A stretch of DNA of 64,000 nucleotides from Paenibacillus sacheonensis (lineage in GTDB: Bacteria > Bacillota > Bacilli > Paenibacillales > Paenibacillaceae), in contig NZ_JAAAMU010000005.1 of assembly GCF_009909195.1 (NCBI RefSeq), positions 248,001 to 312,000 on the forward strand. Reading direction: 5' to 3'. The first letter of the stretch is position 1, and every line of letters starts with the position of its first letter. Below the pieces are notes generated by a model that did no database searches, had not been told where the DNA came from, and worked only from the letters and a program-made list of their open reading frames with translations. The position numbers and the translations under genes are program-made. Positions 1 to 64,000 of the stretch are shown piece after piece.

Positions 1-2
1 TC

Positions 3-722
3 GAGAAAGAGCAGAGCGGCAGCTATCTCATCCAAGGCAGGGACCAGTCCAGAAAAATCGTCAGTCCGCAGCGGGTCGGACTTGCGGGCATCCACGGCCG
101 ATTGGCGAAGTGGAATCTGCGGGAAAACCGTTATCTGGTCCAGCAGGGCATTCAGCTCAAGCTGCCGAGCGGCCGCGTGCACGACTACCGGATGCTGGTG
201 CAGAAGAACCGCAGCGGCGAATGGGAAGTCACCGGATGCGCGGGGCGGATCGGGGCCAGAGGCAGCATCACCTCCAACCTGCACGGCGGCGGTCAAGCGA
301 TCAAAATGAAAACGCTGCTCGGCGATTGGATCAAGAATGAAGAAACCACCGCTGCCGTCAAACGGAAAGCCGAAGAGCTTGGCGTCGATATCGCGGCTTA
401 CTTGGAACGCTCCTATGGCCGCCTCTGCGAGCTGGCCTTGGACCTGGCGATCGACCGCAAAGGCCAGATCTGGCTGCTGGAGGTCAATCCCAAGCCTTCC
501 CGGGAAGTCTTCATCCAAGCCGGAGAACGCGAAACGTACCGCCTCGCGATTATAAGGCCGCTGGAATACGCCGTCTGGTTATACGACCAGAAGGCGCAGC
601 GGAAGGATAAAGCGAAGGCGTCGGATCTCGACGGCAGAGAGTTTTTCGAGCCGAAGGAAACCAAGGTGAAGGAATTCGATGCGAAGGAGCTTGGCAGATA
701 TCGCTTCGATTACGGCGATTGA
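3..722 (+). CDS. YheC/YheD family ATP-grasp protein (5' end missing)
   Basis: The reading frame is open to the window edge, so only the last 239 residues are present and the start lies outside. The text matches the C-terminal half of the YheC/YheD ATP-grasp family, which is known as endospore coat-associated in Bacillus. Signs are the run LKLPSGRVHDYRML, the glycine-rich stretch ending in SNLHGGG, and the late block LALDLAIDRKGQIWLLEVNP, which carries the metal-binding E and N of the ATP-grasp active site. A TTG at 102 gives a shorter frame but sits inside the conserved domain, so I do not take it as the start. The substrate is unknown. A strong hairpin follows the stop codon. Confidence 0.85.
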   Translation, partial: EKEQSGSYLIQGRDQSRKIVSPQRVGLAGIHGRLAKWNLRENRYLVQQGIQLKLPSGRVHDYRMLVQKNRSGEWEVTGCAGRIGARGSITSNLHGGGQAIKMKTLLGDWIKNEETTAAVKRKAEELGVDIAAYLERSYGRLCELALDLAIDRKGQIWLLEVNPKPSREVFIQAGERETYRLAIIRPLEYAVWLYDQKAQRKDKAKASDLDGREFFEPKETKVKEFDAKELGRYRFDYGD

Positions 723-727
723 ACAAC

Positions 728-782
728 GAACAGCACACCCCCGGTTTGCGCCGTCCATGCGCGAATCGGGGGTGTGCTGTTC
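728..782. terminator. Bidirectional hairpin between convergent genes
   Basis: A perfect 16-bp inverted repeat (728-743 with 767-782, core CACACCCCCG) sits 6 nt after the YheC/D stop and 17 nt from the stop of the facing HAD gene. There is no good T-run on either side, so its strength as an intrinsic terminator is uncertain. Confidence 0.6.
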
Positions 783-798
783 AATCGGGGAATTGCGA

Positions 799-1485
799 TC
801 AGGACGGATTCGACACCAGCTCCAGCAGCTGGCGGAAATCGCCGATCAGCGCGTCGGCGCCGTTCAATTCTTCTTGGCGCCCATAAACCGCATACGCGCA
901 GCCGACGACCTGCAGTCCGTTGTTCTTGCCGGCTTCCACGTCGGAGGAGCGATCTCCTACCATCCATGCGGACGAAACGCCATGGTCCTTCAGCAGACGT
1001 TCCACGAGATGCACCTTGGAAGCCGTGCCGTACTCGCCAGCGCTGTACAAGCCGTCGAACAACGGCGCGATGCCTCTGTAACGGGCAACCTCCTTCACGT
1101 AGCGTTCCAGGCCATTGCTTGCCACGAACAGCCTGAAGCCTTGCGCCTTCAGTTCCCGAAGGGTCTCCGCGACATGGGGATACAGTTCCCCCTCGCCGCT
1201 CTCCAGCCCTTCGAGCTCGTATTGAAGCATCAGCTCGTCGGCGCGGCGCTGGGCCGCTTCCGAGCCGTCCGGCATCACGCTGCGCCATATGTCCGCCAGC
1301 AGCATGCCGAGGCAGCCAAGCAGCTTCTCGACCGGGGGAGCGGGGTTCGTATACAGCCCTTCCTCGCGAAGGGTTTGGAAGATCCGCTCATGCACGCCCT
1401 TGAGCAGCGTATCCGTTTCGAACAACGTGCCGTCCATATCAAAAATCAACGCTTCCGGACGCGAAAGCGATTCATTCCTACGCAT
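799..1485 (-). CDS. HAD-superfamily hydrolase (phosphoglycolate phosphatase-like)
   Basis: 228 residues. HAD motif I is IFDMDGTLFETD near the N-terminus; motif II is the LFVASNG region; motifs III and IV are the lysine in TASKVHLVERLLKDHG and WMVGDRSSDVEAG. A helical cap of type C1 lies between motifs I and II, as in small-molecule phosphatases. The start at 1485 is preferred over an upstream TTG-type start at 1530 because AAGGAG lies 9 nt upstream of it. The true substrate cannot be told from sequence. The gene stands alone, converging on the YheC/D gene. Confidence 0.88.
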   Translation of the reverse strand: MRRNESLSRPEALIFDMDGTLFETDTLLKGVHERIFQTLREEGLYTNPAPPVEKLLGCLGMLLADIWRSVMPDGSEAAQRRADELMLQYELEGLESGEGELYPHVAETLRELKAQGFRLFVASNGLERYVKEVARYRGIAPLFDGLYSAGEYGTASKVHLVERLLKDHGVSSAWMVGDRSSDVEAGKNNGLQVVGCAYAVYGRQEELNGADALIGDFRQLLELVSNPS

Positions 1486-1593
1486 TATGCAGGGCTCCTT
1501 TTCACGAACGCAGCGTACGCATCGAAGCATTTCGAACGAACGCCCGTCTGCTGTATCCCCTAATCATACTGGAAAGGAAGTCCATGGCGCAAG

Positions 1594-1630
1594 ACGAAGG
1601 GCGGCCTGCCGTTCCGGCCCGCCCCTTCGT
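1594..1630 (-). terminator. GC-rich hairpin after the phosphodiester glycosidase gene
   Basis: An imperfect inverted repeat (ACGAAGGG at its left end, CCCCTTCGT at its right) starts directly at the stop codon of the minus-strand gene. No T-run follows, so the terminator call is weak. Confidence 0.35.
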
Positions 1631-2806
1631 TCACCACTTGCCCGCATCGATGTCGCCTGGCTTCAGACCTTCCCATACATTTCGGATGTCCGCCTGTTCC
1701 GGATGCTCGAAGACGAGAAAGGCGGTCGGCAGATACCGCCCATCGCCGCTGGTCGTCGACGGCTTGTTCAGTACCTCGCCGTCCTTGACAAGCACCGTCG
1801 AGGAGCCGCCGTCCAGGTTAGCGGCGATGACAGCGCCGTGCTCCAGCATGATCTGCTGCACATCGTACAGATTGGCTCCGATGCTGTGTCCCGGCTGCCG
1901 GCCGTCGATGACGACGAACAGAATCGCACCGTCCTCCCGCTGCCCCATGGCAGTGCGCGGGGCAATGCCCCATCCGTCGGCGGCGTTCTTGATCAACCCT
2001 TTTCCGTTCACGATGATGCGCGGCTGGAAGGTGACCGCTTCCCGCACGTCCATTCGCTTCAGTTCATCCAGCGAATAGCGGCCCGCGACCATCTTGCCCG
2101 CTCCGTCGATGCCGACGACCTGCGTCGATTTCGATCGGCCTAGATCGCTGTAGAACAACTGGCCGCCGGACATGACGATGCCGATGGGCTGGAAACCGTT
2201 TCCTTCCCAATTCGGATCGGCGAAGCCTCCTCCGTTCACCCCGGCTACCGCGCCCGTCCGCTGGACCATGCTCGGCACCCGCTCTCCTCTGCCTTGCTTC
2301 TCGGGAACGGCAATCCGGATCTTGGTCGGATCATTGACCGTCATGACGTACCCGCTGTAGCCGCGCCCGGAGATCGGCTCGATCTCGACGAGGGGCTTGG
2401 CCTGTACGGTCTGCACGACCGGCGATTTGCTTGCCGGCGCAGGTGCCGCAACCGCTGCGGGGCGTATCACATGCGTATCGCGCTCCTCGCCCATGGCGTC
2501 GAACTGACGTTGGTACGCTTGCACGCGCGTGTCGAGCGCATGCTGCCCGATCAAATATTTGGCCCAGACCCGATGTTGGGTCGTAATGAGCGTATCCGCC
2601 ATCAAATATCGGATATTGTTGCCCGAAGGCGTCAGAAACAGCCAGCCGGCGCCACTGGCACCGAGAAGCAGGAAGAATGCGAAAAAGGCAGCTACGATGC
2701 GCAGCCATATCCGTTTGCGCCTGACAGCTTGTTTCGGCAATGCTTTCCTTGACAGCGGACTGTCGGACGATTCGCCCGCAAGCCCGGCAGTAACTTTCGT
2801 ACGCAC
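1631..2806 (-). CDS. Membrane-anchored phosphodiester glycosidase family protein (NAGPA domain)
   Basis: About 391 residues. The N-terminus is basic (AVRRKRIW) and is followed by one membrane segment (IVAAFFAFFLLLGASGAGWLFL), so the bulk should face outside. The C-terminal half is a phosphodiester glycosidase (NAGPA/DUF2233-type) domain: VNGGGF, then GWGIAPRTAMGQ, FVVIDGRQPGHSIGA, and the hallmark NLDGGSSTVLVKDG. Family members act on sugar phosphodiesters or cell-envelope glycans. A GTG at 2806 is chosen because GGGAGGG lies 7 nt upstream; an ATG at 2842, 12 codons earlier, has no good ribosome site. The substrate is unknown. Confidence 0.85.
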   Translation of the reverse strand: MRTKVTAGLAGESSDSPLSRKALPKQAVRRKRIWLRIVAAFFAFFLLLGASGAGWLFLTPSGNNIRYLMADTLITTQHRVWAKYLIGQHALDTRVQAYQRQFDAMGEERDTHVIRPAAVAAPAPASKSPVVQTVQAKPLVEIEPISGRGYSGYVMTVNDPTKIRIAVPEKQGRGERVPSMVQRTGAVAGVNGGGFADPNWEGNGFQPIGIVMSGGQLFYSDLGRSKSTQVVGIDGAGKMVAGRYSLDELKRMDVREAVTFQPRIIVNGKGLIKNAADGWGIAPRTAMGQREDGAILFVVIDGRQPGHSIGANLYDVQQIMLEHGAVIAANLDGGSSTVLVKDGEVLNKPSTTSGDGRYLPTAFLVFEHPEQADIRNVWEGLKPGDIDAGKW

Positions 2807-2955
2807 ACCTTCGCCCTCCCGTCGGTTCGCTCCGAATCCCATACCGGATACCTAGTAAACGCGAAGCGGTTTCCAAAAGTTTCATCCTGCTTCCGAATAC
2901 GACAAAACTAGTGCGCATTCGCCAACATCCGGCATCCTCAATCTTCCGGAAACGC

Positions 2956-2985
2956 CAAAAAGCCGGATCCGCCTTCGGTCCGGCT
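2956..2985 (-). terminator. Terminator of the cotJ operon
   Basis: Hairpin AGCCGGA/TCCGGCT at 2961-2985. On the minus strand it is followed by a T5 run (A-run at 2957-2961 on the plus strand). It lies 35 nt after the cotJC stop. Confidence 0.75.
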
Positions 2986-3019
2986 GAACGTGCTCTCTTC
3001 AAACAAGTGGATGCAAGAT

Positions 3020-3589
3020 TCAAAATACTTTCTTCGTTTCGCGGTCCGCCTTGATCATTTCCACCGCTTCCTTGAACCGCATGGCATGCACGATCTCGCG
3101 CTCGCGCAGAAACTTCAAGCCGTCCTGAAGATCGACATCGTCCGTCATGTCGATGATCCACTGGTAGGTCGCGCGCGCCTTCTCTTCTGCGGCGATATCC
3201 TCATAGAGATCGGCAAGCGGGTCGCCTTTCGCCTGAATATACGCCGCCGTCCATGGAACGCCGGAAGCATTCTGATAGAACAGCGCGTTGTCGTGAATGA
3301 CGTAATGATCGCCGAGACCTGCTTCCTCCATCTGCCGCGGCGTCGCATCCTTCGTCAGCTTATAAATCATCGTCGCGATCATTTCCAGATGCGCAAACTC
3401 CTCGGTACCGATGTCCGTCAGCAGGCCGACAACCTTATCCGGTATGCTGTAGCGTTGATTTAAGTATCGGAGCGCAGCAGACAGCTCGCCGTCCGCTCCG
3501 CCGTACTGCTCCACCAAATACCTGGCCACCCGCGGGTCGCATTTGCTGACGCGCACGGGGTACTGGAGCTTCTTCTCATAAATCCACAC
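3020..3589 (-). CDS. cotJC: Spore coat protein CotJC (manganese catalase family)
   Basis: 189 residues, the normal length for CotJC. It has the four-helix di-metal ligand pattern of manganese catalases: E41-type in the first helix, GTEEFAHLEMI in the second, AAEEKARATY and EREIVHAMRFKEA in the third and fourth. In Bacillus, CotJC is an inner coat protein made in the mother cell. The GTG start has GGGAGGT 4 nt upstream. It is the last gene of a three-gene operon in the order cotJA-cotJB-cotJC, with a terminator just beyond. Confidence 0.95.
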   Translation of the reverse strand: MWIYEKKLQYPVRVSKCDPRVARYLVEQYGGADGELSAALRYLNQRYSIPDKVVGLLTDIGTEEFAHLEMIATMIYKLTKDATPRQMEEAGLGDHYVIHDNALFYQNASGVPWTAAYIQAKGDPLADLYEDIAAEEKARATYQWIIDMTDDVDLQDGLKFLREREIVHAMRFKEAVEMIKADRETKKVF

Positions 3590-3616
3590 GTACCTCCCAC
3601 CTCCTCCGGTTGTTCG

Positions 3617-3880
3617 TTACACCTGCCACGGCCACGGGCTCTCGACCCACTGCCAAGGATACTTGGAATAGCTGTGCCCGAATTGCATAAGCGGCCCGTA
3701 CTGCATCTCGAACTGATTGGCGCATTGCTGGCGCTGCTGGGCCAGCTGATTGAATTGTTGGAGGGCCTGCATGTCGTTCGGATGCGTGTCGAGGTACAGC
3801 GTCAGCTCGACCAGCGCGAAATCCAGCTGCTGCAGCTCGAGCAGCTGCCTGTAATACTGTTCGTCCAGCTTCTTATCCAC
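3617..3880 (-). CDS. cotJB: Spore coat protein CotJB
   Basis: 87 residues, typical for CotJB. It begins with a predicted helical stretch (YYRQLLELQQLDFALVELTL), continues with YLDTHPNDMQALQQFN, a conserved family run, and ends with an aromatic tail, WQWVESPWPWQV. The start is GTG with AAGGGGGT upstream. The gene overlaps the end of cotJA by 8 nt, which indicates translational coupling. It has no known enzymatic activity; in Bacillus it is needed with CotJA for CotJC assembly. Confidence 0.95.
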   Translation of the reverse strand: MDKKLDEQYYRQLLELQQLDFALVELTLYLDTHPNDMQALQQFNQLAQQRQQCANQFEMQYGPLMQFGHSYSKYPWQWVESPWPWQV

Positions 3881-4109
3881 CGGTCTCGGACCCCCTTGGA
3901 CTGCACTTGGATTCGTAGGGTCCGTACAGGGCAGGCCACAACGTTCCGTACCTGAGCGCGTCCGCCAGCGAGAACTGCGGAAGATTCATCGGCTGGTAAG
4001 GAATGAACTGATTTGGCGGAACATAATAGGTTTTCACGTATTTGGGCGGGCAAGGGTCAAACGGACCTACGAAAGGATACCAGTCACGTGTCGGTTTAAC
4101 GGCGTTCAA
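3873..4109 (-). CDS. cotJA: Spore coat-associated protein CotJA
   Basis: 78 residues. A proline- and tyrosine-rich N-terminus (PFDPCPPKYVKTYYVPPNQ) is followed by the conserved FSLADALRYGTLWPALYGPY run of CotJA. The start is a TTG with AAGGAGG 10 nt upstream; no ATG or GTG is better placed. First gene of cotJABC. In B. subtilis the operon is under mother-cell sigma-E. Confidence 0.93.
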   Translation of the reverse strand: MNAVKPTRDWYPFVGPFDPCPPKYVKTYYVPPNQFIPYQPMNLPQFSLADALRYGTLWPALYGPYESKCSPRGSETGG

Positions 4110-4161
4110 CTTCTCTTCGCCTCCTTCTGTGCGATGCTGTTTGCTTTCCTGTTATCACCTA

Positions 4162-4190
4162 TACTTATGTTGGAGGCTGGGCGATTTTGC
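4162..4190 (-). promoter_or_regulatory. Weak sigma-E-like promoter upstream of cotJA
   Basis: On the minus strand GCAAAAT (4190-4184) is followed after exactly 14 nt by CATAAGTA (4169-4162). This is 5/7 and 5/8 against the sigma-E consensus KMATATT-N14-CATACAHT. The spacing is right but the hexamers are poor. Confidence 0.35.
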
Positions 4191-4274
4191 TTGGACATCA
4201 ATTATTTCATTGCGGAGAGGCAAAATGATTTCCCGGGGAATAGCTTGACGAATCGGAATCGTTGCACGCAAAAG

Positions 4275-4300
4275 GAGCCTGCGTCATATGACGCAGGCTC
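4275..4300 (-). terminator. Terminator of the CNNM/CBS transporter gene
   Basis: A perfect 26-nt palindrome (arm GAGCCTGCGTCAT) lies 63 nt beyond the stop at 4364. On the minus strand it is followed by CTTTTG, a short T-run. Confidence 0.7.
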
Positions 4301-4363
4301 CAATATGGCTCCTATCGGGTTCCACTCCCGAACCACGGCTGCATACGCAGCGCTTGCCTGTAA

Positions 4364-5710
4364 TTATTCACCTAAGCCGGCTTGCTCCTCCGGCTCCGTT
4401 GATTTGCCGTTGCGAAAAATGAAGACGCGCAGCACGCGCAGCGGCTCGCTCTCCGCTACCTCGAATATGTAACCGTCGAACTCGACCCTCTTGCCCTGTT
4501 CCGGATTGCCTTCGAGCTTCGTAAACAGCCAGCCGCCGATCGTGTCGACGTCGTCGTCCTCGATAGCGAGATCGAACATATCGTTGATCTCTTCGATGAG
4601 CATGCGCCCTTCCACGGAAGTAACGTCGCCCTTGACGATAATATCCGGCTGTTCATTGTCGAATTCGTCGTGAATCTCGCCGACGATCTCTTCAAGAATC
4701 AGCTCCGTCGTCAGCATGCCGGCCGTGCCGCCGTATTCGTCCACCACGATCGCAAGCTGCGAGTGCTTGCGCTGCATCAGCTGCAGCACGTGGCTGACTT
4801 CCATCGACTCCGGAACGTTCAGAATCGGACGGAGAAATTTATTCATGCTTTGTTCTTCGTCCGGATCGGATGTGAGCAGGTCCGTGATGTGCACGAAGCC
4901 GATCAGTTCATCCTTATCCTCGACGCAGACGGGATATCGGGTATGTTTGGTCGCATAGACGATTTTCATGTTTTCCTCGAACGACAGATTCGCATATAAG
5001 CAATCCATATCGGTACGCGGAAGCATGACTTCCCTCGCCAGCCGGTCGGAAAATTCGAATATGTTATCGAACAGCTTCATTTCGTCCTTATTAATGATGC
5101 CGCTCTTCGCGCTCTGATCCATCAAAATCCGGATTTCTTCCTCCGTATGCGCCGAATCATGCTCGCTGGCCGGCTTAACGCCGAAGATCCGGAGCAGCCC
5201 GTTCGCGGAGCCGTTCAAGAGCCAGATCGCGGGCAGGAAGATCCGGTAGAAATACAACAGGGGCATGGATGCCCAGAGCGAGGTAGCCTCGGATTTCTGA
5301 ATCGCGAGCGACTTCGGCGCCAGCTCCCCGAGCACGATGTGCAGGAACGTAATGACCAGGAAGCCGATGACGACGGACACGGTATGCATGACTGCCCCAT
5401 CGCTTAGACCGAGAAGATGAAACAACGGTTCCACGATCAGCTCGGAAACGGCAGGTTCTCCTACCCAGCCCAGACCGAGCGAAGCAAGCGTAATGCCCAA
5501 TTGGGTTGCGGACAAATACGCATCCAGCCGGTCGTTGACCTTGATTGCATATTTGGCGCGCTTATGGCCTTCGTTGGCAAGCTGCGTCAAGCGCGACTGC
5601 CTGACCTTTACGAGCGAAAATTCGGCGGCAACGAAAAAACCGTTTAAGATGACTAAAATGAAGACGATGCACAGATTCCAAAAAATCTTCCCGAATTCAA
5701 AGTCCTGCAA
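4364..5710 (-). CDS. CNNM/CBS-domain transporter family protein (hemolysin C-like)
   Basis: 448 residues. An N-terminal DUF21/CNNM membrane domain (about 10-195, starting [20 protein letters not shown]) carries four hydrophobic segments. It is followed by two CBS domains (about 215-340; MLPRTDMDC and [17 protein letters not shown]) and a CorC/HlyC C-terminal domain (about 355-435). Such proteins export or regulate Mg2+ or other divalent cations; the hemolysin label is historical. The start is probably the TTG at 5710, with AGGAG about 12 nt upstream. It is a single-gene unit. Confidence 0.9.
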
Positions 5711-5772
5711 AGGAAATTCCCGCTCCTCTCATCGGCATTCCAGCCGCTTTCTCTCTGTGGTGAAGCTGTTCT

Positions 5773-6912
5773 TTATAGGACCGCTTGGCGCGACGCGAAG
5801 TCGACATCGCGGTAATACATATCCTTCACGAGCAAATTCGGGCCGCAGCATGCCGCTGCCGGACAGTGGCAGTCCACGCTCTTGGCAAGCGGATGGGAGA
5901 GCCAGCGATCGAAGAGATCATCCAGACGGCCGCTCCGGATATTGCCGAATGCCGGGACGTCGGAGAAATCGGTCACGAACACGTCGCCCGTAAATAAATT
6001 CACGTTCAAGCGATTGCGCCCGTCGGGGTCATTGCGGACCGTCACGAACGGTTCGTTCGCGAGCCGCCTCAGCAGCTCCCGGTCTGCGGCATCCTCGCTG
6101 CAGCCGTAGAACGGCAGCGTGCCGAACAGCATCCATAAGGAGCGGTCCCGGCGATCCAGCAGGTCCGTGATCGCAGATCGCATCTGCGCAGGCGTGATGA
6201 CCGGCAGGTCGGAAGCGAAAGCGCTTGGATACATGGGATGCACTTCATGGCGCTTACAGCCCATTTCGACGATAAGGCGATGGATTTCCGGCATTTTGTC
6301 GTACGTGCGGTAATTGATCATCGACTCCGCCGATACGAACAAGCCGCCTTCGCTCAGTCGTCTCGCGTTGTCCAGCATCCGTTCATACATGCGCGCGGCG
6401 GCCGCCTTCGGGACGGGGTGGCCGCTCTTGGCAAAACCGATTTCATGAAAATCATCCGCGGTCGTGTAATTGAATGAAATATGCATGACATCCAAGTAAG
6501 GCGCGATGGCTTCGTAACGATTGTAATCCAACGTAATATTCGAATTGATTTGAGAAAATATACCCCGGCTGCGTGCATATTGAAGCAGCGGGATCATATA
6601 TTCCTTCACCGAACGCTCGGAGAAGGTCGGCTCGCCGCCGGTAATGCTGATCGTCTGCAGATGCTCGACTTCATCCAGCTTGCGCAGCATGAGATCCAGC
6701 GGCAGCTTCTCCGGCTCCGTTAACACGAGCGTATCGCCGACCGCGCAATGCTCGCAGCGCATATTGCATAGATTAGACAGCGTCATCTCCACGCTCGTCA
6801 GCCGATGGCGTCCATGGCGGCGCAGCGAGAAGATCGGATCCCAGGGATCGTCAGCGGGGGTAAATCGTAACGGTAAAGCGTTCAACATGTACTCAACACC
6901 TGACTTTTTCAT
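5773..6912 (-). CDS. yfkAB: Radical SAM protein of the YfkAB type (CxCxxxxC)
   Basis: 379 residues. The radical SAM cluster motif is CNMRCEHC (C49, C53, C56), followed by the glycine motif SITGGEPTFSE. A second cysteine group near the C-terminus, CHCPAAAC, is the CxCxxxxC signature of the YfkAB family. It probably holds an auxiliary iron-sulfur cluster, as in SPASM-like proteins. The reaction is unknown. Two starts are possible: ATG 6912 without a clear ribosome site, or ATG 6888 with AGGTG upstream. In B. subtilis the gene was long split by sequencing errors; here it is one intact frame. Confidence 0.88.
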   Translation of the reverse strand: MKKSGVEYMLNALPLRFTPADDPWDPIFSLRRHGRHRLTSVEMTLSNLCNMRCEHCAVGDTLVLTEPEKLPLDLMLRKLDEVEHLQTISITGGEPTFSERSVKEYMIPLLQYARSRGIFSQINSNITLDYNRYEAIAPYLDVMHISFNYTTADDFHEIGFAKSGHPVPKAAAARMYERMLDNARRLSEGGLFVSAESMINYRTYDKMPEIHRLIVEMGCKRHEVHPMYPSAFASDLPVITPAQMRSAITDLLDRRDRSLWMLFGTLPFYGCSEDAADRELLRRLANEPFVTVRNDPDGRNRLNVNLFTGDVFVTDFSDVPAFGNIRSGRLDDLFDRWLSHPLAKSVDCHCPAAACCGPNLLVKDMYYRDVDFASRQAVL

Positions 6913-7020
6913 GATTGCGTGACGGGCTTCGCGGCTTTTATCCTATTGTAATGTCCACGGGCGATTGTTGCAAACGATCAGGCCCAAGATAATCGCCGAT
7001 TCAGCCAGCAGCGAACAGAC

Positions 7021-7043
7021 AAAAGGAGCCGTCTAGGCTCCTT
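7021..7043 (-). terminator. Terminator of the first HD-GYP gene
   Basis: Hairpin AAGGAGCC/GGCTCCTT (7023-7030 with 7036-7043), 58 nt past the stop. On the minus strand it is followed by TTTTGTC. Confidence 0.7.
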
Positions 7044-7101
7044 AGGATGATGATATAAGAACGTACGGTTTTCAGGAGTGCTAACGCCCGTATCCTGTGT
7101 G

Positions 7102-8217
7102 CTACGAACCAGCCACTTCGGCCAGCGCTGCATTGTCGTTGACGCTGACGATCATGACGGTAAGCTGCTTGGATAAATCCACCTCGTACGGGGTTTGGAG
7201 CACTTCTCCGTCCCTGTTGTTCAGCACGCGCACGACCGGCCGGTGCGGGCAGGACGAATTGATGTCTACGACAACCCCGCTTTCGCCGGTTTGCAGCCGC
7301 ACGGCGATGCCGAGCGGATAGATCGCTACTTTGTCCCGGAACAGCTGCAGCATCTTCTGATCGTACAACGTGCCCGTTCCCGCATAGAGCGACTCCACGG
7401 CTTCGTGCGGCAGCATAGGGCTGCGATACACCCGCGTCGTCGTCATGGCGTCGTAGGAATCGACGATGCCGATCAGCTTGGCATATTCGTGAATATCGTC
7501 GCTTTTGATTCCGCGCGGATAACCGCTGCCGTCCAGCCGTTCGTGATGCTGGTAGGCGCAGTGGGCAGCGACGAGCGGTATGTTCGGTTCGTCCTTCAGC
7601 AAATAATAGCCCCGCTCCGTATGCCGTTTCATTTCCTCGTATTCATCAATGGTCAGCTTCCCATCTTTCTTCAGGACATGAACGCCGATCTGCGTCTTGC
7701 CGACGTCATGCAGCAAGGCGCCGAGTCCGAGCGTCATCAGCTCTTCCCGGGAGTAGCCGTTCGCAATGCCAAGCACGGTCGTATAGACGGAAACATTCAA
7801 CGAATGATGAAACAAATAATTGTCGACGATGCCCATGTTCATGAGCATGACCATGGCATCCTTCTGTTCGGTCAAGTCATCGATGACCATACCCATTATT
7901 TGGCGAAAGGACTTGCCTATATAAGGATAGGTGACCCCGTTCTTGCGGTTAGGCCGATTCATCAGGTCCCGGAAATTCGTCCGGATCTCGGATAACGCCC
8001 GGTGCCTCGTCTCTTCGCTGATGAGGTCCGGTACGATTAGATCCGCCGTCCGCGGGTCCTGGATATATACATAATGGATGCCGCATTCATAGAGGCGGGT
8101 AATAAGCTTATGGTTCAGTTCAACGTCCGCTGCAAGCAATACGAGGCCGTCTTCAGAATAGATTTTTTTTGCGAGCCTCATGCCGGGCTGGCACATTTGA
8201 ACGGGCAATAATCGCAT
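7102..8217 (-). CDS. HD-GYP domain protein (putative c-di-GMP phosphodiesterase)
   Basis: 371 residues. An N-terminal region of about 130 residues (RLLPVQMCQPGMRLAKKIYSE, a fold common ahead of HD-GYP) precedes a complete HD-GYP domain: LLHDVGKTQIG with the HDxGK signature, then HHERLDGSGYPRG, then the late aspartate in VDSYDAM. A C-terminal tail of about 90 residues resembles the PilZ-like tails of this group. The start at 8217 is chosen because AGGAG lies 8 nt upstream; the frame is open further up but has no ribosome site. It should hydrolyse c-di-GMP or a related dinucleotide. Confidence 0.9.
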   Translation of the reverse strand: MRLLPVQMCQPGMRLAKKIYSEDGLVLLAADVELNHKLITRLYECGIHYVYIQDPRTADLIVPDLISEETRHRALSEIRTNFRDLMNRPNRKNGVTYPYIGKSFRQIMGMVIDDLTEQKDAMVMLMNMGIVDNYLFHHSLNVSVYTTVLGIANGYSREELMTLGLGALLHDVGKTQIGVHVLKKDGKLTIDEYEEMKRHTERGYYLLKDEPNIPLVAAHCAYQHHERLDGSGYPRGIKSDDIHEYAKLIGIVDSYDAMTTTRVYRSPMLPHEAVESLYAGTGTLYDQKMLQLFRDKVAIYPLGIAVRLQTGESGVVVDINSSCPHRPVVRVLNNRDGEVLQTPYEVDLSKQLTVMIVSVNDNAALAEVAGS

Positions 8218-8343
8218 GCGATCGACTCCTGCACTGCATCTATTTTCCTGTGGAGGCGCGATATTCTGCAACCTCGTAATGTTAATGTAAGGGATTTTCA
8301 GGAAAAGAGCAAGATGAGATTCGTCAATTGTCGACAAAATTTT

Positions 8344-9192
8344 CTAGCGCATGACGAATATCCAGAACGCAGCCGCCAAAATAAATCGATAAATAGCGAA
8401 ATGTGTCAGTTTGACTTTTTGAATAAAACGAAGGAACAAGACAATGACGAGCCAAGCCACGACGAACGAAACGATGAACCCGACGATGAAAAACCCAAGG
8501 TTGTCTCCCGTGATGTATTTGTAGCTGTCCAGCATTTCGTAGCCGGATGCGACCACCATGATCGGAATCGCCATCAGAAAGGAGAAGTCGGCTGCCGCTT
8601 TGTAGCTGGTTCCCGTGAGCATGCCGCCGGCGATCGTCGAGCCCGAACGCGAGAAGCCCGGCCATAGCGACAAGCACTGCAGCAATCCGATCGTGAAAGC
8701 TTGGCGATACGTAATCTCGTCCATCGTCTCCGCTTTGACGCGAATACGGCCCGAATTGGATAGCTTCTCTGCTACGATCATATAGATACCGCCGACCACG
8801 AGCGAGAACAGCACGGGGGTCTGGTTGAAGCCCTCGCCCTTTATGACGTCCTTCAGCGCATAAGCGAGCAGCATAGCCGGCACGATACCGAGAGCTACAT
8901 GGATCAAGTTCAGCTTCTTGCGCGAGGAAGCGCGGCCAGCCCCGATTGCGCCGAGCGACTTGGGCTTGCGCGATATGCCGAACAGATCCGCGATCCGTTC
9001 GCGGTAGACCAGCGCCATGGCCAGAATGGCTCCCAGCTGGATCATGATTTCGAACGTGACGATGGCTTGGTCATCCGACGCGATGCCGAGCAGCTTATTC
9101 GTCAGAATCATATGCCCGGAAGAAGAAACGGGCAAAAACTCGGTCAAACCTTCCACAATACCTAAAATAATCGAATGAATAATGTCTCCCAT
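8344..9192 (-). CDS. uppP: Undecaprenyl-diphosphatase UppP (BacA)
   Basis: 282 residues with about eight membrane segments. The two signature blocks are present: EGLTEFLPVSSSGHMIL near the N-terminus (catalytic E and the S-S-G-H stretch) and PGFSRSGSTIAGGML in the second half. The enzyme removes a phosphate from undecaprenyl diphosphate at the membrane to recycle the cell-wall lipid carrier and gives bacitracin resistance. AGGAGGT lies 6 nt upstream of the ATG. It is probably a single-gene unit. Confidence 0.96.
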   Translation of the reverse strand: MGDIIHSIILGIVEGLTEFLPVSSSGHMILTNKLLGIASDDQAIVTFEIMIQLGAILAMALVYRERIADLFGISRKPKSLGAIGAGRASSRKKLNLIHVALGIVPAMLLAYALKDVIKGEGFNQTPVLFSLVVGGIYMIVAEKLSNSGRIRVKAETMDEITYRQAFTIGLLQCLSLWPGFSRSGSTIAGGMLTGTSYKAAADFSFLMAIPIMVVASGYEMLDSYKYITGDNLGFFIVGFIVSFVVAWLVIVLFLRFIQKVKLTHFAIYRFILAAAFWIFVMR

Positions 9193-9280
9193 CGGAACCT
9201 CCTGCGATAAACTAGCTTATTTCGTCAACGACATGCCTATGAAGATAGACGCTGCATTCCCGTTAATCATATCAGGTTGC

Positions 9281-10726
9281 CTACGCACCCGACGACCATC
9301 GCTGACGGAAGCTGTCGGCGATCGCCTCGGAGCTGCGCAGCTCCCGTTCTAATACGTCACGGATAAATTCCGGCAGGAAATAAGCAACGTCCGTGCCGTT
9401 CTTGATTCTCTCATAGCCGGCGCCGAACGTAAACATGTCGATTGTCCCAACCTCATAGAGTCGGTCATCCTCCAGCTCCTGCCCGTTCGCCTTGACGGAC
9501 GAAATACGTCCATAAGGCGGCCGTTCCCGGTCGTATCGGATCTCAATCCCGTCCACAGCCAGCGTGCCGAGCACGAAACCGCGGAAGCCGAAGCCGCGAA
9601 TCGGCTTTTCGATGAATTCGGGCAGCAGCGACTCTTCGAGGCTGTGCCTGATATCCCGGCCGGAGAGCTTCAATCGGCAGGGATTGATCGGCGACGGACA
9701 CAAGGCATGCAAGTCGCCCGCCGTCACTTCTCCGCCCGCGAGTCCGCCGAGCAGCTGACCCGCGTTCACCATTCCGATCTCCGCGCCCGTCCAACGGCGG
9801 AGGCCGGCAGCCAGCAAATTGCCGAACGGCGACTCGTGCTCGTTCACCGCAGGCAGCGCTTCGTCCAAGACCGCAACGACGCGGCCCAGCCGCTCCTTGC
9901 CTTCTTCCAGGGCGCCGCTGATGACGCTGCTTGCCTCCTCCTCTTCCGAGTAGGCAGCCATGGGAATGACTGCCGCTTGAATCACAGGCCGTTTGCTCTC
10001 CGCGCCGAAGCGAATGTCTACGCGGCCGATATACTCGCCAAACTTCCCTGTCGCGCAAATATACGTGCTGCCGATGACTTCCGGCGCTTCCAGCAAATGA
10101 TGCGTATGACCGCCGAGAATGAGGTCGATACCCGGAATCGATTCCGCCATCCGGCGGTCGATCTGCAGCCCGAGATGCGACATCACGACGATCACGTCTA
10201 CCTCCGGGCGGAGCCGCGCCGTCTGTTCCGCCACCGCTTCAAGCGGATTCACGGCGTTCCAGCCGAGGAGCGCGTAAAACTCTTCGTACGCCGCAGTCAC
10301 GCCGACGATTCCGAATCGGATGCCTGCTTTCTCGATCGTCACGGCCGGCAGCATCCAAGAAGGGCGCTTGCCGTCCTCGGAGCGGAACAAATTCGCGCAT
10401 ACCGTCTTGAACCCCGCCCGCTCGGCGTAAGCCGCATCCAGCTGTTCCGGCGTGAAGGTCAAGCCTTCGTTGTTGCCCAGCGTCACGGCTTCATAGCCGG
10501 CCGCATTCATCAAATCGATATTTACCAAACCGTCGCTGGCTTCCGTCTCCACGCGCATGCGATCCATATGATCGCCAATATCCAAGGTCAGTAGGTGATG
10601 ATCTCCGTAAGTACCGCGGGCATCCTTGATATAATTCGCTATTCTGGCCGCTTGTTCCAACCGGCTGTGAATGTCGTTGCTGTGAAGCAGCACGACATGG
10701 GGCGCATCGTTTGCCGTATCTCTCAT
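9281..10726 (-). CDS. yunD: YunD-type bifunctional metallophosphatase/5'-nucleotidase
   Basis: 481 residues without a signal peptide, so cytoplasmic. Metallophosphatase motifs: LLHSNDIHSRLE, DIGDHMD, LGNNEG and VVMSHLGLQID, then GGHTHHLLE. The third motif is GNNEG, whereas most 5'-nucleotidases have GNHE; B. subtilis YunD shows the same change. The C-terminal 5'-nucleotidase substrate domain runs from about 285. GGGAGGCAGGC precedes the ATG. The small gene downstream on the chromosome (10750-11220) is read in the same direction, 23 nt ahead of this one. Confidence 0.9.
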   Translation of the reverse strand: MRDTANDAPHVVLLHSNDIHSRLEQAARIANYIKDARGTYGDHHLLTLDIGDHMDRMRVETEASDGLVNIDLMNAAGYEAVTLGNNEGLTFTPEQLDAAYAERAGFKTVCANLFRSEDGKRPSWMLPAVTIEKAGIRFGIVGVTAAYEEFYALLGWNAVNPLEAVAEQTARLRPEVDVIVVMSHLGLQIDRRMAESIPGIDLILGGHTHHLLEAPEVIGSTYICATGKFGEYIGRVDIRFGAESKRPVIQAAVIPMAAYSEEEEASSVISGALEEGKERLGRVVAVLDEALPAVNEHESPFGNLLAAGLRRWTGAEIGMVNAGQLLGGLAGGEVTAGDLHALCPSPINPCRLKLSGRDIRHSLEESLLPEFIEKPIRGFGFRGFVLGTLAVDGIEIRYDRERPPYGRISSVKANGQELEDDRLYEVGTIDMFTFGAGYERIKNGTDVAYFLPEFIRDVLERELRSSEAIADSFRQRWSSGA

Positions 10727-10749
10727 GCCTGCCTCCCGCTTACAGGGAC

Positions 10750-11220
10750 TTAGCGCTTACTCCGCATCTCATCCGCTGTGAAAGTCTGCTTGAACCCGTA
10801 CGATACTTCTCCGCGCTTCTCCTCATCCTGCAGGAAACGCCAAACGACGGCTCTCTTCACGTTCAAGCATTCGCTTGTTCCGTTCGGCACGTAGAGCCGG
10901 GCGGGGCCGCCCTTCGCCAGCGGCGCTCCATTCAGCGCGAACAGCACCGCCGCTTCCTTCAGCTGCTCCCACGGGATCAGCGCCTCGAACGTATCCGCCG
11001 CCTCGACCTTCATATGCGTCGGCAGCGGCGCTTCCGCGGCGATTCCCCGCTGCGCTCTCCAATTCACGAACCACTCGCCTAGATCAAATGCCTCGCCATT
11101 GCCGCCCGCGATGCGTTCGGACAGCGGAAAAACACGACCCGCCAGGCGGGCCATGTCCTCCGGCGTCGAAACGCTCGGCTGGCGGTCGGTATCGTATACG
11201 GTAATCGTATGCTGTGCCAT
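10750..11220 (-). CDS. Hypothetical protein resembling half of a sulfite oxidase-type molybdo domain
   Basis: 156 residues. From about residue 85 the text reads like the second half of the Oxidored_molyb (sulfite oxidase/YedY) fold: a loop of type FEALIPWEQLKEAAVLFALN, then NGAPLAKGGPARLYVPNG, then LNVKRAVVWRF. The usual cofactor-ligating cysteine block of the first half is absent. It follows moaA with almost no gap and lies within the molybdenum cofactor island, which supports the link but does not prove it. The ATG at 11220 has GGAGTGG upstream; an ATG at 11247 is also possible. Function is unknown. Confidence 0.7.
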   Translation of the reverse strand: MAQHTITVYDTDRQPSVSTPEDMARLAGRVFPLSERIAGGNGEAFDLGEWFVNWRAQRGIAAEAPLPTHMKVEAADTFEALIPWEQLKEAAVLFALNGAPLAKGGPARLYVPNGTSECLNVKRAVVWRFLQDEEKRGEVSYGFKQTFTADEMRSKR

Positions 11221-11249
11221 CGCCGTTTCCACTCCAATCATTCCCATCG

Positions 11250-12251
11250 TTATCCGCCGATCTGAGACATCCGGCGCGCCGTCGGCTCATGCGTCAAAGC
11301 TTCGTCCGCCAGCTTCGCGGCCATCTCATGATTCCGCGGCTTCATATCGAGCGCCCGCAGGAACAGCTGTTCCAGCGCCTCCGGGCTGCCGAGCGCCGAC
11401 TTCACGTTCAGCTCATCCACCCAATACAAGCAAGGCTGCAAATTGCCGTCGGCCGTCAGCCGAAGCCGATTGCATCTGGCGCAGAATTGATCGCTGATCG
11501 GATGAATGAGCCCGAACGTCCCTGCCCCGCCTTTGATTCGAAAATCCTCCGAAGGGCCGTTGCCGAGCACATTCGTCATCGGCTCCGCTTCCAGGTTGTT
11601 CTGCTTCGCGATTTCCAATACGCGGGACAGCGGCAGATAATGATTCCGCCAATTGTCGTCGGCATGACCGATCGGCATATATTCGATGAAGCGGACATGC
11701 AGCGGCCGTTTGACCGCCATCTCCAGAAAAGCGGCAATTTCGTCTTCGTTGATGCCCTTAAGCAGCACGCAGTTTAATTTTATCGGCGAGAAGCCTGCTT
11801 CGGCCGCCGCTTCGATCCCTTGCAGCACGCGCTGCAGGTCGCCGCGGCGGGCTATGAAGCGAAAACGGGCCGGGTCCAGCGTGTCCAGGCTGATGTTGAC
11901 GCGCCTAAGTCCAGCTGCCCGAAGCGCTTCGGCTTGATCCGCCAGCAATACGCCGTTCGTCGTTAACGATATGTCCCGAATGCCCGGAATAGAAGCAAGC
12001 TCTCTCACCAGATCCGGCAATCCCGGCCTCACGAGCGGCTCGCCGCCGGTAATCCGAAGCTTGGAGATGCCAAGCTCTGCTCCGGCGCGCACGACTTGCG
12101 CGATTTGGTCGTAACTCAACAAATTTTCGGCCGGCTCGAACTTGACGCCTTCCTCCGGCATGCAATACAGACAGCGCAAATTGCATCGGTCAGTAACGGA
12201 AATGCGCAGGTAGTCGTGTACGCGTCCGAAACGATCCGTTAATGCTGACAT
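11250..12251 (-). CDS. moaA: GTP 3',8-cyclase MoaA
   Basis: 333 residues, normal length. The radical SAM motif is CNLRCLYC, followed by RITGGEPLVR. The second, C-terminal cluster motif is CARCNRLRLTADGNLQPC. The protein ends in the double glycine (SQIGG) that MoaA needs for activity. It converts GTP to the first intermediate of molybdenum cofactor synthesis. The start at 12251 is fixed by GAGGAG upstream and by homology (LTDRFGRVHDYLRIS). It is divergent from the moaD-moaE fusion. Confidence 0.96.
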   Translation of the reverse strand: MSALTDRFGRVHDYLRISVTDRCNLRCLYCMPEEGVKFEPAENLLSYDQIAQVVRAGAELGISKLRITGGEPLVRPGLPDLVRELASIPGIRDISLTTNGVLLADQAEALRAAGLRRVNISLDTLDPARFRFIARRGDLQRVLQGIEAAAEAGFSPIKLNCVLLKGINEDEIAAFLEMAVKRPLHVRFIEYMPIGHADDNWRNHYLPLSRVLEIAKQNNLEAEPMTNVLGNGPSEDFRIKGGAGTFGLIHPISDQFCARCNRLRLTADGNLQPCLYWVDELNVKSALGSPEALEQLFLRALDMKPRNHEMAAKLADEALTHEPTARRMSQIGG

Positions 12252-12364
12252 GGCCCGCACTCCTCTACATCTCTTCTCCGTTAATGCCTCTAGCATAACA
12301 TTTTTAGACCCGTTATGGTATGCTAAGGGGACCATTAACCGAAGAAGGCGAGAGGTTTTTTGAC

Positions 12365-13102
12365 ATGACTGTGAAGTGGACTATCCAACTGTTCGCCGGT
12401 CTTTCCGACCGGTTCGGCACCCCTGCCGTCAAGCTTGAGCTGCCGCAGGCAGAACTTACCGTGCGCGAGCTCAAACAAGAAATGGCGCTGCTTTTTCCGG
12501 CGCATGCGCAGTTGATCGCGATCTCTTTTATGGCTTGCAATCAAGCCTATGCCTCCGACGACGTGCCGCTGCACGCCGATGATGAACTGGCTTTGCTGCC
12601 GCCCGTATCGGGCGGCGAGGAGACCGAGTCCGACGACGGAGCCGCTGACGCGCATGCGGCGGACCGATACCGAATAACGGCGGATCCGCTGTCCGTCGAA
12701 GCCGTCACCGCGCAGGTTATCGTCCCCGAGAACGGCGCGGCGCTCACCTTTACGGGCACGACGCGGGAGTGGACGCATGGACAGCGGACCGTTCGCCTGG
12801 AGTACGAAGCTTATGTACCGATGGCCGTCAAAACGCTTCGGCAGATCGGCGACGAAATCGCCGAACGCTGGCCCGGAACGGCTTGCGCCATTTGGCATCG
12901 AATCGGCGTGGTGGACATTGCCGAGATCAGCGTCGTCATCGCCGTATCCTCCCCTCATCGCGAAGCCTGTTACGACGCGAGCCGATACGCGATCGAGCGG
13001 CTGAAGCAGATCGTACCGATATGGAAACGCGAAATATGGGAAGACGGTTCCAAATGGAAAGGCCATCAGCAAGGCCCATGGAACCCCACGGCCCCCCAGT
13101 AA
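12365..13102 (+). CDS. moaDE: MoaD-MoaE fusion: molybdopterin synthase small and large subunits
   Basis: 245 residues. Residues 1-84 are a complete MoaD (WTIQLFAGLSDRFGTPAVKLEL ... DELALLPPVSGG), ending in the Gly-Gly that is normally the free, thiocarboxylated C-terminus. An acidic linker (about 85-100) leads into a complete MoaE (about 101-245; FTGTTREWTHG, LEYEAYVPMA, the lysine-bearing PIWKREIWEDGSKWKGHQ). Together they insert sulfur to make molybdopterin. Because the Gly-Gly is internal, activity should need cleavage after it. The ATG at 12365 (AGAGG upstream) is preferred over an earlier start. Confidence 0.93.
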   Translation: MTVKWTIQLFAGLSDRFGTPAVKLELPQAELTVRELKQEMALLFPAHAQLIAISFMACNQAYASDDVPLHADDELALLPPVSGGEETESDDGAADAHAADRYRITADPLSVEAVTAQVIVPENGAALTFTGTTREWTHGQRTVRLEYEAYVPMAVKTLRQIGDEIAERWPGTACAIWHRIGVVDIAEISVVIAVSSPHREACYDASRYAIERLKQIVPIWKREIWEDGSKWKGHQQGPWNPTAPQ

Positions 13103-13256
13103 TAAAGAATCATCGGTTTTGGCTTAAATTGCGGGGCTTCGATGCCGATAAGGTAAATAGAACTATTCGCAGCATAGGCTTATATAGCTATTCTTCGCAT
13201 GGATCGCCAACATCGACTTGGTTCATGTCGAATTTCTAGCTGCTTAGAGGTGGAAT

Positions 13257-14315
13257 ATGCGTATTCATGTGACGGAGCTTAAAGAAGGGGACACATTAAG
13301 CAACGATACATTCAACTCCTATGGACTTCATGTGCTTTCCAAAGGGACGAACTTATTTGCACGGGAGATCTCGCAGCTCTTCCAGCACCAGATCGACTAT
13401 GTCGACATTGAGCTGAAACCGGAGGAACCGGCGGTAATCCGCACGCTGGAATCCGGTTTGAGTCCAAAATGGCTGCCGACGGTAGAACCTATCTATCAGG
13501 ATGCCGTGAACGGGTGCGAACAGCTGTTTATGGAAGCGTTTCATAAGGGGACCGTCGACGAAGCCGATGTCGTCCAAACGTTTCAGCCTTTGGTCGAAAA
13601 CTTCAAAATGGAGCGCGACGTCGTATCCATGCTGCTGCTTCTGAACACGAAGGACGACTACACGTACCAACACTCCGTGCAAGTAGGAATGCTCTCCTAT
13701 TATTTGGCTTCCTGGCTTAATTACAGCGAAGAAGAAGCGATCAAAATCGGGCAAGCCGGCTTTCTCCACGACATTGGCAACTGCCAAATCCAAGACGGGA
13801 TCCTGAACAAGCCGGACAAGCTGTCTTCGGACGAGTTCGAGACGGTCAAGCATCATACGCTACTCGGACACCGCATCATTACGGATTCGATCGGCGAGGA
13901 GTCGCTCGCGGCAGCCGTCGCCCTCGATCATCACGAGCGGATCGACGGCAGCGGTTATCCGAACGGCAAGTCCGGCTCGGACATCCATCCTGCGGCCAAG
14001 ATCGTAGCCGTCGCCGACGTATACAGCGCGATGATCTCCACCCGTGTCTACCAGGATAAGCGCGATCTGCTGTTCGTGCTGAGGGAACTGTACCGGATGA
14101 GCTTCACCGAGTTGGACCCGGAGACGACGCATACGTTCATCCGCCATATGATTCCGAACTTTATCGGCAAGCAGGTGGAGCTCGATTCGGGCAAGACAGG
14201 CACGATCATCATGACGAACTCAACGGAGTTCTTCAGACCGCTTATTCGAACCGAGGACGGTTTTATCGATATGGCCGTCGATCGCAGCCTCGAAATTCTG
14301 CATGTTTACTTGTAA
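13257..14315 (+). CDS. HD-GYP domain protein with HDIGN variant
   Basis: 352 residues. The N-terminal domain (1-120) is followed by an HD-GYP domain. The block reads FLHDIGNCQIQ (H171, D172, N175), so the usual lysine of HDxGK is asparagine. The rest is canonical: KHHTLLGHRII, DHHERIDGSGYPNG, VADVYSAM. A C-terminal tail similar to that of the HD-GYP protein at 7102-8217 suggests the two are paralogues. GAGGTGG precedes the ATG. Likely c-di-GMP hydrolysis, with reduced certainty because of the substitution. Confidence 0.88.
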   Translation: MRIHVTELKEGDTLSNDTFNSYGLHVLSKGTNLFAREISQLFQHQIDYVDIELKPEEPAVIRTLESGLSPKWLPTVEPIYQDAVNGCEQLFMEAFHKGTVDEADVVQTFQPLVENFKMERDVVSMLLLLNTKDDYTYQHSVQVGMLSYYLASWLNYSEEEAIKIGQAGFLHDIGNCQIQDGILNKPDKLSSDEFETVKHHTLLGHRIITDSIGEESLAAAVALDHHERIDGSGYPNGKSGSDIHPAAKIVAVADVYSAMISTRVYQDKRDLLFVLRELYRMSFTELDPETTHTFIRHMIPNFIGKQVELDSGKTGTIIMTNSTEFFRPLIRTEDGFIDMAVDRSLEILHVYL

Positions 14316-14342
14316 ATTAAAATCATGCACGTTTACTTGTAA
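14299..14342 (+). repeat. Short direct repeat across the end of the HD-GYP gene
   Basis: A 17-nt segment ending in the stop codon (TGCATGTTTACTTGTAA, 14299-14315) recurs at 14326-14342 with one change. The copies are 27 nt apart. It looks like a small local duplication that does not change the protein. Confidence 0.7.
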
Positions 14343-14372
14343 GCCCTGCCGCGCTCGCTTCGCGAGACAAAG

Positions 14373-14418
14373 AAAACTCCGGAACATCGCTTCGAATGAA
14401 GCGATGTTCCGGAGTTTT
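14373..14418. terminator. Bidirectional terminator between HD-GYP gene and sufB
   Basis: A perfect 21-bp stem (14373-14393 with 14398-14418, core CCGGAACATCGC), loop GAAT, with an A-run on the left and T6 on the right. It serves both convergent units. Confidence 0.9.
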
Positions 14419-14450
14419 TTGGTTGTATGCAAGGTAAGCGCGGCCAGTAA

Positions 14451-15848
14451 TTAGCCGATCGAACCTTCCATTTCGAATTTGATGAGACGGTTCATCTCGA
14501 CCGCGTATTCCATCGGCAGTTCCTTCGTGAATGGCTCGATGAAGCCCATGACGATCATCTGCGTAGCTTCCGCTTCCGTCATGCCGCGGCTCATCAGGTA
14601 GAACAGCTGATCCTCGGACACTTTGGATACCGTCGCTTCATGCTCGAGCGTAATGTTGTCGTTCATGATTTCGTTATACGGAATCGTATCCGACGTCGAT
14701 TGGTTATCGAGAATGAGCGTATCGCATTTGATGTTCGCTTTGGAGCCTTCGGAGTTACGGCCGAACGATGCCAAACCGCGGTACGTTACCTTACCGCCAT
14801 GCTTGCTAATCGACTTGGAGACGATGGTCGACGTCGTATCCGGCGCAAGATGCGTCATTTTGGCGCCCGCATCCTGGTGCTGGCCCTTGCCCGCTACTGC
14901 GATGGACAGAACCATGCCTTTCGCGCCGCGGCCTTTCAGCACGACAGCAGGGTATTTCATCGTCAGCTTGGAACCGATGTTGCCGTCGACCCATTCCATG
15001 GTCGCATTCTCTTCCGCAACCGCGCGTTTGGTCACGAGGTTGTAGATGTTCGGCGCCCAGTTCTGAATCGTCGTGTAACGGCAGCGCGCGTTCTTCAGCA
15101 CGAGGATTTCCACGACTGCGCTGTGCAGCGAGTTCGTGCTGTAGATCGGCGCGGTGCAGCCTTCAACGTAGTGCACGAAGCTGTCTTCGTCGGCTACGAT
15201 CAGCGTACGCTCGAATTGGCCCATGTTCTCGGAATTGATCCGGAAGTACGCCTGCAGCGGAATTTCGCATTTGACGCCTTTCGGAACGTAGATGAAGCTG
15301 CCGCCGGACCAAACCGCGCTGTTCAGCGCAGCAAACTTGTTGTCAGCGGGAGGGATGATCGTACCGAAGTACTGTCTGAAGATCTCCGGGTATTCGCGAA
15401 GCGCAGTATCCGTATCCGTGAAGATAACGCCCTGCTTCTCCAGGTCCTCCTGCATGCTGTGATATACGACCTCGGATTCGTACTGCGCGGATACCCCGGC
15501 CAGGAACTTCTGTTCCGCTTCCGGAATGCCGAGCTTATCGAACGTTTCCTTGATCTCCGTAGGAACCTCTTCCCACGTTTTGCCTTGCTTCTCGGAAGGA
15601 CGGACGTAATATTGGATATCGTCGAAATCCAAATCGTCCATGTTGCCGCCCCACTTAGGCATCGGCATTTTGTTGAACTGCTCCAGCGCTTTAAGACGGA
15701 ATTCAAGCATCCATTCCGGTTCACCTTTAATTTCCGAGATCGTCCGGACGACTTCCGGCGTCAATCCTTTACCGGATTGGAAAATCGCCTTATGCTCGTC
15801 GCGGAAGCCATATTTATAGTCTTCCAAATCAGGCATTTGCTTTGCCAT
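14451..15848 (-). CDS. sufB: Fe-S cluster scaffold protein SufB
   Basis: 465 residues. SufB hallmarks are the N-terminal DLEDYKYGF, the run [33 protein letters not shown], and the C-terminal [26 protein letters not shown]. With SufC and SufD it forms the cytoplasmic cluster-assembly scaffold. It is the last gene of sufCDSUB. AAGGAGG precedes the ATG. An 83-nt gap separates it from sufU. Confidence 0.97.
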
Positions 15849-15931
15849 CGTATTTGCCTCCTTCTTCTTGCTTTGATTTCTTTGATTTCGATGCTATGCT
15901 TACGCGCCCGGCTTATGATCCTAGGCGGTCA

Positions 15932-18877
<2,946 letters not shown>

Positions 18878-18897
18878 TTCAATTGTTCCTCCTCCGA

Positions 18898-19677
18898 TTA
18901 AACCTGTCCGACCGTTTCATCCACGATGCCGAGTTCTTCTTTAACCCAGTCATAGCCTTCGTTCTCAAGGCGTTCCGCCAGCTCGGGTCCGCCCGATTTG
19001 ACGATACGGCCCTGCATCATGACGTGTACGAAATCCGGTTTGATATAGTTAAGCAAGCGCTGATAGTGAGTGATGATCAAGAATCCGCGGTCTTCGGAAC
19101 GCATCGCGTTGACGCCGTTCGAGACGATGCGGAGCGCATCGATGTCGAGACCGGAATCGATTTCGTCGAGGACGACGATTTTCGGGTCCAGCATCATCAT
19201 TTGCAAAATTTCGTTGCGTTTCTTCTCGCCGCCGGAGAAGCCTTCGTTCAAGTAACGGTGCATGAACTCCGTATTCATCTCGAGTTCTTTCATCTTGCCT
19301 TCCATTAGGCGGATGAACTTGATGAGAGAGATCTCTTTGCCTTCCTCGCGGCGGGCGTTGATCGCGCTGCGCAGGAAGTCGGAATTGGTCACGCCCGTAA
19401 TTTCGCTCGGGTACTGCATAGCGAGGAACAAGCCGGCGCGAGCGCGTTCGTCCACGCCCATTTCCAGAAGCGCTTCGCCGTCAAGCTCGACGTGGCCTTC
19501 CGTTACTTCGTATTTTGGATGTCCCATGAGCGCCGATGCCAGCGTGCTTTTGCCGGTGCCGTTCGGTCCCATGATGGCATGTACTTCTCCGCCCTTGATC
19601 TCAAGGTTGATGCCCTTCAAAATCTCTTTGCCTTCAATGGCCGCCTTCAGGCCATCGATCTTAAAATGTGTTGCCAT
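18898..19677 (-). CDS. sufC: Fe-S assembly ATPase SufC
   Basis: 259 residues. Walker [10 protein letters not shown], signature [12 protein letters not shown], Walker [13 protein letters not shown], and H-loop ITHYQRLL are all present. SufC drives the SufBCD complex by ATP hydrolysis. The start at 19677 is set by GGAGGG upstream and the family N-terminus ([12 protein letters not shown]). First gene of the operon. Confidence 0.97.
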
Positions 19678-19757
19678 GATATACTGCTCCCTCCAAATGT
19701 TCCGTTGTTTCAATATTTTAAATTTGAAACAATTCCTCTTTAGTAATGACTCTAAAT

Positions 19758-19776
19758 TGATTCTCACTGATTCTCA
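19758..19776 (-). promoter_or_regulatory. Tandem TGAGAATCA repeats upstream of suf operon
   Basis: On the minus strand TGAGAATCA occurs twice with a 10-nt period, about 80 nt upstream of the sufC start, inside an AT-rich stretch containing TATACT and TATAAT. One helical-turn spacing suggests a protein-binding site. The words resemble Fur-family half-sites, but the match is not strict. Confidence 0.4.
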
Positions 19777-19845
19777 ATTATATATTAGTATAACTTCTGG
19801 CAGAAAGCAATCGGCCTCAGTCCCCGCACCGGGTCCCGGCACGTC

Positions 19846-20433
19846 TTACTTTGCCACGGCACGGCGGATTTCAGCGGCTTGCCGATCGAACTCTTCGTCG
19901 TCGAGAACGGGACGCGCAGCCGCGTCTGCGGGCAGAAATTCGAGATCGACCCAAGACTTGCAGCCCGTGTACGCATCCCGCATGGGAAGCGATACGGGGC
20001 GTTCCAATTTATGGACGCGAAGCAGTAGCAGATGGAGCGGCTGTTTCCTTTTCCATTTTAAACGATCTTCGGTAAATGTATCCGTCCAGATGTGAAAACT
20101 CGCCAGCCGGTCCACCGTCTCCTGGTCGTAGATTTCGATATCGTCTACCGCTTCGGCATAAGATGCGATTTCCACGGTCGGCGAGCCCGGCGCCCATGAC
20201 TCCGATACAGTCCGAAGATCGTCCTTATACGCTTCCTTCAACAGCTCCGGCTTCTGGTGCTCATAGGCCGGCAGCAGGAAGAAACGGGGCGACTTTAGCT
20301 GAAAATCACGCGTCTCCTCCGCGATTCCGCCTTTGCGCAGCACCATGATCTGCTTGCCGTCGGTCAGCGCCTTCACGGCGACGGCCCACTCCTTCAGCGC
20401 GATTTTTTGTTCCATTTTGATCTCGCTGGCCAT
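19846..20433 (-). CDS. DUF1802 family protein
   Basis: 195 residues. The opening (IALKEWAVAVKALTDGKQIMVLRKGGI) and the block SPRFFLLPAYEHQKPELLKE are characteristic of DUF1802 (COG4293), a family of unknown function in Firmicutes and cyanobacteria. No membrane segment or known catalytic motif is visible. GAGGGGG precedes the ATG. It lies upstream of suf in the same direction with a 170-nt gap, so it is probably separate. Confidence 0.85.
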   Translation of the reverse strand: MASEIKMEQKIALKEWAVAVKALTDGKQIMVLRKGGIAEETRDFQLKSPRFFLLPAYEHQKPELLKEAYKDDLRTVSESWAPGSPTVEIASYAEAVDDIEIYDQETVDRLASFHIWTDTFTEDRLKWKRKQPLHLLLLRVHKLERPVSLPMRDAYTGCKSWVDLEFLPADAAARPVLDDEEFDRQAAEIRRAVAK

Positions 20434-20487
20434 GCTCGTTTCCCCCTCGCTTGTTTGTATTTAGAATAATTATAACAAACAGAGGTA

Positions 20488-20516
20488 TTCCAACGCGAAA
20501 TTTTTTTCGCTATACT
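20488..20516 (+). promoter_or_regulatory. Candidate sigma-A promoter of mtnKA
   Basis: TTCCAA (20488-20493), 17-nt spacer, TATACT (20511-20516). The -10 is good and the -35 poor. The remaining leader is only about 70 nt, too short for an S-box riboswitch. Confidence 0.45.
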
Positions 20517-20590
20517 ATACTTATTTGGGGTCAAAACGTACGTACGGCGGGCCCTTCCAACCATTACAACGATTCGGAGGTGGACAGTTC

Positions 20591-21811
20591 ATGTCTGCTT
20601 ATCATCCTTTAAATGAAACAGAAGCGATCGAGATCGCCCGCAAGCTGGAGGGCGTATTTCAACCGGATGCGAAGCTTGCATGCCGCGAGATCGGCGACGG
20701 CAACCTGAACTTGGTCTTCCATATCGCAGATCCTGCAGCCCAAAGCAGCATCATCTTGAAGCAGGCGCTTCCATACGCGAAGGTCGTCGGCGAGTCCTGG
20801 CCGCTCACGCTCGACCGCGCCCGCATCGAGAGCGAGGCGCTGATCCTCGAGGGAAGCCTTGCGCCGGGGCTCGTCCCGAACGTTTATCTGTACGATCCGG
20901 AGCTGGCGCTGACGATCATGGAAGACTTGAGCGATCATGTCATCATGCGCCAAGGTTTGATCAACGGCACGCGTTACCCGCTCTTCGCCGGCCATATCTC
21001 CACGTTCCTGGCGCGGACGCTGTTCTTCACGAGCGACCTTGGCCGCAACCAGCAGGAGAAAAAACTCCTGGCACGCAGCTTTGCCAACCCGGAGCTGTGC
21101 AAAATCACCGAAGATCTCATCTTCGACGATCCGTACCGCGACGCGGACACGAACAGCTTCGACGAGAGCATCCGCGACGAAGCGCAGGCGCTGTGGAACG
21201 ATGGCGAGCTGCACTTGGAAGTCGCGCTGCTCCGCGAGAAATTCCTCACGCATGGACAGGCGCTGCTGCATGGCGACTTGCACACGGGGAGCATCTTCAT
21301 TACGCCGGAATCGACGAAAGTCATCGATCCGGAGTTCGCCTACTTCGGTCCCATGGGCTTCGATATCGGCGCCGTGCTCGGAAATCTGCTGCTGAACTAC
21401 GCGGCCCGCGAAGGCTTGGACGATGCCGATGCCGAACGCGAGGATTATCGCGCATACCTGCTGAATTCCGTTACGGACATTTGGTCGCAATTCGAAGCGA
21501 AATTCCTCGCGCTATGGAACGAGAGCGGCGTTGACCGTATGGCGAATTCCGCGCCGGGGTACAAAGAAAATTATATGCGCCGCCTCCTCCAGGACGCGAT
21601 CGGATTCGCCGGCTGCAAAATGGTCCGGCGTGTCGTCGGGCTGGCGCATGTCGCGGATATCGACAAGCTGGAAGACGCGGCTGCCCGCGAGCGCGCGCAG
21701 CGTTTGGCGCTCCGCATCGGCAAATCGCTTATCAAGCTCAATCGCCGCGTTGTCTCGATCGATCAATTAACCGATGCCGTGCATTCGGCTTCTGCAGCGG
21801 CTAAGGCCTAA
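20591..21811 (+). CDS. mtnK: S-methyl-5-thioribose kinase MtnK
   Basis: 406 residues. Kinase-like fold with [11 protein letters not shown] near the N-terminus, the catalytic [10 protein letters not shown], and the metal aspartate in [17 protein letters not shown]. It phosphorylates methylthioribose in the methionine salvage pathway. The ATG at 20591 has CGGAGGTGG upstream and fits the family start; the open frame reaches 22 codons further up. It is followed 19 nt later by mtnA. Confidence 0.96.
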
Positions 21812-21830
21812 GGAAAGGGATACGACCTCC

Positions 21831-22901
21831 ATGGAATCTACTGAATCTACTGCCTATCAAGGCTTGCAATCCGTCATATGGTCTGGCGCTCAGCTCGACT
21901 TGCTCGACCAACGGCTGCTGCCCGAAGAAATCGTCTATCTGCCGCTCGTCTCCGCTCAAGACGTCTGGGAGGCCATCCGTCATCTTAAAGTTCGCGGCGC
22001 ACCCGCGATCGGCATCGCTGCCGCATACGGCGTCGTGCTGGGTAGCCGGAACGCGGAGAAAAACTTGTCCGAATGGCTCCGGGCCGTCCGCGAGGCGGCT
22101 GCGCATCTGGCTACATCGCGGCCGACAGCCGTTAACCTGTTCTGGGCTCTCGACCGGATGACGGCCCGCGCGGAAGCGCTCGCGGCGTCCGGCTCGGACC
22201 TGGCTGCCTGCAAAGACGCGCTGCTGCAGGAAGCGATCGCGATTCAAAGCGAAGACGAAGAGACGAACCGCCTGATCGGCGAGCACGCCCTCACGCTCTT
22301 CCAGGACGGCATGGGCGTGCTGACGCACTGCAACGCCGGCGGGCTGGCAACGGCCAAATACGGCACGGCGCTTGCGCCGTTCTATCTTGCATTGGAACAG
22401 GGCATCCAGCTTCGCGTGTTCGCGGACGAGACGCGTCCCGTCCTCCAAGGCGCGCGTCTGACCGCCTTCGAGCTGCAGCAGGCCGGCGTCGACGTGACGC
22501 TCATCTGCGATAACATGGCCGGCATGGTCATGAGCAAAGGATGGATCGACGCCGTCATCGTCGGAACGGACCGCGTGGCGGCCAACGGCGACGTGGCGAA
22601 CAAGATCGGCACGTACAGCGTCGCCGTTCTTGCCAAGGCGCACGGCATTCCGTTCTACGTCGCTTGCCCGTTGTCGACGATCGATCTGAACACGCCTTCC
22701 GGCTCCGAAATTCCGATCGAGGAGCGCAATGCGGAAGAAATCACGGAAGGCTTCGGCAAACGCACGGCACCGGCCGGCATCAAGGTGTACAACCCTGCGT
22801 TCGACGTGACGCCGAACGAGTACGTGACCGCGATCATCACGGAGAAGGGCATTATCCGCCAGCCGTTCGACGTGAATCTCAAGGCGCTCTTCGATAACTA
22901 A
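21831..22901 (+). CDS. mtnA: S-methyl-5-thioribose-1-phosphate isomerase MtnA
   Basis: 356 residues. Signature blocks: [31 protein letters not shown] with the catalytic cysteine, [16 protein letters not shown], and [18 protein letters not shown] with the catalytic aspartate. It converts methylthioribose-1-phosphate to the ribulose form. The start at 21831 has AAGGAAAGGG upstream. It ends the mtnKA operon; a terminator follows. Confidence 0.97.
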
Positions 22902-22916
22902 CAACCATGTAAATAA

Positions 22917-22951
22917 GGCAGCCCGGCATAGAATTCCTGTACCGGGCTGCC
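22917..22951. terminator. Terminator between mtnA and yunC
   Basis: Ten-bp stem GGCAGCCCGG/CCGGGCTGCC (22917-22926 with 22942-22951) followed by TTTATATT. It lies between convergent genes and can serve both. Confidence 0.85.
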
Positions 22952-22977
22952 TTTATATTCGTTCGGCCTTCTATCAT

Positions 22978-23283
22978 CTATACCATCAGGAGCAGGGCGT
23001 CCGCCCCTTTCATTCCTACCGTAATGCCAAGCGTTTCCGCTGTTGCCGTGACCGATTCGAGGGGCGCTGCCATCAATTCCTCCAGCGTCTTGACGCCGAC
23101 CGCGCGTCCGGCGATAATGCCCCGATCCTTCAACCTGTCGTTCAGAAGCGCGACATCCAGCGCGCCGCACATGATATATCCTTTGTCCGTCGCAACAGCC
23201 AACAATGTCGTCTTCGGCAGCAGCACTTCAACGCCGAGCGCCATACTGCCGTCCGCAAGCGGAATGGGTACCATTCGCATCAT
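22978..23283 (-). CDS. yunC: YunC family protein (DUF1805)
   Basis: 101 residues, the B. subtilis YunC length. The core DKGYIMCGALDVALLNDRLKDRGIIAGRAVGVKT is strongly conserved in the family, and LESVT follows. The function is unknown. The start at 23283 is chosen because AGGAGG lies 8 nt upstream; the frame is open further, but that text has no homologue that I recognise. Confidence 0.9.
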   Translation of the reverse strand: MMRMVPIPLADGSMALGVEVLLPKTTLLAVATDKGYIMCGALDVALLNDRLKDRGIIAGRAVGVKTLEELMAAPLESVTATAETLGITVGMKGADALLLMV

Positions 23284-23477
23284 CCGAGCCACCTCCTCCC
23301 GCGACCACTGCTCCAGCATCTTCCCCTTAGGAAATCGCTTCTTCACTATATGCGGAGGCATTCCCCTTAGTGTTGGCGCATTGCACCCGTTTCTGTCTCA
23401 ATCCGATTCTTGGGACTACATAAATCCGGGCATAAATGGTATGATGGGGATACTTAAGAACTAAATGGAGTCTACCG

Positions 23478-23939
23478 ATGAAACCTTCCAACACGCGCAT
23501 CACCGCGCCGGACGCTTTTTTGTTTAACGTCGATCTGCTTGTAGAAAGCGAATCCGACGCCAAGGCACTGGAGAAGCTGCTTCACATGCTCAACAAAGCC
23601 GGCTTCGCCGATTATCGGATCAAGTCCGGCATCCAGCTGGGACGAATGATCGAATCGCTGGAGAACCAATATCCGTCCCAAGCCGTCCCGATCGAACTGC
23701 CAACCGCGCAGCCGCAGGCGGACACGGCCATCGTGCCTTCCGTCTTGGATCGGATCAAGGACTGCATCGCGGCCAAGTCGTTAATTCGAATTATGGTGAA
23801 CAAAGGCTTTGGCGTCAGATTGAACATTCCGTGCCGCATTCTTCATTTGGATGAGTCCACGCAAATTTTGACCGTTTACCATGTGGACGAGAAACAGGTT
23901 TATGCGTTCAGCTTGAACGAAATTGATGATTTCATCTAA
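23478..23939 (+). CDS. Conserved hypothetical protein
   Basis: 153 residues, not recognised. The N-terminal part (ESESDAKALEKLLHMLNKAGFADYRIKSG) looks helical; a polar, proline-rich linker (about 70-85) joins it to a C-terminal part predicted to be beta-rich (FGVRLNIPCRILHLDESTQILTVYHVDEKQVYAFSLNEIDDF). No signal peptide or membrane segment. AATGGAG precedes the ATG and a T7 terminator follows the stop, so the gene is very likely real. Confidence 0.75.
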   Translation: MKPSNTRITAPDAFLFNVDLLVESESDAKALEKLLHMLNKAGFADYRIKSGIQLGRMIESLENQYPSQAVPIELPTAQPQADTAIVPSVLDRIKDCIAAKSLIRIMVNKGFGVRLNIPCRILHLDESTQILTVYHVDEKQVYAFSLNEIDDFI

Positions 23940-23944
23940 CAAAA

Positions 23945-23991
23945 AGAGCCCTCCTGCCGTCAAGTTCGGCGCGGAGCGGCTCGTTTTTTTA
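23945..23991 (+). terminator. Terminator after the hypothetical gene
   Basis: Imperfect GC-rich hairpin (GAGCCCTCC on the left, GGAGCGGCTC on the right) followed by T7, 6 nt after the stop. Confidence 0.75.
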
Positions 23992-24061
23992 CGATCGTTA
24001 ATTGGAGTTTCTCGATTACGCTGCAGCGAAGAAATACAGCCGGGAGTCGACGATACGTCCC

Positions 24062-24451
24062 CTACTCGGAGCTGCTCTTGGCCTTCCAAATGGAATGCGC
24101 GGCGAGCGCCCAAGCGACGATAAAGGCCAGTCCGCCGAACGGCGTAATGATGCCAAGCATATCCACGCCCGACAAGCTGAGGGCATACAGGCTCCCCGAG
24201 AACAGGAAAATCCCCAGATGCATCAGGCGCGCAGCCCAGCGGAGCTTGTTGTTGTTCTTCCCGATTCGATCCGCGGCCAGCGCAAGCAGCAGCAGACCGA
24301 TCGCATGGTACATATGGTAGCGAACGCCGGTTTCGAACACGTCCAGCATGTCCTCGGTTAATTTGTCCTTCAACCCATGGGCGGCGAAAGCCCCCAGCAC
24401 GACGGCAAGCAATGCGTGAATCGCGCCGTAAGCCCCGTATTTGTTGAACAT
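24062..24451 (-). CDS. DUF423 family membrane protein (YwdK-like)
   Basis: 129 residues with four membrane segments. The family run GAIHALLAVVLGAFAAHGLKD and the later YHMYHAIGLLLLALA and PFGGLAFIVAWALA are present. Function is unknown. The ATG at 24451 with GAGG upstream is preferred over an upstream start at 24562 that lacks a ribosome site. Confidence 0.9.
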   Translation of the reverse strand: MFNKYGAYGAIHALLAVVLGAFAAHGLKDKLTEDMLDVFETGVRYHMYHAIGLLLLALAADRIGKNNNKLRWAARLMHLGIFLFSGSLYALSLSGVDMLGIITPFGGLAFIVAWALAAHSIWKAKSSSE

Positions 24452-24465
24452 TTTTTCCTCAATCC

Positions 24466-24494
24466 TTTCCAATGACTGTAAAATAAGGTAGAAT
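24466..24494 (+). promoter_or_regulatory. Candidate sigma-A promoter of the 152-residue membrane protein
   Basis: TTTCCA (24466-24471), 17-nt spacer, TAGAAT (24489-24494), about 38 nt ahead of the GTG start. Confidence 0.45.
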
Positions 24495-24531
24495 GTACGA
24501 AAACGAAACGACTGCATTGAGGAGGAACTCC

Positions 24532-24990
24532 GTGAGCGAACAAGAACCGCCTGAAAGCGCATACCCGCAGTATGACTTTGCTCCCGTATCGAATTCCGAG
24601 GGGGAACCGCACAAGACCCAATCCAAGCTGGGCATCGCCTCGTTTATAATCGGGCTCGTCAGCCTCATCCTTATCGTCGTTGCCATCTTCGTATCGACAT
24701 CCTTCATTATGGACCACATCAAGCTTGACGGCAACTCCGATACGCTCCGTACGGATCTCGAAGATCAGTTGAAAGATGCCAATGATGTCATGCCGATCAT
24801 CGTTGCCGGATTAATGATGCTGCTTTCCTTCGGCTCGAGTCTCGTGGGCTTGATTCTCGGCATTGTGGGAGCCTGCGCCAAGGACAAGAAAAAGACGTTC
24901 CCCGTCATCGGCATCATCTTGAATGCGCTGCTTCCGGTCGGTCTCGTCTGCTTGTTCGTGCTGGGCGTTGCCTTAAACGGATCGTCCTAA
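24532..24990 (+). CDS. Small membrane protein, DUF4190-like
   Basis: 152 residues. A proline-rich polar head of about 30 residues is followed by a hydrophobic hairpin, SKLGIASFIIGLVSLILIVVAIFVS, an acidic extracytoplasmic loop, and two more segments (IIVAGLMMLLSFGSSLVGLILGIVGA and FPVIGIILNALLPVGLVCLFVLG). The layout fits the DUF4190/DUF4064 group of small envelope proteins. The start is a GTG with GAGGAGG upstream; an ATG at 24493 overlaps the promoter and has no ribosome site. Confidence 0.75.
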   Translation: MSEQEPPESAYPQYDFAPVSNSEGEPHKTQSKLGIASFIIGLVSLILIVVAIFVSTSFIMDHIKLDGNSDTLRTDLEDQLKDANDVMPIIVAGLMMLLSFGSSLVGLILGIVGACAKDKKKTFPVIGIILNALLPVGLVCLFVLGVALNGSS

Positions 24991-25059
24991 GCATGCGGCT
25001 TACGGCTTATACGCTCGCCGAGCGGCGTGCATGGAACGTGCGTTCAATTAACCGAAGAG

Positions 25060-25093
25060 AAGAGGACCGCAGCCGATCGGCTGCGGTCCTCTT
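25060..25093. terminator. Bidirectional terminator
   Basis: A perfect 34-nt palindrome (arm AAGAGGACCGCAGCCGA) between two convergent genes. The T-run is short on both sides. Confidence 0.75.
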
Positions 25094-25108
25094 GTTCATT
25101 CTGGGCAG

Positions 25109-27847
25109 TTAGCCCCGGAATTTCACCAACACCGTTTGGATCGCTTTGGCGCCGAGCTTCAGGCTGAAGCCGGTTTCGCCGCCTTGCAGGCCGTCGAAGT
25201 CGACTAGCGGCTGCTCATCCAGCGTTACCGCGGCCGAAGAGGCAAGCGGCCGATCAAAGCGAATGACGGCCGAAGCCTCCTCTTCGCCGAGATTCAGCAG
25301 CCGGATGACGAAAGCGTCCGTCTCCCGCTGCGCCCGAAGAATCGCCGTTACGCGTACGTTCTCTCCGTCCACCTGAACGAATGCATGCTCCGCGGGCAAG
25401 TCGCGGCCGCGCATCTGCAGGTTCTCGTAACGGATCTCGTCCCTGCGAACGGAGGCCGTCCGCAGACCAGCGGCAAACTGCTCCCGCTCGCCCCATAACG
25501 CCGGAAGCGGCTGGCCGGCTGCGAACGGACGAATCGCATAATCGAAGTCCAGCTGGCGGAGCAGCTGGCCGCCGTCCTGAGGACCGTCGACGAACACCTC
25601 TTTGCCCGTGCTCCGGAACAGCGTCAGCGCGACCGTTCTCGCGGCATCAGGTTTGATCGCCAGTTCGTATAGCCCTTTGGCGTACAGCGCAATGCCCGCT
25701 TCTTCATCCTCCAGCGCGACAAACCCGTTGTACGGTTCGTTGCCTCTGTTCAATTCCGAGTATGCAGCATAATCGGGCTGAACGATCTCCCGCTTTACTA
25801 CGTCATAAGGGGTGCTCGCGTGATAATGCCCGGTTTGCCGCCCTGTCGGCAGCAGAAGCTTCAGCCGGTGAGCTCGCGCCGTATTATGCACGCTCGTGCG
25901 GCAGCGCAGCACCGGATCGTTCAGCCGCAGTTCGATGTCGGTCACGATGCGAAGCGGCGTCTTGTCCCGCTTCCTGCGCAGCTCATCCGGCGCGATCGCT
26001 TCCGGTACCAGGAATACAAGCTCCACCCGGGCGACGCCGACGAACGGACCATCGGTTACCGTCGATATTTCCGCCCGGCATCCGCTCGAATAGAACGTCT
26101 CGTTGACGAGCGGCGCGATATGGTTCCAGCCTTCTCCGATATCCGCTTCATCCTCGAATGCCAGCAGCCGATCGAAGCTCGCTCCAGTCGTCCTGTCGGT
26201 CACTTGGATGGTGCCGTTCTCGCGAATATGCAGAATAAGAAGCCCGTTGTCCCAGGTCGTCTCGTCCTGCTTCATCGTGCCGGTCACCCGCTTCGGATGC
26301 ACATGCTCCTTCCTTCCATACTCACCGCTCCCGAGCGGCGCAATAGCCTTGAATTGCAGGGCGTACCCGCGATACCCGAACGAAGGAACGCGGCCTTGAA
26401 AAGCAAACTTCACCCGCTCCACCGTTTCCGCGCCCGGAATGTCGCGATAGCGATGAACCCGCTTGGCTGTATTCGGCTTGCGATCGATGAGCTGTATATC
26501 CAGCGGCTGCCCATCCGCATCCCGAAGCTCCAGGAACAGCCCATGCTCCGGCCGCTGAAGCTCCGCCTCCGCGACGATGACGCCGTTTACCGCTTCTTGA
26601 ACGGCGTTATAGACGACGAGAACGTCGCTGCCGTTCATTGGCGCGGGATCGATATGATTGGCGAAATAGAGTGCCTGTTCGTGCATCATTCGTTCCGCGA
26701 TGAGACGGCTTTGATCGAACCGATAGATCATGTCTTGATGCACTTGGCTGATCGAGCACCCGCAGATGGAATCGTGAGGGTGGTTTTGCATCAGATACGT
26801 CCATGCTCGGTCCAGGAACGCATGCGGATAGGCCCGGCCTTCGAGCGAAGCAAAGACGGCCCAAGGCTCCGCCCATTTCTCGAGCAGCACCTCGCACTGC
26901 TGGTTCATCTGCTTCAGATGAATACGGGACGAGAGCACGTTGACGAGCACCATATTGTTCAGCCCGCTGTAGCCTGGCGATTTCTGTTCTCCCCGGTACA
27001 GGCGAAGCTCGCCCGTTTTCCCTCGAAGCGCTTCCAAATAGTGTTCCAGCGACGCATGCACGAACTCCACGCCTTCCAGCTCCGAAGCGCCGTTCAGCAG
27101 CCGCAGGAGCTCGGGCAGAAGCGGCTCGATCTCGATATGGTCTACGCCGTCAAGTCCCAGCATGATGTCCGTCGTCGCCCGTTCGTTCTTGTACGTCAGC
27201 ATGTCCTGCGCCCGGCGAATGATTTCATCGTTGTCATACTGGAAGTTCCGATCGGCAAACGGCCAGCGGATAAAAAAATAAAAGTCCCCGTAGGCGCGGT
27301 CCTCGTCAAGCTTCAAGCCGAGCACCGTACTGCCGTCCGCGCCCTCCCAGCGAATCTCCGCAGGATCGGCGTCGCCGTGGAAGCCGCGGAACAGGATCGC
27401 ATTGTCGATGCCGAAGCCGCGGAGCAGCTGGGGCAGCTGGCTGTTATGACCGAAAATGTCGGGCACGTAGCCCGCCTTGGCCGGTTCGGCGCCCAGGCTG
27501 CGCGAATCGCGGAAACCGCGCTGCAAATTGCGGACCAGCGACTCCCCGCTGACCAGAAATTCGTCCGGCATCACGTACCACGGCCCGACGGCAATGCGGC
27601 CTTCCCGGATGAAACCGAGCAGCTGTTCCCGGCGCTCGGGCCGGATTTCCAAATAATCGTCGACGACGATCGTTTGGCCGTCCATCAAGAAATAACGATA
27701 ATCCGGATTGCTTGCCAGCGTATCCAGCAGCTCGTCGAGCATGTAGACAAGCCGAGTACGGAAGCCTTGAAAATCCTGGTACCATTCCCGATCCCAATGC
27801 GTATGCGACACGACGTACACCTTGCTGATGCGTTGCGACTCCGACAT
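25109..27847 (-). CDS. Glycoside hydrolase family 38 alpha-mannosidase
   Basis: 912 residues, no signal peptide. The N-terminal catalytic domain starts VYVVSHTHWDREWY (zinc-binding H and D) and contains DIFGHNSQLPQLL, which carries the catalytic aspartate region; the last zinc ligand is probably in QNHPHDSICGCSI. The central and C-terminal beta domains run from about 400 on. Such bacterial enzymes trim alpha-mannosides or mannosylglycerate inside the cell. The ATG at 27847 with GGGAGG upstream is the best start. A GntR-type regulator lies immediately upstream. Confidence 0.94.
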   Translation of the reverse strand: MSESQRISKVYVVSHTHWDREWYQDFQGFRTRLVYMLDELLDTLASNPDYRYFLMDGQTIVVDDYLEIRPERREQLLGFIREGRIAVGPWYVMPDEFLVSGESLVRNLQRGFRDSRSLGAEPAKAGYVPDIFGHNSQLPQLLRGFGIDNAILFRGFHGDADPAEIRWEGADGSTVLGLKLDEDRAYGDFYFFIRWPFADRNFQYDNDEIIRRAQDMLTYKNERATTDIMLGLDGVDHIEIEPLLPELLRLLNGASELEGVEFVHASLEHYLEALRGKTGELRLYRGEQKSPGYSGLNNMVLVNVLSSRIHLKQMNQQCEVLLEKWAEPWAVFASLEGRAYPHAFLDRAWTYLMQNHPHDSICGCSISQVHQDMIYRFDQSRLIAERMMHEQALYFANHIDPAPMNGSDVLVVYNAVQEAVNGVIVAEAELQRPEHGLFLELRDADGQPLDIQLIDRKPNTAKRVHRYRDIPGAETVERVKFAFQGRVPSFGYRGYALQFKAIAPLGSGEYGRKEHVHPKRVTGTMKQDETTWDNGLLILHIRENGTIQVTDRTTGASFDRLLAFEDEADIGEGWNHIAPLVNETFYSSGCRAEISTVTDGPFVGVARVELVFLVPEAIAPDELRRKRDKTPLRIVTDIELRLNDPVLRCRTSVHNTARAHRLKLLLPTGRQTGHYHASTPYDVVKREIVQPDYAAYSELNRGNEPYNGFVALEDEEAGIALYAKGLYELAIKPDAARTVALTLFRSTGKEVFVDGPQDGGQLLRQLDFDYAIRPFAAGQPLPALWGEREQFAAGLRTASVRRDEIRYENLQMRGRDLPAEHAFVQVDGENVRVTAILRAQRETDAFVIRLLNLGEEEASAVIRFDRPLASSAAVTLDEQPLVDFDGLQGGETGFSLKLGAKAIQTVLVKFRG

Positions 27848-27864
27848 AGGCGCCTCCCGATATG

Positions 27865-27876
27865 ACAAATATTTGT
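27865..27876. promoter_or_regulatory. Palindrome between mannosidase promoter and start: likely operator
   Basis: ACAAATATTTGT is a perfect 12-nt palindrome, 18 nt from the mannosidase start and about 20 nt downstream of its -10. The same ACAAATAT word recurs inside the promoter of the adjacent regulator. Confidence 0.5.
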
Positions 27877-27896
27877 AATATATGATATGTCGATAT

Positions 27897-27923
27897 AGTA
27901 TAACAATGTGAATGATGCGTCAA
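27897..27923 (-). promoter_or_regulatory. Promoter of the mannosidase gene
   Basis: On the minus strand TTGACG (27923-27918) is followed by TATACT after 15 nt, or by TACTAT after 17 nt. It lies just beyond the terminator of the regulator gene, so the mannosidase is transcribed separately. Confidence 0.5.
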
Positions 27924-27924
27924 T

Positions 27925-27957
27925 GAAAAAAACAGAACCGCGATCCCGGGTTCTGTT
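27925..27957 (-). terminator. Terminator of the GntR-type regulator gene
   Basis: Stem AACAGAACC/GGTTCTGTT (27931-27939 with 27949-27957). On the minus strand it is followed by T6 (27930-27925). Confidence 0.8.
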
Positions 27958-27997
27958 CCTCCAGCTTCTTCTTGTATGAAATAGATTTATTCGCTGC

Positions 27998-29173
27998 TCA
28001 TGCGCTCGGAGGCGCCGTCGATTCGCGAGCGACGATGTCCGGTACAAGCATGATTTTACGGTACGGCTGCTCTCCGCTCTCGTTCATCAGCTCCAGGATA
28101 TGCTTCCCCGCCAAACGTCCGACTTCTTCTTCATGCTGGTCGATATACGTGAAGAAATCGAATTCGCGGCTTGGGGATAGATTATCGAACGCCACGATCG
28201 ACAGATCCTGCGGAACGCGAAGTCCCAGCTGCTTGACGATGCGGTACAAATGAAGCGCCACCGGACCGTTCAGCGCAATATAGGCCGTCGCCAGTCCGGC
28301 TTCGACGCAGCGCCGGAGCGGATCGTCCTCTCCGGCCTCCCCGTCAAGCACGGCATGCCCGCCATCCACCTTCAGCGAAAAATCGGTCAGCATGAGGGCG
28401 GGATTGATTTTCTCCCCCAGCTCCTTCATGGCGAGCAGATAACCGGACACGCGCTGTTCGATCGTCGTCGTCGACAGCGGCATGCCGGAACAAATCGCGA
28501 TGTCGCGATGGCCGAGCGCATGGAGATGATTGACCGCCAGCCTCGCGGCCTCCACCCCGTCCGATCCGATAAAATGCGTCTCGATGCCCGTCAAATAGCG
28601 GTCGATGATCAGAAACGGAAACTTCTCCAGCTTCAGCCGCAGGATTTCGTCGTTATGCGTCTTGGAATCGAGCGGGAAAATGATGAGCCCCTCCGCTCCC
28701 ATTCGCAGCAGCTCGCGTATCGCCTCCGCTTCGCGCTTCTTCGAGCCCTCGGAAAGCATGACGACGAGGTGGCAGTTGGATGGCCGAAGCGCCTTGGCTA
28801 TGCCGCTCTGGAGACGCAGCATGAAGTAGTCGCTTAAGCTAGGCGTGATAAGACCGATCAGCCTTAGCCTTTCCTCCTCCTCGGCTTGCCGTCCTTCTTG
28901 AATGCCGCGCGTCCCTTCATTAAGGGCCGTCCCGCTCACATAGCTGCCCTTTCCTTGGATCCGGTGCAGCCAGCCTTCCTTCGCCAGTCCCGTCAACGCA
29001 TTGGAAACGGTAATCCGGCTAACGCCAAACTTCGCCATCAGCTCCTTCTCGGTCGGAATCTGGTCGCCGGTCTTCCAGCCTCCCCGGCTGATTTCCTGCT
29101 TGATGTAATCCTGAATCACTTGGTATATCGGTATCCGTTGTTCCTGCATCCTTGATTTCGTTCCCCTCGTCAT
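27998..29173 (-). CDS. GntR-type regulator with LacI-type sugar-binding domain (AraR-like)
   Basis: 391 residues. An N-terminal GntR winged helix (about 15-80; GDQIPTEKELMAKFGVSRITVSNALTGLAKEGWL) is fused to a periplasmic-binding-protein-like effector domain (about 105-385; LIGLITPSLSDYF, AEGLIIFPLD, GHRDIAICSG, SIVAFDN). This is the AraR architecture. It probably controls the GH38 gene next to it and senses a sugar. The start could be ATG 29173 (AAAGGA close by) or ATG 29149. Confidence 0.88.
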   Translation of the reverse strand: MTRGTKSRMQEQRIPIYQVIQDYIKQEISRGGWKTGDQIPTEKELMAKFGVSRITVSNALTGLAKEGWLHRIQGKGSYVSGTALNEGTRGIQEGRQAEEEERLRLIGLITPSLSDYFMLRLQSGIAKALRPSNCHLVVMLSEGSKKREAEAIRELLRMGAEGLIIFPLDSKTHNDEILRLKLEKFPFLIIDRYLTGIETHFIGSDGVEAARLAVNHLHALGHRDIAICSGMPLSTTTIEQRVSGYLLAMKELGEKINPALMLTDFSLKVDGGHAVLDGEAGEDDPLRRCVEAGLATAYIALNGPVALHLYRIVKQLGLRVPQDLSIVAFDNLSPSREFDFFTYIDQHEEEVGRLAGKHILELMNESGEQPYRKIMLVPDIVARESTAPPSA

Positions 29174-29200
29174 TCGTCCTTTTCCACCGTTATGTTACGT

Positions 29201-29228
29201 ATTATAACAAATATAGCCTTTCAGACAA
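29201..29228 (-). promoter_or_regulatory. Promoter of the GntR-type regulator with embedded operator half
   Basis: TTGTCT (29228-29223), 16-nt spacer, TATAAT (29206-29201) on the minus strand. The spacer contains ATATTTGT (29214-29207), which is also half of the mannosidase palindrome. This suggests autoregulation. Confidence 0.55.
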
Positions 29229-29292
29229 CGGTCATCGGCCGAAAGCCCGCGAACCGGACGGCCTTGGAAGCCGCGAGACGTTATTTTGCCCC

Positions 29293-29320
29293 ACATATCG
29301 GACGGCGCGCTGAATACAAT
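29293..29320 (+). promoter_or_regulatory. Sigma-E-like promoter of yhbH
   Basis: ACATATC (29293-29299), 13-nt spacer, AATACAAT (29313-29320). This is 5/7 and 7/8 against KMATATT/CATACAHT. The start codon lies 40 nt downstream. The -35 word is identical to that ahead of spoVR. Confidence 0.55.
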
Positions 29321-29360
29321 GAATAACAACAAGCTCATTCGGCTGGGGAGGTGTCTACGC

Positions 29361-30521
29361 ATGACAAATCTTAACGAACCGCTGTTTACCGTATCGCGCG
29401 AAGACTGGTCGCTTCATCGGAAAGGACATCAAGATCAGGCCAGACACCAACAGAAGGTCCGCGAAGCGATCAAGCAAAATTTGCCCGACTTGGTCTCCGA
29501 AGAAAATATTATCATGTCGGACGGCAAACAAGTCATCAAAGTGCCGATCCGCAGTCTCGATGAATTCCGGTTCGTCTACAATTTCAACAAAAACAAGCAT
29601 GTCGGCCAAGGGGACGGCGACAGCCAGGTCGGCGACGTGCTCGGCGTCGATCCCGCGTCCGCGCAGAAAGGCGGCAAGGGCGAGAATGCCGGCGATCAGC
29701 CCGGCGATGATATCGTGGAAGCCGAAATCAGCCTGGCGGAGCTGGAGACGATGCTGTTCGAGGAACTCGAGCTGCCCTTCTTGAAGCAAAAGGACCGCGA
29801 TCAGCTGGAGACAAAGGAAATTCGCTTCAACGATATTCGCAAGAAAGGCATCATGTCCAATATCGACAAGAAGCGGACCATTCTCGAGAATCTGAAGCGC
29901 AACGCGACGAGCGGCGCACCGGGCATCCACGGCATTTCGCCGGATGATCTGCGCTATAAGACGTGGGAAGAGATCATCAAGCCGCAATCCAATGCGGTGA
30001 TTCTCGCCATGATGGATACGAGCGGCAGTATGGGCAGCTTCGAGAAATACGTGGCCCGCAGCTTCTTCTTCTGGATGACGCGCTTCCTCCGGCATCAATA
30101 CGAGCATGTGGAGATCGTCTTTATCGCGCATCATACCGAAGCGAAGGAAGTGACGGAGGAAGAGTTCTTCACCCGCGGCGAAAGCGGCGGCACGATCTGC
30201 TCCTCCGCCTACATTAAAGCGATCGACATCATCGATAATCGCTTCCCGCCGTCCATGTACAATATCTATCCGTTCCACTTCTCCGACGGCGACAATTTGA
30301 CGAGCGACAACGAGCGCTGCGTGAAGCTGATCGGCGAGCTGCTCAAGCGGGCCAATCTGTTCGGCTACGGCGAGGTCAACCAGTACAACCGGTCCAGCAC
30401 GCTGATGTCGGCCTACAAGCATATCAATCTGCCCAACTTCATGCACTACGTCATCAAGGAGAAAGGCGAAGTCTACAACGCCCTTAAGTCATTCTTCCGT
30501 AAACGAGAGCTTGCCGTATAA
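29361..30521 (+). CDS. yhbH: YhbH, DUF444 family sporulation-associated protein
   Basis: 386 residues. The N-terminus ([34 protein letters not shown]) and the glycine/aspartate-rich linker are typical of DUF444. The C-terminal half is a von Willebrand A-like domain with the metal site MMDTSGSMG. In B. subtilis yhbH belongs to the sigma-E regulon; its homologue YeaH works with the PrkA kinase YeaG in E. coli. The start at 29361 has GGGGAGGTG upstream. Confidence 0.95.
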
Positions 30522-30557
30522 ACCGCGCTGCTTCTTGTCCCCTTATATAAATGAAAC

Positions 30558-30588
30558 GGCGCCGCGGGAAGATAAGTCCCGCGGCGCC
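30558..30588 (+). terminator. Terminator after yhbH
   Basis: Stem GGCGCCGCGGGA/TCCCGCGGCGCC (30558-30569 with 30577-30588), 36 nt after the stop, followed by ATTTGT. It also faces the end of the MFS gene. Confidence 0.75.
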
Positions 30589-30621
30589 ATTTGTATATTC
30601 GTTCCTTCGTTATTCCCCCGC

Positions 30622-31857
30622 TTAAGAGGCATCCGCTCGTCCGTGCGAGCGCATGGTTCCGCGATTGTAAGCCAAGAACGCCGCCAGCCCGATCAATCCG
30701 CACACGCCCGACGCAAACAGCAAATACGGCAGCGGCACGGAGCCCGACAACGCCGTTCCGAGCAGCGGTCCAATGGTTCCTCGAATGCCGAACAGCATGA
30801 AATGCAGGCCGACGACGACGGCTTCCCGGCCCGGAGCGAGCCTGAACATATACGTGAGGAAACCAATGTCCCAAATCGCGTCGCCTATCCCCTGAATGCC
30901 GCTCCCGATCAGCACCGCCGTATAATTGCCGAGCAGCGCGTAACAGAGCGGGACGATTCCGAAGGCGGCCAGCCCGAAGGCAATCGTATGTTTGGCGGAC
31001 AATCGGTCGATGATTCGTCCGGTTATATAATAGCTGGACAAGAGCCCCAGGAAATAAAACGCCCTGGCGAGTCCGATTTGGGTATTGGACAGCTCGAGCC
31101 GTTCCACTTGCATGATGCTGTACAGCGGCCCCGCCAGCAAATTGGCGAATCCCGTGAACGAAGTCGCCACGAAGAAGACCGCGAGCTCCCTATTCTTCTT
31201 GATCAGCGAGAGCTGGGCGCGAAAATCGAATCGTTTGCCGCCCGGCTTGGACGGCGCCGCCTTGCGGGCCTTCATGCGCGAGAATACCAGGATGGACAGC
31301 ACGCCCGTAACGGAGGCGAACGCGAGCGGCAGCCTCGGCCCCGAGACGTCGATCCATCGGCCTGCCAGAAAGGCCATCGGAATCATCAGCGCGCCCATAA
31401 GCACGCGCGTCATCCCCATCAGCCAGCCGCGGTTTTCCGGCGGATACATGCGAATGACGAGCGCTGCATACCCTGGAGCTTGGATGCCCATCAGCATTTG
31501 GAAACCCAGAGCCGTCAGAACGTAGACGAGCGGCGCGCCGAAGAAGGCGGGAAGCAGAACCAGCAGCCTGCCCAACAGATTCGGCAAAACGACGAAAGGC
31601 TTCGGATCCGTCCGCTCGATGAAAGCAGCCCACAGGGGGGAGAACAGCAGTCCGACGGCCGGCGCCGCCGATATGATGCCGACCTCCAAATGGGAAGCGC
31701 CCTGCTGGATCGCCATCGGCAGGTAAAATTGCCCGAACATGACGTTAAAGAAGCTGAACAGAATGGACGCCGCGACGTCGGTGCGGAAATTAAACCACGC
31801 GCGCGGACCGAGCCTCAGCTCGACGGCCTTCCATTTGGTTTTGAGTTCGCTGGGCAT
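30622..31857 (-). CDS. Major facilitator superfamily transporter
   Basis: About 411 residues with roughly twelve membrane segments and the usual central polar loop (about 190-215; KARKAAPSKPGGKRFDFR). The loop between segments 2 and 3 (FIERTDPKPFVVLPNLLGR) takes the place of the standard motif A. The transport substrate cannot be told; the pattern fits a drug or metabolite exporter. The start is uncertain between ATG 31857 and GTG 31872. Confidence 0.82.
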   Translation of the reverse strand: MPSELKTKWKAVELRLGPRAWFNFRTDVAASILFSFFNVMFGQFYLPMAIQQGASHLEVGIISAAPAVGLLFSPLWAAFIERTDPKPFVVLPNLLGRLLVLLPAFFGAPLVYVLTALGFQMLMGIQAPGYAALVIRMYPPENRGWLMGMTRVLMGALMIPMAFLAGRWIDVSGPRLPLAFASVTGVLSILVFSRMKARKAAPSKPGGKRFDFRAQLSLIKKNRELAVFFVATSFTGFANLLAGPLYSIMQVERLELSNTQIGLARAFYFLGLLSSYYITGRIIDRLSAKHTIAFGLAAFGIVPLCYALLGNYTAVLIGSGIQGIGDAIWDIGFLTYMFRLAPGREAVVVGLHFMLFGIRGTIGPLLGTALSGSVPLPYLLFASGVCGLIGLAAFLAYNRGTMRSHGRADAS

Positions 31858-31951
31858 AGGCGTTAGATCCACTCCGTCGGAAATATATTAGCTGGGCTTA
31901 GTATAGCACGCCGCGCGCGCGCGCAGGCGGATTTTATCCGTTTTTCGGCTT

Positions 31952-31981
31952 TTGACAAACTAGCGCCGACGAGAGCATAAT
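31952..31981 (+). promoter_or_regulatory. Sigma-A promoter of the LTA synthase gene
   Basis: TTGACA (31952-31957), 18-nt spacer, CATAAT (31976-31981), 51 nt ahead of the start codon. Consensus -35 and near-consensus -10. Confidence 0.75.
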
Positions 31982-32031
31982 AAACGTTGTGAGATTTGCA
32001 GCTAGCGTATGTCGAAAGGAAGGTTATTTAC

Positions 32032-33888
32032 ATGCCTGCATGGTCATTCAAGCGGCTGATCCATATGAAGCCGTTTATTTTTTTCACTCTGATATTAATC
32101 CTTAAAGGCATGCTCGCCTACTTCGTCATCTTCGACGGCGGTCCGTCCTGGACGCTGCTCGTAACCGAAATCCCCTTCTGTTGGCTGCTGTTCTGCCTGA
32201 TCGAATGGTTCGCGACCAAACGCAAGCTCGTGTATTACGTGACGGTTAACCTGCTGGTCACCGCCATCTTCTTCGCGGTCATTATGTATTACAAATATTT
32301 CGGCATCATCGTGACGTATCACGCGCTCGAGCAGGTGAATCAGGTAACGGCCGTGAAGAGCAGCGTTTTCTCGCTTCTCGATCCGTATTATTTGTTCATT
32401 TTTCTCGACATCATCGTCTTCTTCGTTCTCTTGTTCCGCCGCAAACGGGCCTTGGACTGGAAACGGATGAGCCAGCTGCCGCTTAACCGCGCCATCGTAT
32501 CCGCCGTGTTCATCGTTTCGCTCGCGCTCTGCCTGTTCAATATCTTGCCGAATCGGGCCAGCATGAACGAAATCGTGAAGGCCGAGGACATGGGCATTCT
32601 CAATTACGAGCTGTACACGCTGTTCTCCGATCCGAAGCAGCCCACGCTGCCGATGAGCGAAATTACGCAGGCCGCGATCGACCGGGAGAAAGGCATTGAG
32701 GAGCCGGCTTCGCCGAAGTATTGGCAAGCGTCGAAAGGCAAGAACCTGATTATCGTACAGATGGAAGCGTTCCAGAACTTCCTGGTCGGCCTTACGATCG
32801 ACGGGCAGGAAATAACGCCGAACATGAATAAGCTCGCCAAAGCGCATATTTACTTCTCGAACTTCTACCAGCAGGTCGGACAAGGCAATACCTCCGATGC
32901 GGAGTTCGTCGTCAACACGTCCTTCTATACGCCGCCGACCGGCGCCGCATCCGTCGTGTATACCGACCGGGCGCTCCCGAGCCTGCCGAAGCTCCTGCAG
33001 GCGAACGGATACCAGACCGCTACCTTCCATACGAATTTCGTGGAGTTCTGGAACCGCAGCGAATTGTATAAAGCGATCGGTTTCGAGAAGTACTATGACC
33101 AAAACTGGTTCGGCAAGGACGATACCGTATTCTTCGGTCCGTCCGACGAGGTACTGTACCAAAAAACGGCCGAGCAGCTGGGCGAGATGCAGAAATCCGG
33201 ACCCTTCTATTCGCAGCTGATTACGATGTCCTCCCATCATCCGTTTACGATTCCGGAGCGCAAATACAAAATCAAGCTCCCGGCCCGTTATGACGGCACC
33301 TTCGTAGGCGACTACATCCGCGCGCAGAACTATGCGGATTACGCGCTTGGCTTGTTCATCGACGATCTGAAGAAACGCGGCATTTGGGATAACAGCGTGT
33401 TCGTCATCTACGGCGATCATCTCGGTCTTCCGATCTACTCGCTGAACAACGACGAGAAGAAGTTGATGAAGGAAATTTACGGCCGCGATTACGCGAATAC
33501 GGATATGATCAACATCCCGCTCATCATTTCGGCGCCAGGGGTCACGAAGCCCATGGAGCTGAAAGAAACGGGAGGGCAATCCGATATAATGCCGACCGTC
33601 GCCAACCTGCTTGGTATTTCGCTTCAGGATCATATTCATTTCGGACAAGATCTGCTTAACCAATCGTCCAATATCCTGCCGGAGCGCTATTACCTCCCGA
33701 CCGGGTCGCTGCTGACGGACCATGACATGTTTATCCCGGGCACGAGCTTCAAGGACGGCACGAATCATCCGCTGCACGGCGATGCGCAGGCTGCCGTGCC
33801 GACTACGGAGGACCAGTACAACCGAGCGCTTAAGCTCCTGCAAATGTCCGACAGTTACGTATCCCAGCTGCCTTCGGTAAATCCATAA
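32032..33888 (+). CDS. Lipoteichoic acid synthase family protein (LtaS/YqgS type)
   Basis: 618 residues. Five membrane segments fill the first 190 residues; the rest is an extracellular sulfatase-like domain. The metal site uses E in IIVQMEAFQNF, the catalytic threonine (about residue 287) is in VGQGNTSDAEF, and VIYGDHLG plus the SSHHPFTIPE block complete the site. It polymerises glycerol phosphate from phosphatidylglycerol on the outer face of the membrane. The start has AAAGGAAGG upstream. Which of the Bacillus paralogues it matches best is not decidable here. Confidence 0.94.
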   Translation: MPAWSFKRLIHMKPFIFFTLILILKGMLAYFVIFDGGPSWTLLVTEIPFCWLLFCLIEWFATKRKLVYYVTVNLLVTAIFFAVIMYYKYFGIIVTYHALEQVNQVTAVKSSVFSLLDPYYLFIFLDIIVFFVLLFRRKRALDWKRMSQLPLNRAIVSAVFIVSLALCLFNILPNRASMNEIVKAEDMGILNYELYTLFSDPKQPTLPMSEITQAAIDREKGIEEPASPKYWQASKGKNLIIVQMEAFQNFLVGLTIDGQEITPNMNKLAKAHIYFSNFYQQVGQGNTSDAEFVVNTSFYTPPTGAASVVYTDRALPSLPKLLQANGYQTATFHTNFVEFWNRSELYKAIGFEKYYDQNWFGKDDTVFFGPSDEVLYQKTAEQLGEMQKSGPFYSQLITMSSHHPFTIPERKYKIKLPARYDGTFVGDYIRAQNYADYALGLFIDDLKKRGIWDNSVFVIYGDHLGLPIYSLNNDEKKLMKEIYGRDYANTDMINIPLIISAPGVTKPMELKETGGQSDIMPTVANLLGISLQDHIHFGQDLLNQSSNILPERYYLPTGSLLTDHDMFIPGTSFKDGTNHPLHGDAQAAVPTTEDQYNRALKLLQMSDSYVSQLPSVNP

Positions 33889-33904
33889 CCCTCTTCGCAA
33901 CGAC

Positions 33905-33943
33905 AACACCCCCGCCGATTCCGATTCGGCGGGGGTGTTTTTT
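33905..33943. terminator. Bidirectional terminator between LTA synthase and kinase genes
   Basis: 14-bp stem (AACACCCCCGCCGA and its complement, 33905-33918 with 33926-33939) followed by a T-run to 33943. Confidence 0.9.
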
Positions 33944-33944
33944 G

Positions 33945-35246
33945 CTAGCTGTTGAGTTCCATCGGAACCGATGAATGGGCTTGCAAGGGAATCGCATTGC
34001 TGAGGCGGTACCTGATCTCGCATACCGTCCCCTGTCCTCGTTTGCTGGTGAACGCAATCTTTCCGCCCATGACGCTGATCAGACTGACGACCACCATCAA
34101 GCCTAGGCCGGTCCCCTTCTCCTTCGTCGTGAAGAAGGGGGTTCCGATTCGCTTCAGCTGCAGCTTGCTCATCCCTACTCCTGTATCCGCGATGGCAATG
34201 CATACCTGATGCTGCTCGACTCTCGTGGCGATGGACAGCTTCCCTCCGCCGGGCATCGCTTCAATGGCATTCTTCAACAGATTCAGCAGGCACTGCTGGA
34301 ATTTCTTCGGCTCGCCAAGAATGATGAGCGGGCAGTCATCGTGATGCTTCATCTCGATTTCCACGTTGGACATATCGGCCAATGGCGCAATCCATGGCGT
34401 CAGCGATTCGAGCTCCGTCTTCACGTCGATCGGCCTCGCCTCTTCGACCGACGGTTTGGCATAATTCAAATAATCCGTAATGATCGAAGTCGCCTGATCG
34501 ATCCCTTCGATCGCATGCTTGCGGTATCGTTCCAGCGTATCCGCGCTCAGGCTCTGCTTGCCCATCATTTGCAGAAACCCGCTCGTCATCGTCAGCGGAT
34601 TGCGAACCTCATGCGAGATCGAAGCGGCGAGCTGTCCGAGCATTTGATATTTCTCGGCGTTATAGAGCTCCTCCATCATCCGGGCGTGGTTCTTGACCCG
34701 GTAATGCGAATAGAAGACGATCGCCGCCGACGGCAGGGTACCGATCAGGATCATAGCCGCCGTACCGGCATCCATTGCGTTGCCTCGAATCGCGCATACG
34801 AAGAGGTATACCGCCGCATGGAAGGCAACCAACGACAGCGCCCCGGCCATGATGATGCCCAGCGAGCTGCGGCGGTAGAAGCGATGATGGAAGTAAAGTC
34901 CGAGCAGCATCAGAATCGTATTGCTTGACGCGTTAGCCACCCAATCCGTGCCCACGAACGCGATGCCGCAGCATACGAAAGCCAGCCAGGTTACCATGCC
35001 CACGAGCGCCCCTTCGAACACGGCGGCGAGCACGATCGCGATGGGCATGACATGCAGCGCGTAGACGCGGACATCTATCGACTCGAAGCCAAGATAAACG
35101 GCGGAAAACACGATCAGAATCGTGACGTAGAGCAGCTTCCTTCGGAACTCGCCGACCAGCGCTCTCGGCGTAACGAGCATAAACATCAGGCAGGCAACTA
35201 ATATATAGAGCAATTCATGAATCTCGTGCATGAATATATGCGTCAT
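33945..35246 (-). CDS. Membrane histidine kinase of sporulation-kinase type
   Basis: 433 residues. About six membrane segments (5-185) of the 5TM-5TMR type precede a short coiled linker and a HisKA domain, SISHEVRNPLTMTSGFLQMMG (H212). The ATPase domain has NLLKNAIEAMPGGG, IADTGVGMS, FFTTKEKGTGLGL. There is no PAS domain, as in KinB. This suits a Spo0F-feeding phosphorelay kinase. No response regulator is adjacent. The ribosome site at the ATG is weak. Confidence 0.88.
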   Translation of the reverse strand: MTHIFMHEIHELLYILVACLMFMLVTPRALVGEFRRKLLYVTILIVFSAVYLGFESIDVRVYALHVMPIAIVLAAVFEGALVGMVTWLAFVCCGIAFVGTDWVANASSNTILMLLGLYFHHRFYRRSSLGIIMAGALSLVAFHAAVYLFVCAIRGNAMDAGTAAMILIGTLPSAAIVFYSHYRVKNHARMMEELYNAEKYQMLGQLAASISHEVRNPLTMTSGFLQMMGKQSLSADTLERYRKHAIEGIDQATSIITDYLNYAKPSVEEARPIDVKTELESLTPWIAPLADMSNVEIEMKHHDDCPLIILGEPKKFQQCLLNLLKNAIEAMPGGGKLSIATRVEQHQVCIAIADTGVGMSKLQLKRIGTPFFTTKEKGTGLGLMVVVSLISVMGGKIAFTSKRGQGTVCEIRYRLSNAIPLQAHSSVPMELNS

Positions 35247-35380
35247 ACCCGGAACATTCGACTCCCCAAGTGAACATGATCGGTTTTATCCAGAAAACTG
35301 GCTTTTTTTCCCTCATTACTATACCATAGCCCTTCATGGGCTGACCAAACAAATTTAGCCGGACTGACGAGGCACCGTGG

Positions 35381-35409
35381 ACATATCGTTCCGCCCCCTC
35401 CCATACATA
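35381..35409 (+). promoter_or_regulatory. Sigma-E-like promoter of spoVR
   Basis: ACATATC (35381-35387), 14-nt spacer, CATACATA (35402-35409), 5/7 and 7/8 matches to the sigma-E consensus. The predicted transcript starts near 35416, so the ATG at 35415 cannot be the translation start. Confidence 0.65.
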
Positions 35410-35450
35410 TAGCTATGGAAACCAATTCGCATTGCGAGGGGGAAGCGAGC

Positions 35451-36899
35451 TTGCGGCAGGACGAGATCAAAGCGCTCGAACGGGCTATAGACGAAATAAC
35501 GGAAATCGCACAAGGATTCGGTCTTGATTTCTATCCGATGCGGTACGAGATTTGTCCGGCGGATATTATTTATACCTTCGGTGCTTACGGCATGCCGACG
35601 CGGTTCAGTCATTGGAGCTTCGGCAAGACGTTTAATAAGATGAAAATGCAATATGACTTCGGTCTCAGCAAAATCTATGAGCTCGTCATTAACTCGAACC
35701 CTTGCTATGCGTTTCTTCTCGACGGAAATTCGCTCATCCAGAACAAGCTGATTGTCGCCCATGTCCTTGCGCACTGCGATTTCTTCAAGAACAATGCCCG
35801 GTTCAGCATGACCAACCGCAACATGGTCGAGAGCATGTCCGCCACGGCCGAACGCGTCAGCCGGTACGAGATGGAACACGGAACCGATGCCGTGGAGAAA
35901 TTCATCGACGCCGTGCTTGCCATTCAAGAGCATGTCGATTCGACCCTCATTCGCCCGTATAAGCTGGACAAAACCCAATATATTGAGCTGCTGAATCAAC
36001 AAAGCCAAACCGCGAAGCCTCCCAAACTGTCGCAATACGACGATCTCTGGGGCCTCGACGAGCAAGTGCGCCAGGAAGCGGAGGCTGCCTCCGCCAAAGC
36101 GAACGCGGATACCAAGAAGTTTCCGCCGCAGCCGGAAAAGGACCTGATCTGGTTTATCGAGGAATATTCACCGAATTTGCAGGACTGGCAGCGTGATATC
36201 ATGTCCATGCTCCGCGATGAAATGCTGTACTTCTGGCCGCAGATCGAGACGAAAATCATGAACGAAGGCTGGGCTTCCTATTGGCATCAGCGCATCATCC
36301 GGGAGCTGGATCTCACGAGCGAGGAAACGGTCGAATTCGCCCATCTCAACTCATCCGTCGTGCAGCCGTCCAGGCATTCCCTTAACCCGTACTACCTGGG
36401 GCTGAAAATCTTCGAGGATATCGAGAAACGCTGGGATAATCCGACCAAAGAGGAGCAGGATCGATTCGGCCGCAAGCCCGGGCTCGGCCGAGATAAGATG
36501 TTCGAGGTGCGGGAATTCGATTCCGATATCTCCTTCCTGCGCAATTACTTAACGAAGAAGCTCGTCGCCGATCTGGACCTCTACGTCTTCGAGAAGAAAG
36601 GCGCCGAATGGAAAATTACCGAGAAGGCCTGGGAATCGGTACGCGATCAGCTGGTCGTCTCGCGCGTGAACGGCGGATTCCCTACGCTGGTCGTCATCGA
36701 CGGCGACTTCAACCGCGTCGGGGAGCTGTTCCTCTTCCATAAATACGAAGGCGTGGAGCTGGATTTGAAATACGTGGAGAAGACGCTCCCACACGTCGTT
36801 CAGCTATGGGGCAAGAGCGTGCATCTGGAGACGATCGTCGAGGACAAACGGATCGTGTTCAGCTGCGACGGGAAGAAGACGAGCCGGAAGTTCATTTGA
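35451..36899 (+). CDS. spoVR: Stage V sporulation protein SpoVR
   Basis: 482 residues, close to the B. subtilis length. Conserved SpoVR text includes [36 protein letters not shown], the histidine-rich [14 protein letters not shown], and [11 protein letters not shown]. It is a mother-cell protein needed for normal cortex formation; its biochemistry is unknown. I choose the TTG at 35451 because GAGGGGG lies 8 nt upstream and the sigma-E-like promoter ends just before the alternative ATG at 35415. Confidence 0.95.
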
Positions 36900-36916
36900 G
36901 CACCGCAAATTAAATC

Positions 36917-36949
36917 GCCCGCCCGAGACGCCGAGCTTGGGCGGGCTTT
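36917..36949 (+). terminator. Terminator after spoVR
   Basis: 11-bp stem with one G-T pair (36917-36927 with 36936-36946), followed by TTT, 17 nt after the stop. Confidence 0.75.
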
Positions 36950-37093
36950 GCTGCGTTCGTTAGACGACAAAATAAAGACGCCCGCCCCGATGCTTCATGC
37001 ACCGTTGCAGCCGTCCGTCCTTTCTGGGAGTCCGGGCTTGGACGATTCTCGCTCGAGCGATCGACCTGGACAACATGCTCGGCATGATGTCCG

Positions 37094-37975
37094 TTAATCG
37101 ACCCGCCGCACATCCACCGTCACTTTCAGATCGGCTTCGCCCGTCCCCATATACACCCCTTTGACGGGCACGATATCTTTGTAATCCCTGCCGTGGCCCA
37201 ATTTGACGTATCGCTCGCCGACCAACGCATCATTGGTCGGATCGAAGCCGCACCAGCCCATGCCCGGCACATAAGCCTCGACCCATGCATGCGATGCCTG
37301 TTCGAAGTCCGCGCTTCCGCCCTGCAGATCGCCGACAAAATGATATCCGCTCACATACCGGGCCGGAACTCCCTTGGACCGGCAGGATGCGATCATCAGA
37401 TGCGCGAAATCCTGACAAACCCCGCGCCGCCGGTGCAGCATGTCGCTCGCGATCGTATGGACGTTCGTCGCCGCCGTATCGTAGACGAATTCGCTGCGAA
37501 TCTTGTTCGACAGCGCGAGCAGCCAGCTGTATACGCCTAGACGATCCTCGCCGGATTCGTTCTGAATCGTCGCTTGGGCGAACGCCGCCAGTTCGGGCGT
37601 AATGCCCGTGTATTCCGTGGGGATCAGATACTCCGCGAACCGGTTGGAGGCCTTCTCGCTTGTCAGCCAGTCCCATGCTTCCTTCGGAGGCGAGACGTCT
37701 TTCCCGCGCGGCGGCCTGAGCGCTTCCCGCGTGACCACGGTCATCTGGGAGCGGATCGTCAGCTTCCGATGCAGATGATTGACCGAGAAGACATGCACCC
37801 TGTTGCCGAAATAATCGTCATAGCTGAACAGGGACGCATTGGGCTCCACCGCGATGGCGTGCTGATAGCAGGACTGCTGCTCGTTCGTGAAGGGCGTCAG
37901 CCGGAGCTCATTGACACTGTCCGTTACCGCGTTCTTGTAGGCGTACTGCGTCGTATGCGAGATATGAAGCTTCAT
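37094..37975 (-). CDS. Transglutaminase-like protein (COG1305 type)
   Basis: 293 residues. An N-terminal beta domain (MKLHISHTTQYAYKNAVTDSVNELRLTPF) is followed by a transglutaminase core with the triad C187 (RRGVCQDFAHLM), H229 (ASHAWVEAY) and D245 (GFDPTND). Cytoplasmic, no signal peptide. It is the third gene of an operon with an alpha-E protein and a circularly permuted ATP-grasp protein; its start overlaps the alpha-E stop by 4 nt (ATGA). The trio is widespread and is thought to make or modify a peptide or amide, but no product is known. Confidence 0.92.
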   Translation of the reverse strand: MKLHISHTTQYAYKNAVTDSVNELRLTPFTNEQQSCYQHAIAVEPNASLFSYDDYFGNRVHVFSVNHLHRKLTIRSQMTVVTREALRPPRGKDVSPPKEAWDWLTSEKASNRFAEYLIPTEYTGITPELAAFAQATIQNESGEDRLGVYSWLLALSNKIRSEFVYDTAATNVHTIASDMLHRRRGVCQDFAHLMIASCRSKGVPARYVSGYHFVGDLQGGSADFEQASHAWVEAYVPGMGWCGFDPTNDALVGERYVKLGHGRDYKDIVPVKGVYMGTGEADLKVTVDVRRVD

Positions 37976-38973
37976 GCGGTGGCCTCCCCGATGCGAAAAA
38001 AGGTTTGCGCGAACGAGGCGCCGAGCTGACCTGCCGCGGAGAGCAGACGTCCGGTAACGATTCCTTCTTGGTCCAGCTGCAGGTCTTCCCGTTCGAGGCA
38101 GGCAAGCTCCGCCTTCAGCTTCACGACTTGGCGAATGATCCGGTCATGCGCGGAACGGAGCTGCTTCTCATGAAGCTGAATGCCGCGCAGATGCTCATCC
38201 AGCGCATGCAGCGAGAAATGCACGGAACGCGGAAACACCTCGTTCAGGACCAGGAACTCGATGATCGCCTCCGCCGATACCCCGTCGGCGTAGTGGCGCC
38301 GGAACGCCTGATAACCGCTGACGGAGCGCAGCACAGCCTGCAGATAGGGGTACAAGCCATAGTAATCTTCCGTTTCCGGCGCAGCCGACGACTTCGCCGT
38401 TACGGCAGACTGAATGATCCGCAGCGTATTCTCCGTTCGTTCCAGGAAACGGCCGCATTCGATGAAATGCCATTCGTTCTCGCGCGGCATGATGGACTGC
38501 GTAACGCCGTGGAACAATGCCGTCCACTCCTTGATCCGCCCGAAAAACTGATGCGGAGACTCCTTGGTCAAATCGCCGGCGTGCTTCTCACGCAGCCATA
38601 AATAAAAGCCGTTCGTCACGTCCCACAGCTCGCTCGGCAGCTTCTCCCGGAGCGTCCGTACGTTATCCCGGGCATGATTGACGCAAGTCACGAGCGAATT
38701 GGCGTTATCGCGGTCCAATGTGATGTAATGAACGACGTCCTGTTCGGCATAATCGCCGTACTGCTGTTCATAGGCCTCCCGGCTGCCCAGCGCATCGACG
38801 ATCCTTCCCCATTTGCACAAAGCCCGAGGCATGTCGTCTTCGTCGGCGCGCGGGAATGCACTCGTATCCTCCGCCAGCAGGTGAAAGTGCACGTCGATCA
38901 GCCGCGCGTGATTCTCCGCGCGCTCCATATACCGGCCGATCCAAAACAAAGCTTCCGCATTACGGTTCAGCAT
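37972..38973 (-). CDS. Alpha-E domain protein
   Basis: 333 residues, nearly all helical. It starts MLNRNAEALFWIGRYMERAENHARLIDVHFH, the alpha-E family N-terminus, and contains RTENTLRIIQSAVTA and FPRSVHFSLHALDEHL. The function is unknown; genes of this family always sit with an ATP-grasp partner. GGAGGG precedes the ATG. It lies 24 nt after the ATP-grasp gene and overlaps the transglutaminase gene. Confidence 0.93.
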   Translation of the reverse strand: MLNRNAEALFWIGRYMERAENHARLIDVHFHLLAEDTSAFPRADEDDMPRALCKWGRIVDALGSREAYEQQYGDYAEQDVVHYITLDRDNANSLVTCVNHARDNVRTLREKLPSELWDVTNGFYLWLREKHAGDLTKESPHQFFGRIKEWTALFHGVTQSIMPRENEWHFIECGRFLERTENTLRIIQSAVTAKSSAAPETEDYYGLYPYLQAVLRSVSGYQAFRRHYADGVSAEAIIEFLVLNEVFPRSVHFSLHALDEHLRGIQLHEKQLRSAHDRIIRQVVKLKAELACLEREDLQLDQEGIVTGRLLSAAGQLGASFAQTFFRIGEATA

Positions 38974-38997
38974 CGTTCATCCCTCCGTTCATCTTCC

Positions 38998-40458
38998 TTA
39001 ACGACTGAGCACCCATGTATCCTTAACGCCGCCGCCCTGCGACGAATTGACGACGAGCGAGCCTTCCTGCAGGGCGACGCGCGTCAGACCGCCCGGAATG
39101 ACATGCATCTGCGAATCGCCCATCAGGACGAATACGCGCAAATCGATATGCCGCGGCTGCATGGCACCGCCGAGCATGACCGGAGCCCGCGACAGCTTCA
39201 TCGTCGTTTGGGCGATATAGCGGCCCGGATCGCGCTGGATCGCATCCGCGAACGCGTGGATTTCCTTCTGCGTTGCCGCCGGGCCGATAAGCATCCCATA
39301 ACCTCCGGAGAGCGAGGTTTCCTTGACGACCAGCTGATCCAAGTGAGCAAGCGCGTATTCCCTGTCTTCCTTGCGCGACAGGATATAGGTCGGTACATTA
39401 TGCAAGATCGGTTCCTCGTTCAAATAATAACGAATCATTTCCGGCACGTACGCATAAATTGCTTTATCGTCTGCGACGCCGGTACCGGGCGCGTTGGCGA
39501 TCGCGACATTGCCCGCCCGATAAGCGTTCATCAGTCCGGGCACGCCAAGCAGCGAGTCCCCCTGGAACGCAAGCGGATCCAAATAATCGTCGTCCAAGCG
39601 CCGGTAGATCACATCGACCTGACGCAGTCCGCTCAATTCCCGCAAATAAATCTTATGATCCTTGTAGACGAGATCTCGTCCCTCTACGAGATGAATCCCC
39701 ATTTGCTGGGCAAGGAAAGCATGCTCGAAATACGCGGAGTTGTAGGCGCCGGGCGTCAACAGGACGATAAGCGGATTGCGTTTGCCGGAAGGAGCAAGAC
39801 TGCGAAGCGAACGGAGGAAAACATTCAAGCTGCGCTCGATATCCGATACCGCGCTGGACAGGTAGAGTTCGGAGAACAGCTCGGTCATCAGCCCTCTCCC
39901 TTTGTATAGGTAGGAAAATCCGGATGGCGTGCGCAGATTATCCTCCAGCACGAAGTAACGGCCCTCCTCGTCTCTAATTAAATCTATGCCCGACGTCGTC
40001 ATATAGACGTTCTGCGGCACATGGAGCCCTGCCATCTCGGGGCGGAAATATTTATTTCCGACGATCATCGCCCGCGGGATAATGCCGTCTTGTACGATCG
40101 CTTGTTCATGGTAGATATCGCGCAGGAATGCATTCAACGCTTTTACGCGCTGTTTCATGCCTTTCTCGACGGTTTCCCATTCGTGCCTGGGGATGATGCG
40201 GGGAATGTAATCGAAGGGGATCGTGCGTTCGAGCGGCTCGCTCTGGTTTTGGGCATACAGCGTAAACGTGATTCCTTCCTCCAGCATCCGCTGTTGAATC
40301 GCGGCATGCCGCGCAGCCAATTCCGACGGTTTCATGCGGGCGAACGTTCGATGGACTCCCTCGTAATGCGGCCTTACGGACAGGTCCCTATCGAACATTT
40401 CATCGTAAAACGATTGTGAATCGTAAGAGTGGAATTGTGATTGCATCGCCATCGACAT
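38998..40458 (-). CDS. Circularly permuted ATP-grasp type 2 protein
   Basis: 486 residues. Family landmarks: RIIPRHEWETVEKGMKQRVKALNAFLRDIYHEQ, RPEMAGLHVP, DLIRDEEGRYFVLEDNLRTPSGFSY, VIYRRLDDDYLDPLAF, LVVKETSLSGGYGM and the end IDLRVFVLMG. It should join a carboxylate to an amine using ATP. The ATG at 40458 (GGAGG upstream) is preferred over 40479. First gene of the operon with the alpha-E and transglutaminase genes. Confidence 0.94.
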   Translation of the reverse strand: MSMAMQSQFHSYDSQSFYDEMFDRDLSVRPHYEGVHRTFARMKPSELAARHAAIQQRMLEEGITFTLYAQNQSEPLERTIPFDYIPRIIPRHEWETVEKGMKQRVKALNAFLRDIYHEQAIVQDGIIPRAMIVGNKYFRPEMAGLHVPQNVYMTTSGIDLIRDEEGRYFVLEDNLRTPSGFSYLYKGRGLMTELFSELYLSSAVSDIERSLNVFLRSLRSLAPSGKRNPLIVLLTPGAYNSAYFEHAFLAQQMGIHLVEGRDLVYKDHKIYLRELSGLRQVDVIYRRLDDDYLDPLAFQGDSLLGVPGLMNAYRAGNVAIANAPGTGVADDKAIYAYVPEMIRYYLNEEPILHNVPTYILSRKEDREYALAHLDQLVVKETSLSGGYGMLIGPAATQKEIHAFADAIQRDPGRYIAQTTMKLSRAPVMLGGAMQPRHIDLRVFVLMGDSQMHVIPGGLTRVALQEGSLVVNSSQGGGVKDTWVLSR

Positions 40459-40489
40459 GATTACCGCCTCCAAAACCATCAGTTGTCAA

Positions 40490-40599
40490 TTACATGTCAG
40501 TTTTCAACAAACTTCTACAGGAAATTCAAGTATTTTTGGCTGATTCTTACTTAAATCATACTCAATCCCACCCCTCGCGTCAACTTTAATGACATGTAA
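40490..40599 (-). promoter_or_regulatory. Promoter of the ATP-grasp operon bracketed by inverted TTACATGTCA sites
   Basis: On the minus strand TTGACG (40583-40578), 17-nt spacer, TATGAT (40560-40555) make a strong promoter. TTACATGTCA at 40490-40499 and its exact complement TGACATGTAA at 40590-40599 lie on either side, about 90 nt apart. A further TGTCA at 40484-40488 sits 11 nt from the next TGTCA, one helical turn. The sites look like operators for an unknown regulator. Confidence 0.6.
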
Positions 40600-40709
40600 A
40601 GGACGAGTAAATCAAAGAATTGCAAATCCGAGTCAACAGCGCGGAATATCCCGTTTTCATAGGGCCACTCTCGCCCTGCCCATATTGCGCTCTCCTATCC
40701 TATGCGGCA

Positions 40710-41087
40710 TCACGCAGCGGAATACGCCGAACGCTGGCACGCGCTTTCGCGGATGATCATATGTTTTACTTTATCCACGTTCGCGCCCGAAACCGTGGCG
40801 TACAGCCCCTCGTCTCCCCGGTTCTCGGGCAGATCGAAATACACCTTGCGCTGCACGGGATCATAGCCTTTGACCGCATCCATATTGACGACGGCATTGC
40901 GGTCAAGCCGATCGAAACCATAACCGGCAAAATGTTGGACGAGCTGCTCCATCGTATGCGGAAACCGGTACAGCGCTCCGTTCGCGGCGGTGAACGCCGG
41001 ACCTGCGGCCGTTGGCGCAATCAGGCAAATCTCTTCGATATTCACCCATACGGATTCTCCGTCCTCATTCAACAAAAATAACTGCAT
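40710..41087 (-). CDS. LytTR-type DNA-binding protein
   Basis: 125 residues. The text fits a LytTR domain: an N-terminal sheet (QLFLLNEDGESVWVNIEEICLIAP), HTMEQLVQHFAGYGFDRLDRNAVVNMDAVKGYD with the conserved R-N-x-V-N stretch, and a C-terminal strand. No receiver or membrane domain is attached. The ATG at 41087 has GGAGGGG upstream; an in-frame GTG at 41096 is too close to that site. The target is unknown; a gene for a linked kinase is not present. Confidence 0.8.
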   Translation of the reverse strand: MQLFLLNEDGESVWVNIEEICLIAPTAAGPAFTAANGALYRFPHTMEQLVQHFAGYGFDRLDRNAVVNMDAVKGYDPVQRKVYFDLPENRGDEGLYATVSGANVDKVKHMIIRESACQRSAYSAA

Positions 41088-41112
41088 GTTCAACACCCCT
41101 CCAAGAGAATAA

Positions 41113-41135
41113 GAACTTATGTTCCCATTATATCA
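41113..41135 (-). promoter_or_regulatory. Extended -10 promoter with LexA-like box at the transcription start of the LytTR gene
   Basis: On the minus strand TGATATAAT (41135-41127) is an extended -10. Immediately downstream, GAACTTATGTTC (41113-41124, as read on the plus strand) matches the GAACNNNNGTTC core of the Gram-positive SOS box and would cover the start of transcription. Confidence 0.5.
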
Positions 41136-41163
41136 TATTGTCTCCTTATGCTCACCAACAGCA

Positions 41164-41193
41164 AAAGCCGCGACATCGAAGTGTCGCGGCTTT
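41164..41193 (-). terminator. Terminator after the secreted glycosidase gene
   Basis: 12-bp stem AAAGCCGCGACA/TGTCGCGGCTTT (41164-41175 with 41182-41193), 30 nt past the stop; on the minus strand followed by TTTTGC. Confidence 0.85.
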
Positions 41194-41222
41194 CGGCTTG
41201 CCGATTCCCGGAGGCGGATGGC

Positions 41223-43973
41223 TTAAGAGATATGATTGACGAGCACGAAGAGCGGGCGTTCGCTTACGTTAACCGTCACTTTATTGGAAGCGATCGATAG
41301 ACTCGACGAGACCCCGTCGGTATCCCCGTTCGCCATCGAGACCTGCGAAGCCGCGTTTGCCGTTCCATCCAGACTTAGTTGATAGCCGTTCACGGTCGTA
41401 TTGCTCGCCGTCGGGCTCCAAATGACGTAAGCGCCGTTATTGCCCGTCGCGCTCTTGAATTTATAGATTTTCACGTTGCCGTTCCCGGAGGATTGCTCGC
41501 CAGCATAACGCATGCCCGTCAGCTGGTTTTTCAACGTATAGACATAATACCAGGAGATCTTGGGCGTCTGTCCCGTTGCCTGGCTGGTGACCAGTCCGCT
41601 GCTCGCGTATTGCGTCGCATCGTTGGCATCGACATCCCTCAGCATATACATGGCCGCTTTATCGACGCCCGCTGCCGCTGCCGCAAGATAAGAACGCACC
41701 AGCCAATTCGCTTGAGTCTCGTATTGGGAAGTCGTTCCGATGCTCGGCGCGTGAACGGGCGAGCCCTGATTCGTATCATAACCGAATTCCGAGATCCATA
41801 CTTCCTTGCCCTGCATGTAACGGTTGCGGTAGTCCGTCAATTCGGCGAGCCTTCCCTTTAGATCGTCCGCTTCCGGGCTGATACCCGCGCTGCCGTTCGA
41901 GGAATAGTGGTGGATATTGAGCGCATCGAACGGTACGCTGCCGCCGCGTTTGAAATCCGACCAGAACTTGATCGCTTTGATCGTATCCAGCGTAGGATTT
42001 GCCAATCCGCCCATCGCCATCTTGGCATTCGGATCCGCATTCTTGATTCCTGCCGTCGTGCCCATCGTGCCTTGATGGCCGTCATAGTCGGCACTCGCCA
42101 TTGCGGCATATTCGTAGGCGTTGAAATACGGCGCGCGTCCGGACCACCACCCATCCTGTTCATTCCAGTCCTCGTAATACTTCACCGTGTTCAGGCCCGT
42201 GCTGCGAGGCTGGCCGGAAGCCAGCTTCAGCTTGCCGTCCGCAACGGCCGTGCTGCCGTAACGGGCGGCCATTTGATACATATGGTCGGCATGTTCAATA
42301 TAGGAAGTCGGCAGAAGCGGATCTCTGCCCGATCCGTTCTTGATCGGCTTGTCGCATTGTCCGAGCGTAAGCCAGCTGGCGCTGCAGGTCAATACGGGAG
42401 ATGCCGTAATGCCGGCCGCCTTCAAGCCGCTGTAATAGGTGTCGAAGTTCCAGCCGCCGCCGCCGCCCCAGCTCGGAGCGAATTTATTTTGGTTGTTCGG
42501 ATAGCCCGGATAGCCCGTGGCGATCGTTCCGAATGGCCAGAGGTCCCCTTCGTCCCACTGCCAATTGTGGTATTCCCGGACGAATCCGGCGACCTTCATC
42601 TTATCGAGCGGATCATCGATGAACGCATTAATGCCGATCAGCTGATCCATCGTCGGCAGCGTCTGGGCGACCGGTGCCGGCGGCGCGGCCGGCGTGCCGA
42701 GCGCCGTGCCGTATACGACGATTTCCGGCAGCGACGCGCCCGGATCAACGATGATCTGGATGTAGCGGGTCGTCACCGCCAGCGCATGCGCGTTCCAGCC
42801 ATTGTACGTCGTCATCGGATCGGTGAATTGCAGATTCCAGCTGAACGGCGTCCCGGTAAGCACTTTGACGCTGCCCGAACCGGTCGAGTCATAAATATAG
42901 AAATTAGAGAGCGCATAATTAGTCCCCAGATCGATGACCGCGCTGCCCGGCTGGTACAGCGAGTTATAACCGAGATCCCAGCCATGCGTCGGAGAACCGC
43001 CGGTGCCGTTCTTGGGGTCTCCTGCAATGGTCTGCTCGTCGGTCAGCGCCGATGGATCTCCGTACCCGGATTCATTCAAATACATGGAAGGCGTTATCGC
43101 GATTTTGCCGGATGTTCCGGTCGCCGCCGTCGTGGCTGCGCTCGCCACATTGGACAGCGCGGAAACGTTCGGCACCTCGTCGGACGTTTTCAAAGCAAAA
43201 TAGTACGTGGTGCTTGGCGAAAGGCCGTTCACGGTGAACGATCTGCTCGTTCCCGCAGCAGCGGCCGCCGGCTCTCCGGTCGCTTGCGCCGCGCTTGCCC
43301 AGTTCGCCGATGTAATCGCCGCCGTGCTGTAACGCACGTCATAGCTTGCAGGCGTCCCCGTCGAACCGTCATCGCCCGCTCCTGTCCATGTCAGCTGCAC
43401 GGACGTGGAAGCGGCCGATCCCGCCGACAAATTCGACGTCGCTCCCGGGGCGGTCGTATCGCTGCCGCCTGCCGGCGTGCCGTAAAGCACGATTTCGTCT
43501 ACGTCGCCGCCGCTGACCAAGTTGACGCGAACATACCTCGTCGTCACCGATACCGGATGGGCGTTCCACGTCATGTACCCGACAAGCGGATCCGTGAACA
43601 GCGCCGTCCAGTTCCCCGGGCTGCCGGCCGATACGTTAAAACTTCCCGTGCTGTAGCTGTCGTACAGATAAACGTTGGAAAGATTGTAATTCTGTCCGAG
43701 ATCGATGTACGCGTACAGCGGGTAATTCGAAGGCGACCATCCGCCGAACCACGGCGTGGTCGGGCTGCCGCCGCTCCCGTTTGCCGGGTCGCCGGCGGCG
43801 GCCTGCTCGTCGAACAGCAGTGCCGGATTACCGTTAGCGCTTTCATTGATGACCATCGCGGCGCTGACCGTAATTTTCGTTTCCGCTGCATATGCCTTTT
43901 GACCGGGCGCGAGGATAACCAAGCATGCAACAACCAGGCAAACAGACAGAAACGACGATAAAGCCTTCATCAT
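41223..43973 (-). CDS. Large secreted glycoside hydrolase with duplicated discoidin-like domains and FN3
   Basis: 916 residues. Signal peptide at 1-30 (hydrophobic core SVCLVVACLVILAP, cut near AYA-A). Then a discoidin-like domain (about 32-170), an FN3 domain (about 173-270), and a second copy of the first domain (about 285-425). The catalytic region (about 440-790) has DWNEQDGWW (E605) and WISEFGYD (E729), the spacing of acid/base and nucleophile in clan A (beta/alpha)8 enzymes such as GH39 and GH5. A beta domain ends the protein. I cannot assign a family. GGAGGAGG precedes the ATG. It is the last gene of the carbohydrate locus. Confidence 0.85.
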   Translation of the reverse strand: MMKALSSFLSVCLVVACLVILAPGQKAYAAETKITVSAAMVINESANGNPALLFDEQAAAGDPANGSGGSPTTPWFGGWSPSNYPLYAYIDLGQNYNLSNVYLYDSYSTGSFNVSAGSPGNWTALFTDPLVGYMTWNAHPVSVTTRYVRVNLVSGGDVDEIVLYGTPAGGSDTTAPGATSNLSAGSAASTSVQLTWTGAGDDGSTGTPASYDVRYSTAAITSANWASAAQATGEPAAAAAGTSRSFTVNGLSPSTTYYFALKTSDEVPNVSALSNVASAATTAATGTSGKIAITPSMYLNESGYGDPSALTDEQTIAGDPKNGTGGSPTHGWDLGYNSLYQPGSAVIDLGTNYALSNFYIYDSTGSGSVKVLTGTPFSWNLQFTDPMTTYNGWNAHALAVTTRYIQIIVDPGASLPEIVVYGTALGTPAAPPAPVAQTLPTMDQLIGINAFIDDPLDKMKVAGFVREYHNWQWDEGDLWPFGTIATGYPGYPNNQNKFAPSWGGGGGWNFDTYYSGLKAAGITASPVLTCSASWLTLGQCDKPIKNGSGRDPLLPTSYIEHADHMYQMAARYGSTAVADGKLKLASGQPRSTGLNTVKYYEDWNEQDGWWSGRAPYFNAYEYAAMASADYDGHQGTMGTTAGIKNADPNAKMAMGGLANPTLDTIKAIKFWSDFKRGGSVPFDALNIHHYSSNGSAGISPEADDLKGRLAELTDYRNRYMQGKEVWISEFGYDTNQGSPVHAPSIGTTSQYETQANWLVRSYLAAAAAGVDKAAMYMLRDVDANDATQYASSGLVTSQATGQTPKISWYYVYTLKNQLTGMRYAGEQSSGNGNVKIYKFKSATGNNGAYVIWSPTASNTTVNGYQLSLDGTANAASQVSMANGDTDGVSSSLSIASNKVTVNVSERPLFVLVNHIS

Positions 43974-44291
43974 CAAATCTCCTCCTCCAATGTTCGAGTT
44001 TGATTCAATGCCTATTATACGCCCCCCTCTATGGTCCAATAATGTCCTTTATCGGATTTCCCTTATCCTTTGATGCCTTCTTTCCGCTGCGCCGCATTCG
44101 TTCAGCCGGGAAGCTCGCAGCCGAATAAGCGCGCCATCGCGGCGCACGATTCCTTGGCTTGACGGTCGATCGTCACCGAACCGAACGGTCCGTACGAAGC
44201 GCCCATTTCAAACCGTCGTCGGATTCGTAAAAATCGCGCCGGTGATAATAATCCGCCCAGCTCCAGAGAGCATCGAAATAGAAAAACGCGG
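43974..44291 (-). pseudogene. Gap with the frameshifted end of a lost gene
   Basis: No intact gene. On the minus strand one frame directly after the GH42 stop reads AFFYFDALWSWADYYHRRD and on to ESDDG. The next frame then reads FEMGASYGPFGSVTIDRQ and continues to a stop at 44102. Joining them by one base gives a smooth protein end of about 60 residues, rich in aromatic residues. I do not recognise the family with certainty; the second part is faintly like NAD(P)H-dependent flavin reductases. It is probably a remnant left by a deletion. The promoter-like stretches are not convincing. Confidence 0.45.
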
Positions 44292-45956
44292 TTATGCCTT
44301 AAGCACAACCGCCATCGTTTCAAGCCATTCTTCGTTCGATGCATCTCTTGGGACGACCCAGGTTCCGCCCGCCCCGTATTCATGCGCAATCAATATGCTC
44401 TGACGCGTATCTATGGCATCTAGAATGAAGTTGTTCGGCTGCCATGCCAACAGCTCGCGGAATAAACGCGGCACCTCGGCGAGATACACATTATGTTGAT
44501 TTTTGCGGAAGAGATCTGCCGTCACAACGAGCTTGCCTCCTGCGTGCACGTACGCAATCAGCCGTTCCTCGAGCGCTGCGTCATAAATCGTATGCAGCGG
44601 AATGACAACGACCTCGTGTTCCCCGAGTTGATCCGCCGAATACAGCACATCGATCAGGCCGTCATGTGCTTCGTACATGCTGCGATACACCGTTTTGACG
44701 ACGTAGTCGGGATAGTGAAGCCGGTCGCCGACGGACAATTGATAGCACCATGAGCTGTCGAAATGATAATACAACGCGAGCTTAGCCGCAGAACGGCCGG
44801 GATCTGCCGATCCGGGAGCACCTGTCGGTTGGGGATCTTGATACTTCGCCTCTTGTTTCTTCGTATCTAATTGTCTCGTATATTGCTGCACCACGCCGTA
44901 ATTGCGGGCCGGCTCGCCCGTAATCGTAAGCAGCTCGCCACGGCCCTGGGCCTGTTCCTGGCCCCAAGGGAACGGCTTCATTTTGAACAAGAAGAATTGA
45001 CTGCAGCCCCGCTGACTTACGAGCTCCAGCTTCCGATCCAGCTCCGGCGAACTGGCGCCGAACTCCATGATCCAGAACGGACGCGCAAGCGCGCCGCGCG
45101 CGGCATCGCAGTAGAAGGCGATTTCATACTCATCGCCGCTGTAAATATCGACGCCGGCAACGTCCAGCTCGGCGAATAGTTCCGCCCAGTTCACGTTGTC
45201 GCCCCAGCTGAACATGAACGCATTGGTCGTAATCGGGCGGTCGCCGGTATACTTCCGCAAGATACGGGTTTGAGCGCGTGCGAACTCCACGATCCCGTTG
45301 GAGGAGAAGCGCGCGAATTCCAGCTCCAGGCTGGGATGATGCCACATCATGAGATCCGACTGAATCGGCGCAGGCAGCGGAATCTGATCGAAGCGATCGT
45401 AGCGCTGGGACCAGAAGATCGTCCCCCAGCTTGCATTCAGTGCCTCGATCGTTCCATGCCGGTCTTCCAAATACCGATGGAAAGCTTGTTTCGCGCAGGG
45501 ACCGAAATCATATTTGACTTCCCCGCCATATTCGTTATCAAGCTGCCAGGCCAGCACGTTGGGATGTGCGCCGTACCGTTCCGCCATTTTCTCCACGATG
45601 CGGCAAGAATGCTCCAAATACTTCGGAGAATGGTACGAACGATGCTGGCGGGCACCGAAGGTCACGGCCTGCCCGTTCTTATGAACCGGCAGCACCTCCG
45701 GATACTGCTCCGTCAGCCAGATCGGCGGACAAGCGGTCGGCGTGCAGAGCACGACCCCAATGCCGTATTCGGCGGCAAGCGCAATCGAATCGTCCAGCCA
45801 TTTCCAATCATACTGCCCCTCGGAAGGCTCCATCGCCGACCAAGCAAACTCCGCGATGCGGATCATCGTAATCCCCGCATCCGCCAGCAACCGGTAATCG
45901 ACGGCCCAGCGCCGCGGCTCGCAATGCTCGGGGTAATAAGCAATTCCTACGTTCAT
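44292..45956 (-). CDS. Beta-galactosidase, glycoside hydrolase family 42 (short form)
   Basis: 554 residues; the usual length is 650-690. The catalytic barrel is complete: YYPEHCEPRRWAVDYRLLADAGITMIRIAEFAWSAMEP, the acid/base in WQLDNEYGG (E142), and the nucleophile in FWIMEFGAS (E298; most GH42 enzymes have ME followed by QQ or similar). The second, trimerisation domain (about 385-520) is present, but the C-terminal small beta domain is missing. No signal peptide, so it should cut imported beta-galactosides. It follows the two permease genes. Confidence 0.92.
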   Translation of the reverse strand: MNVGIAYYPEHCEPRRWAVDYRLLADAGITMIRIAEFAWSAMEPSEGQYDWKWLDDSIALAAEYGIGVVLCTPTACPPIWLTEQYPEVLPVHKNGQAVTFGARQHRSYHSPKYLEHSCRIVEKMAERYGAHPNVLAWQLDNEYGGEVKYDFGPCAKQAFHRYLEDRHGTIEALNASWGTIFWSQRYDRFDQIPLPAPIQSDLMMWHHPSLELEFARFSSNGIVEFARAQTRILRKYTGDRPITTNAFMFSWGDNVNWAELFAELDVAGVDIYSGDEYEIAFYCDAARGALARPFWIMEFGASSPELDRKLELVSQRGCSQFFLFKMKPFPWGQEQAQGRGELLTITGEPARNYGVVQQYTRQLDTKKQEAKYQDPQPTGAPGSADPGRSAAKLALYYHFDSSWCYQLSVGDRLHYPDYVVKTVYRSMYEAHDGLIDVLYSADQLGEHEVVVIPLHTIYDAALEERLIAYVHAGGKLVVTADLFRKNQHNVYLAEVPRLFRELLAWQPNNFILDAIDTRQSILIAHEYGAGGTWVVPRDASNEEWLETMAVVLKA

Positions 45957-45994
45957 CGTCCCATCTCCTTATAGTGAAGGAATGCATGCTAACG

Positions 45995-46879
45995 TTATTC
46001 TTTGACGCTTCCCATGACGATGCCGCCCATGAAGTAACGCTGAATAAAAGGATAGACGAGCAGGATCGGCAGCGTGCCAAGGAAAATTTGCGCTGCCTTT
46101 ACCGTGCGGTCCGACACTTCGGCGAGCAGCGTCAGATTGGCCACGGACAGCCGCGTGAAATCTTTGTTGACAATAACCGTCTGCATGTAGCTTTGCAGCG
46201 GGTATTTCTGCGGAGAATTCATATAAATCAACCCGGAGAACCATTCGTTCCAATGGAACACGACCGTGAACAGCGTCACCGTGGCGAGCACCGGCAGCGA
46301 TACCGGAATCACGATGCGCATCAACGTTTTCCAATGGTTCGCACCGTCCATGAAGGAAGCTTCCAGCAGTTCCTTCGGCAGGCCGCGAAAGAAGTTGAGG
46401 ATCAGCACGACATTGAACACGTTGACGGCGCTTGGAATGACGAGCCCCCAGATCGAATCGAGCAGACCGGTCTTCATGACGATCATATAGGTCGGTATAA
46501 GACCGCCGCCGAACAGCATCGTGAGCACGAACAGCCATACGTAAACCGTCCGAAAACGGAAATCCTTCGTTTCCTTGGACAAGGAATAGGCAGCCAGCAC
46601 GCCCAAGAGCATATTGATCGGCACGCCGAGCAATAAACGCTGCAGCGTGACACCGAGCGACTTCAGAAATGCCGGCTGGCTGATAACGAAGGAGTAGGAC
46701 TTCATGTTGAAGCCTACCGGCCACAGTCCGACCTTCCCTGCCGTAGCCGCGCTGCTGGAGCTGAACGAAATCGCGAGAATATGAACGATCGGAAAAAAGC
46801 AAAGCACCGAAATGAGCGCGAGAACCGCATAATTGCCGATTTCGAACAGCCGGCGGCTTGAACTTTTATAACGAACCAT
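45995..46879 (-). CDS. ABC sugar transporter permease, YtcP/LplC type
   Basis: 294 residues, six membrane segments. The EAA loop is ELLEASFMDGANHWKTLMRIVIPVSLPVLAT. C-terminal FIQRYFMGGIVMGSVKE is typical of the LplC/YtcP group that handles complex oligosaccharides. GGGAGGGG precedes the ATG. Second permease of the transporter; 38 nt ahead of the GH42 gene and 20 nt after the first permease gene. No ATPase gene is present; a shared MsmX-like ATPase is expected. Confidence 0.95.
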   Translation of the reverse strand: MVRYKSSSRRLFEIGNYAVLALISVLCFFPIVHILAISFSSSSAATAGKVGLWPVGFNMKSYSFVISQPAFLKSLGVTLQRLLLGVPINMLLGVLAAYSLSKETKDFRFRTVYVWLFVLTMLFGGGLIPTYMIVMKTGLLDSIWGLVIPSAVNVFNVVLILNFFRGLPKELLEASFMDGANHWKTLMRIVIPVSLPVLATVTLFTVVFHWNEWFSGLIYMNSPQKYPLQSYMQTVIVNKDFTRLSVANLTLLAEVSDRTVKAAQIFLGTLPILLVYPFIQRYFMGGIVMGSVKE

Positions 46880-46899
46880 GCTGTACCCCTCCCAGGCGG

Positions 46900-47796
46900 C
46901 TAGAATATGCGGTAATTGGCGAAACGATAAGCCAATACATAGGAACCTGCCATAAATATGAGTGAAACGATAGACTTCAACAGTCCGACTGCGGTTGCGA
47001 CGCTATATTGATAATCGATCAGGCCAAGGCGATACACGAGCGTATCGAGAATGTCGCCGGATTGGTAAACGACAGGGCTGTAGAGGTTGAACACCTGGTC
47101 GAATCCCGCATTGAGCACGTTCCCCAGGCTGAGCGTAGCCATCAAAATGATAACGGGCAGCAAGCCGGGAAGCGTAATATGCCAGGTTTGGCGCATACGG
47201 TTGGCTCCGTCCATCACCGCAGCCTCGTACAAGGCAGGGTTAATCGACGTTAGTGCAGCCAGGTACACGATCGTGCTAAAACCGAATTCCTTCCAAATGT
47301 CCGTCGAGACCAGAATGAACGGGAACCAGTGATTGTTGGAGACGAAGAAGATCGGCTTGCCGCCGAACCAAGAGATCAATTGATTGACGAGCCCCGTGGA
47401 CGGGGATAACAGATCGACGACAATGCCGCCGAGAATAACCCAAGATAGGAAATGCGGGAGATAGACCAGCGTTTGGACCGATCGTTTGAAGGCATGGATG
47501 CGAACCTCGTTGAGCAGCAGCGCCACGACGATCGGAACGATGAGACCGGCAATGATTTTCATCGCGGAAATATAGATGGTATTGCCGACGACCTGCCAAA
47601 TGTTCGGCAAGTGCAGCAAATATTCGAAATTATCCCAGCCTACCCATTTGGACTTGAAGAATCCCATGGCCGGCACGTATTTCTGGAACGCAATGACGAT
47701 GCCGAGCATCGGCCCATAGCTGTAGATAAGCACAATGACCAGTGCCGGCCAAACCATCAAATGGAGCGGCAGCTCTTTCTTCATCAACTTCAACAT
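46900..47796 (-). CDS. ABC sugar transporter permease, LplB type
   Basis: 298 residues, six membrane segments. The EAA loop is LYEAAVMDGANRMRQTWHITLPGLLPVI; the end SYVLAYRFANYRIF is typical of the LplB/YteP group. It pairs with the second permease (45995-46879). AAGGAG lies 11 nt upstream of the ATG. A hairpin with a T-run lies between this gene and the solute-binding gene upstream. Confidence 0.95.
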   Translation of the reverse strand: MLKLMKKELPLHLMVWPALVIVLIYSYGPMLGIVIAFQKYVPAMGFFKSKWVGWDNFEYLLHLPNIWQVVGNTIYISAMKIIAGLIVPIVVALLLNEVRIHAFKRSVQTLVYLPHFLSWVILGGIVVDLLSPSTGLVNQLISWFGGKPIFFVSNNHWFPFILVSTDIWKEFGFSTIVYLAALTSINPALYEAAVMDGANRMRQTWHITLPGLLPVIILMATLSLGNVLNAGFDQVFNLYSPVVYQSGDILDTLVYRLGLIDYQYSVATAVGLLKSIVSLIFMAGSYVLAYRFANYRIF

Positions 47797-47826
47797 AGCG
47801 TTTCAGACTCCTTCCTTCATCGGCAA

Positions 47827-47857
47827 TAAAAAAAGGGAAGGGAGTCCCTCCCCTCGG
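47827..47857 (-). terminator. Hairpin with T7 between solute-binding and permease genes
   Basis: On the minus strand AGGGGAGGGACT pairs with a CCCTTCCCT stretch (47834-47854), followed by T7 and then the permease gene. It directly follows the solute-binding protein stop. It probably lets a fraction of transcripts read through, giving more binding protein than permease. Confidence 0.7.
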
Positions 47858-49603
47858 CTATTTGCTTTTGGTGGCGTACCACTCATTGACTTCTTCCGTA
47901 ATTTTGTCGCCGCCGAGCTGCTTCCAGTTCTCGACGAACTTATCGAAATCATCCGCAGGCGCCGCGCCCATGATGATTTTCGTGAAGGCTTCGATTTCCT
48001 GCTGTTTCAGGAACGCGCCTTTCTCGATCATCGTAGGCGTCGGCGATCCATAGAACTCGTTGGATAAGATGAGATTGTTGGCGTTGTAGTTCTTCAGTAC
48101 TTCGTAAGCGCCGTTCTCGCCGAAAATCGGATTCAAGTACCAGCCGGTCAGATTCGTTCCTGCCGTCGCTTCCTTCATCTGCGTGTAGTAGCCGAGGAAT
48201 TCGTCGTTCAACTTGGACGTATCGCCGGTTTTCAGCGCTTCCGTCACAAGCTCGTGCGCTTTCACGTTCGTATCCATCGTGAAGGTTTGAATCGTTGCCG
48301 AGCCGAACACTTGAATTTTCTTGCCGTTCTCCGTGACGGTATGGAACTTATCGGACTCCGCGTGCTCGCCGTAAATTTTATCGTAATAATAATTCAGCAT
48401 TTTCACGACGGCTTCTTTATGGTCGTAGCCTTTCTTGACGACGTAGTACATGCTCGGCACCGGCGTTTCAACGTACGATTTGGCCGGCTGGTCATCTGCG
48501 GATACCAATGGATATGGCATCCATTCGGACTTGTTGTCTGCTTTCTTCAAATCGTTAAGCGGCCAAGAGGCGTTCCAGAACTGACCGAACATCAGCCCTA
48601 CTTTGCCTGAAGTTACCGTCTCTGCGACCTTGTTGCCGTCTTTGACCGGGAATTCCGGATCGATCAAGCCTTGCTTGAACATTTGGTTCAAGGCGATCAA
48701 GCCATTCTTGACTTGAGGCTGAATTCCGCTGTAAGCCAGTTTGCCGGTCGCTTCGTCCTTCTGCCACATGCTGACATTCACATTGAACGGATAAGCATGA
48801 TAAGCGCTGAAGAATCCTTGCACGCCGGCGAAGCCGTCATATATATTTTTGTCGAGCGCCATGCCGAACGTATCTTTCTTGCCGTTGCCATCCGGATCGT
48901 CGTTCGTGAACGCGGTCGCGATTTTCATAACATCGTCCATCGTCTTCGGCGGGGACAGCTTCAGCTTGTCCAGCCAGTCCGTCCGCACCCAGATCATCGG
49001 CGCGCCATCGGTGCCGCCGCCTTGCGTCGTATCCGGAAGCGCCATTAGTTTGCCTTTGTATGATGCAGCATCCAGAATAATGCCGCCGTTGTAACTCATG
49101 ATGTTCTTAACGCCTTCGGAGGCGTATTGATCGTACACATCCGTCAAATCCTCGACTTGACCGGATTCGATCAACATCTGCATCTCGCGCGCCGTCACGT
49201 GCATGACATCCGGCAAGTTGCCGGAAGCGATCGTAACGCTCATCTTCTGGTCTCGCACCTCTGGCGTATTCGCCGCTACCCACAGGTTTTTGACATTGAT
49301 GCCGAGGTCGCTGGCATACGCTCTCGTCCATATGTTGTTGTCAATGCTATCGCCTGCCGGATACTCCGGTTTCTCGCCTTCGAATGCCACCGTCGTCAGT
49401 TCGATCGGCGGATCATACTTGGCCATCGGATCCGCCGGCGGAGCATCATTGGTCCCCGTCGCATTATTTCCCGCTGCCGGTGTCTGTTCGGCTGCATTTC
49501 CTTGATTGTTGTTCTTGTTGTCCGAGCAAGCAGATGTAATCACCATCATGCCAACCAGGGCAGTCAGAAGCACTGATCCTGTTTTCTTTGTTCTAGTCAA
49601 CAC
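47858..49603 (-). CDS. Extracellular solute-binding lipoprotein (family 1, LplA type)
   Basis: 581 residues. A signal sequence (TRTKKTGSVLLTALVGMMVITSAC) ends in a cysteine in a near-lipobox context, then a low-complexity, Asn-rich linker. The remainder is a cluster-F-type binding protein for oligosaccharides (WVRTDWLDKLKLSPPKTMDDVMKIATAFTNDDPDGNG is a family hallmark). The GTG at 49603 has AGGGGG upstream; an earlier ATG at 49639 does not fit. It should deliver the sugar to the two permeases encoded downstream. Confidence 0.93.
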   Translation of the reverse strand: MLTRTKKTGSVLLTALVGMMVITSACSDNKNNNQGNAAEQTPAAGNNATGTNDAPPADPMAKYDPPIELTTVAFEGEKPEYPAGDSIDNNIWTRAYASDLGINVKNLWVAANTPEVRDQKMSVTIASGNLPDVMHVTAREMQMLIESGQVEDLTDVYDQYASEGVKNIMSYNGGIILDAASYKGKLMALPDTTQGGGTDGAPMIWVRTDWLDKLKLSPPKTMDDVMKIATAFTNDDPDGNGKKDTFGMALDKNIYDGFAGVQGFFSAYHAYPFNVNVSMWQKDEATGKLAYSGIQPQVKNGLIALNQMFKQGLIDPEFPVKDGNKVAETVTSGKVGLMFGQFWNASWPLNDLKKADNKSEWMPYPLVSADDQPAKSYVETPVPSMYYVVKKGYDHKEAVVKMLNYYYDKIYGEHAESDKFHTVTENGKKIQVFGSATIQTFTMDTNVKAHELVTEALKTGDTSKLNDEFLGYYTQMKEATAGTNLTGWYLNPIFGENGAYEVLKNYNANNLILSNEFYGSPTPTMIEKGAFLKQQEIEAFTKIIMGAAPADDFDKFVENWKQLGGDKITEEVNEWYATKSK

Positions 49604-49795
49604 GTTTTCCCCCTGTCGGTATGAATTGCTCTTGCACATCTCTTATTATGGGGAACAGCGACGCAAAGAAACAGATTCACAATTGCACATTCGTTGACTT
49701 CTGATGACTTTTTGTCTTTTCATGTCGAATCATAATCCATTCCAGCTTAGCTGCACGTAAGGCATACTTGCTCGGCTCTGCTCGATCGTCGCGGC

Positions 49796-51562
49796 CTAGA
49801 CAGCGCTGCGGCTTATATGAACCGTGACCTGAAGTCCGCCAAGCTCGCTGCGCTTGAGCTCGATCCCGCTTCCGTTCCCATAAAATAATTGGATGCGCCG
49901 ATGGACGTTGATCAGTCCGGTAGTCTCCAGCGCATCGCCCCGATACCGCAGCTTATTCCGCAGCTCTTCGATAACCTCTTCCGACAGCTCTTGGCCATTA
50001 TCCTCCACGATGATTTGATGGAAGAGCTCCGTCGACTTCAACGTGACGTTGATCTTGCCTGCACTCAACATGTTCTCGAGGCCGTGATTATACGCATTTT
50101 CTAGAATCGGCTGAAGGAACAATTGCGGTACCTTCAGTTCTGCCATTTCAGCCGGGAACTCATTGAAGGAAACCGCAATCCGTTCGGAGAACCGGATCCC
50201 CTGAATATCCGTATAGGCTCTGGAGTGCTGAAGCTCCATCTCGATGGACACCGATTCGGCTCCGGTACGGGTAATGTATTGAAAATAGTTGCCTAAATAC
50301 TCGCAGAACAAAATGACCTTGTCGATATCATGAATCTTGGCAAGCCGATACAGCGTGAAATACGTGTTGTACAGAAAATGAGGATTGATCTGCGACTGCA
50401 GCTGCTTCAATTCCGAGCTCTGCGAACGGATTCGCTGCTCGTACACCTGATGAATCAACACATTCAGCTGATCCACCATGGAATTGAACTGGGTATACAG
50501 ATAAGAGAACTCATCGGCTCTGCGGGTAACCGGCATCTTCTCCAGCACGCCGTTCTCGACCTTGCGCAGCGAACGTACAAGCTGGCTCATCGGACGATGG
50601 ATCTGCCGATAGATCCAAGCAGAGAAGAAGAGAATGACGAATACCGACAAAATCGAGATAATCCAGAACCAGTTCCCATACACGGACAGCTGACCAAGAA
50701 CCTCTTCCTCCGGAACGTAAACAGCTAAAGTCATGTCCGAGCCCGGGACATACTGGTGCACCACAATGTAATCGGTCTTGTTATACCGATAAGGGTATAC
50801 GCCCGAGAGCGTGTGACCGTTATGCTTCGTGCGCAAGGAAGCTTGAATCGCATCAACCAGCTGACTGTCCTGCTCGCTCGTTACGGACCAGCTCTGTTCG
50901 TCGTTCCATAACACATAGCCCCCGTTGCCGTATTTCGTAAATTGCGACAGCTCCTGCTTCAGCGTATCCACGCCGAGCTCGATGCTGAGCGCATAAGAAG
51001 GGTCCAGGTCGTAGAGGGCGAGCGAAGGATAAGGCAGCACGATGAACAATCTCCCCTGCCACTCCACAACCTTGGATGCGCTGCTTCTTGCAGCTTTCAT
51101 AACCATGTCGTACTCTTCGGCGGGCAATGTCGATACGTTGCCAAGCGTGGAAATATCGCGGTCAAGGATCGGTATGTATGCGCTAACATTTCGAATCAAC
51201 GTGCTGGAGTCTTGAATCATTCCCAGCTTCTCCTCGATATACAGCATGCGCTGCGACATCTCGTAAGGTTTGATCATGGTACCGCCGAAGCTGATGTTCA
51301 TCAAATCCTTGTCCAAAATAAACTCCTGCTGATGCTTGCTCATCGACGCAAGCTCGTTCGCGAACGTCTCCATGAAATTTTGAACGCCGACTTCCAGCTG
51401 CTTGGACAGCTCGCCCTTAACGCTCTTCATCCCCTTCTGATTAATGACGAGACTCATCGTGCAGATCGGAACGATAACAAGCAAGAAGACGAATACGATC
51501 TTAGAATAAATGGATAGCTTCAACCGCCGTTCCTGTTTCAATGGTGCCCCTCCGTTTGTCAT
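49796..51562 (-). CDS. Sensor histidine kinase of YesM type
   Basis: 588 residues. Two membrane segments (about 18-38 and 295-320) flank a large extracellular sensor. HAMP follows (about 315-370), then a His_kinase domain with QSQINPHFLYNTYFTL, where the histidine is phosphorylated, and an ATPase domain with LQPILENAYNHGLE. The gene starts 2 nt after the yesN-type stop codon, so the two are co-translated. It likely senses the glycan or its binding protein. Confidence 0.94.
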   Translation of the reverse strand: MTNGGAPLKQERRLKLSIYSKIVFVFLLVIVPICTMSLVINQKGMKSVKGELSKQLEVGVQNFMETFANELASMSKHQQEFILDKDLMNISFGGTMIKPYEMSQRMLYIEEKLGMIQDSSTLIRNVSAYIPILDRDISTLGNVSTLPAEEYDMVMKAARSSASKVVEWQGRLFIVLPYPSLALYDLDPSYALSIELGVDTLKQELSQFTKYGNGGYVLWNDEQSWSVTSEQDSQLVDAIQASLRTKHNGHTLSGVYPYRYNKTDYIVVHQYVPGSDMTLAVYVPEEEVLGQLSVYGNWFWIISILSVFVILFFSAWIYRQIHRPMSQLVRSLRKVENGVLEKMPVTRRADEFSYLYTQFNSMVDQLNVLIHQVYEQRIRSQSSELKQLQSQINPHFLYNTYFTLYRLAKIHDIDKVILFCEYLGNYFQYITRTGAESVSIEMELQHSRAYTDIQGIRFSERIAVSFNEFPAEMAELKVPQLFLQPILENAYNHGLENMLSAGKINVTLKSTELFHQIIVEDNGQELSEEVIEELRNKLRYRGDALETTGLINVHRRIQLFYGNGSGIELKRSELGGLQVTVHISRSAV

Positions 51563-51564
51563 GC

Positions 51565-53205
51565 TTATCGCTCCCGGTATTCGATCGGTGTCATTTTCGC
51601 GACCCGTTTGAAAAATCTAGTGAAATACGCAGGCGATTCAAAGCCGATTTCCTGCGCGATTTCGTTCACTTTCAAGTTCGTCCCGCGCAGCAGCTCCTTC
51701 GCTTTCTCCATGCGGACGTGGATGACGTAGTCAGTAAGCGTGATGCCCGACAGCTTCTTGTATAAACGAGACAAATAGTACGGGTTCAAATAAACGATCT
51801 CCGCCATCCGGGTAAGCGATAAATCCTCGGCAATATGCGCGTGGACATAGGTTTCGATCGTTTGGATAACATCCCGGTACGGCGAGAACTCGGATTGGTT
51901 GCGCAGCAGGAAATAATGCGCGGCAATCTGCAGGAAGTAATCCGCTACGCCCTTCCAGTCCGCGAACGATTTCAATTCCACGCATTTGCCGAGATCGATC
52001 CGGCGTCCTATCGAGTGCGTCAATCCTGAGCGGTTCATGCAGGTCATGAACATGGAGGACAACGCCAGAAATATCTCCTGAACCGTGAACGTATGACGCT
52101 CGTTCCAATCCGGCAGCTTGTCCAGGAACGCAGCCATATGCTGCCGGAATGCTTCTTCGGAGCCGCTCTCGAGATACGATTCCAGTTTTTTCAGATCCGG
52201 TCCGAAATACTGACTTCTGTTTGGGCCCTCGTCATCATTTTCTTGTTCGATGGTCGAAGGGGAAGGTCCGAATTCATGCAGCATCATCTCTCTGCCCATT
52301 CCGATGCCATAGCTGATCTGCCATTTCATGCGATAATACGCTTCGGGCAGCTTGTTCCAATCCGTTTCCTTCGAGCCGATCAGAAAGGATACGCTAAGCT
52401 TCAACAGTTGATCCGCTTGCTTCTGCGTCATCTCTAAGCTCCCGTAGACGAAACGTTCCATGCTATCGTCATCCGCGGGATCGCGGGATTGCAGCAGCCA
52501 TACCCACTGATCGCTTTCGTATTTGACTTGCACGACATGCAGCCGCGCGCGCAAATATTCCTCCGCGATATTGTCAATCGCGAAGAGCAGCAATTCCTTG
52601 TCCGCGAGCGACATCCCGGTGCGCCACTGGTCGACCTTGCCCGTGACAAGCAGCACCGGTTGGCCCTGCCGCAGCGGAATTTGCATTTCCGCCAGCTGCT
52701 CCTCCCGAATCTCGGCGGCCGTTCGCGCGCCTTCCAGCCATTCCATCAAGAACGCTTTACGCAGCATAGGCAGCGCAAGGCTCATGCTGTCCTTTGCCTT
52801 CACGATCAACTCGTTGAGCTGCCACTCTTCTTTCAGCGCCAGACACGCCTTCTCCACGGCTTGCACGATCTTGGCATCGCCTTCGGTCTTGAGGACGTAT
52901 TCGATGCTGCCCGAACGAACGGCTTCCTGAATATATTTGAACTCATTGTATCCGGTCAGCATAATCACTTTGCAGTGCGCCCAAATCGATTTGGCCTGTC
53001 TCAGCACTTCAAGCCCGGATATGCCCGGCATATGTATATCCGTAAGCAGAATATCGATCTGTGTCGTATGGAGCCGCTTAATCGCCTCGTCGCCGGAATA
53101 GGCGCGGTACAATTCCAATTCCATGGATTCCGTATACTCGCTGAACATTTCAAATAGACCGTCCACGATGATCGTCTCATCGTCGGTAATCAACAACCGG
53201 TACAT
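51565..53205 (-). CDS. Response regulator of YesN type (receiver plus AraC HTH)
   Basis: 546 residues. The receiver domain has D8-D9 and the phosphorylated D56 (DILLTDIHMPG), with K at about 105. A long middle region (130-430) of the type found in YesN proteins leads to two AraC helix-turn-helix units (LTRMAEIVYLNPYYLSRLYKKLSGITL and VNEIAQEIGFESPAYFTRFFKRVAKMTP). It should activate the sugar-uptake and glycosidase genes downstream. GGAGG precedes the ATG. Confidence 0.95.
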   Translation of the reverse strand: MYRLLITDDETIIVDGLFEMFSEYTESMELELYRAYSGDEAIKRLHTTQIDILLTDIHMPGISGLEVLRQAKSIWAHCKVIMLTGYNEFKYIQEAVRSGSIEYVLKTEGDAKIVQAVEKACLALKEEWQLNELIVKAKDSMSLALPMLRKAFLMEWLEGARTAAEIREEQLAEMQIPLRQGQPVLLVTGKVDQWRTGMSLADKELLLFAIDNIAEEYLRARLHVVQVKYESDQWVWLLQSRDPADDDSMERFVYGSLEMTQKQADQLLKLSVSFLIGSKETDWNKLPEAYYRMKWQISYGIGMGREMMLHEFGPSPSTIEQENDDEGPNRSQYFGPDLKKLESYLESGSEEAFRQHMAAFLDKLPDWNERHTFTVQEIFLALSSMFMTCMNRSGLTHSIGRRIDLGKCVELKSFADWKGVADYFLQIAAHYFLLRNQSEFSPYRDVIQTIETYVHAHIAEDLSLTRMAEIVYLNPYYLSRLYKKLSGITLTDYVIHVRMEKAKELLRGTNLKVNEIAQEIGFESPAYFTRFFKRVAKMTPIEYRER

Positions 53206-53283
53206 CCTCTCATTCCTCCAGTAGGTTTACGCCAAGAAATATTTCTTATCTTAAACCAGTTGAACCGCAATAGCCAGCACGAC

Positions 53284-53320
53284 GAAAAAACGCAGCATGC
53301 GAATAATCGCGTGCTGCGTT
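53284..53320 (-). terminator. Terminator of prkA
   Basis: Stem AACGCAGCA/TGCTGCGTT (53289-53297 with 53312-53320), extended by GCG/CGC. On the minus strand it is followed by T6. It lies beyond the structured repeat, so the repeat is inside the prkA transcript. Confidence 0.85.
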
Positions 53321-53356
53321 GCATGTTGGAAGGCCCGTTTTGTTCGGATTTGCGGC

Positions 53357-53421
53357 GAAAAGTGACCGGAGATCGGAATGGACCGTTTGGAAACCCATTC
53401 CGACCGCAGGTCATGCTTTTC
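53357..53421 (-). repeat. Structured repeat element, copy 1 (3' UTR of prkA)
   Basis: A 65-nt near-complete hairpin 9 nt after the prkA stop. Arms on the plus strand: GAAAAG-T-GACC-GGA-GATC-GGAATGG and CCATTCC-GACC-GCA-GGTC-A-TG-CTTTTC. The stem has a central GGA/GCA mismatch and a two-base bulge. It closely matches a second copy at 60624-60765. Each arm also contains a GACC-N3-GGTC-like unit of its own. Confidence 0.8.
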
Positions 53422-53430
53422 ACTACGCGA

Positions 53431-55329
53431 TTAGCGATTCAACAGGCTGCCGACATAACGAAGCAGTTCGTTGGCGCAGACCGGGCAATAGCCATGCTCG
53501 TCGATCAGGCGTTTGGACACCTCGTTAATCCGCTTCAATTGCTTCTCGTCCGGCGTTTTGGTGGACGTCGTGATTTTGACGATATCCTTCAAATCCGTGA
53601 ACAGCTTCTTCTCGATGGCTTCGCGCAGCCGCTCGTGGCTGTAGTAATCGAACTTCTTGCCTTTGCGCGAGTAGGACGAGATCCGAATCAGGATTTCTTC
53701 CCGGAACGCCTTCTTCGCATTCTCGGACACGCCGATCTGCTCCTCGATGGAACGCATGAGCCGTTCGTCCGGATCCATCTCTTCGCCCGTGAGCGGATCC
53801 TTGATTTTGGCCCAGTTGCAGTAGGACTCGATGTTGTCGAGGTAGTTCTCGAACAGCGTCCTCGCCGACTCTTCGAAGGAGTAGACGAAGGCCTTCTGGA
53901 TCTCCTTCTTCGCCAAGCCGTCGTATTCTTTTCTCGCGACGGAGATGAAGTTTAAATATCGTTCGCGTTCTTCCTTGGTGATGGAAGGATGCTGATCCAG
54001 GCCGTCCTTAAGCGCGCGCAGCACGTCGAGCGCATTGATGCACTGCAGGTCCTGCTTGATTAAGGCGCTGGATATCCGGTTGATGACATAACGCGGATCG
54101 ATCCCCGACATGCCCTCTTCGATGTACTCGCTTTGCATTTCCTTCAGGTCGGCTTCCTTGTAGCCTTCCACTTCCTCGCCGTCGTACATGCGCATTTTCT
54201 TCACGAGATCCATGCCCTGCTTCTTCGTTTCCTTGAGCCGGGTCAGGATGGAGAAGATGGCTGCCGAGCGCAGGGAATGCGGCGCGATATGGATATGCTT
54301 CATGTCGCTCTGACCGATCAGCTTATTGTAGATTTTCTCTTCCTCGGATACTTTCAGGTTATACGGAATCGGCATGACGATCATCCGTGATTGAAGCGCT
54401 TCGTTCTTCTTGTTCGCAATGAACGATTTGTACTCCGTCTCGTTCGTATGCGCAATGATGAGCTCATCCGCCGATATGAGCGCGAACCGGCCCGCCTTGA
54501 AATTACCCTCCTGCGTCAGCGACAGCAAATTCCATAAGAACTTCTCGTCGCACTTCAGCATTTCCTGGAACTCCATCAGACCCCGGTTCGCTTTGTTGAG
54601 CTCCCCGTCGAAGCGGTAAGCCCGCGGATCCGACTCGGAACCGAATTCCGTAATGGTCGAGAAATCGATGCTGCCCGTCAGATCGGCGATATCCTGCGAC
54701 TTCGGATCGGAAGGACTGAACGTCCCGATGCCCACGCGGTTCTCCTCCGATACGAGCACCCGTTCCACCTGTACGTTCTCGATCTCGCCGCCGAACTCCG
54801 TCTTCAACCGCATTTGGCAGGAAGGACATAGATTGCCTTCGATGCGGACGCCGAGCTCGCGTTCCGCTTCCGCCCGGAGCTCATTCGGAATCAGATGAAG
54901 CGGTTCTTCGTGCATCGGGCAGCCTTTAATGGCATAGATTGAACCTTTGTGCGTACGCGAGAACTGTTCCAGTCCTCGTTTGAGCATGGTAACGATCGTG
55001 GACTTCCCGCCGCTGACGGGACCCATGAGCAGCAAGATCCGTTTTCTCACATCGAGCCGACGGGCCGATGAATGAAAGTATTCCTCTACCAGTTTCTCAA
55101 CGGCACGATCCAAGCCGAATATTTCTTGTTCGAAAAACTTGTATTTCTTCGTTCCGCTACTGTCTTCAACCACCCCAAACGACTCAATCATGTCATAGAC
55201 ACGAGCATGCGCAGTCATGGCTGGAGTTGGATCCTGTTTCAGCAGCTCGATGTAATCCTTGAAAGAGCCCTGCCAAGCCAGCTTCTCGCTTTCCGCCTTG
55301 TACTCCGAAATCCGTTTCAAAATATCCAT
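53431..55329 (-). CDS. prkA: Serine protein kinase PrkA
   Basis: 632 residues, as in B. subtilis (631). The N-terminal AAA part has the Walker A GPVSGGKSTI; a zinc-like CxxC pair (NLCPSCQMRL) follows, then the PrkA C-terminal domain and a CPVCANELL block near the end. PrkA is linked to sporulation in Bacillus and may also act as an ATP-dependent protease. The ATG at 55329 is fixed by GAGGAGG upstream. Its usual partners yhbH and spoVR are elsewhere in the window. I could not see a convincing sigma-E promoter ahead of it. Confidence 0.96.
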   Translation of the reverse strand: MDILKRISEYKAESEKLAWQGSFKDYIELLKQDPTPAMTAHARVYDMIESFGVVEDSSGTKKYKFFEQEIFGLDRAVEKLVEEYFHSSARRLDVRKRILLLMGPVSGGKSTIVTMLKRGLEQFSRTHKGSIYAIKGCPMHEEPLHLIPNELRAEAERELGVRIEGNLCPSCQMRLKTEFGGEIENVQVERVLVSEENRVGIGTFSPSDPKSQDIADLTGSIDFSTITEFGSESDPRAYRFDGELNKANRGLMEFQEMLKCDEKFLWNLLSLTQEGNFKAGRFALISADELIIAHTNETEYKSFIANKKNEALQSRMIVMPIPYNLKVSEEEKIYNKLIGQSDMKHIHIAPHSLRSAAIFSILTRLKETKKQGMDLVKKMRMYDGEEVEGYKEADLKEMQSEYIEEGMSGIDPRYVINRISSALIKQDLQCINALDVLRALKDGLDQHPSITKEERERYLNFISVARKEYDGLAKKEIQKAFVYSFEESARTLFENYLDNIESYCNWAKIKDPLTGEEMDPDERLMRSIEEQIGVSENAKKAFREEILIRISSYSRKGKKFDYYSHERLREAIEKKLFTDLKDIVKITTSTKTPDEKQLKRINEVSKRLIDEHGYCPVCANELLRYVGSLLNR

Positions 55330-55781
55330 GCCGTACCTCCTCTCGTCCATCCCGGTGTTCCTAGCTGCCTCTGCCATGCGGGTCGTGGGCGGCATTCGAA
55401 CGTTTTCCCACCATCTAAAGCTGCCCGGCATTTTTTATTGAAGTAATACAATCCTATGCGCTTTCGTAAAGGAAGTTGCCCAATAATTTAAACAAGTTTT
55501 CAACAAAAACCGCCTTCGTTAAGCGGTTCTTTTACAAAATCGAAACGCGCTTCGCGGAAGCGAACAGGCATCGCGCCGCCGTCCGATCGCTTGGAAAGCC
55601 CGCTGCGCCAACGCTTTTCCACCTCTGCGCCGAAATGTCGAAGCAGAAGAAAAATCGACTTTTTCCGTGCTCGGAGTCCGAAGAAATCTATGACAGCCGA
55701 TGTCATTCCCAAATATAGCTGAGGGCCGGGCTTGAATATGTTATAATCGCCAAAGAATCTCCGTTGAAGGGAGGGCGGGAA
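55330..55781. other. Intergenic stretch between prkA and the DUF2161 gene
   Basis: About 450 nt without a gene that I accept. It contains an extended -10 (TGTTATAAT, 55739-55747) about 34 nt ahead of the DUF2161 start, and a small inverted repeat AACCGC/GCGGTT at 55508-55528. An AT-rich tract lies near 55430-55500 on the prkA side; the best -35/-10 pair there is weak. Confidence 0.5.
55739..55747 (+). promoter_or_regulatory. Extended -10 promoter of the DUF2161 gene
   Basis: TGTTATAAT has the TGN extension and a consensus -10. No recognisable -35 is needed in that case. Confidence 0.55.
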
Positions 55782-56546
55782 TTGGCCGTCCAACACGAGA
55801 CCGAGCTGTACAAGCCGATCAAAACGTACTTCCAAGCGCAGGGCTATGAAGTCAAGAGCGAGATCATGCACTGCGACTTGGTCGCGATTCATCCCGATAC
55901 GGGAGATACGCTGCTAGTTGAAATGAAGAAAACGTTCAACCTCGCCCTGCTCCTGCAAGGCGTGGAACGACTGCGTCTGAACGGCAGCGTCATTCTGGCC
56001 GTCGAGCGCAATCGGAAGAAGGCCGGCGCCCACAACCAACGCTTCGGGGACTTGACCGAGCTGTGCCGCATGCTGGGCCTTGGTCTTATGACCGTCACCT
56101 TCTTCAAAACGAAGCCGCCTGTACTGGAGATGCTTTGCCAGCCCGGAGACCCGCCGGTCCGAGGACAGCGGCGCGCCCGGCAGGCGAGGCTGCTGACCGA
56201 ATTCCGCGAACGAAGCGGCGACTACAATACGGGCGGCAGTTCCGGCCGCAAACTTGTAACCGCTTATCGGGAGAAAGCCCTGCGCATCGCTTGGGCGCTC
56301 GTGGAGCACGGCAGCCTGTCGCCCCGAGAAGCCGCAGTGCTCACCGAAATTCCGCGGGCTGCGCATTTTATGCAGAAGGATTACTACGGCTGGTTTCAAC
56401 GCGTGGCCAGAGGTTTGTACAGCGTGAAGCCCGAAGGCGCGAAGGCCGTGGAGCAGCACGCGGACATCTTAACCGCCTGGCACCAGAAACGAGCGGCCGC
56501 ACAGACCGTCGCCGAAGCCGAACTCATCTATAAAGGAGATCATTAG
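55782..56546 (+). CDS. DUF2161 family protein, PD-(D/E)XK nuclease-like
   Basis: 254 residues. The N-terminal half has the restriction-endonuclease-like pattern: ETELYKPIKTYFQAQGYEVKSEI, then D in CDLVAIHPD, then LLVEMKK (the E-x-K pair), then the glutamine-bearing region. A helical C-terminal half (SLSPREAAVLTEIPRAAHFM...YYGWFQRVARGLY) looks like a winged helix. The family is COG5482, of unknown function. The TTG at 55782 with AGGGAGGG upstream is the likely start. The Rieske gene follows 3 nt later. Confidence 0.85.
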   Translation: MAVQHETELYKPIKTYFQAQGYEVKSEIMHCDLVAIHPDTGDTLLVEMKKTFNLALLLQGVERLRLNGSVILAVERNRKKAGAHNQRFGDLTELCRMLGLGLMTVTFFKTKPPVLEMLCQPGDPPVRGQRRARQARLLTEFRERSGDYNTGGSSGRKLVTAYREKALRIAWALVEHGSLSPREAAVLTEIPRAAHFMQKDYYGWFQRVARGLYSVKPEGAKAVEQHADILTAWHQKRAAAQTVAEAELIYKGDH

Positions 56547-56549
56547 ACC

Positions 56550-56870
56550 ATGAGCGAACAACAACCCGTCAAAATCATCGGCAGCGTAAACGATTTCGCG
56601 GCTTTCCCCGCTGCCGTCAATGTGGACAATAACCCGTTTTTCATTGTGGAAGCCCCGCGTAAAGACGACGAGCCGCAGCGGTACAATTTAATATCGGCGA
56701 TTTGCCCGCATGCGGGAGGCATGGTCCGTCCCCACCTGAACGAGCTGATCTGTCCGCTGCATTATTGGTGCTTCGATCTCGCTACCGGCGAGTCGACGAA
56801 CATTCCCGGCGAGCAGCTCGAATGCGCCCCGCTGGAAATCCGCGACGGACAGTTTACGCTCAAAGTCTAA
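56550..56870 (+). CDS. Rieske [2Fe-2S] protein
   Basis: 106 residues: a stand-alone Rieske domain. The two cluster motifs are CPHAGG (C-x-H) and CPLHYWCFDLATG (C-x-x-H). The ferredoxin-type spacing fits small soluble Rieske proteins that pass electrons to an oxygenase or act in redox sensing. AAAGGAG precedes the ATG. It forms a two-gene unit with the DUF2161 gene; the partner enzyme is not in the window. Confidence 0.93.
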   Translation: MSEQQPVKIIGSVNDFAAFPAAVNVDNNPFFIVEAPRKDDEPQRYNLISAICPHAGGMVRPHLNELICPLHYWCFDLATGESTNIPGEQLECAPLEIRDGQFTLKV

Positions 56871-56943
56871 TCGGCCAGGCGGCTTGCCATGCGAGGACAA
56901 TCAAACCGGCATGCAGGACGGCGAATAATAAACGCAGGACGAA

Positions 56944-56979
56944 GAAGACCGGAACCCGACGAATCGGATTCCGGTCTTC
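56944..56979. terminator. Terminator between Rieske and aminotransferase-like genes
   Basis: 16-bp stem with two mismatches (56944-56959 with 56964-56979; outer arm GAAGACCGGAA), loop CGAA-type, followed by TTGC. It faces both convergent genes. Confidence 0.75.
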
Positions 56980-57038
56980 TTGCGGTTGCGTGTCTAACTG
57001 TTGATTGTCTGTCCGTTGATTGTCTGTCTGCCCCCGGA

Positions 57039-58271
57039 TCAGGGTGATGAGCGTGCGAGAAACTCGCGCACCGCTTCGGCGAACCGGTCAATGCCGGATT
57101 TCAATTGTTCCTCCGGCATATTCGAATACGTGAGCCGGACATGGTTGTTCTGCGGGTCTTTTGCGTAGAACGAGGCGCCTGTTTCGAACGTGACCTGTTT
57201 TGCCGCAGCGCTGCGAAGCAAGGCTTCCGCATCCAGCCCCTCGGGCAGCTCCACCCATAGAAACATGCCCCCCTTTGGCTCCTTCCACGAGACGCCGTTT
57301 AGGTTATGGCCGCGAAGCAAGGCCTTCGTGCGCTGCATTTTTTCGAAATAGGACATCCTAACGATGCGTACCTGCTCGACCAAATCACATTCGTCTAGTA
57401 CGCGTTCCAGTGTCCGGAATGTCCGGTACGCCGTGCTCTCTCCTGAGTCCTTATGCTCGAGTGATTGCTGCGCTGCAGCCAGTTGAGCGGCAGTCCCACG
57501 ACTGCTGATGATCCAGCCAGCGGGAAACGACGGCCCAAGCAAAGCCGAGAACGACCCTGTATAAAGAACGCCATCCCGTTCGCGCCCGGCATTCAATTCA
57601 TACAGGGAGGCAGGCGCGCTATCCGAGTCATGCGGGAACAGCAGCTCTCCATAGCGATTGTCTTCCCATATCGTCACGCCCATTCGCCGGCTTAACGAAA
57701 GCAGAGCGACGCGCCGATCCTCGCTCCACAGCCTGGAATCGGGGTCCCCCAGGCTCGGCATGACATAGATGAGCTTAGGTCGATGCTGCTGCATGAGGCG
57801 TTCGGCTTCAGGGATCAGGAGACCTTCCCGGTCGCCCGGTACCGGCACGACTTGAAGTCCGCGCGCGAGGAAAGCCCGCAATACGGCCGGCTGCGTCGGA
57901 TTTTCGACGAGCACCGTATCTCCGGGTTCTAACAGCGACCGGGCAATAAGCTGCACGGTCTGCTGCATTCCCGTCGTCAGCAGCGTATTGGATGGATCGG
58001 CCGCGATTCCGCGGACCGCCATGAAGGCGCATAACCGTTCTAAAATAGACAATTGGCCATGGGACGATCCCGGAACGGACGAGCCAACGTCTTCGGCTTC
58101 ACGGGCAGGTTCCGCTATTTGCGCCGCCATGATTCTTTCGCGCGGAAGACAATCATCCGCCGGCATATCGCCTGCGAACGAAATGAACTCCTCCTGCCCG
58201 GCTTGCTTTAATAAATCCGCCAACGAAGCGGTTCCCAGCCCTTCCGCCCGGCGTACATTCCGACTTTTCAT
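57039..58271 (-). CDS. Class I/II aminotransferase homologue lacking the PLP lysine (pseudoenzyme)
   Basis: 410 residues, the C-terminal domain type of MocR-like proteins without an HTH domain. The fold is recognisable: ENPTQPAVLRAF, YVMPSLGDPDSR, IWEDNRYGEL, YTGSFSALLGPSFPAGW, FLWVELPEG, NHVRLTYSN. But the Schiff-base lysine of the SFSK block is alanine (A243), the following R-x-G is P-A-G, and the NPTG block is DPDS. The carboxylate-binding arginine near the end is kept. It should not perform transamination; it may bind an amino acid or be a decaying gene. GAGGAGGG precedes the ATG. Confidence 0.85.
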   Translation of the reverse strand: MKSRNVRRAEGLGTASLADLLKQAGQEEFISFAGDMPADDCLPRERIMAAQIAEPAREAEDVGSSVPGSSHGQLSILERLCAFMAVRGIAADPSNTLLTTGMQQTVQLIARSLLEPGDTVLVENPTQPAVLRAFLARGLQVVPVPGDREGLLIPEAERLMQQHRPKLIYVMPSLGDPDSRLWSEDRRVALLSLSRRMGVTIWEDNRYGELLFPHDSDSAPASLYELNAGRERDGVLYTGSFSALLGPSFPAGWIISSRGTAAQLAAAQQSLEHKDSGESTAYRTFRTLERVLDECDLVEQVRIVRMSYFEKMQRTKALLRGHNLNGVSWKEPKGGMFLWVELPEGLDAEALLRSAAAKQVTFETGASFYAKDPQNNHVRLTYSNMPEEQLKSGIDRFAEAVREFLARSSP

Positions 58272-58438
58272 CCGCCTTCCCTCCTCAGCTGCCTATTGTC
58301 ACATGTTACGCAGCGGCGGGCTCAGGCGGAACGGAATTCGCTTAAGTTCATGATCATGTTCGATTTACCATGCGCGATTTCGAACTGGCGTATACGTGCA
58401 AGTCGCGTGCCGTAACAACTTGTTCACAACTTTGAACG

Positions 58439-58507
58439 TTTTCTTTTCGCGGCTCGTTGGGTATAATGAGGGGAGTGCTTGCCAAGATTCGTGCCGAAAG
58501 ACCGGCA
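58439..58507 (+). promoter_or_regulatory. Promoter and leader of the 32-residue membrane peptide
   Basis: TTTTCT (58439-58444), 17-nt spacer, consensus TATAAT (58462-58467). The leader can fold a hairpin TGCCG/CGGCA (58492-58496 with 58503-58507) or instead pair TTGCC (58479-58483) with GGCAA (58504-58508). The two are mutually exclusive, so a switch is conceivable. Confidence 0.5.
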
Positions 58508-58525
58508 ACCTAGGGGGTAAGAGGA

Positions 58526-58624
58526 ATGACAATTAACTTTCTGATCGTCCTTACCGTCTTCGCATTGTTCTTGATCGCGATGATGACGGCGTCCTACAAC
58601 GACGATAAAACCAAAGGTCTGTAA
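58526..58624 (+). CDS. 32-residue single-span membrane peptide
   Basis: The frame starts ATG at 58526 after AGGGGGTAAGAGGA and encodes one hydrophobic segment (NFLIVLTVFALFLIAMMTA) followed by a charged tail with SYNDDKTKGL. It has its own promoter and is followed by a strong terminator, so it is very likely a real small gene. I do not know a family for it. Size and layout fit small subunits or regulators of membrane enzymes. Confidence 0.7.
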   Translation: MTINFLIVLTVFALFLIAMMTASYNDDKTKGL

Positions 58625-58635
58625 AAACCGAATGA

Positions 58636-58684
58636 AAAAGAAGCTTTCAGCCGCTGCTCGCCGCAGCTGCCGAAAGCTTCTTTT
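58636..58684. terminator. Bidirectional terminator after the small membrane peptide gene
   Basis: 13-bp stem AAAAGAAGCTTTC/GAAAGCTTCTTTT (58636-58648 with 58672-58684) around a second small hairpin of CAGC/GCTG type. A- and T-runs at the ends allow use in both directions. Confidence 0.85.
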
Positions 58685-58701
58685 ATTTGTCCCACGCGCG
58701 A

Positions 58702-58950
58702 TTACTGTTTCAACTGGGCCATTTCAGCCATACATTTGCCGCACAGGTAGCGTTCCTTGAATCCCCGAACGTCCTCCAACACCCCACAAAATACACAGCG
58801 CGGACGATAGCGCTCCAAAATAATATGATCGCCCTGCACTAAGATTTCGACAGGATCCCCTTCGTTCATTTGGTATCTCTTCCGAAGGGATTTGGGCAGC
58901 ACAATTCGCCCGAGTTGGTCCACTTTCCGAACAACGCCAGCCGGTTTCAC
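58702..58950 (-). CDS. AbrB family transition-state regulator with C-terminal CxxC pair
   Basis: 82 residues. The AbrB swapped-hairpin DNA-binding domain (GVVRKVDQLGRIVLPKSLRKRYQMNEGDPVEILVQGDHIILERYRP) fills the first 50 residues. Instead of the AbrB/Abh C-terminal multimerisation region it has CVFC and CGKC (C52, C55, C70, C73), a likely zinc ribbon. GTG start with CAGGAG upstream. It may control stationary-phase genes. Confidence 0.9.
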   Translation of the reverse strand: MKPAGVVRKVDQLGRIVLPKSLRKRYQMNEGDPVEILVQGDHIILERYRPRCVFCGVLEDVRGFKERYLCGKCMAEMAQLKQ

Positions 58951-59096
58951 AATTACACATCTCCTGTAGTCGCAATTTGTAAGCTATCACGTGATGACAG
59001 TTTTGCATCCTACTTAGGGTTCGATAGTCATGAAACAATTCCTGCATTTATTTATATTTGCTTAATATTGTGCAAGTGGTTTGGAATTAATTACCT

Positions 59097-59561
59097 TTAT
59101 TCCAATCCCGGGAAGCCTAATTGGCGAAAGGCCTCGAAAACGACGATCGCAGCCGAGTTCGACAAATTCAACGATCTGACCTTATCGGTCATCGGCACGC
59201 GAATGCAGGTGTCGGGATACGCGTCCAAAATCGACTGCGACAGGCCCTTGGTCTCTTTTCCGAAGACGAAGAAGTCTCCGTCCCTATAGCTTTGCTCGGA
59301 GTAAACCTTAGAACTGCGGGTACTGGCGCAGAAGAAACGGCCGCCCGGAAACTCCGCCTTCAGCTCCTCGAAGGAATCATGATGGCGCACATCCACGGCG
59401 TACCAGTAATCCAAGCCGGCGCGTTTGAGCGTTTTATCGTCGGTACGGAACCCAAGCGGATGCACCAAATGGAGAATAGTGCCGGTAGCGGCGCAAGTAC
59501 GCGCGATATTGCCGGTGTTCGCGGGAATTTCCGGTTCGACGAGCACGATATGAAAAGCCAT
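59097..59561 (-). CDS. trmL: tRNA (cytidine/uridine(34)-2'-O)-methyltransferase TrmL
   Basis: 154 residues. SPOUT knot signatures: EPEIPANTGNIARTCAATG near the start, FVFGKETKGL in the middle and VRSLNLSNSAAIVVFEAFRQ at the end. It methylates the ribose of the wobble base in certain leucine tRNAs. The ATG at 59561, with GAGGAG upstream, matches the family start; the frame is open 12 codons further up. It is divergent from the OmpR-type regulator. Confidence 0.95.
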   Translation of the reverse strand: MAFHIVLVEPEIPANTGNIARTCAATGTILHLVHPLGFRTDDKTLKRAGLDYWYAVDVRHHDSFEELKAEFPGGRFFCASTRSSKVYSEQSYRDGDFFVFGKETKGLSQSILDAYPDTCIRVPMTDKVRSLNLSNSAAIVVFEAFRQLGFPGLE

Positions 59562-59673
59562 TTTTTTGTTAACTCCTCTACATTTTTTACACAGCATTTA
59601 CGCTTGTTTAATCTATTGTGAAAACTTCGCCTTCATAATAGAGGTATCATTGCAAGAAAAGGAGATCATAACG

Positions 59674-60396
59674 ATGAAGAAAAAAATATTAATCGTCGAT
59701 GACGAGCCTTCCATCTCCATGCTGCTGGAATTTAATTTGAAGCTTGCAGGCTACGAAGTCCGCTGCGTCCAAGATGGGGAGGCCGTATTCGACCTCTTGA
59801 AGCCGTTTCGTCCCGATCTCATCGTTCTTGATCTTATGCTTCCCAAGATGGACGGCATCCAAGTATGCCGGGAGCTTCGTAAGCAAAACAATGCCGTGCC
59901 CATCATCATGCTGACTGCCCTGCAGGACATAACGGACAAAATTGCCGGACTCGACAACGGCGCCGACGACTATATGACGAAACCGTTTTCTCCTCAGGAG
60001 CTGCTTTCCCGCATTCAAGCCATCTTCCGCAGAACCCAGTCGCTGCCGGGCGCTCGGGAAATGGTCGTCCACGAAATCGGACGGATGTCGGTCTTGGCCG
60101 AGCAGCGCGAGGTCCAAATCGACGGCAAGGCGGTCGAGCTGACGCCGAAGGAATTCGAACTGCTGCTCTTCTTATGCCGCCACCGCGGCAAAGTGCTCAG
60201 CCGCCAGCAGCTGCTGCATGGCGTGTGGGACTATCATTTTCTCGGAGATACGCGCATCGTCGACGTCCATATCAGCCATCTTCGCGATAAGATCGAGAAA
60301 AACGCCCGTACGCCGGAATATATCATGACCGTCCGCAACGTAGGCTACAAGCTGTCCGGCCCAGGAAGCAGCGCAGCAGACTCGTCGCTGGCTTAA
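59674..60396 (+). CDS. OmpR/PhoP-family response regulator
   Basis: 240 residues. The receiver domain has DD at 9-10, D53 (VLDLMLPKMDG), and K in DDYMTKPFS. The C-terminal winged helix runs from about 140 (VELTPKEFELLLFLCRHRGKVLSRQQLLHGVW ... RIVDVHISHLRDKI). The start at 59674 is fixed by AAGGAG upstream; the frame is open 36 codons further up. No kinase gene is adjacent, so its partner is unknown. A repeat-rich 3' region and a terminator follow. Confidence 0.94.
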   Translation: MKKKILIVDDEPSISMLLEFNLKLAGYEVRCVQDGEAVFDLLKPFRPDLIVLDLMLPKMDGIQVCRELRKQNNAVPIIMLTALQDITDKIAGLDNGADDYMTKPFSPQELLSRIQAIFRRTQSLPGAREMVVHEIGRMSVLAEQREVQIDGKAVELTPKEFELLLFLCRHRGKVLSRQQLLHGVWDYHFLGDTRIVDVHISHLRDKIEKNARTPEYIMTVRNVGYKLSGPGSSAADSSLA

Positions 60397-60457
60397 AGGG
60401 AACTGGCTCTTGGCTTTTGCCCTTAGGCCTTAGCATAGTACTTAGGGCCTAGCATTT

Positions 60458-60534
60458 GCTCTTAGCTCTTACACGTAGTTCTTGCTCTTACATTAAGTTA
60501 AGCTCTTAGCTCTTACTCGTAGTTCTTGCTCTTG
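60458..60534 (+). repeat. Pair of 33-nt direct repeats in CTCTTAGC-rich sequence
   Basis: A unit starting GCTCTTAGCTCTTAC occurs at 60458-60490 and at 60502-60534 with two differences over 33 nt and a 44-nt period. Shorter degenerate copies of CTCTTAGC flank the pair. Confidence 0.8.
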
Positions 60535-60553
60535 CTCACAGCATTTCAATCAG

Positions 60554-60588
60554 AAGACCGCCGTCCAATGAGGACCGGCGGTCTTTAA
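60554..60588 (+). terminator. Terminator after the OmpR-type regulator gene
   Basis: Stem AAGACCGCCGTCC/GGACCGGCGGTCTT (60554-60566 with 60572-60585, one bulge) followed by TTAAAT. Confidence 0.75.
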
Positions 60589-60623
60589 ATGTTTCCAAAA
60601 AAGAAATGTCGAGCCGCGGCGGC

Positions 60624-60765
60624 AAAAGTGACCGGAGGTCGGTTGGAGGCGGAAAAACGAAGTGGTCGCCTTTGTAGTCGGATTTCTACCATTTCTGAAT
60701 GTACCATTCCAGAAATCCGACTACAACAGCGATTGAAGACCCAACCGACCGCAGGTCATGCTCTT
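60624..60765 (-). repeat. Structured repeat element, copy 2 (3' side of serC)
   Basis: Outer arms on the plus strand are AAAAG-T-GACC-GGA-GGTC-GGTTGG (60624-60646) and CCAACC-GACC-GCA-GGTC-A-TG-CTCTT (60741-60765). The inside is longer than in copy 1. It folds a 5-bp hairpin AGGCG/CGCCT, then a perfect 16-bp stem (TTGTAGTCGGATTTCT at 60672-60687 with 60711-60726) capped by GAATG/CATTC. The element begins 19 nt after the serC stop. Confidence 0.8.
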
Positions 60766-60784
60766 AAGCCCTATGCTCTTATCC

Positions 60785-61879
60785 CTACCCGTTACGCTTC
60801 ATAAAGTCACCCATGAAATCCGCAAGCGCCTTGCAGCTCTCCAGCGGCACGGCATTGTACGTCGATGCGCGCAGCCCCCCGACGCTCCGATGCCCCTTCA
60901 GACCGACGAAGCCATGCTGCTCGGATTCCTTGGCGAATTGCTTCTCCAGCTCTTCCGTACCGAGACGGAACGTGATGTTCATCGACGAACGGCTGGCGAC
61001 GTCGGCGAAACCGCGGTAGAAACCGCCGCTTTGATCGATCGTGTCGTAGATCAGCTTCGTTTTGTCGCGGTTGAACTGCTCCATGGCAGCGACGCCTCCG
61101 CGTTCTTTCACCCATTGGAGCATCAGGCCGACCAGGTAGACCGAGAAGGACGGCGGCGTATTATACAGCGAATTGTTCTTCGCATGCGTGTCGTAACGAA
61201 GCATGGTCGGAATCGTCTTCGGGCTTTCCGCGATCAAATCCTCGCGCACGATAACGATCGTCACGCCCGAAGGTCCCAGGTTTTTCTGAGCGCCGGCATA
61301 GATCATGCCGAATTTGCTCACATCGACCGGGCGGCTTAGGATATCGCTCGACATGTCGCCGATCAGCGTAACGTCGCCCGTATCGGGATAGGCCGCATAT
61401 TGCGTGCCTTCGATCGTTTCATTCGACGTGATGTGCAGGTAGGCGGTATCGGCAGGCAGCTGAATGTCGCTCAATGCCGGAATACGGTTGAATTTGTCGG
61501 CTTCCGAAGTCGCGGCAATCGCCGTCGATCCGAACAGTTTCGCTTCCTTATATGCCTTCTCAGCCCAGCTGCCCGTATGCACGAACGCAGCCGTTTTGCC
61601 CGGCGTCAGCAGATTCATCGGAATCATGGCGAACTGCGTGCTGGCTCCGCCTTGCAGGAACAATACTTTATAATGGCTGGGAATGCCGAATAATTCACGA
61701 AGCAGCGATTGCGCCCCGTCGTTTACGCCTTCAAACACGCTGCTGCGGTGGGACATTTCCATAATGGACATCCCGGTTCCCGCATAATCGATAAACTCCC
61801 GTTGGGCTTGCTGCAGCACTTCCAGCGGCAGAGCCGCCGGTCCGGCATTAAAGTTATACGCGCGATTCGTCACGGACAC
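60785..61879 (-). CDS. serC: Phosphoserine aminotransferase SerC
   Basis: 364 residues. FNAGPAALPLEVLQQAQ at the start, GGASTQFAMIPMNLL, and the PLP lysine in YAGAQKNLGPSGVT are characteristic. HRSVGGLRASTYNAVP near the end contributes to substrate binding. It makes phosphoserine from 3-phosphohydroxypyruvate. The start is GTG 61879 or the GTG two codons later; GGAG lies at 3 or 9 nt. Strong promoter upstream. Confidence 0.96.
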   Translation of the reverse strand: MSVTNRAYNFNAGPAALPLEVLQQAQREFIDYAGTGMSIMEMSHRSSVFEGVNDGAQSLLRELFGIPSHYKVLFLQGGASTQFAMIPMNLLTPGKTAAFVHTGSWAEKAYKEAKLFGSTAIAATSEADKFNRIPALSDIQLPADTAYLHITSNETIEGTQYAAYPDTGDVTLIGDMSSDILSRPVDVSKFGMIYAGAQKNLGPSGVTIVIVREDLIAESPKTIPTMLRYDTHAKNNSLYNTPPSFSVYLVGLMLQWVKERGGVAAMEQFNRDKTKLIYDTIDQSGGFYRGFADVASRSSMNITFRLGTEELEKQFAKESEQHGFVGLKGHRSVGGLRASTYNAVPLESCKALADFMGDFMKRNG

Positions 61880-61909
61880 TCACTCCACTCTTCAATTTGC
61901 TTATGTAGT

Positions 61910-61938
61910 ATGATAGCAATTTTGCGGCTTGGCATCAA
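61910..61938 (-). promoter_or_regulatory. Promoter of serC
   Basis: On the minus strand TTGATG (61938-61933), 17-nt spacer, TATCAT (61915-61910). The predicted leader is only about 25 nt. Confidence 0.65.
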
Positions 61939-62027
61939 GTCATAAAGTCGAACAAAAATGAAAGTTTAATACATAATATTCGGATTTAGGCGATAAAAAC
62001 GCTTTCTCGAACCAAAATGCCCATATG

Positions 62028-62056
62028 AAAAGCGAGCTCTCGCTGAGAGCTCGCTT
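62028..62056 (-). terminator. Terminator after glnA
   Basis: Stem AAGCGAGCTCTC/GAGAGCTCGCTT (62030-62041 with 62045-62056), 25 nt past the stop, followed on the minus strand by TTTCAT. Confidence 0.85.
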
Positions 62057-62080
62057 GAAAGTGGAACGGATAAGTGCGGA

Positions 62081-63505
62081 TTAGCAGTCGAAGTAGAGGC
62101 TGTATTCGTGCGGATGAACACGGATGGATACAGCTTTCGCTTCTGCGCGTTTCAGAGCTACGAAGTTGTCGATGAAGTCCTGCGTGAATACGCCGCTTTC
62201 AGTCAAGAACTCGGAATCAGCTTCCAACGCGTCAAGCGCTTCGTCCAGCGTGCCTGGTACGGAACGGATTTCTTTCTTGTCTTCGTCGGACAGATCGTAG
62301 ATGTTTTTGTCGAAAGGACCATAGCCAAGAGCCACTGGATCCAGTTGACGTTTGATGCCGTCCAAACCGGCAAGCAGCATGGCTGCGAAGGCCAGGTAAG
62401 GGTTAGCCGTGGAGTCCGGCGTACGGAACTCGATGCGGCAGCCTTTAGGCGTAACGGCAGCGACCGGAATACGGATGGCCGCGGAACGGTTGCCTTTCGA
62501 GAATACGAGGTTAACCGGCGCTTCGTAGCCTGGTACCAGACGTTTGAAGGAGTTCGTCGAAGGGTTCGTGATCGCGATCAGCGCCGGAGCGTGATGCAGG
62601 ATACCTCCGATGTAGTGCAGAGCCATTTGGCTCAGGTTTGCATAAGCGCCTTTCTCGTAGAACAGCGGGGAATCGCCGTTGAAGATGGAGCTATGCACGT
62701 GCATGCCGCTGCCGTTATCGCCGAAAAGCGGTTTAGGCATGAAAGTCGCGACTTTGCCCCATTGGCGGGCAACGTTGTTGATGATGTATTTATATTTCAG
62801 CAGGTTATCGGCTGTTTTAGTCAGCGTGTCGAAACGGAAGTTGATTTCCGCTTGGCCGGCCGTAGCTACTTCATGGTGATGACGCTCGACGCGAAGGCCG
62901 GATTCTTGCATCACGCGAACCATTTCGCTGCGAATGTCTTGTTGAGCATCGACTGGAGCTACAGGTACATAGCCGCCTTTAACGCCGATTTTGTAGCCGA
63001 GGTTTCCGCCTTCTTCTTTGCGGCCCGTGTTCCAAGCAGCTTCGTCGGAATCAACGGAGTAGTAGGACGTGTTCATTTTGCTTTCGTAGCGAACGTCGTC
63101 GAAAATGAAGAATTCCGATTCAGGCGCGAAGAAAGCAGCCGTGCCGATTCCTGTCGTTTGCAGGTATTCCTCGGCTTTTTGGGCGATGCTGCGCGGATCG
63201 CGCTCATAGCGTTCGCCGTCCGGCGTGTGGATGTTGCACATAATGTTCAATGTCGGGTGATCCGTGAAAGGATCCACGAAGCTGGAATCTGTGTCCGGCA
63301 TCATAACCATGTCGGATTCTTCGATGCCGCGGAAGCCCGCGATCGAGGAGCCGTCAAAAGCTACGCCGTTTACAAACGTATCGGCATCCACTTCCGTGGC
63401 AGGAAGCGTGATGTGGTGCGCGTGGCCGGAAAGATCCACAAAGCGGAAATCGACAAACATGATGTTGTTTTCTTTAATTGTGTTCAAAACATTTTGAACT
63501 GACAT
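62081..63505 (-). CDS. glnA: Glutamine synthetase, type I-beta
   Basis: 474 residues, longer than the Bacillus GSI-alpha (444). The Beta-Grasp, catalytic and C-terminal parts are complete: FDGSSIAGFRGIEESDM, FFAPESEFFIFD, GQAEINFRFDTL, NGSGMHVHSSIF, NPSTNSFKRLVPGYEAPVNL. Near the end KNIYDLSDEDKKEI (Y403) aligns with the adenylylated tyrosine of E. coli GlnA (KNLYDLPPEE), and the downstream GTLDEALDALEAD segment also fits the beta type. No glnR lies beside it. GGAGGAAAT precedes the ATG. Confidence 0.95.
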   Translation of the reverse strand: MSVQNVLNTIKENNIMFVDFRFVDLSGHAHHITLPATEVDADTFVNGVAFDGSSIAGFRGIEESDMVMMPDTDSSFVDPFTDHPTLNIMCNIHTPDGERYERDPRSIAQKAEEYLQTTGIGTAAFFAPESEFFIFDDVRYESKMNTSYYSVDSDEAAWNTGRKEEGGNLGYKIGVKGGYVPVAPVDAQQDIRSEMVRVMQESGLRVERHHHEVATAGQAEINFRFDTLTKTADNLLKYKYIINNVARQWGKVATFMPKPLFGDNGSGMHVHSSIFNGDSPLFYEKGAYANLSQMALHYIGGILHHAPALIAITNPSTNSFKRLVPGYEAPVNLVFSKGNRSAAIRIPVAAVTPKGCRIEFRTPDSTANPYLAFAAMLLAGLDGIKRQLDPVALGYGPFDKNIYDLSDEDKKEIRSVPGTLDEALDALEADSEFLTESGVFTQDFIDNFVALKRAEAKAVSIRVHPHEYSLYFDC

Positions 63506-63584
63506 TAGGTATTTCCTCCATTTCCGAACATTTGCGATGTGTAGGACAATAATTGTTCAACTTCTGCACTGAAACTATGTCGTT

Positions 63585-63614
63585 ATTATAGAATTAAGGG
63601 TCAAATCTCGTCAA
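63585..63614 (-). promoter_or_regulatory. Sigma-A promoter of glnA
   Basis: On the minus strand TTGACG (63614-63609), 18-nt spacer, TATAAT (63590-63585). Confidence 0.75.
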
Positions 63615-63643
63615 TAGCTATGTAAGGTATTTTTTGACCTCTT

Positions 63644-63660
63644 TGTCAGCTAACTTCACA
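63644..63660. promoter_or_regulatory. GlnR/TnrA box upstream of glnA
   Basis: TGTCAGCTAACTTCACA matches TGTNAN7TNACA at every fixed position. It is centred about 74 nt upstream of the predicted glnA transcription start and 30 nt from the -35. Confidence 0.75.
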
Positions 63661-63700
63661 TAATTTTCAATTTCGAAATAGTCAAGGAATTCGCGCAAAA

Positions 63701-63738
63701 TAAAAACCGAAGCGCCCTGTCCCGAGGGCGGCTTCGGT
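63701..63738 (-). terminator. Terminator after the DAHP synthase gene
   Basis: Stem ACCGAAGC/GCTTCGGT with a GCCCT/AGGGC inner part (63706-63738), followed on the minus strand by T5ATTTT. It lies 37 nt past the stop and insulates glnA from readthrough. Confidence 0.85.
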
Positions 63739-63774
63739 CTGTGCAAATGCGATAACGGTGCCGCTTGGCGGCGA

Positions 63775-64000
63775 TTACTTGATCCAGTTCGCGAAGTATT
63801 CCGCGGGCTCCTTCGGCGTATCGAACCGCTTACCCACAAGGTTCCCCAGCTGTTCCAGTTCTTTCAGCAGCTTCGCGAATTGATCCGGGAAGAGCGATTG
63901 AACGCCGTCCCCCGTCATCGAGTTGTCCGGGTCGGTATGCATCTCGATAATGAGTCCGTTCGCTCCCGCCGCGACCGATGCCTTGGACATCGGCTCTACC
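63775..64000 (-). CDS. DAHP synthase, AroG/AroA(G) type (N-terminal part beyond window)
   Basis: The last 74 residues are in the window; the frame is open to the edge. VEPMSKASVAAGANGLIIEMHTDPDNSMTGDGVQSLFPDQFAKLL is the C-terminal end of the type I-beta 3-deoxy-7-phosphoheptulonate synthase, with the metal-binding E and the H of EMH. It starts the shikimate pathway. The extra tail of about 20 residues (NLVGKRFDTPKEPAEYFANWIK) is not a recognised domain. Confidence 0.9.
   Translation of the reverse strand, partial: VEPMSKASVAAGANGLIIEMHTDPDNSMTGDGVQSLFPDQFAKLLKELEQLGNLVGKRFDTPKEPAEYFANWIK

Follow-up and report, generated by a model that had tools for sequence, protein, structure and literature searches.

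Several families of short repeats and structured DNA elements have been described in bacteria. QMITE2 of Coxiella burnetii is described with direct repeats of 7-9 bp, terminal inverted repeats of 23-29 bp and a core of 113-145 bp, in mostly 3' untranslated positions (summary in PMC10969869). ERIC and RU-1 of enterobacteria are, by their descriptions, short intergenic repeats of MITE-like character, RU-1 being 127 bp long (summaries in PMC10969869 and PMC2759123), and BOX, RUP and SPRITE of Streptococcus pneumoniae are described as clustered intergenic repeats of a Firmicute (PMC10969869, same summary). Integron attC sites are called structured DNA elements, with arms that vary and nevertheless pair (as outlined in PMC8632094).

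Two hairpins that follow genes in the window, i.e., the whole stretch of 64,000 nucleotides of Paenibacillus sacheonensis analysed here, are very probably copies of a short non-coding MITE-like mobile DNA family of Paenibacillaceae with a DNA fold. By description only, the element resembles QMITE2 in its 6-7 bp direct repeats (at two sites), its core of about 126-143 nt and its frequent position after genes; it differs in host group, in a covarying core with few G-U pairs, in a three-way junction with fixed kinds of loop, and in that no source IS was found. Like ERIC and RU-1 it is short, intergenic and MITE-like, but those belong to another phylum; tandem clusters occur as they do for BOX, RUP and SPRITE, and the arms are variable but paired as in attC. 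The boxA-B-C modules of BOX are not seen in the element. It is best classed as a MITE-like family of Paenibacillaceae, as yet without a name, whose three-way DNA fold is unusually conserved; by descriptions it is set apart from QMITE2, ERIC (the same as RU-1) and BOX. Searches of open-access papers returned no description of the family, which is weak evidence because subscription papers lie mostly outside its scope.

Two copies in the window and their family

Copy 1 (53357-53421) reads AAAAG-TGACC-GGA-GATC-GGAATGG...CCATTCC-GACC-GCA-GGTC-ATG-CTTTT and copy 2 (60624-60765) reads AAAAG-TGACC-GGA-GGTC-GGTTGG...CCAACC-GACC-GCA-GGTC-ATG-CTCTT, both on the plus strand. Each adjoins a minus-strand gene: the stop of prkA (53431-55431; PF08298 and PF06798) lies 9 nt beyond copy 1, and that of a class-V aminotransferase gene (60785-61879; open reading frame and domain match), here called serC, lies 19 nt beyond copy 2. 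The first-pass annotation had described the arms, loops, orientation and stop-codon distances of both hairpins, and the sequence bears out all of them; it had also placed a prkA terminator after copy 1, where we find a short inverted repeat that a simple terminator scan of 53200-53450 does not flag.

Copy 1 contains an internally deleted element core of 55 nt, GTGACC...GGTCATGC (53362-53416, plus strand; 45.8 bits, E 1.2e-6), the GGTCATGC end being its right side, 14 nt from the prkA stop. Its parts are a left mini-hairpin GACC-GGA-GATC (53364-53374) and a right mini-hairpin GACC-GCA-GGTC (53402-53412), both from a motif search, and between them the mutually pairing inner arms GGAATGG (53375-53381) and CCATTCC (53395-53401), seen in both sequence and fold. 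Copy 2 contains a full-length core of 134 nt (60628-60761, plus strand; 133.6 bits, E 1.9e-27), in which the motif search finds the left mini-hairpin GACC-GGA-GGTC (60630-60640) and the right mini-hairpin GACC-GCA-GGTC (60747-60757), and the inner arm GGTTGG (60641-60646; sequence and fold) pairs with CCAACC (60741-60746; sequence). Inside copy 2 are a long hairpin, P3, with arms TCGCCTTTGTAGTCGGATTTCT (60666-60687) and AGAAATCCGACTACAACAGCGA (60711-60732) from an inverted-repeat scan, and a small third hairpin, P2, AC-GAA-GT with a C(GAA)G loop (60657-60663), which is recognized from column pair 34-41 and the loop survey as the putative third junction branch and is absent from the energy fold; all of these parts lie on the plus strand, and the same inside is deleted from copy 1. 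On the best explanation, copy 2, next to the serC stop, is an old and complete element, and copy 1, next to the prkA stop, is what a deletion has left of one.

The exact motif GACCGNAGRTC occurs four times within the window, every time inside copy 1 or copy 2, and with up to one mismatch it gives 19 matches in the window against 9.6 expected. Folded as single-stranded DNA, copy 1 has z = -3.9 on the plus and -4.6 on the minus strand, and copy 2 has z = -7.0 and -6.7 on the two strands; the predicted DNA fold energies are nearly equal on the two strands (-35.2 vs -34.9). Elsewhere in the window, two 32-nt direct repeats, GCTCTTAGCTCTTAC(A/T)CGTAGTTCTTGCTCTT, lie 44 nt apart at 60458-60533, in a repetitive stretch between a response-regulator gene and copy 2, and a perfect 21-bp inverted repeat, AAAACTCCGGAACATCGCTTC, with 4 nt between its arms, lies at 14373-14418.

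The 7.44-Mb assembly has 14 places that match a 17-mer at the right end of the element, CCGACCGCAGGTCATGC, with 0-1 mismatch, and comparison of these places gave a longer common element of about 126-140 nt. Using a covariance model built from 14 full copies of this genome, we found 38 distinct places in it (47 rows, nine of which are the same place on the other strand). In 59 genomes, searched with a stricter filter that loses weak matches, 35 have a match at E <= 1e-3: this one, 20 of 21 other members of the genus, 9 of 14 from other genera of the family and 5 of 23 others of the order. Such a search had been suggested in the first-pass annotation, and its outcome establishes a real family. 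Moreover, a two-block pattern is found in at least 113 stretches of named genomes, and among the 80 titles of matches listed, 79 are Paenibacillus and one is Gorillibacterium. The element has no match in phage records and two among 72,556 plasmid records, both from Paenibacillus cellulosilyticus. Both core blocks are also present in nine viral contigs (L411-L419), mostly near one end of the fetched stretch, possibly as host DNA beside prophages.

For the whole family, 159 model rows were reduced to 145 copies from 22 genomes by dropping other-strand repeats and one doubly fetched place; copies from other genomes are a selection among the best-scoring matches listed, and the counts below use 138, 140, 141 or 130 copies according to limits on length and flanks, the T-run count (130) being without genome G006. 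Most full cores measure 126-143 nt, and the longest open stretch among 141 cores is 47 codons. The family is short, gene-less and many-copy, as for a MITE. Head-to-tail tandem arrays with a period of about 195-220 nt occur at loci L160 (G008), L178 (G017) and L467 (G066), and at the L313 site the alignment runs through the element in seven of eight genomes, the eighth having three tandem copies. The P2 hairpin is enlarged by tens of nucleotides in L254, L250, L252 and L123 (3' side of serC in G017); the enlarged hairpins have in common GAATGCTGCAT..CTGTC..GACAG..AACGCAAACCAATC, a similar sequence lies beside L008, and this common sequence may represent another family of repeats, nested within the element.

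Empty sites, placement and age

Eight genomes (G059-G066), reached via named loci of P. xylanexedens, P. taichungensis, P. pabuli, P. xylanilyticus, P. tundrae and P. barcinonensis, allow filled and empty sites to be compared. Site 1 is filled in G064 as TTAGAAT-[207 nt]-TTAGAAT, and the same repeat surrounds a shortened copy in G063; TTAGAAT is present once at the empty site in G059, G061 and G062, G060 and G066 are also without insert, and G065 is filled and rearranged. The TTA of this repeat is the stop of a 273-codon reading frame. At site 2, 28 nt before the ATG of a 229-codon frame, CAACTA is on both sides of the insert in G059 and once in the empty G062, with a flank identity of 94-96%. 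These comparisons show that, at two sites in other species, the element inserted precisely at an AT-rich position and is flanked by a direct repeat of 6-7 bp, and so support the mobile palindromic element that had been proposed at first as one of two readings. Clean target repeats are confined to these two sites; the L319 site and eight further comparisons give presence and absence without a clean repeat, one of them with a 14-nt imperfect repeat.

A young subfamily, present in other species, bears terminal inverted repeats (left TTSAACTAANCATTTACA, right TGTAAATANTCTTTAGTTSAA), and many young copies end in CTATATAARTTSAAC...GTTSAAYTTATATAG. The terminal-repeat pattern has 15-75 matches per genome in six genomes compared with 2-6 for the reversed pattern. 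The pattern is at background in P. sacheonensis (2 matches, reversed control 1) and in G006 (2 matches, control 5), so that terminal repeats are shown for other species and not here; in this genome the outer arms pair and have no one common sequence. Among 19 arm pairs, 13 have a direct repeat of at least 5, compared with 11.0 after shuffling, because the ends themselves are TATATA-like. None of the 19 encloses more than 400 nt in the fetched loci and blocks, and no autonomous or transposase partner was found there. Over 140 copies, the outer flanks pair at a mean of -17.6 kcal/mol with their own partner and -11.3 kcal/mol when swapped. Two terminator models were tried and rejected: for an intrinsic terminator, a T-run lies beside the arm in the transcribed direction in 12 of 130 copies and not at copy 1; for an element inside the loop of a host terminator, the T-run is rare and the arms at the clean site belong to the insert.

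Placement was read from genes called, independently of annotation, by a codon-usage gene caller made for this analysis. The 145 copies lie in 107 tandem, 28 convergent and one divergent gap, with one neighbour uncalled in nine, and none overlaps a called gene by more than 20 nt. Divergent gaps hold 1 of 136 copies and make up 35 of 369 gaps of at least 100 nt, counted over the window and the blocks fetched from other species. When the right-hand gene is antisense, its stop is 8-24 nt from the copy in 60 of 104 cases; the position just after stop codons that had been noted for the two hairpins is thus preferred across the family. When that gene is sense, its start is 36-45 nt from the copy in 17 of 39 cases, and both orientations relative to transcription occur. 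The commonest distance from copy to gene, 14-15 nt, is about one outer arm, which suggests that many elements end at the stop codon itself.

In 25 groups, copies occupy one site in two or more genomes. Examples, under gene names that are our own assignments, are the 3' side of lepA (seven genomes), purF-purM (seven), serC (five) and 43-45 nt before argG (four). In genomes G000-G017, the serC site has a full copy in 5 of 18, G017 having an apparent left half, and next to prkA a copy is present in 1 of 18 genomes of the genus. Cores of orthologous copies have a mean identity of 0.73, those from one genome 0.64 and all other pairs 0.60; the nearest relative is the orthologue for 40 of the 75 copies that have one and not for the other 35. 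Recent copies are seen as pairs up to about 95% alike in G006 and as tandem arrays in G008 and G017.

Fold, covariation and level of pairing

Helices were defined by column pairs with two to four Watson-Crick types. In 138 cores these are P1, which is interrupted by GNA opposite GNA, a two-pair step (columns 31-32/120-121), the mini-hairpin P2 (34-41) and the long hairpin P3. The step is AA/TT, AC/GT or GC/GC in P. sacheonensis and also GA/TC in other species. Of 141 copies, 122 retain both of the blocks TCGCCTTTG and CAACAGCGA, with unpaired CT/CA, and 118 have C(GNA)G at each end. One position of the end hairpins is changed jointly in four bases (ATAT in 23, GCGC in 18 and CGCG in 15 of 138 rows, the rest being mixed or gapped). 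The P2 loop is C(GNA)G or C(GNNA)G in 112 of 128 copies, on one strand, and its tetraloops have a pyrimidine at the third position in 64 and a purine in 14, so that the RNA GNRA rule is not obeyed. Triloops of the form d(cGNAg) are unusually stable as DNA. Stable DNA GNNA tetraloops, d(cGNNAg), are mentioned in PMC8373063. The integron attC site was considered as a candidate and rejected, since none of 141 copies has the RYYYAAC...GTTRRRY pair, which shuffled sequence shows in 3 of 141.

The arms of the two hairpins had been noted to change together, and in the family this covariation is strong. In the 14 copies of this genome, 96.3% of cells pair and 18 of 41 pairs have two-sided changes; in 112 rows, an alignment that was fitted to the structure and includes five other-strand repeats of a place, 95.2% of cells pair and 33 of 41 pairs have two-sided changes. 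None of 500 shuffles was as high in either test, and slid controls collapse in both. The kinds of pair differ from those of an RNA: over 33 pairs in 138 copies, the element helices are 92.9% Watson-Crick, 1.8% G-T and 1.6% A-C, compared with 86.8% Watson-Crick, 12.4% G-U and 0.4% A-C in SAM riboswitches of related genomes (25 pairs, n = 30). Read on the transcribed strand, wobble pairs make up 1.7% in copies antisense to both neighbours and 2.5% in copies sense to both. The G-U share varies with the structure chosen. The highest of those tried is the RNAalifold structure of the other strand (34 pairs; G-U 4.4%, A-C 1.7%), and the covariance model's own structure, which pairs columns 120-121 with 44-45 and not 31-32, has 4.2% (188 of 4525 cells), two thirds of it in three column pairs. 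The near balance of G-U and A-C points to pairing at the DNA level, a link weakened by the 4.2-4.4% of the alternative structures. We still read the covariation, as far as the sequences go, as looking like DNA pairing and not RNA pairing.

Alternative explanations and mobility

A cis-acting RNA structure (a 3'-UTR stabiliser, terminator or attenuator) selected as a folded transcript would agree with the preferred distances from antisense stops and sense starts, with the near avoidance of divergent gaps and with the 25 groups whose site is common between species. We consider it improbable, since the transcribed-strand wobble, even at the highest value of any structure, stays well below that of the SAM riboswitches, a T-run follows the outer arm in the transcribed direction in 11 of 93 stop-side and 1 of 37 start-side copies, both orientations to transcription occur, and Rfam gives no match, either for the window at the gathering score or for ten loci at values up to E = 1. 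The transcript 3' structure offered in the first-pass annotation is not supported, G-U being rare in both transcription directions and a U-tract seldom following the arms, and the mobile palindrome is the better supported of its two readings. The selection on folding that it also proposed is plausible, but not as the sole cause, because template switching at inverted repeats likewise yields complementary arms and inverted spacers, as described for yeast (account in PMC8604942). A purely mutational origin of the compensatory pattern, in which template switching uses one arm as the template for the other and at times inverts the interior while the fold is unselected after landing, is a serious contender, although we lean somewhat against it. 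It accounts for left arms that are complementary to the 3' end of the neighbour's coding sequence at one orthologous site (L040, L152, L171, L189), for own outer arms that pair better than orthologue-swapped ones in 21 of 24 groups, and for the inversion of a core in situ, with unchanged neighbour genes (G018 L215 vs G001 L194, 92% core identity); the purF-purM cores G001 L193 and G033 L230 are likewise inverted relative to G000 L049, and the nearly Watson-Crick-only changes also agree with it. It does not account for the retained mismatched motifs: the TCGCCTTTG / CAACAGCGA mismatch should be erased, yet both blocks persist in most copies, and so does C(GNA)G at both ends. Part of the covariation may be due to template switching by the polymerase.

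A REP or IS200/IS605-type end moved by a Y1 (HUH) transposase appears very improbable. The hairpins of fixed polarity with short loops and the many intergenic copies would fit it, and PF01797 has a match in three carriers (G016, G026, G051). However, PF01797 has no match in the P. sacheonensis genome, and matches in 7 of 58 genomes in all and 3 of 34 carriers searched, with one weak match, in G016, within the genus; moreover, Y1 transposition is not known to make flanking direct repeats, and direct repeats flank the insert. With the Y1 gene absent from this genome and most carriers, REP/RAYT and IS200/IS605 systems were rejected.

Returning to the MITE-like mobile DNA family, we envisage a core of about 126-143 nt between outer arms that are terminal inverted repeats in the young subfamily. 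The strand drawn here is predicted to fold, as single-stranded DNA or as a cruciform arm, into the three-way junction. The fold may persist because it is required by an enzyme that acts in trans, and also because replication across the palindrome would re-copy one arm from the other. A transposase that acts in trans and cuts with a stagger would mobilise the element; the direct repeats suggest that both strands of the target are cut at staggered positions, which makes a DDE-type transposase likelier than Y1. A bolder proposal, which we offer tentatively and think doubtful, is that the element moves via one DNA strand folded into the conserved three-way junction with its d(cGNAg)/d(cGNNAg) mini-hairpins, by a non-Y1 mover with a 6-7 bp stagger and by a structure-recognising route distinct from both DDE/TIR and HUH transposition.

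These results add a mobile element family to the large genus Paenibacillus. They also indicate that compensatory changes by themselves are no proof of a structured RNA, and that DNA-level and RNA pairing can be told apart quickly by the balance of G-U and A-C cells. The copies at the same intergenic sites across species (lepA, purF-purM, serC and the argG leader) form a natural set on which selection for DNA folding may be set against template switching.
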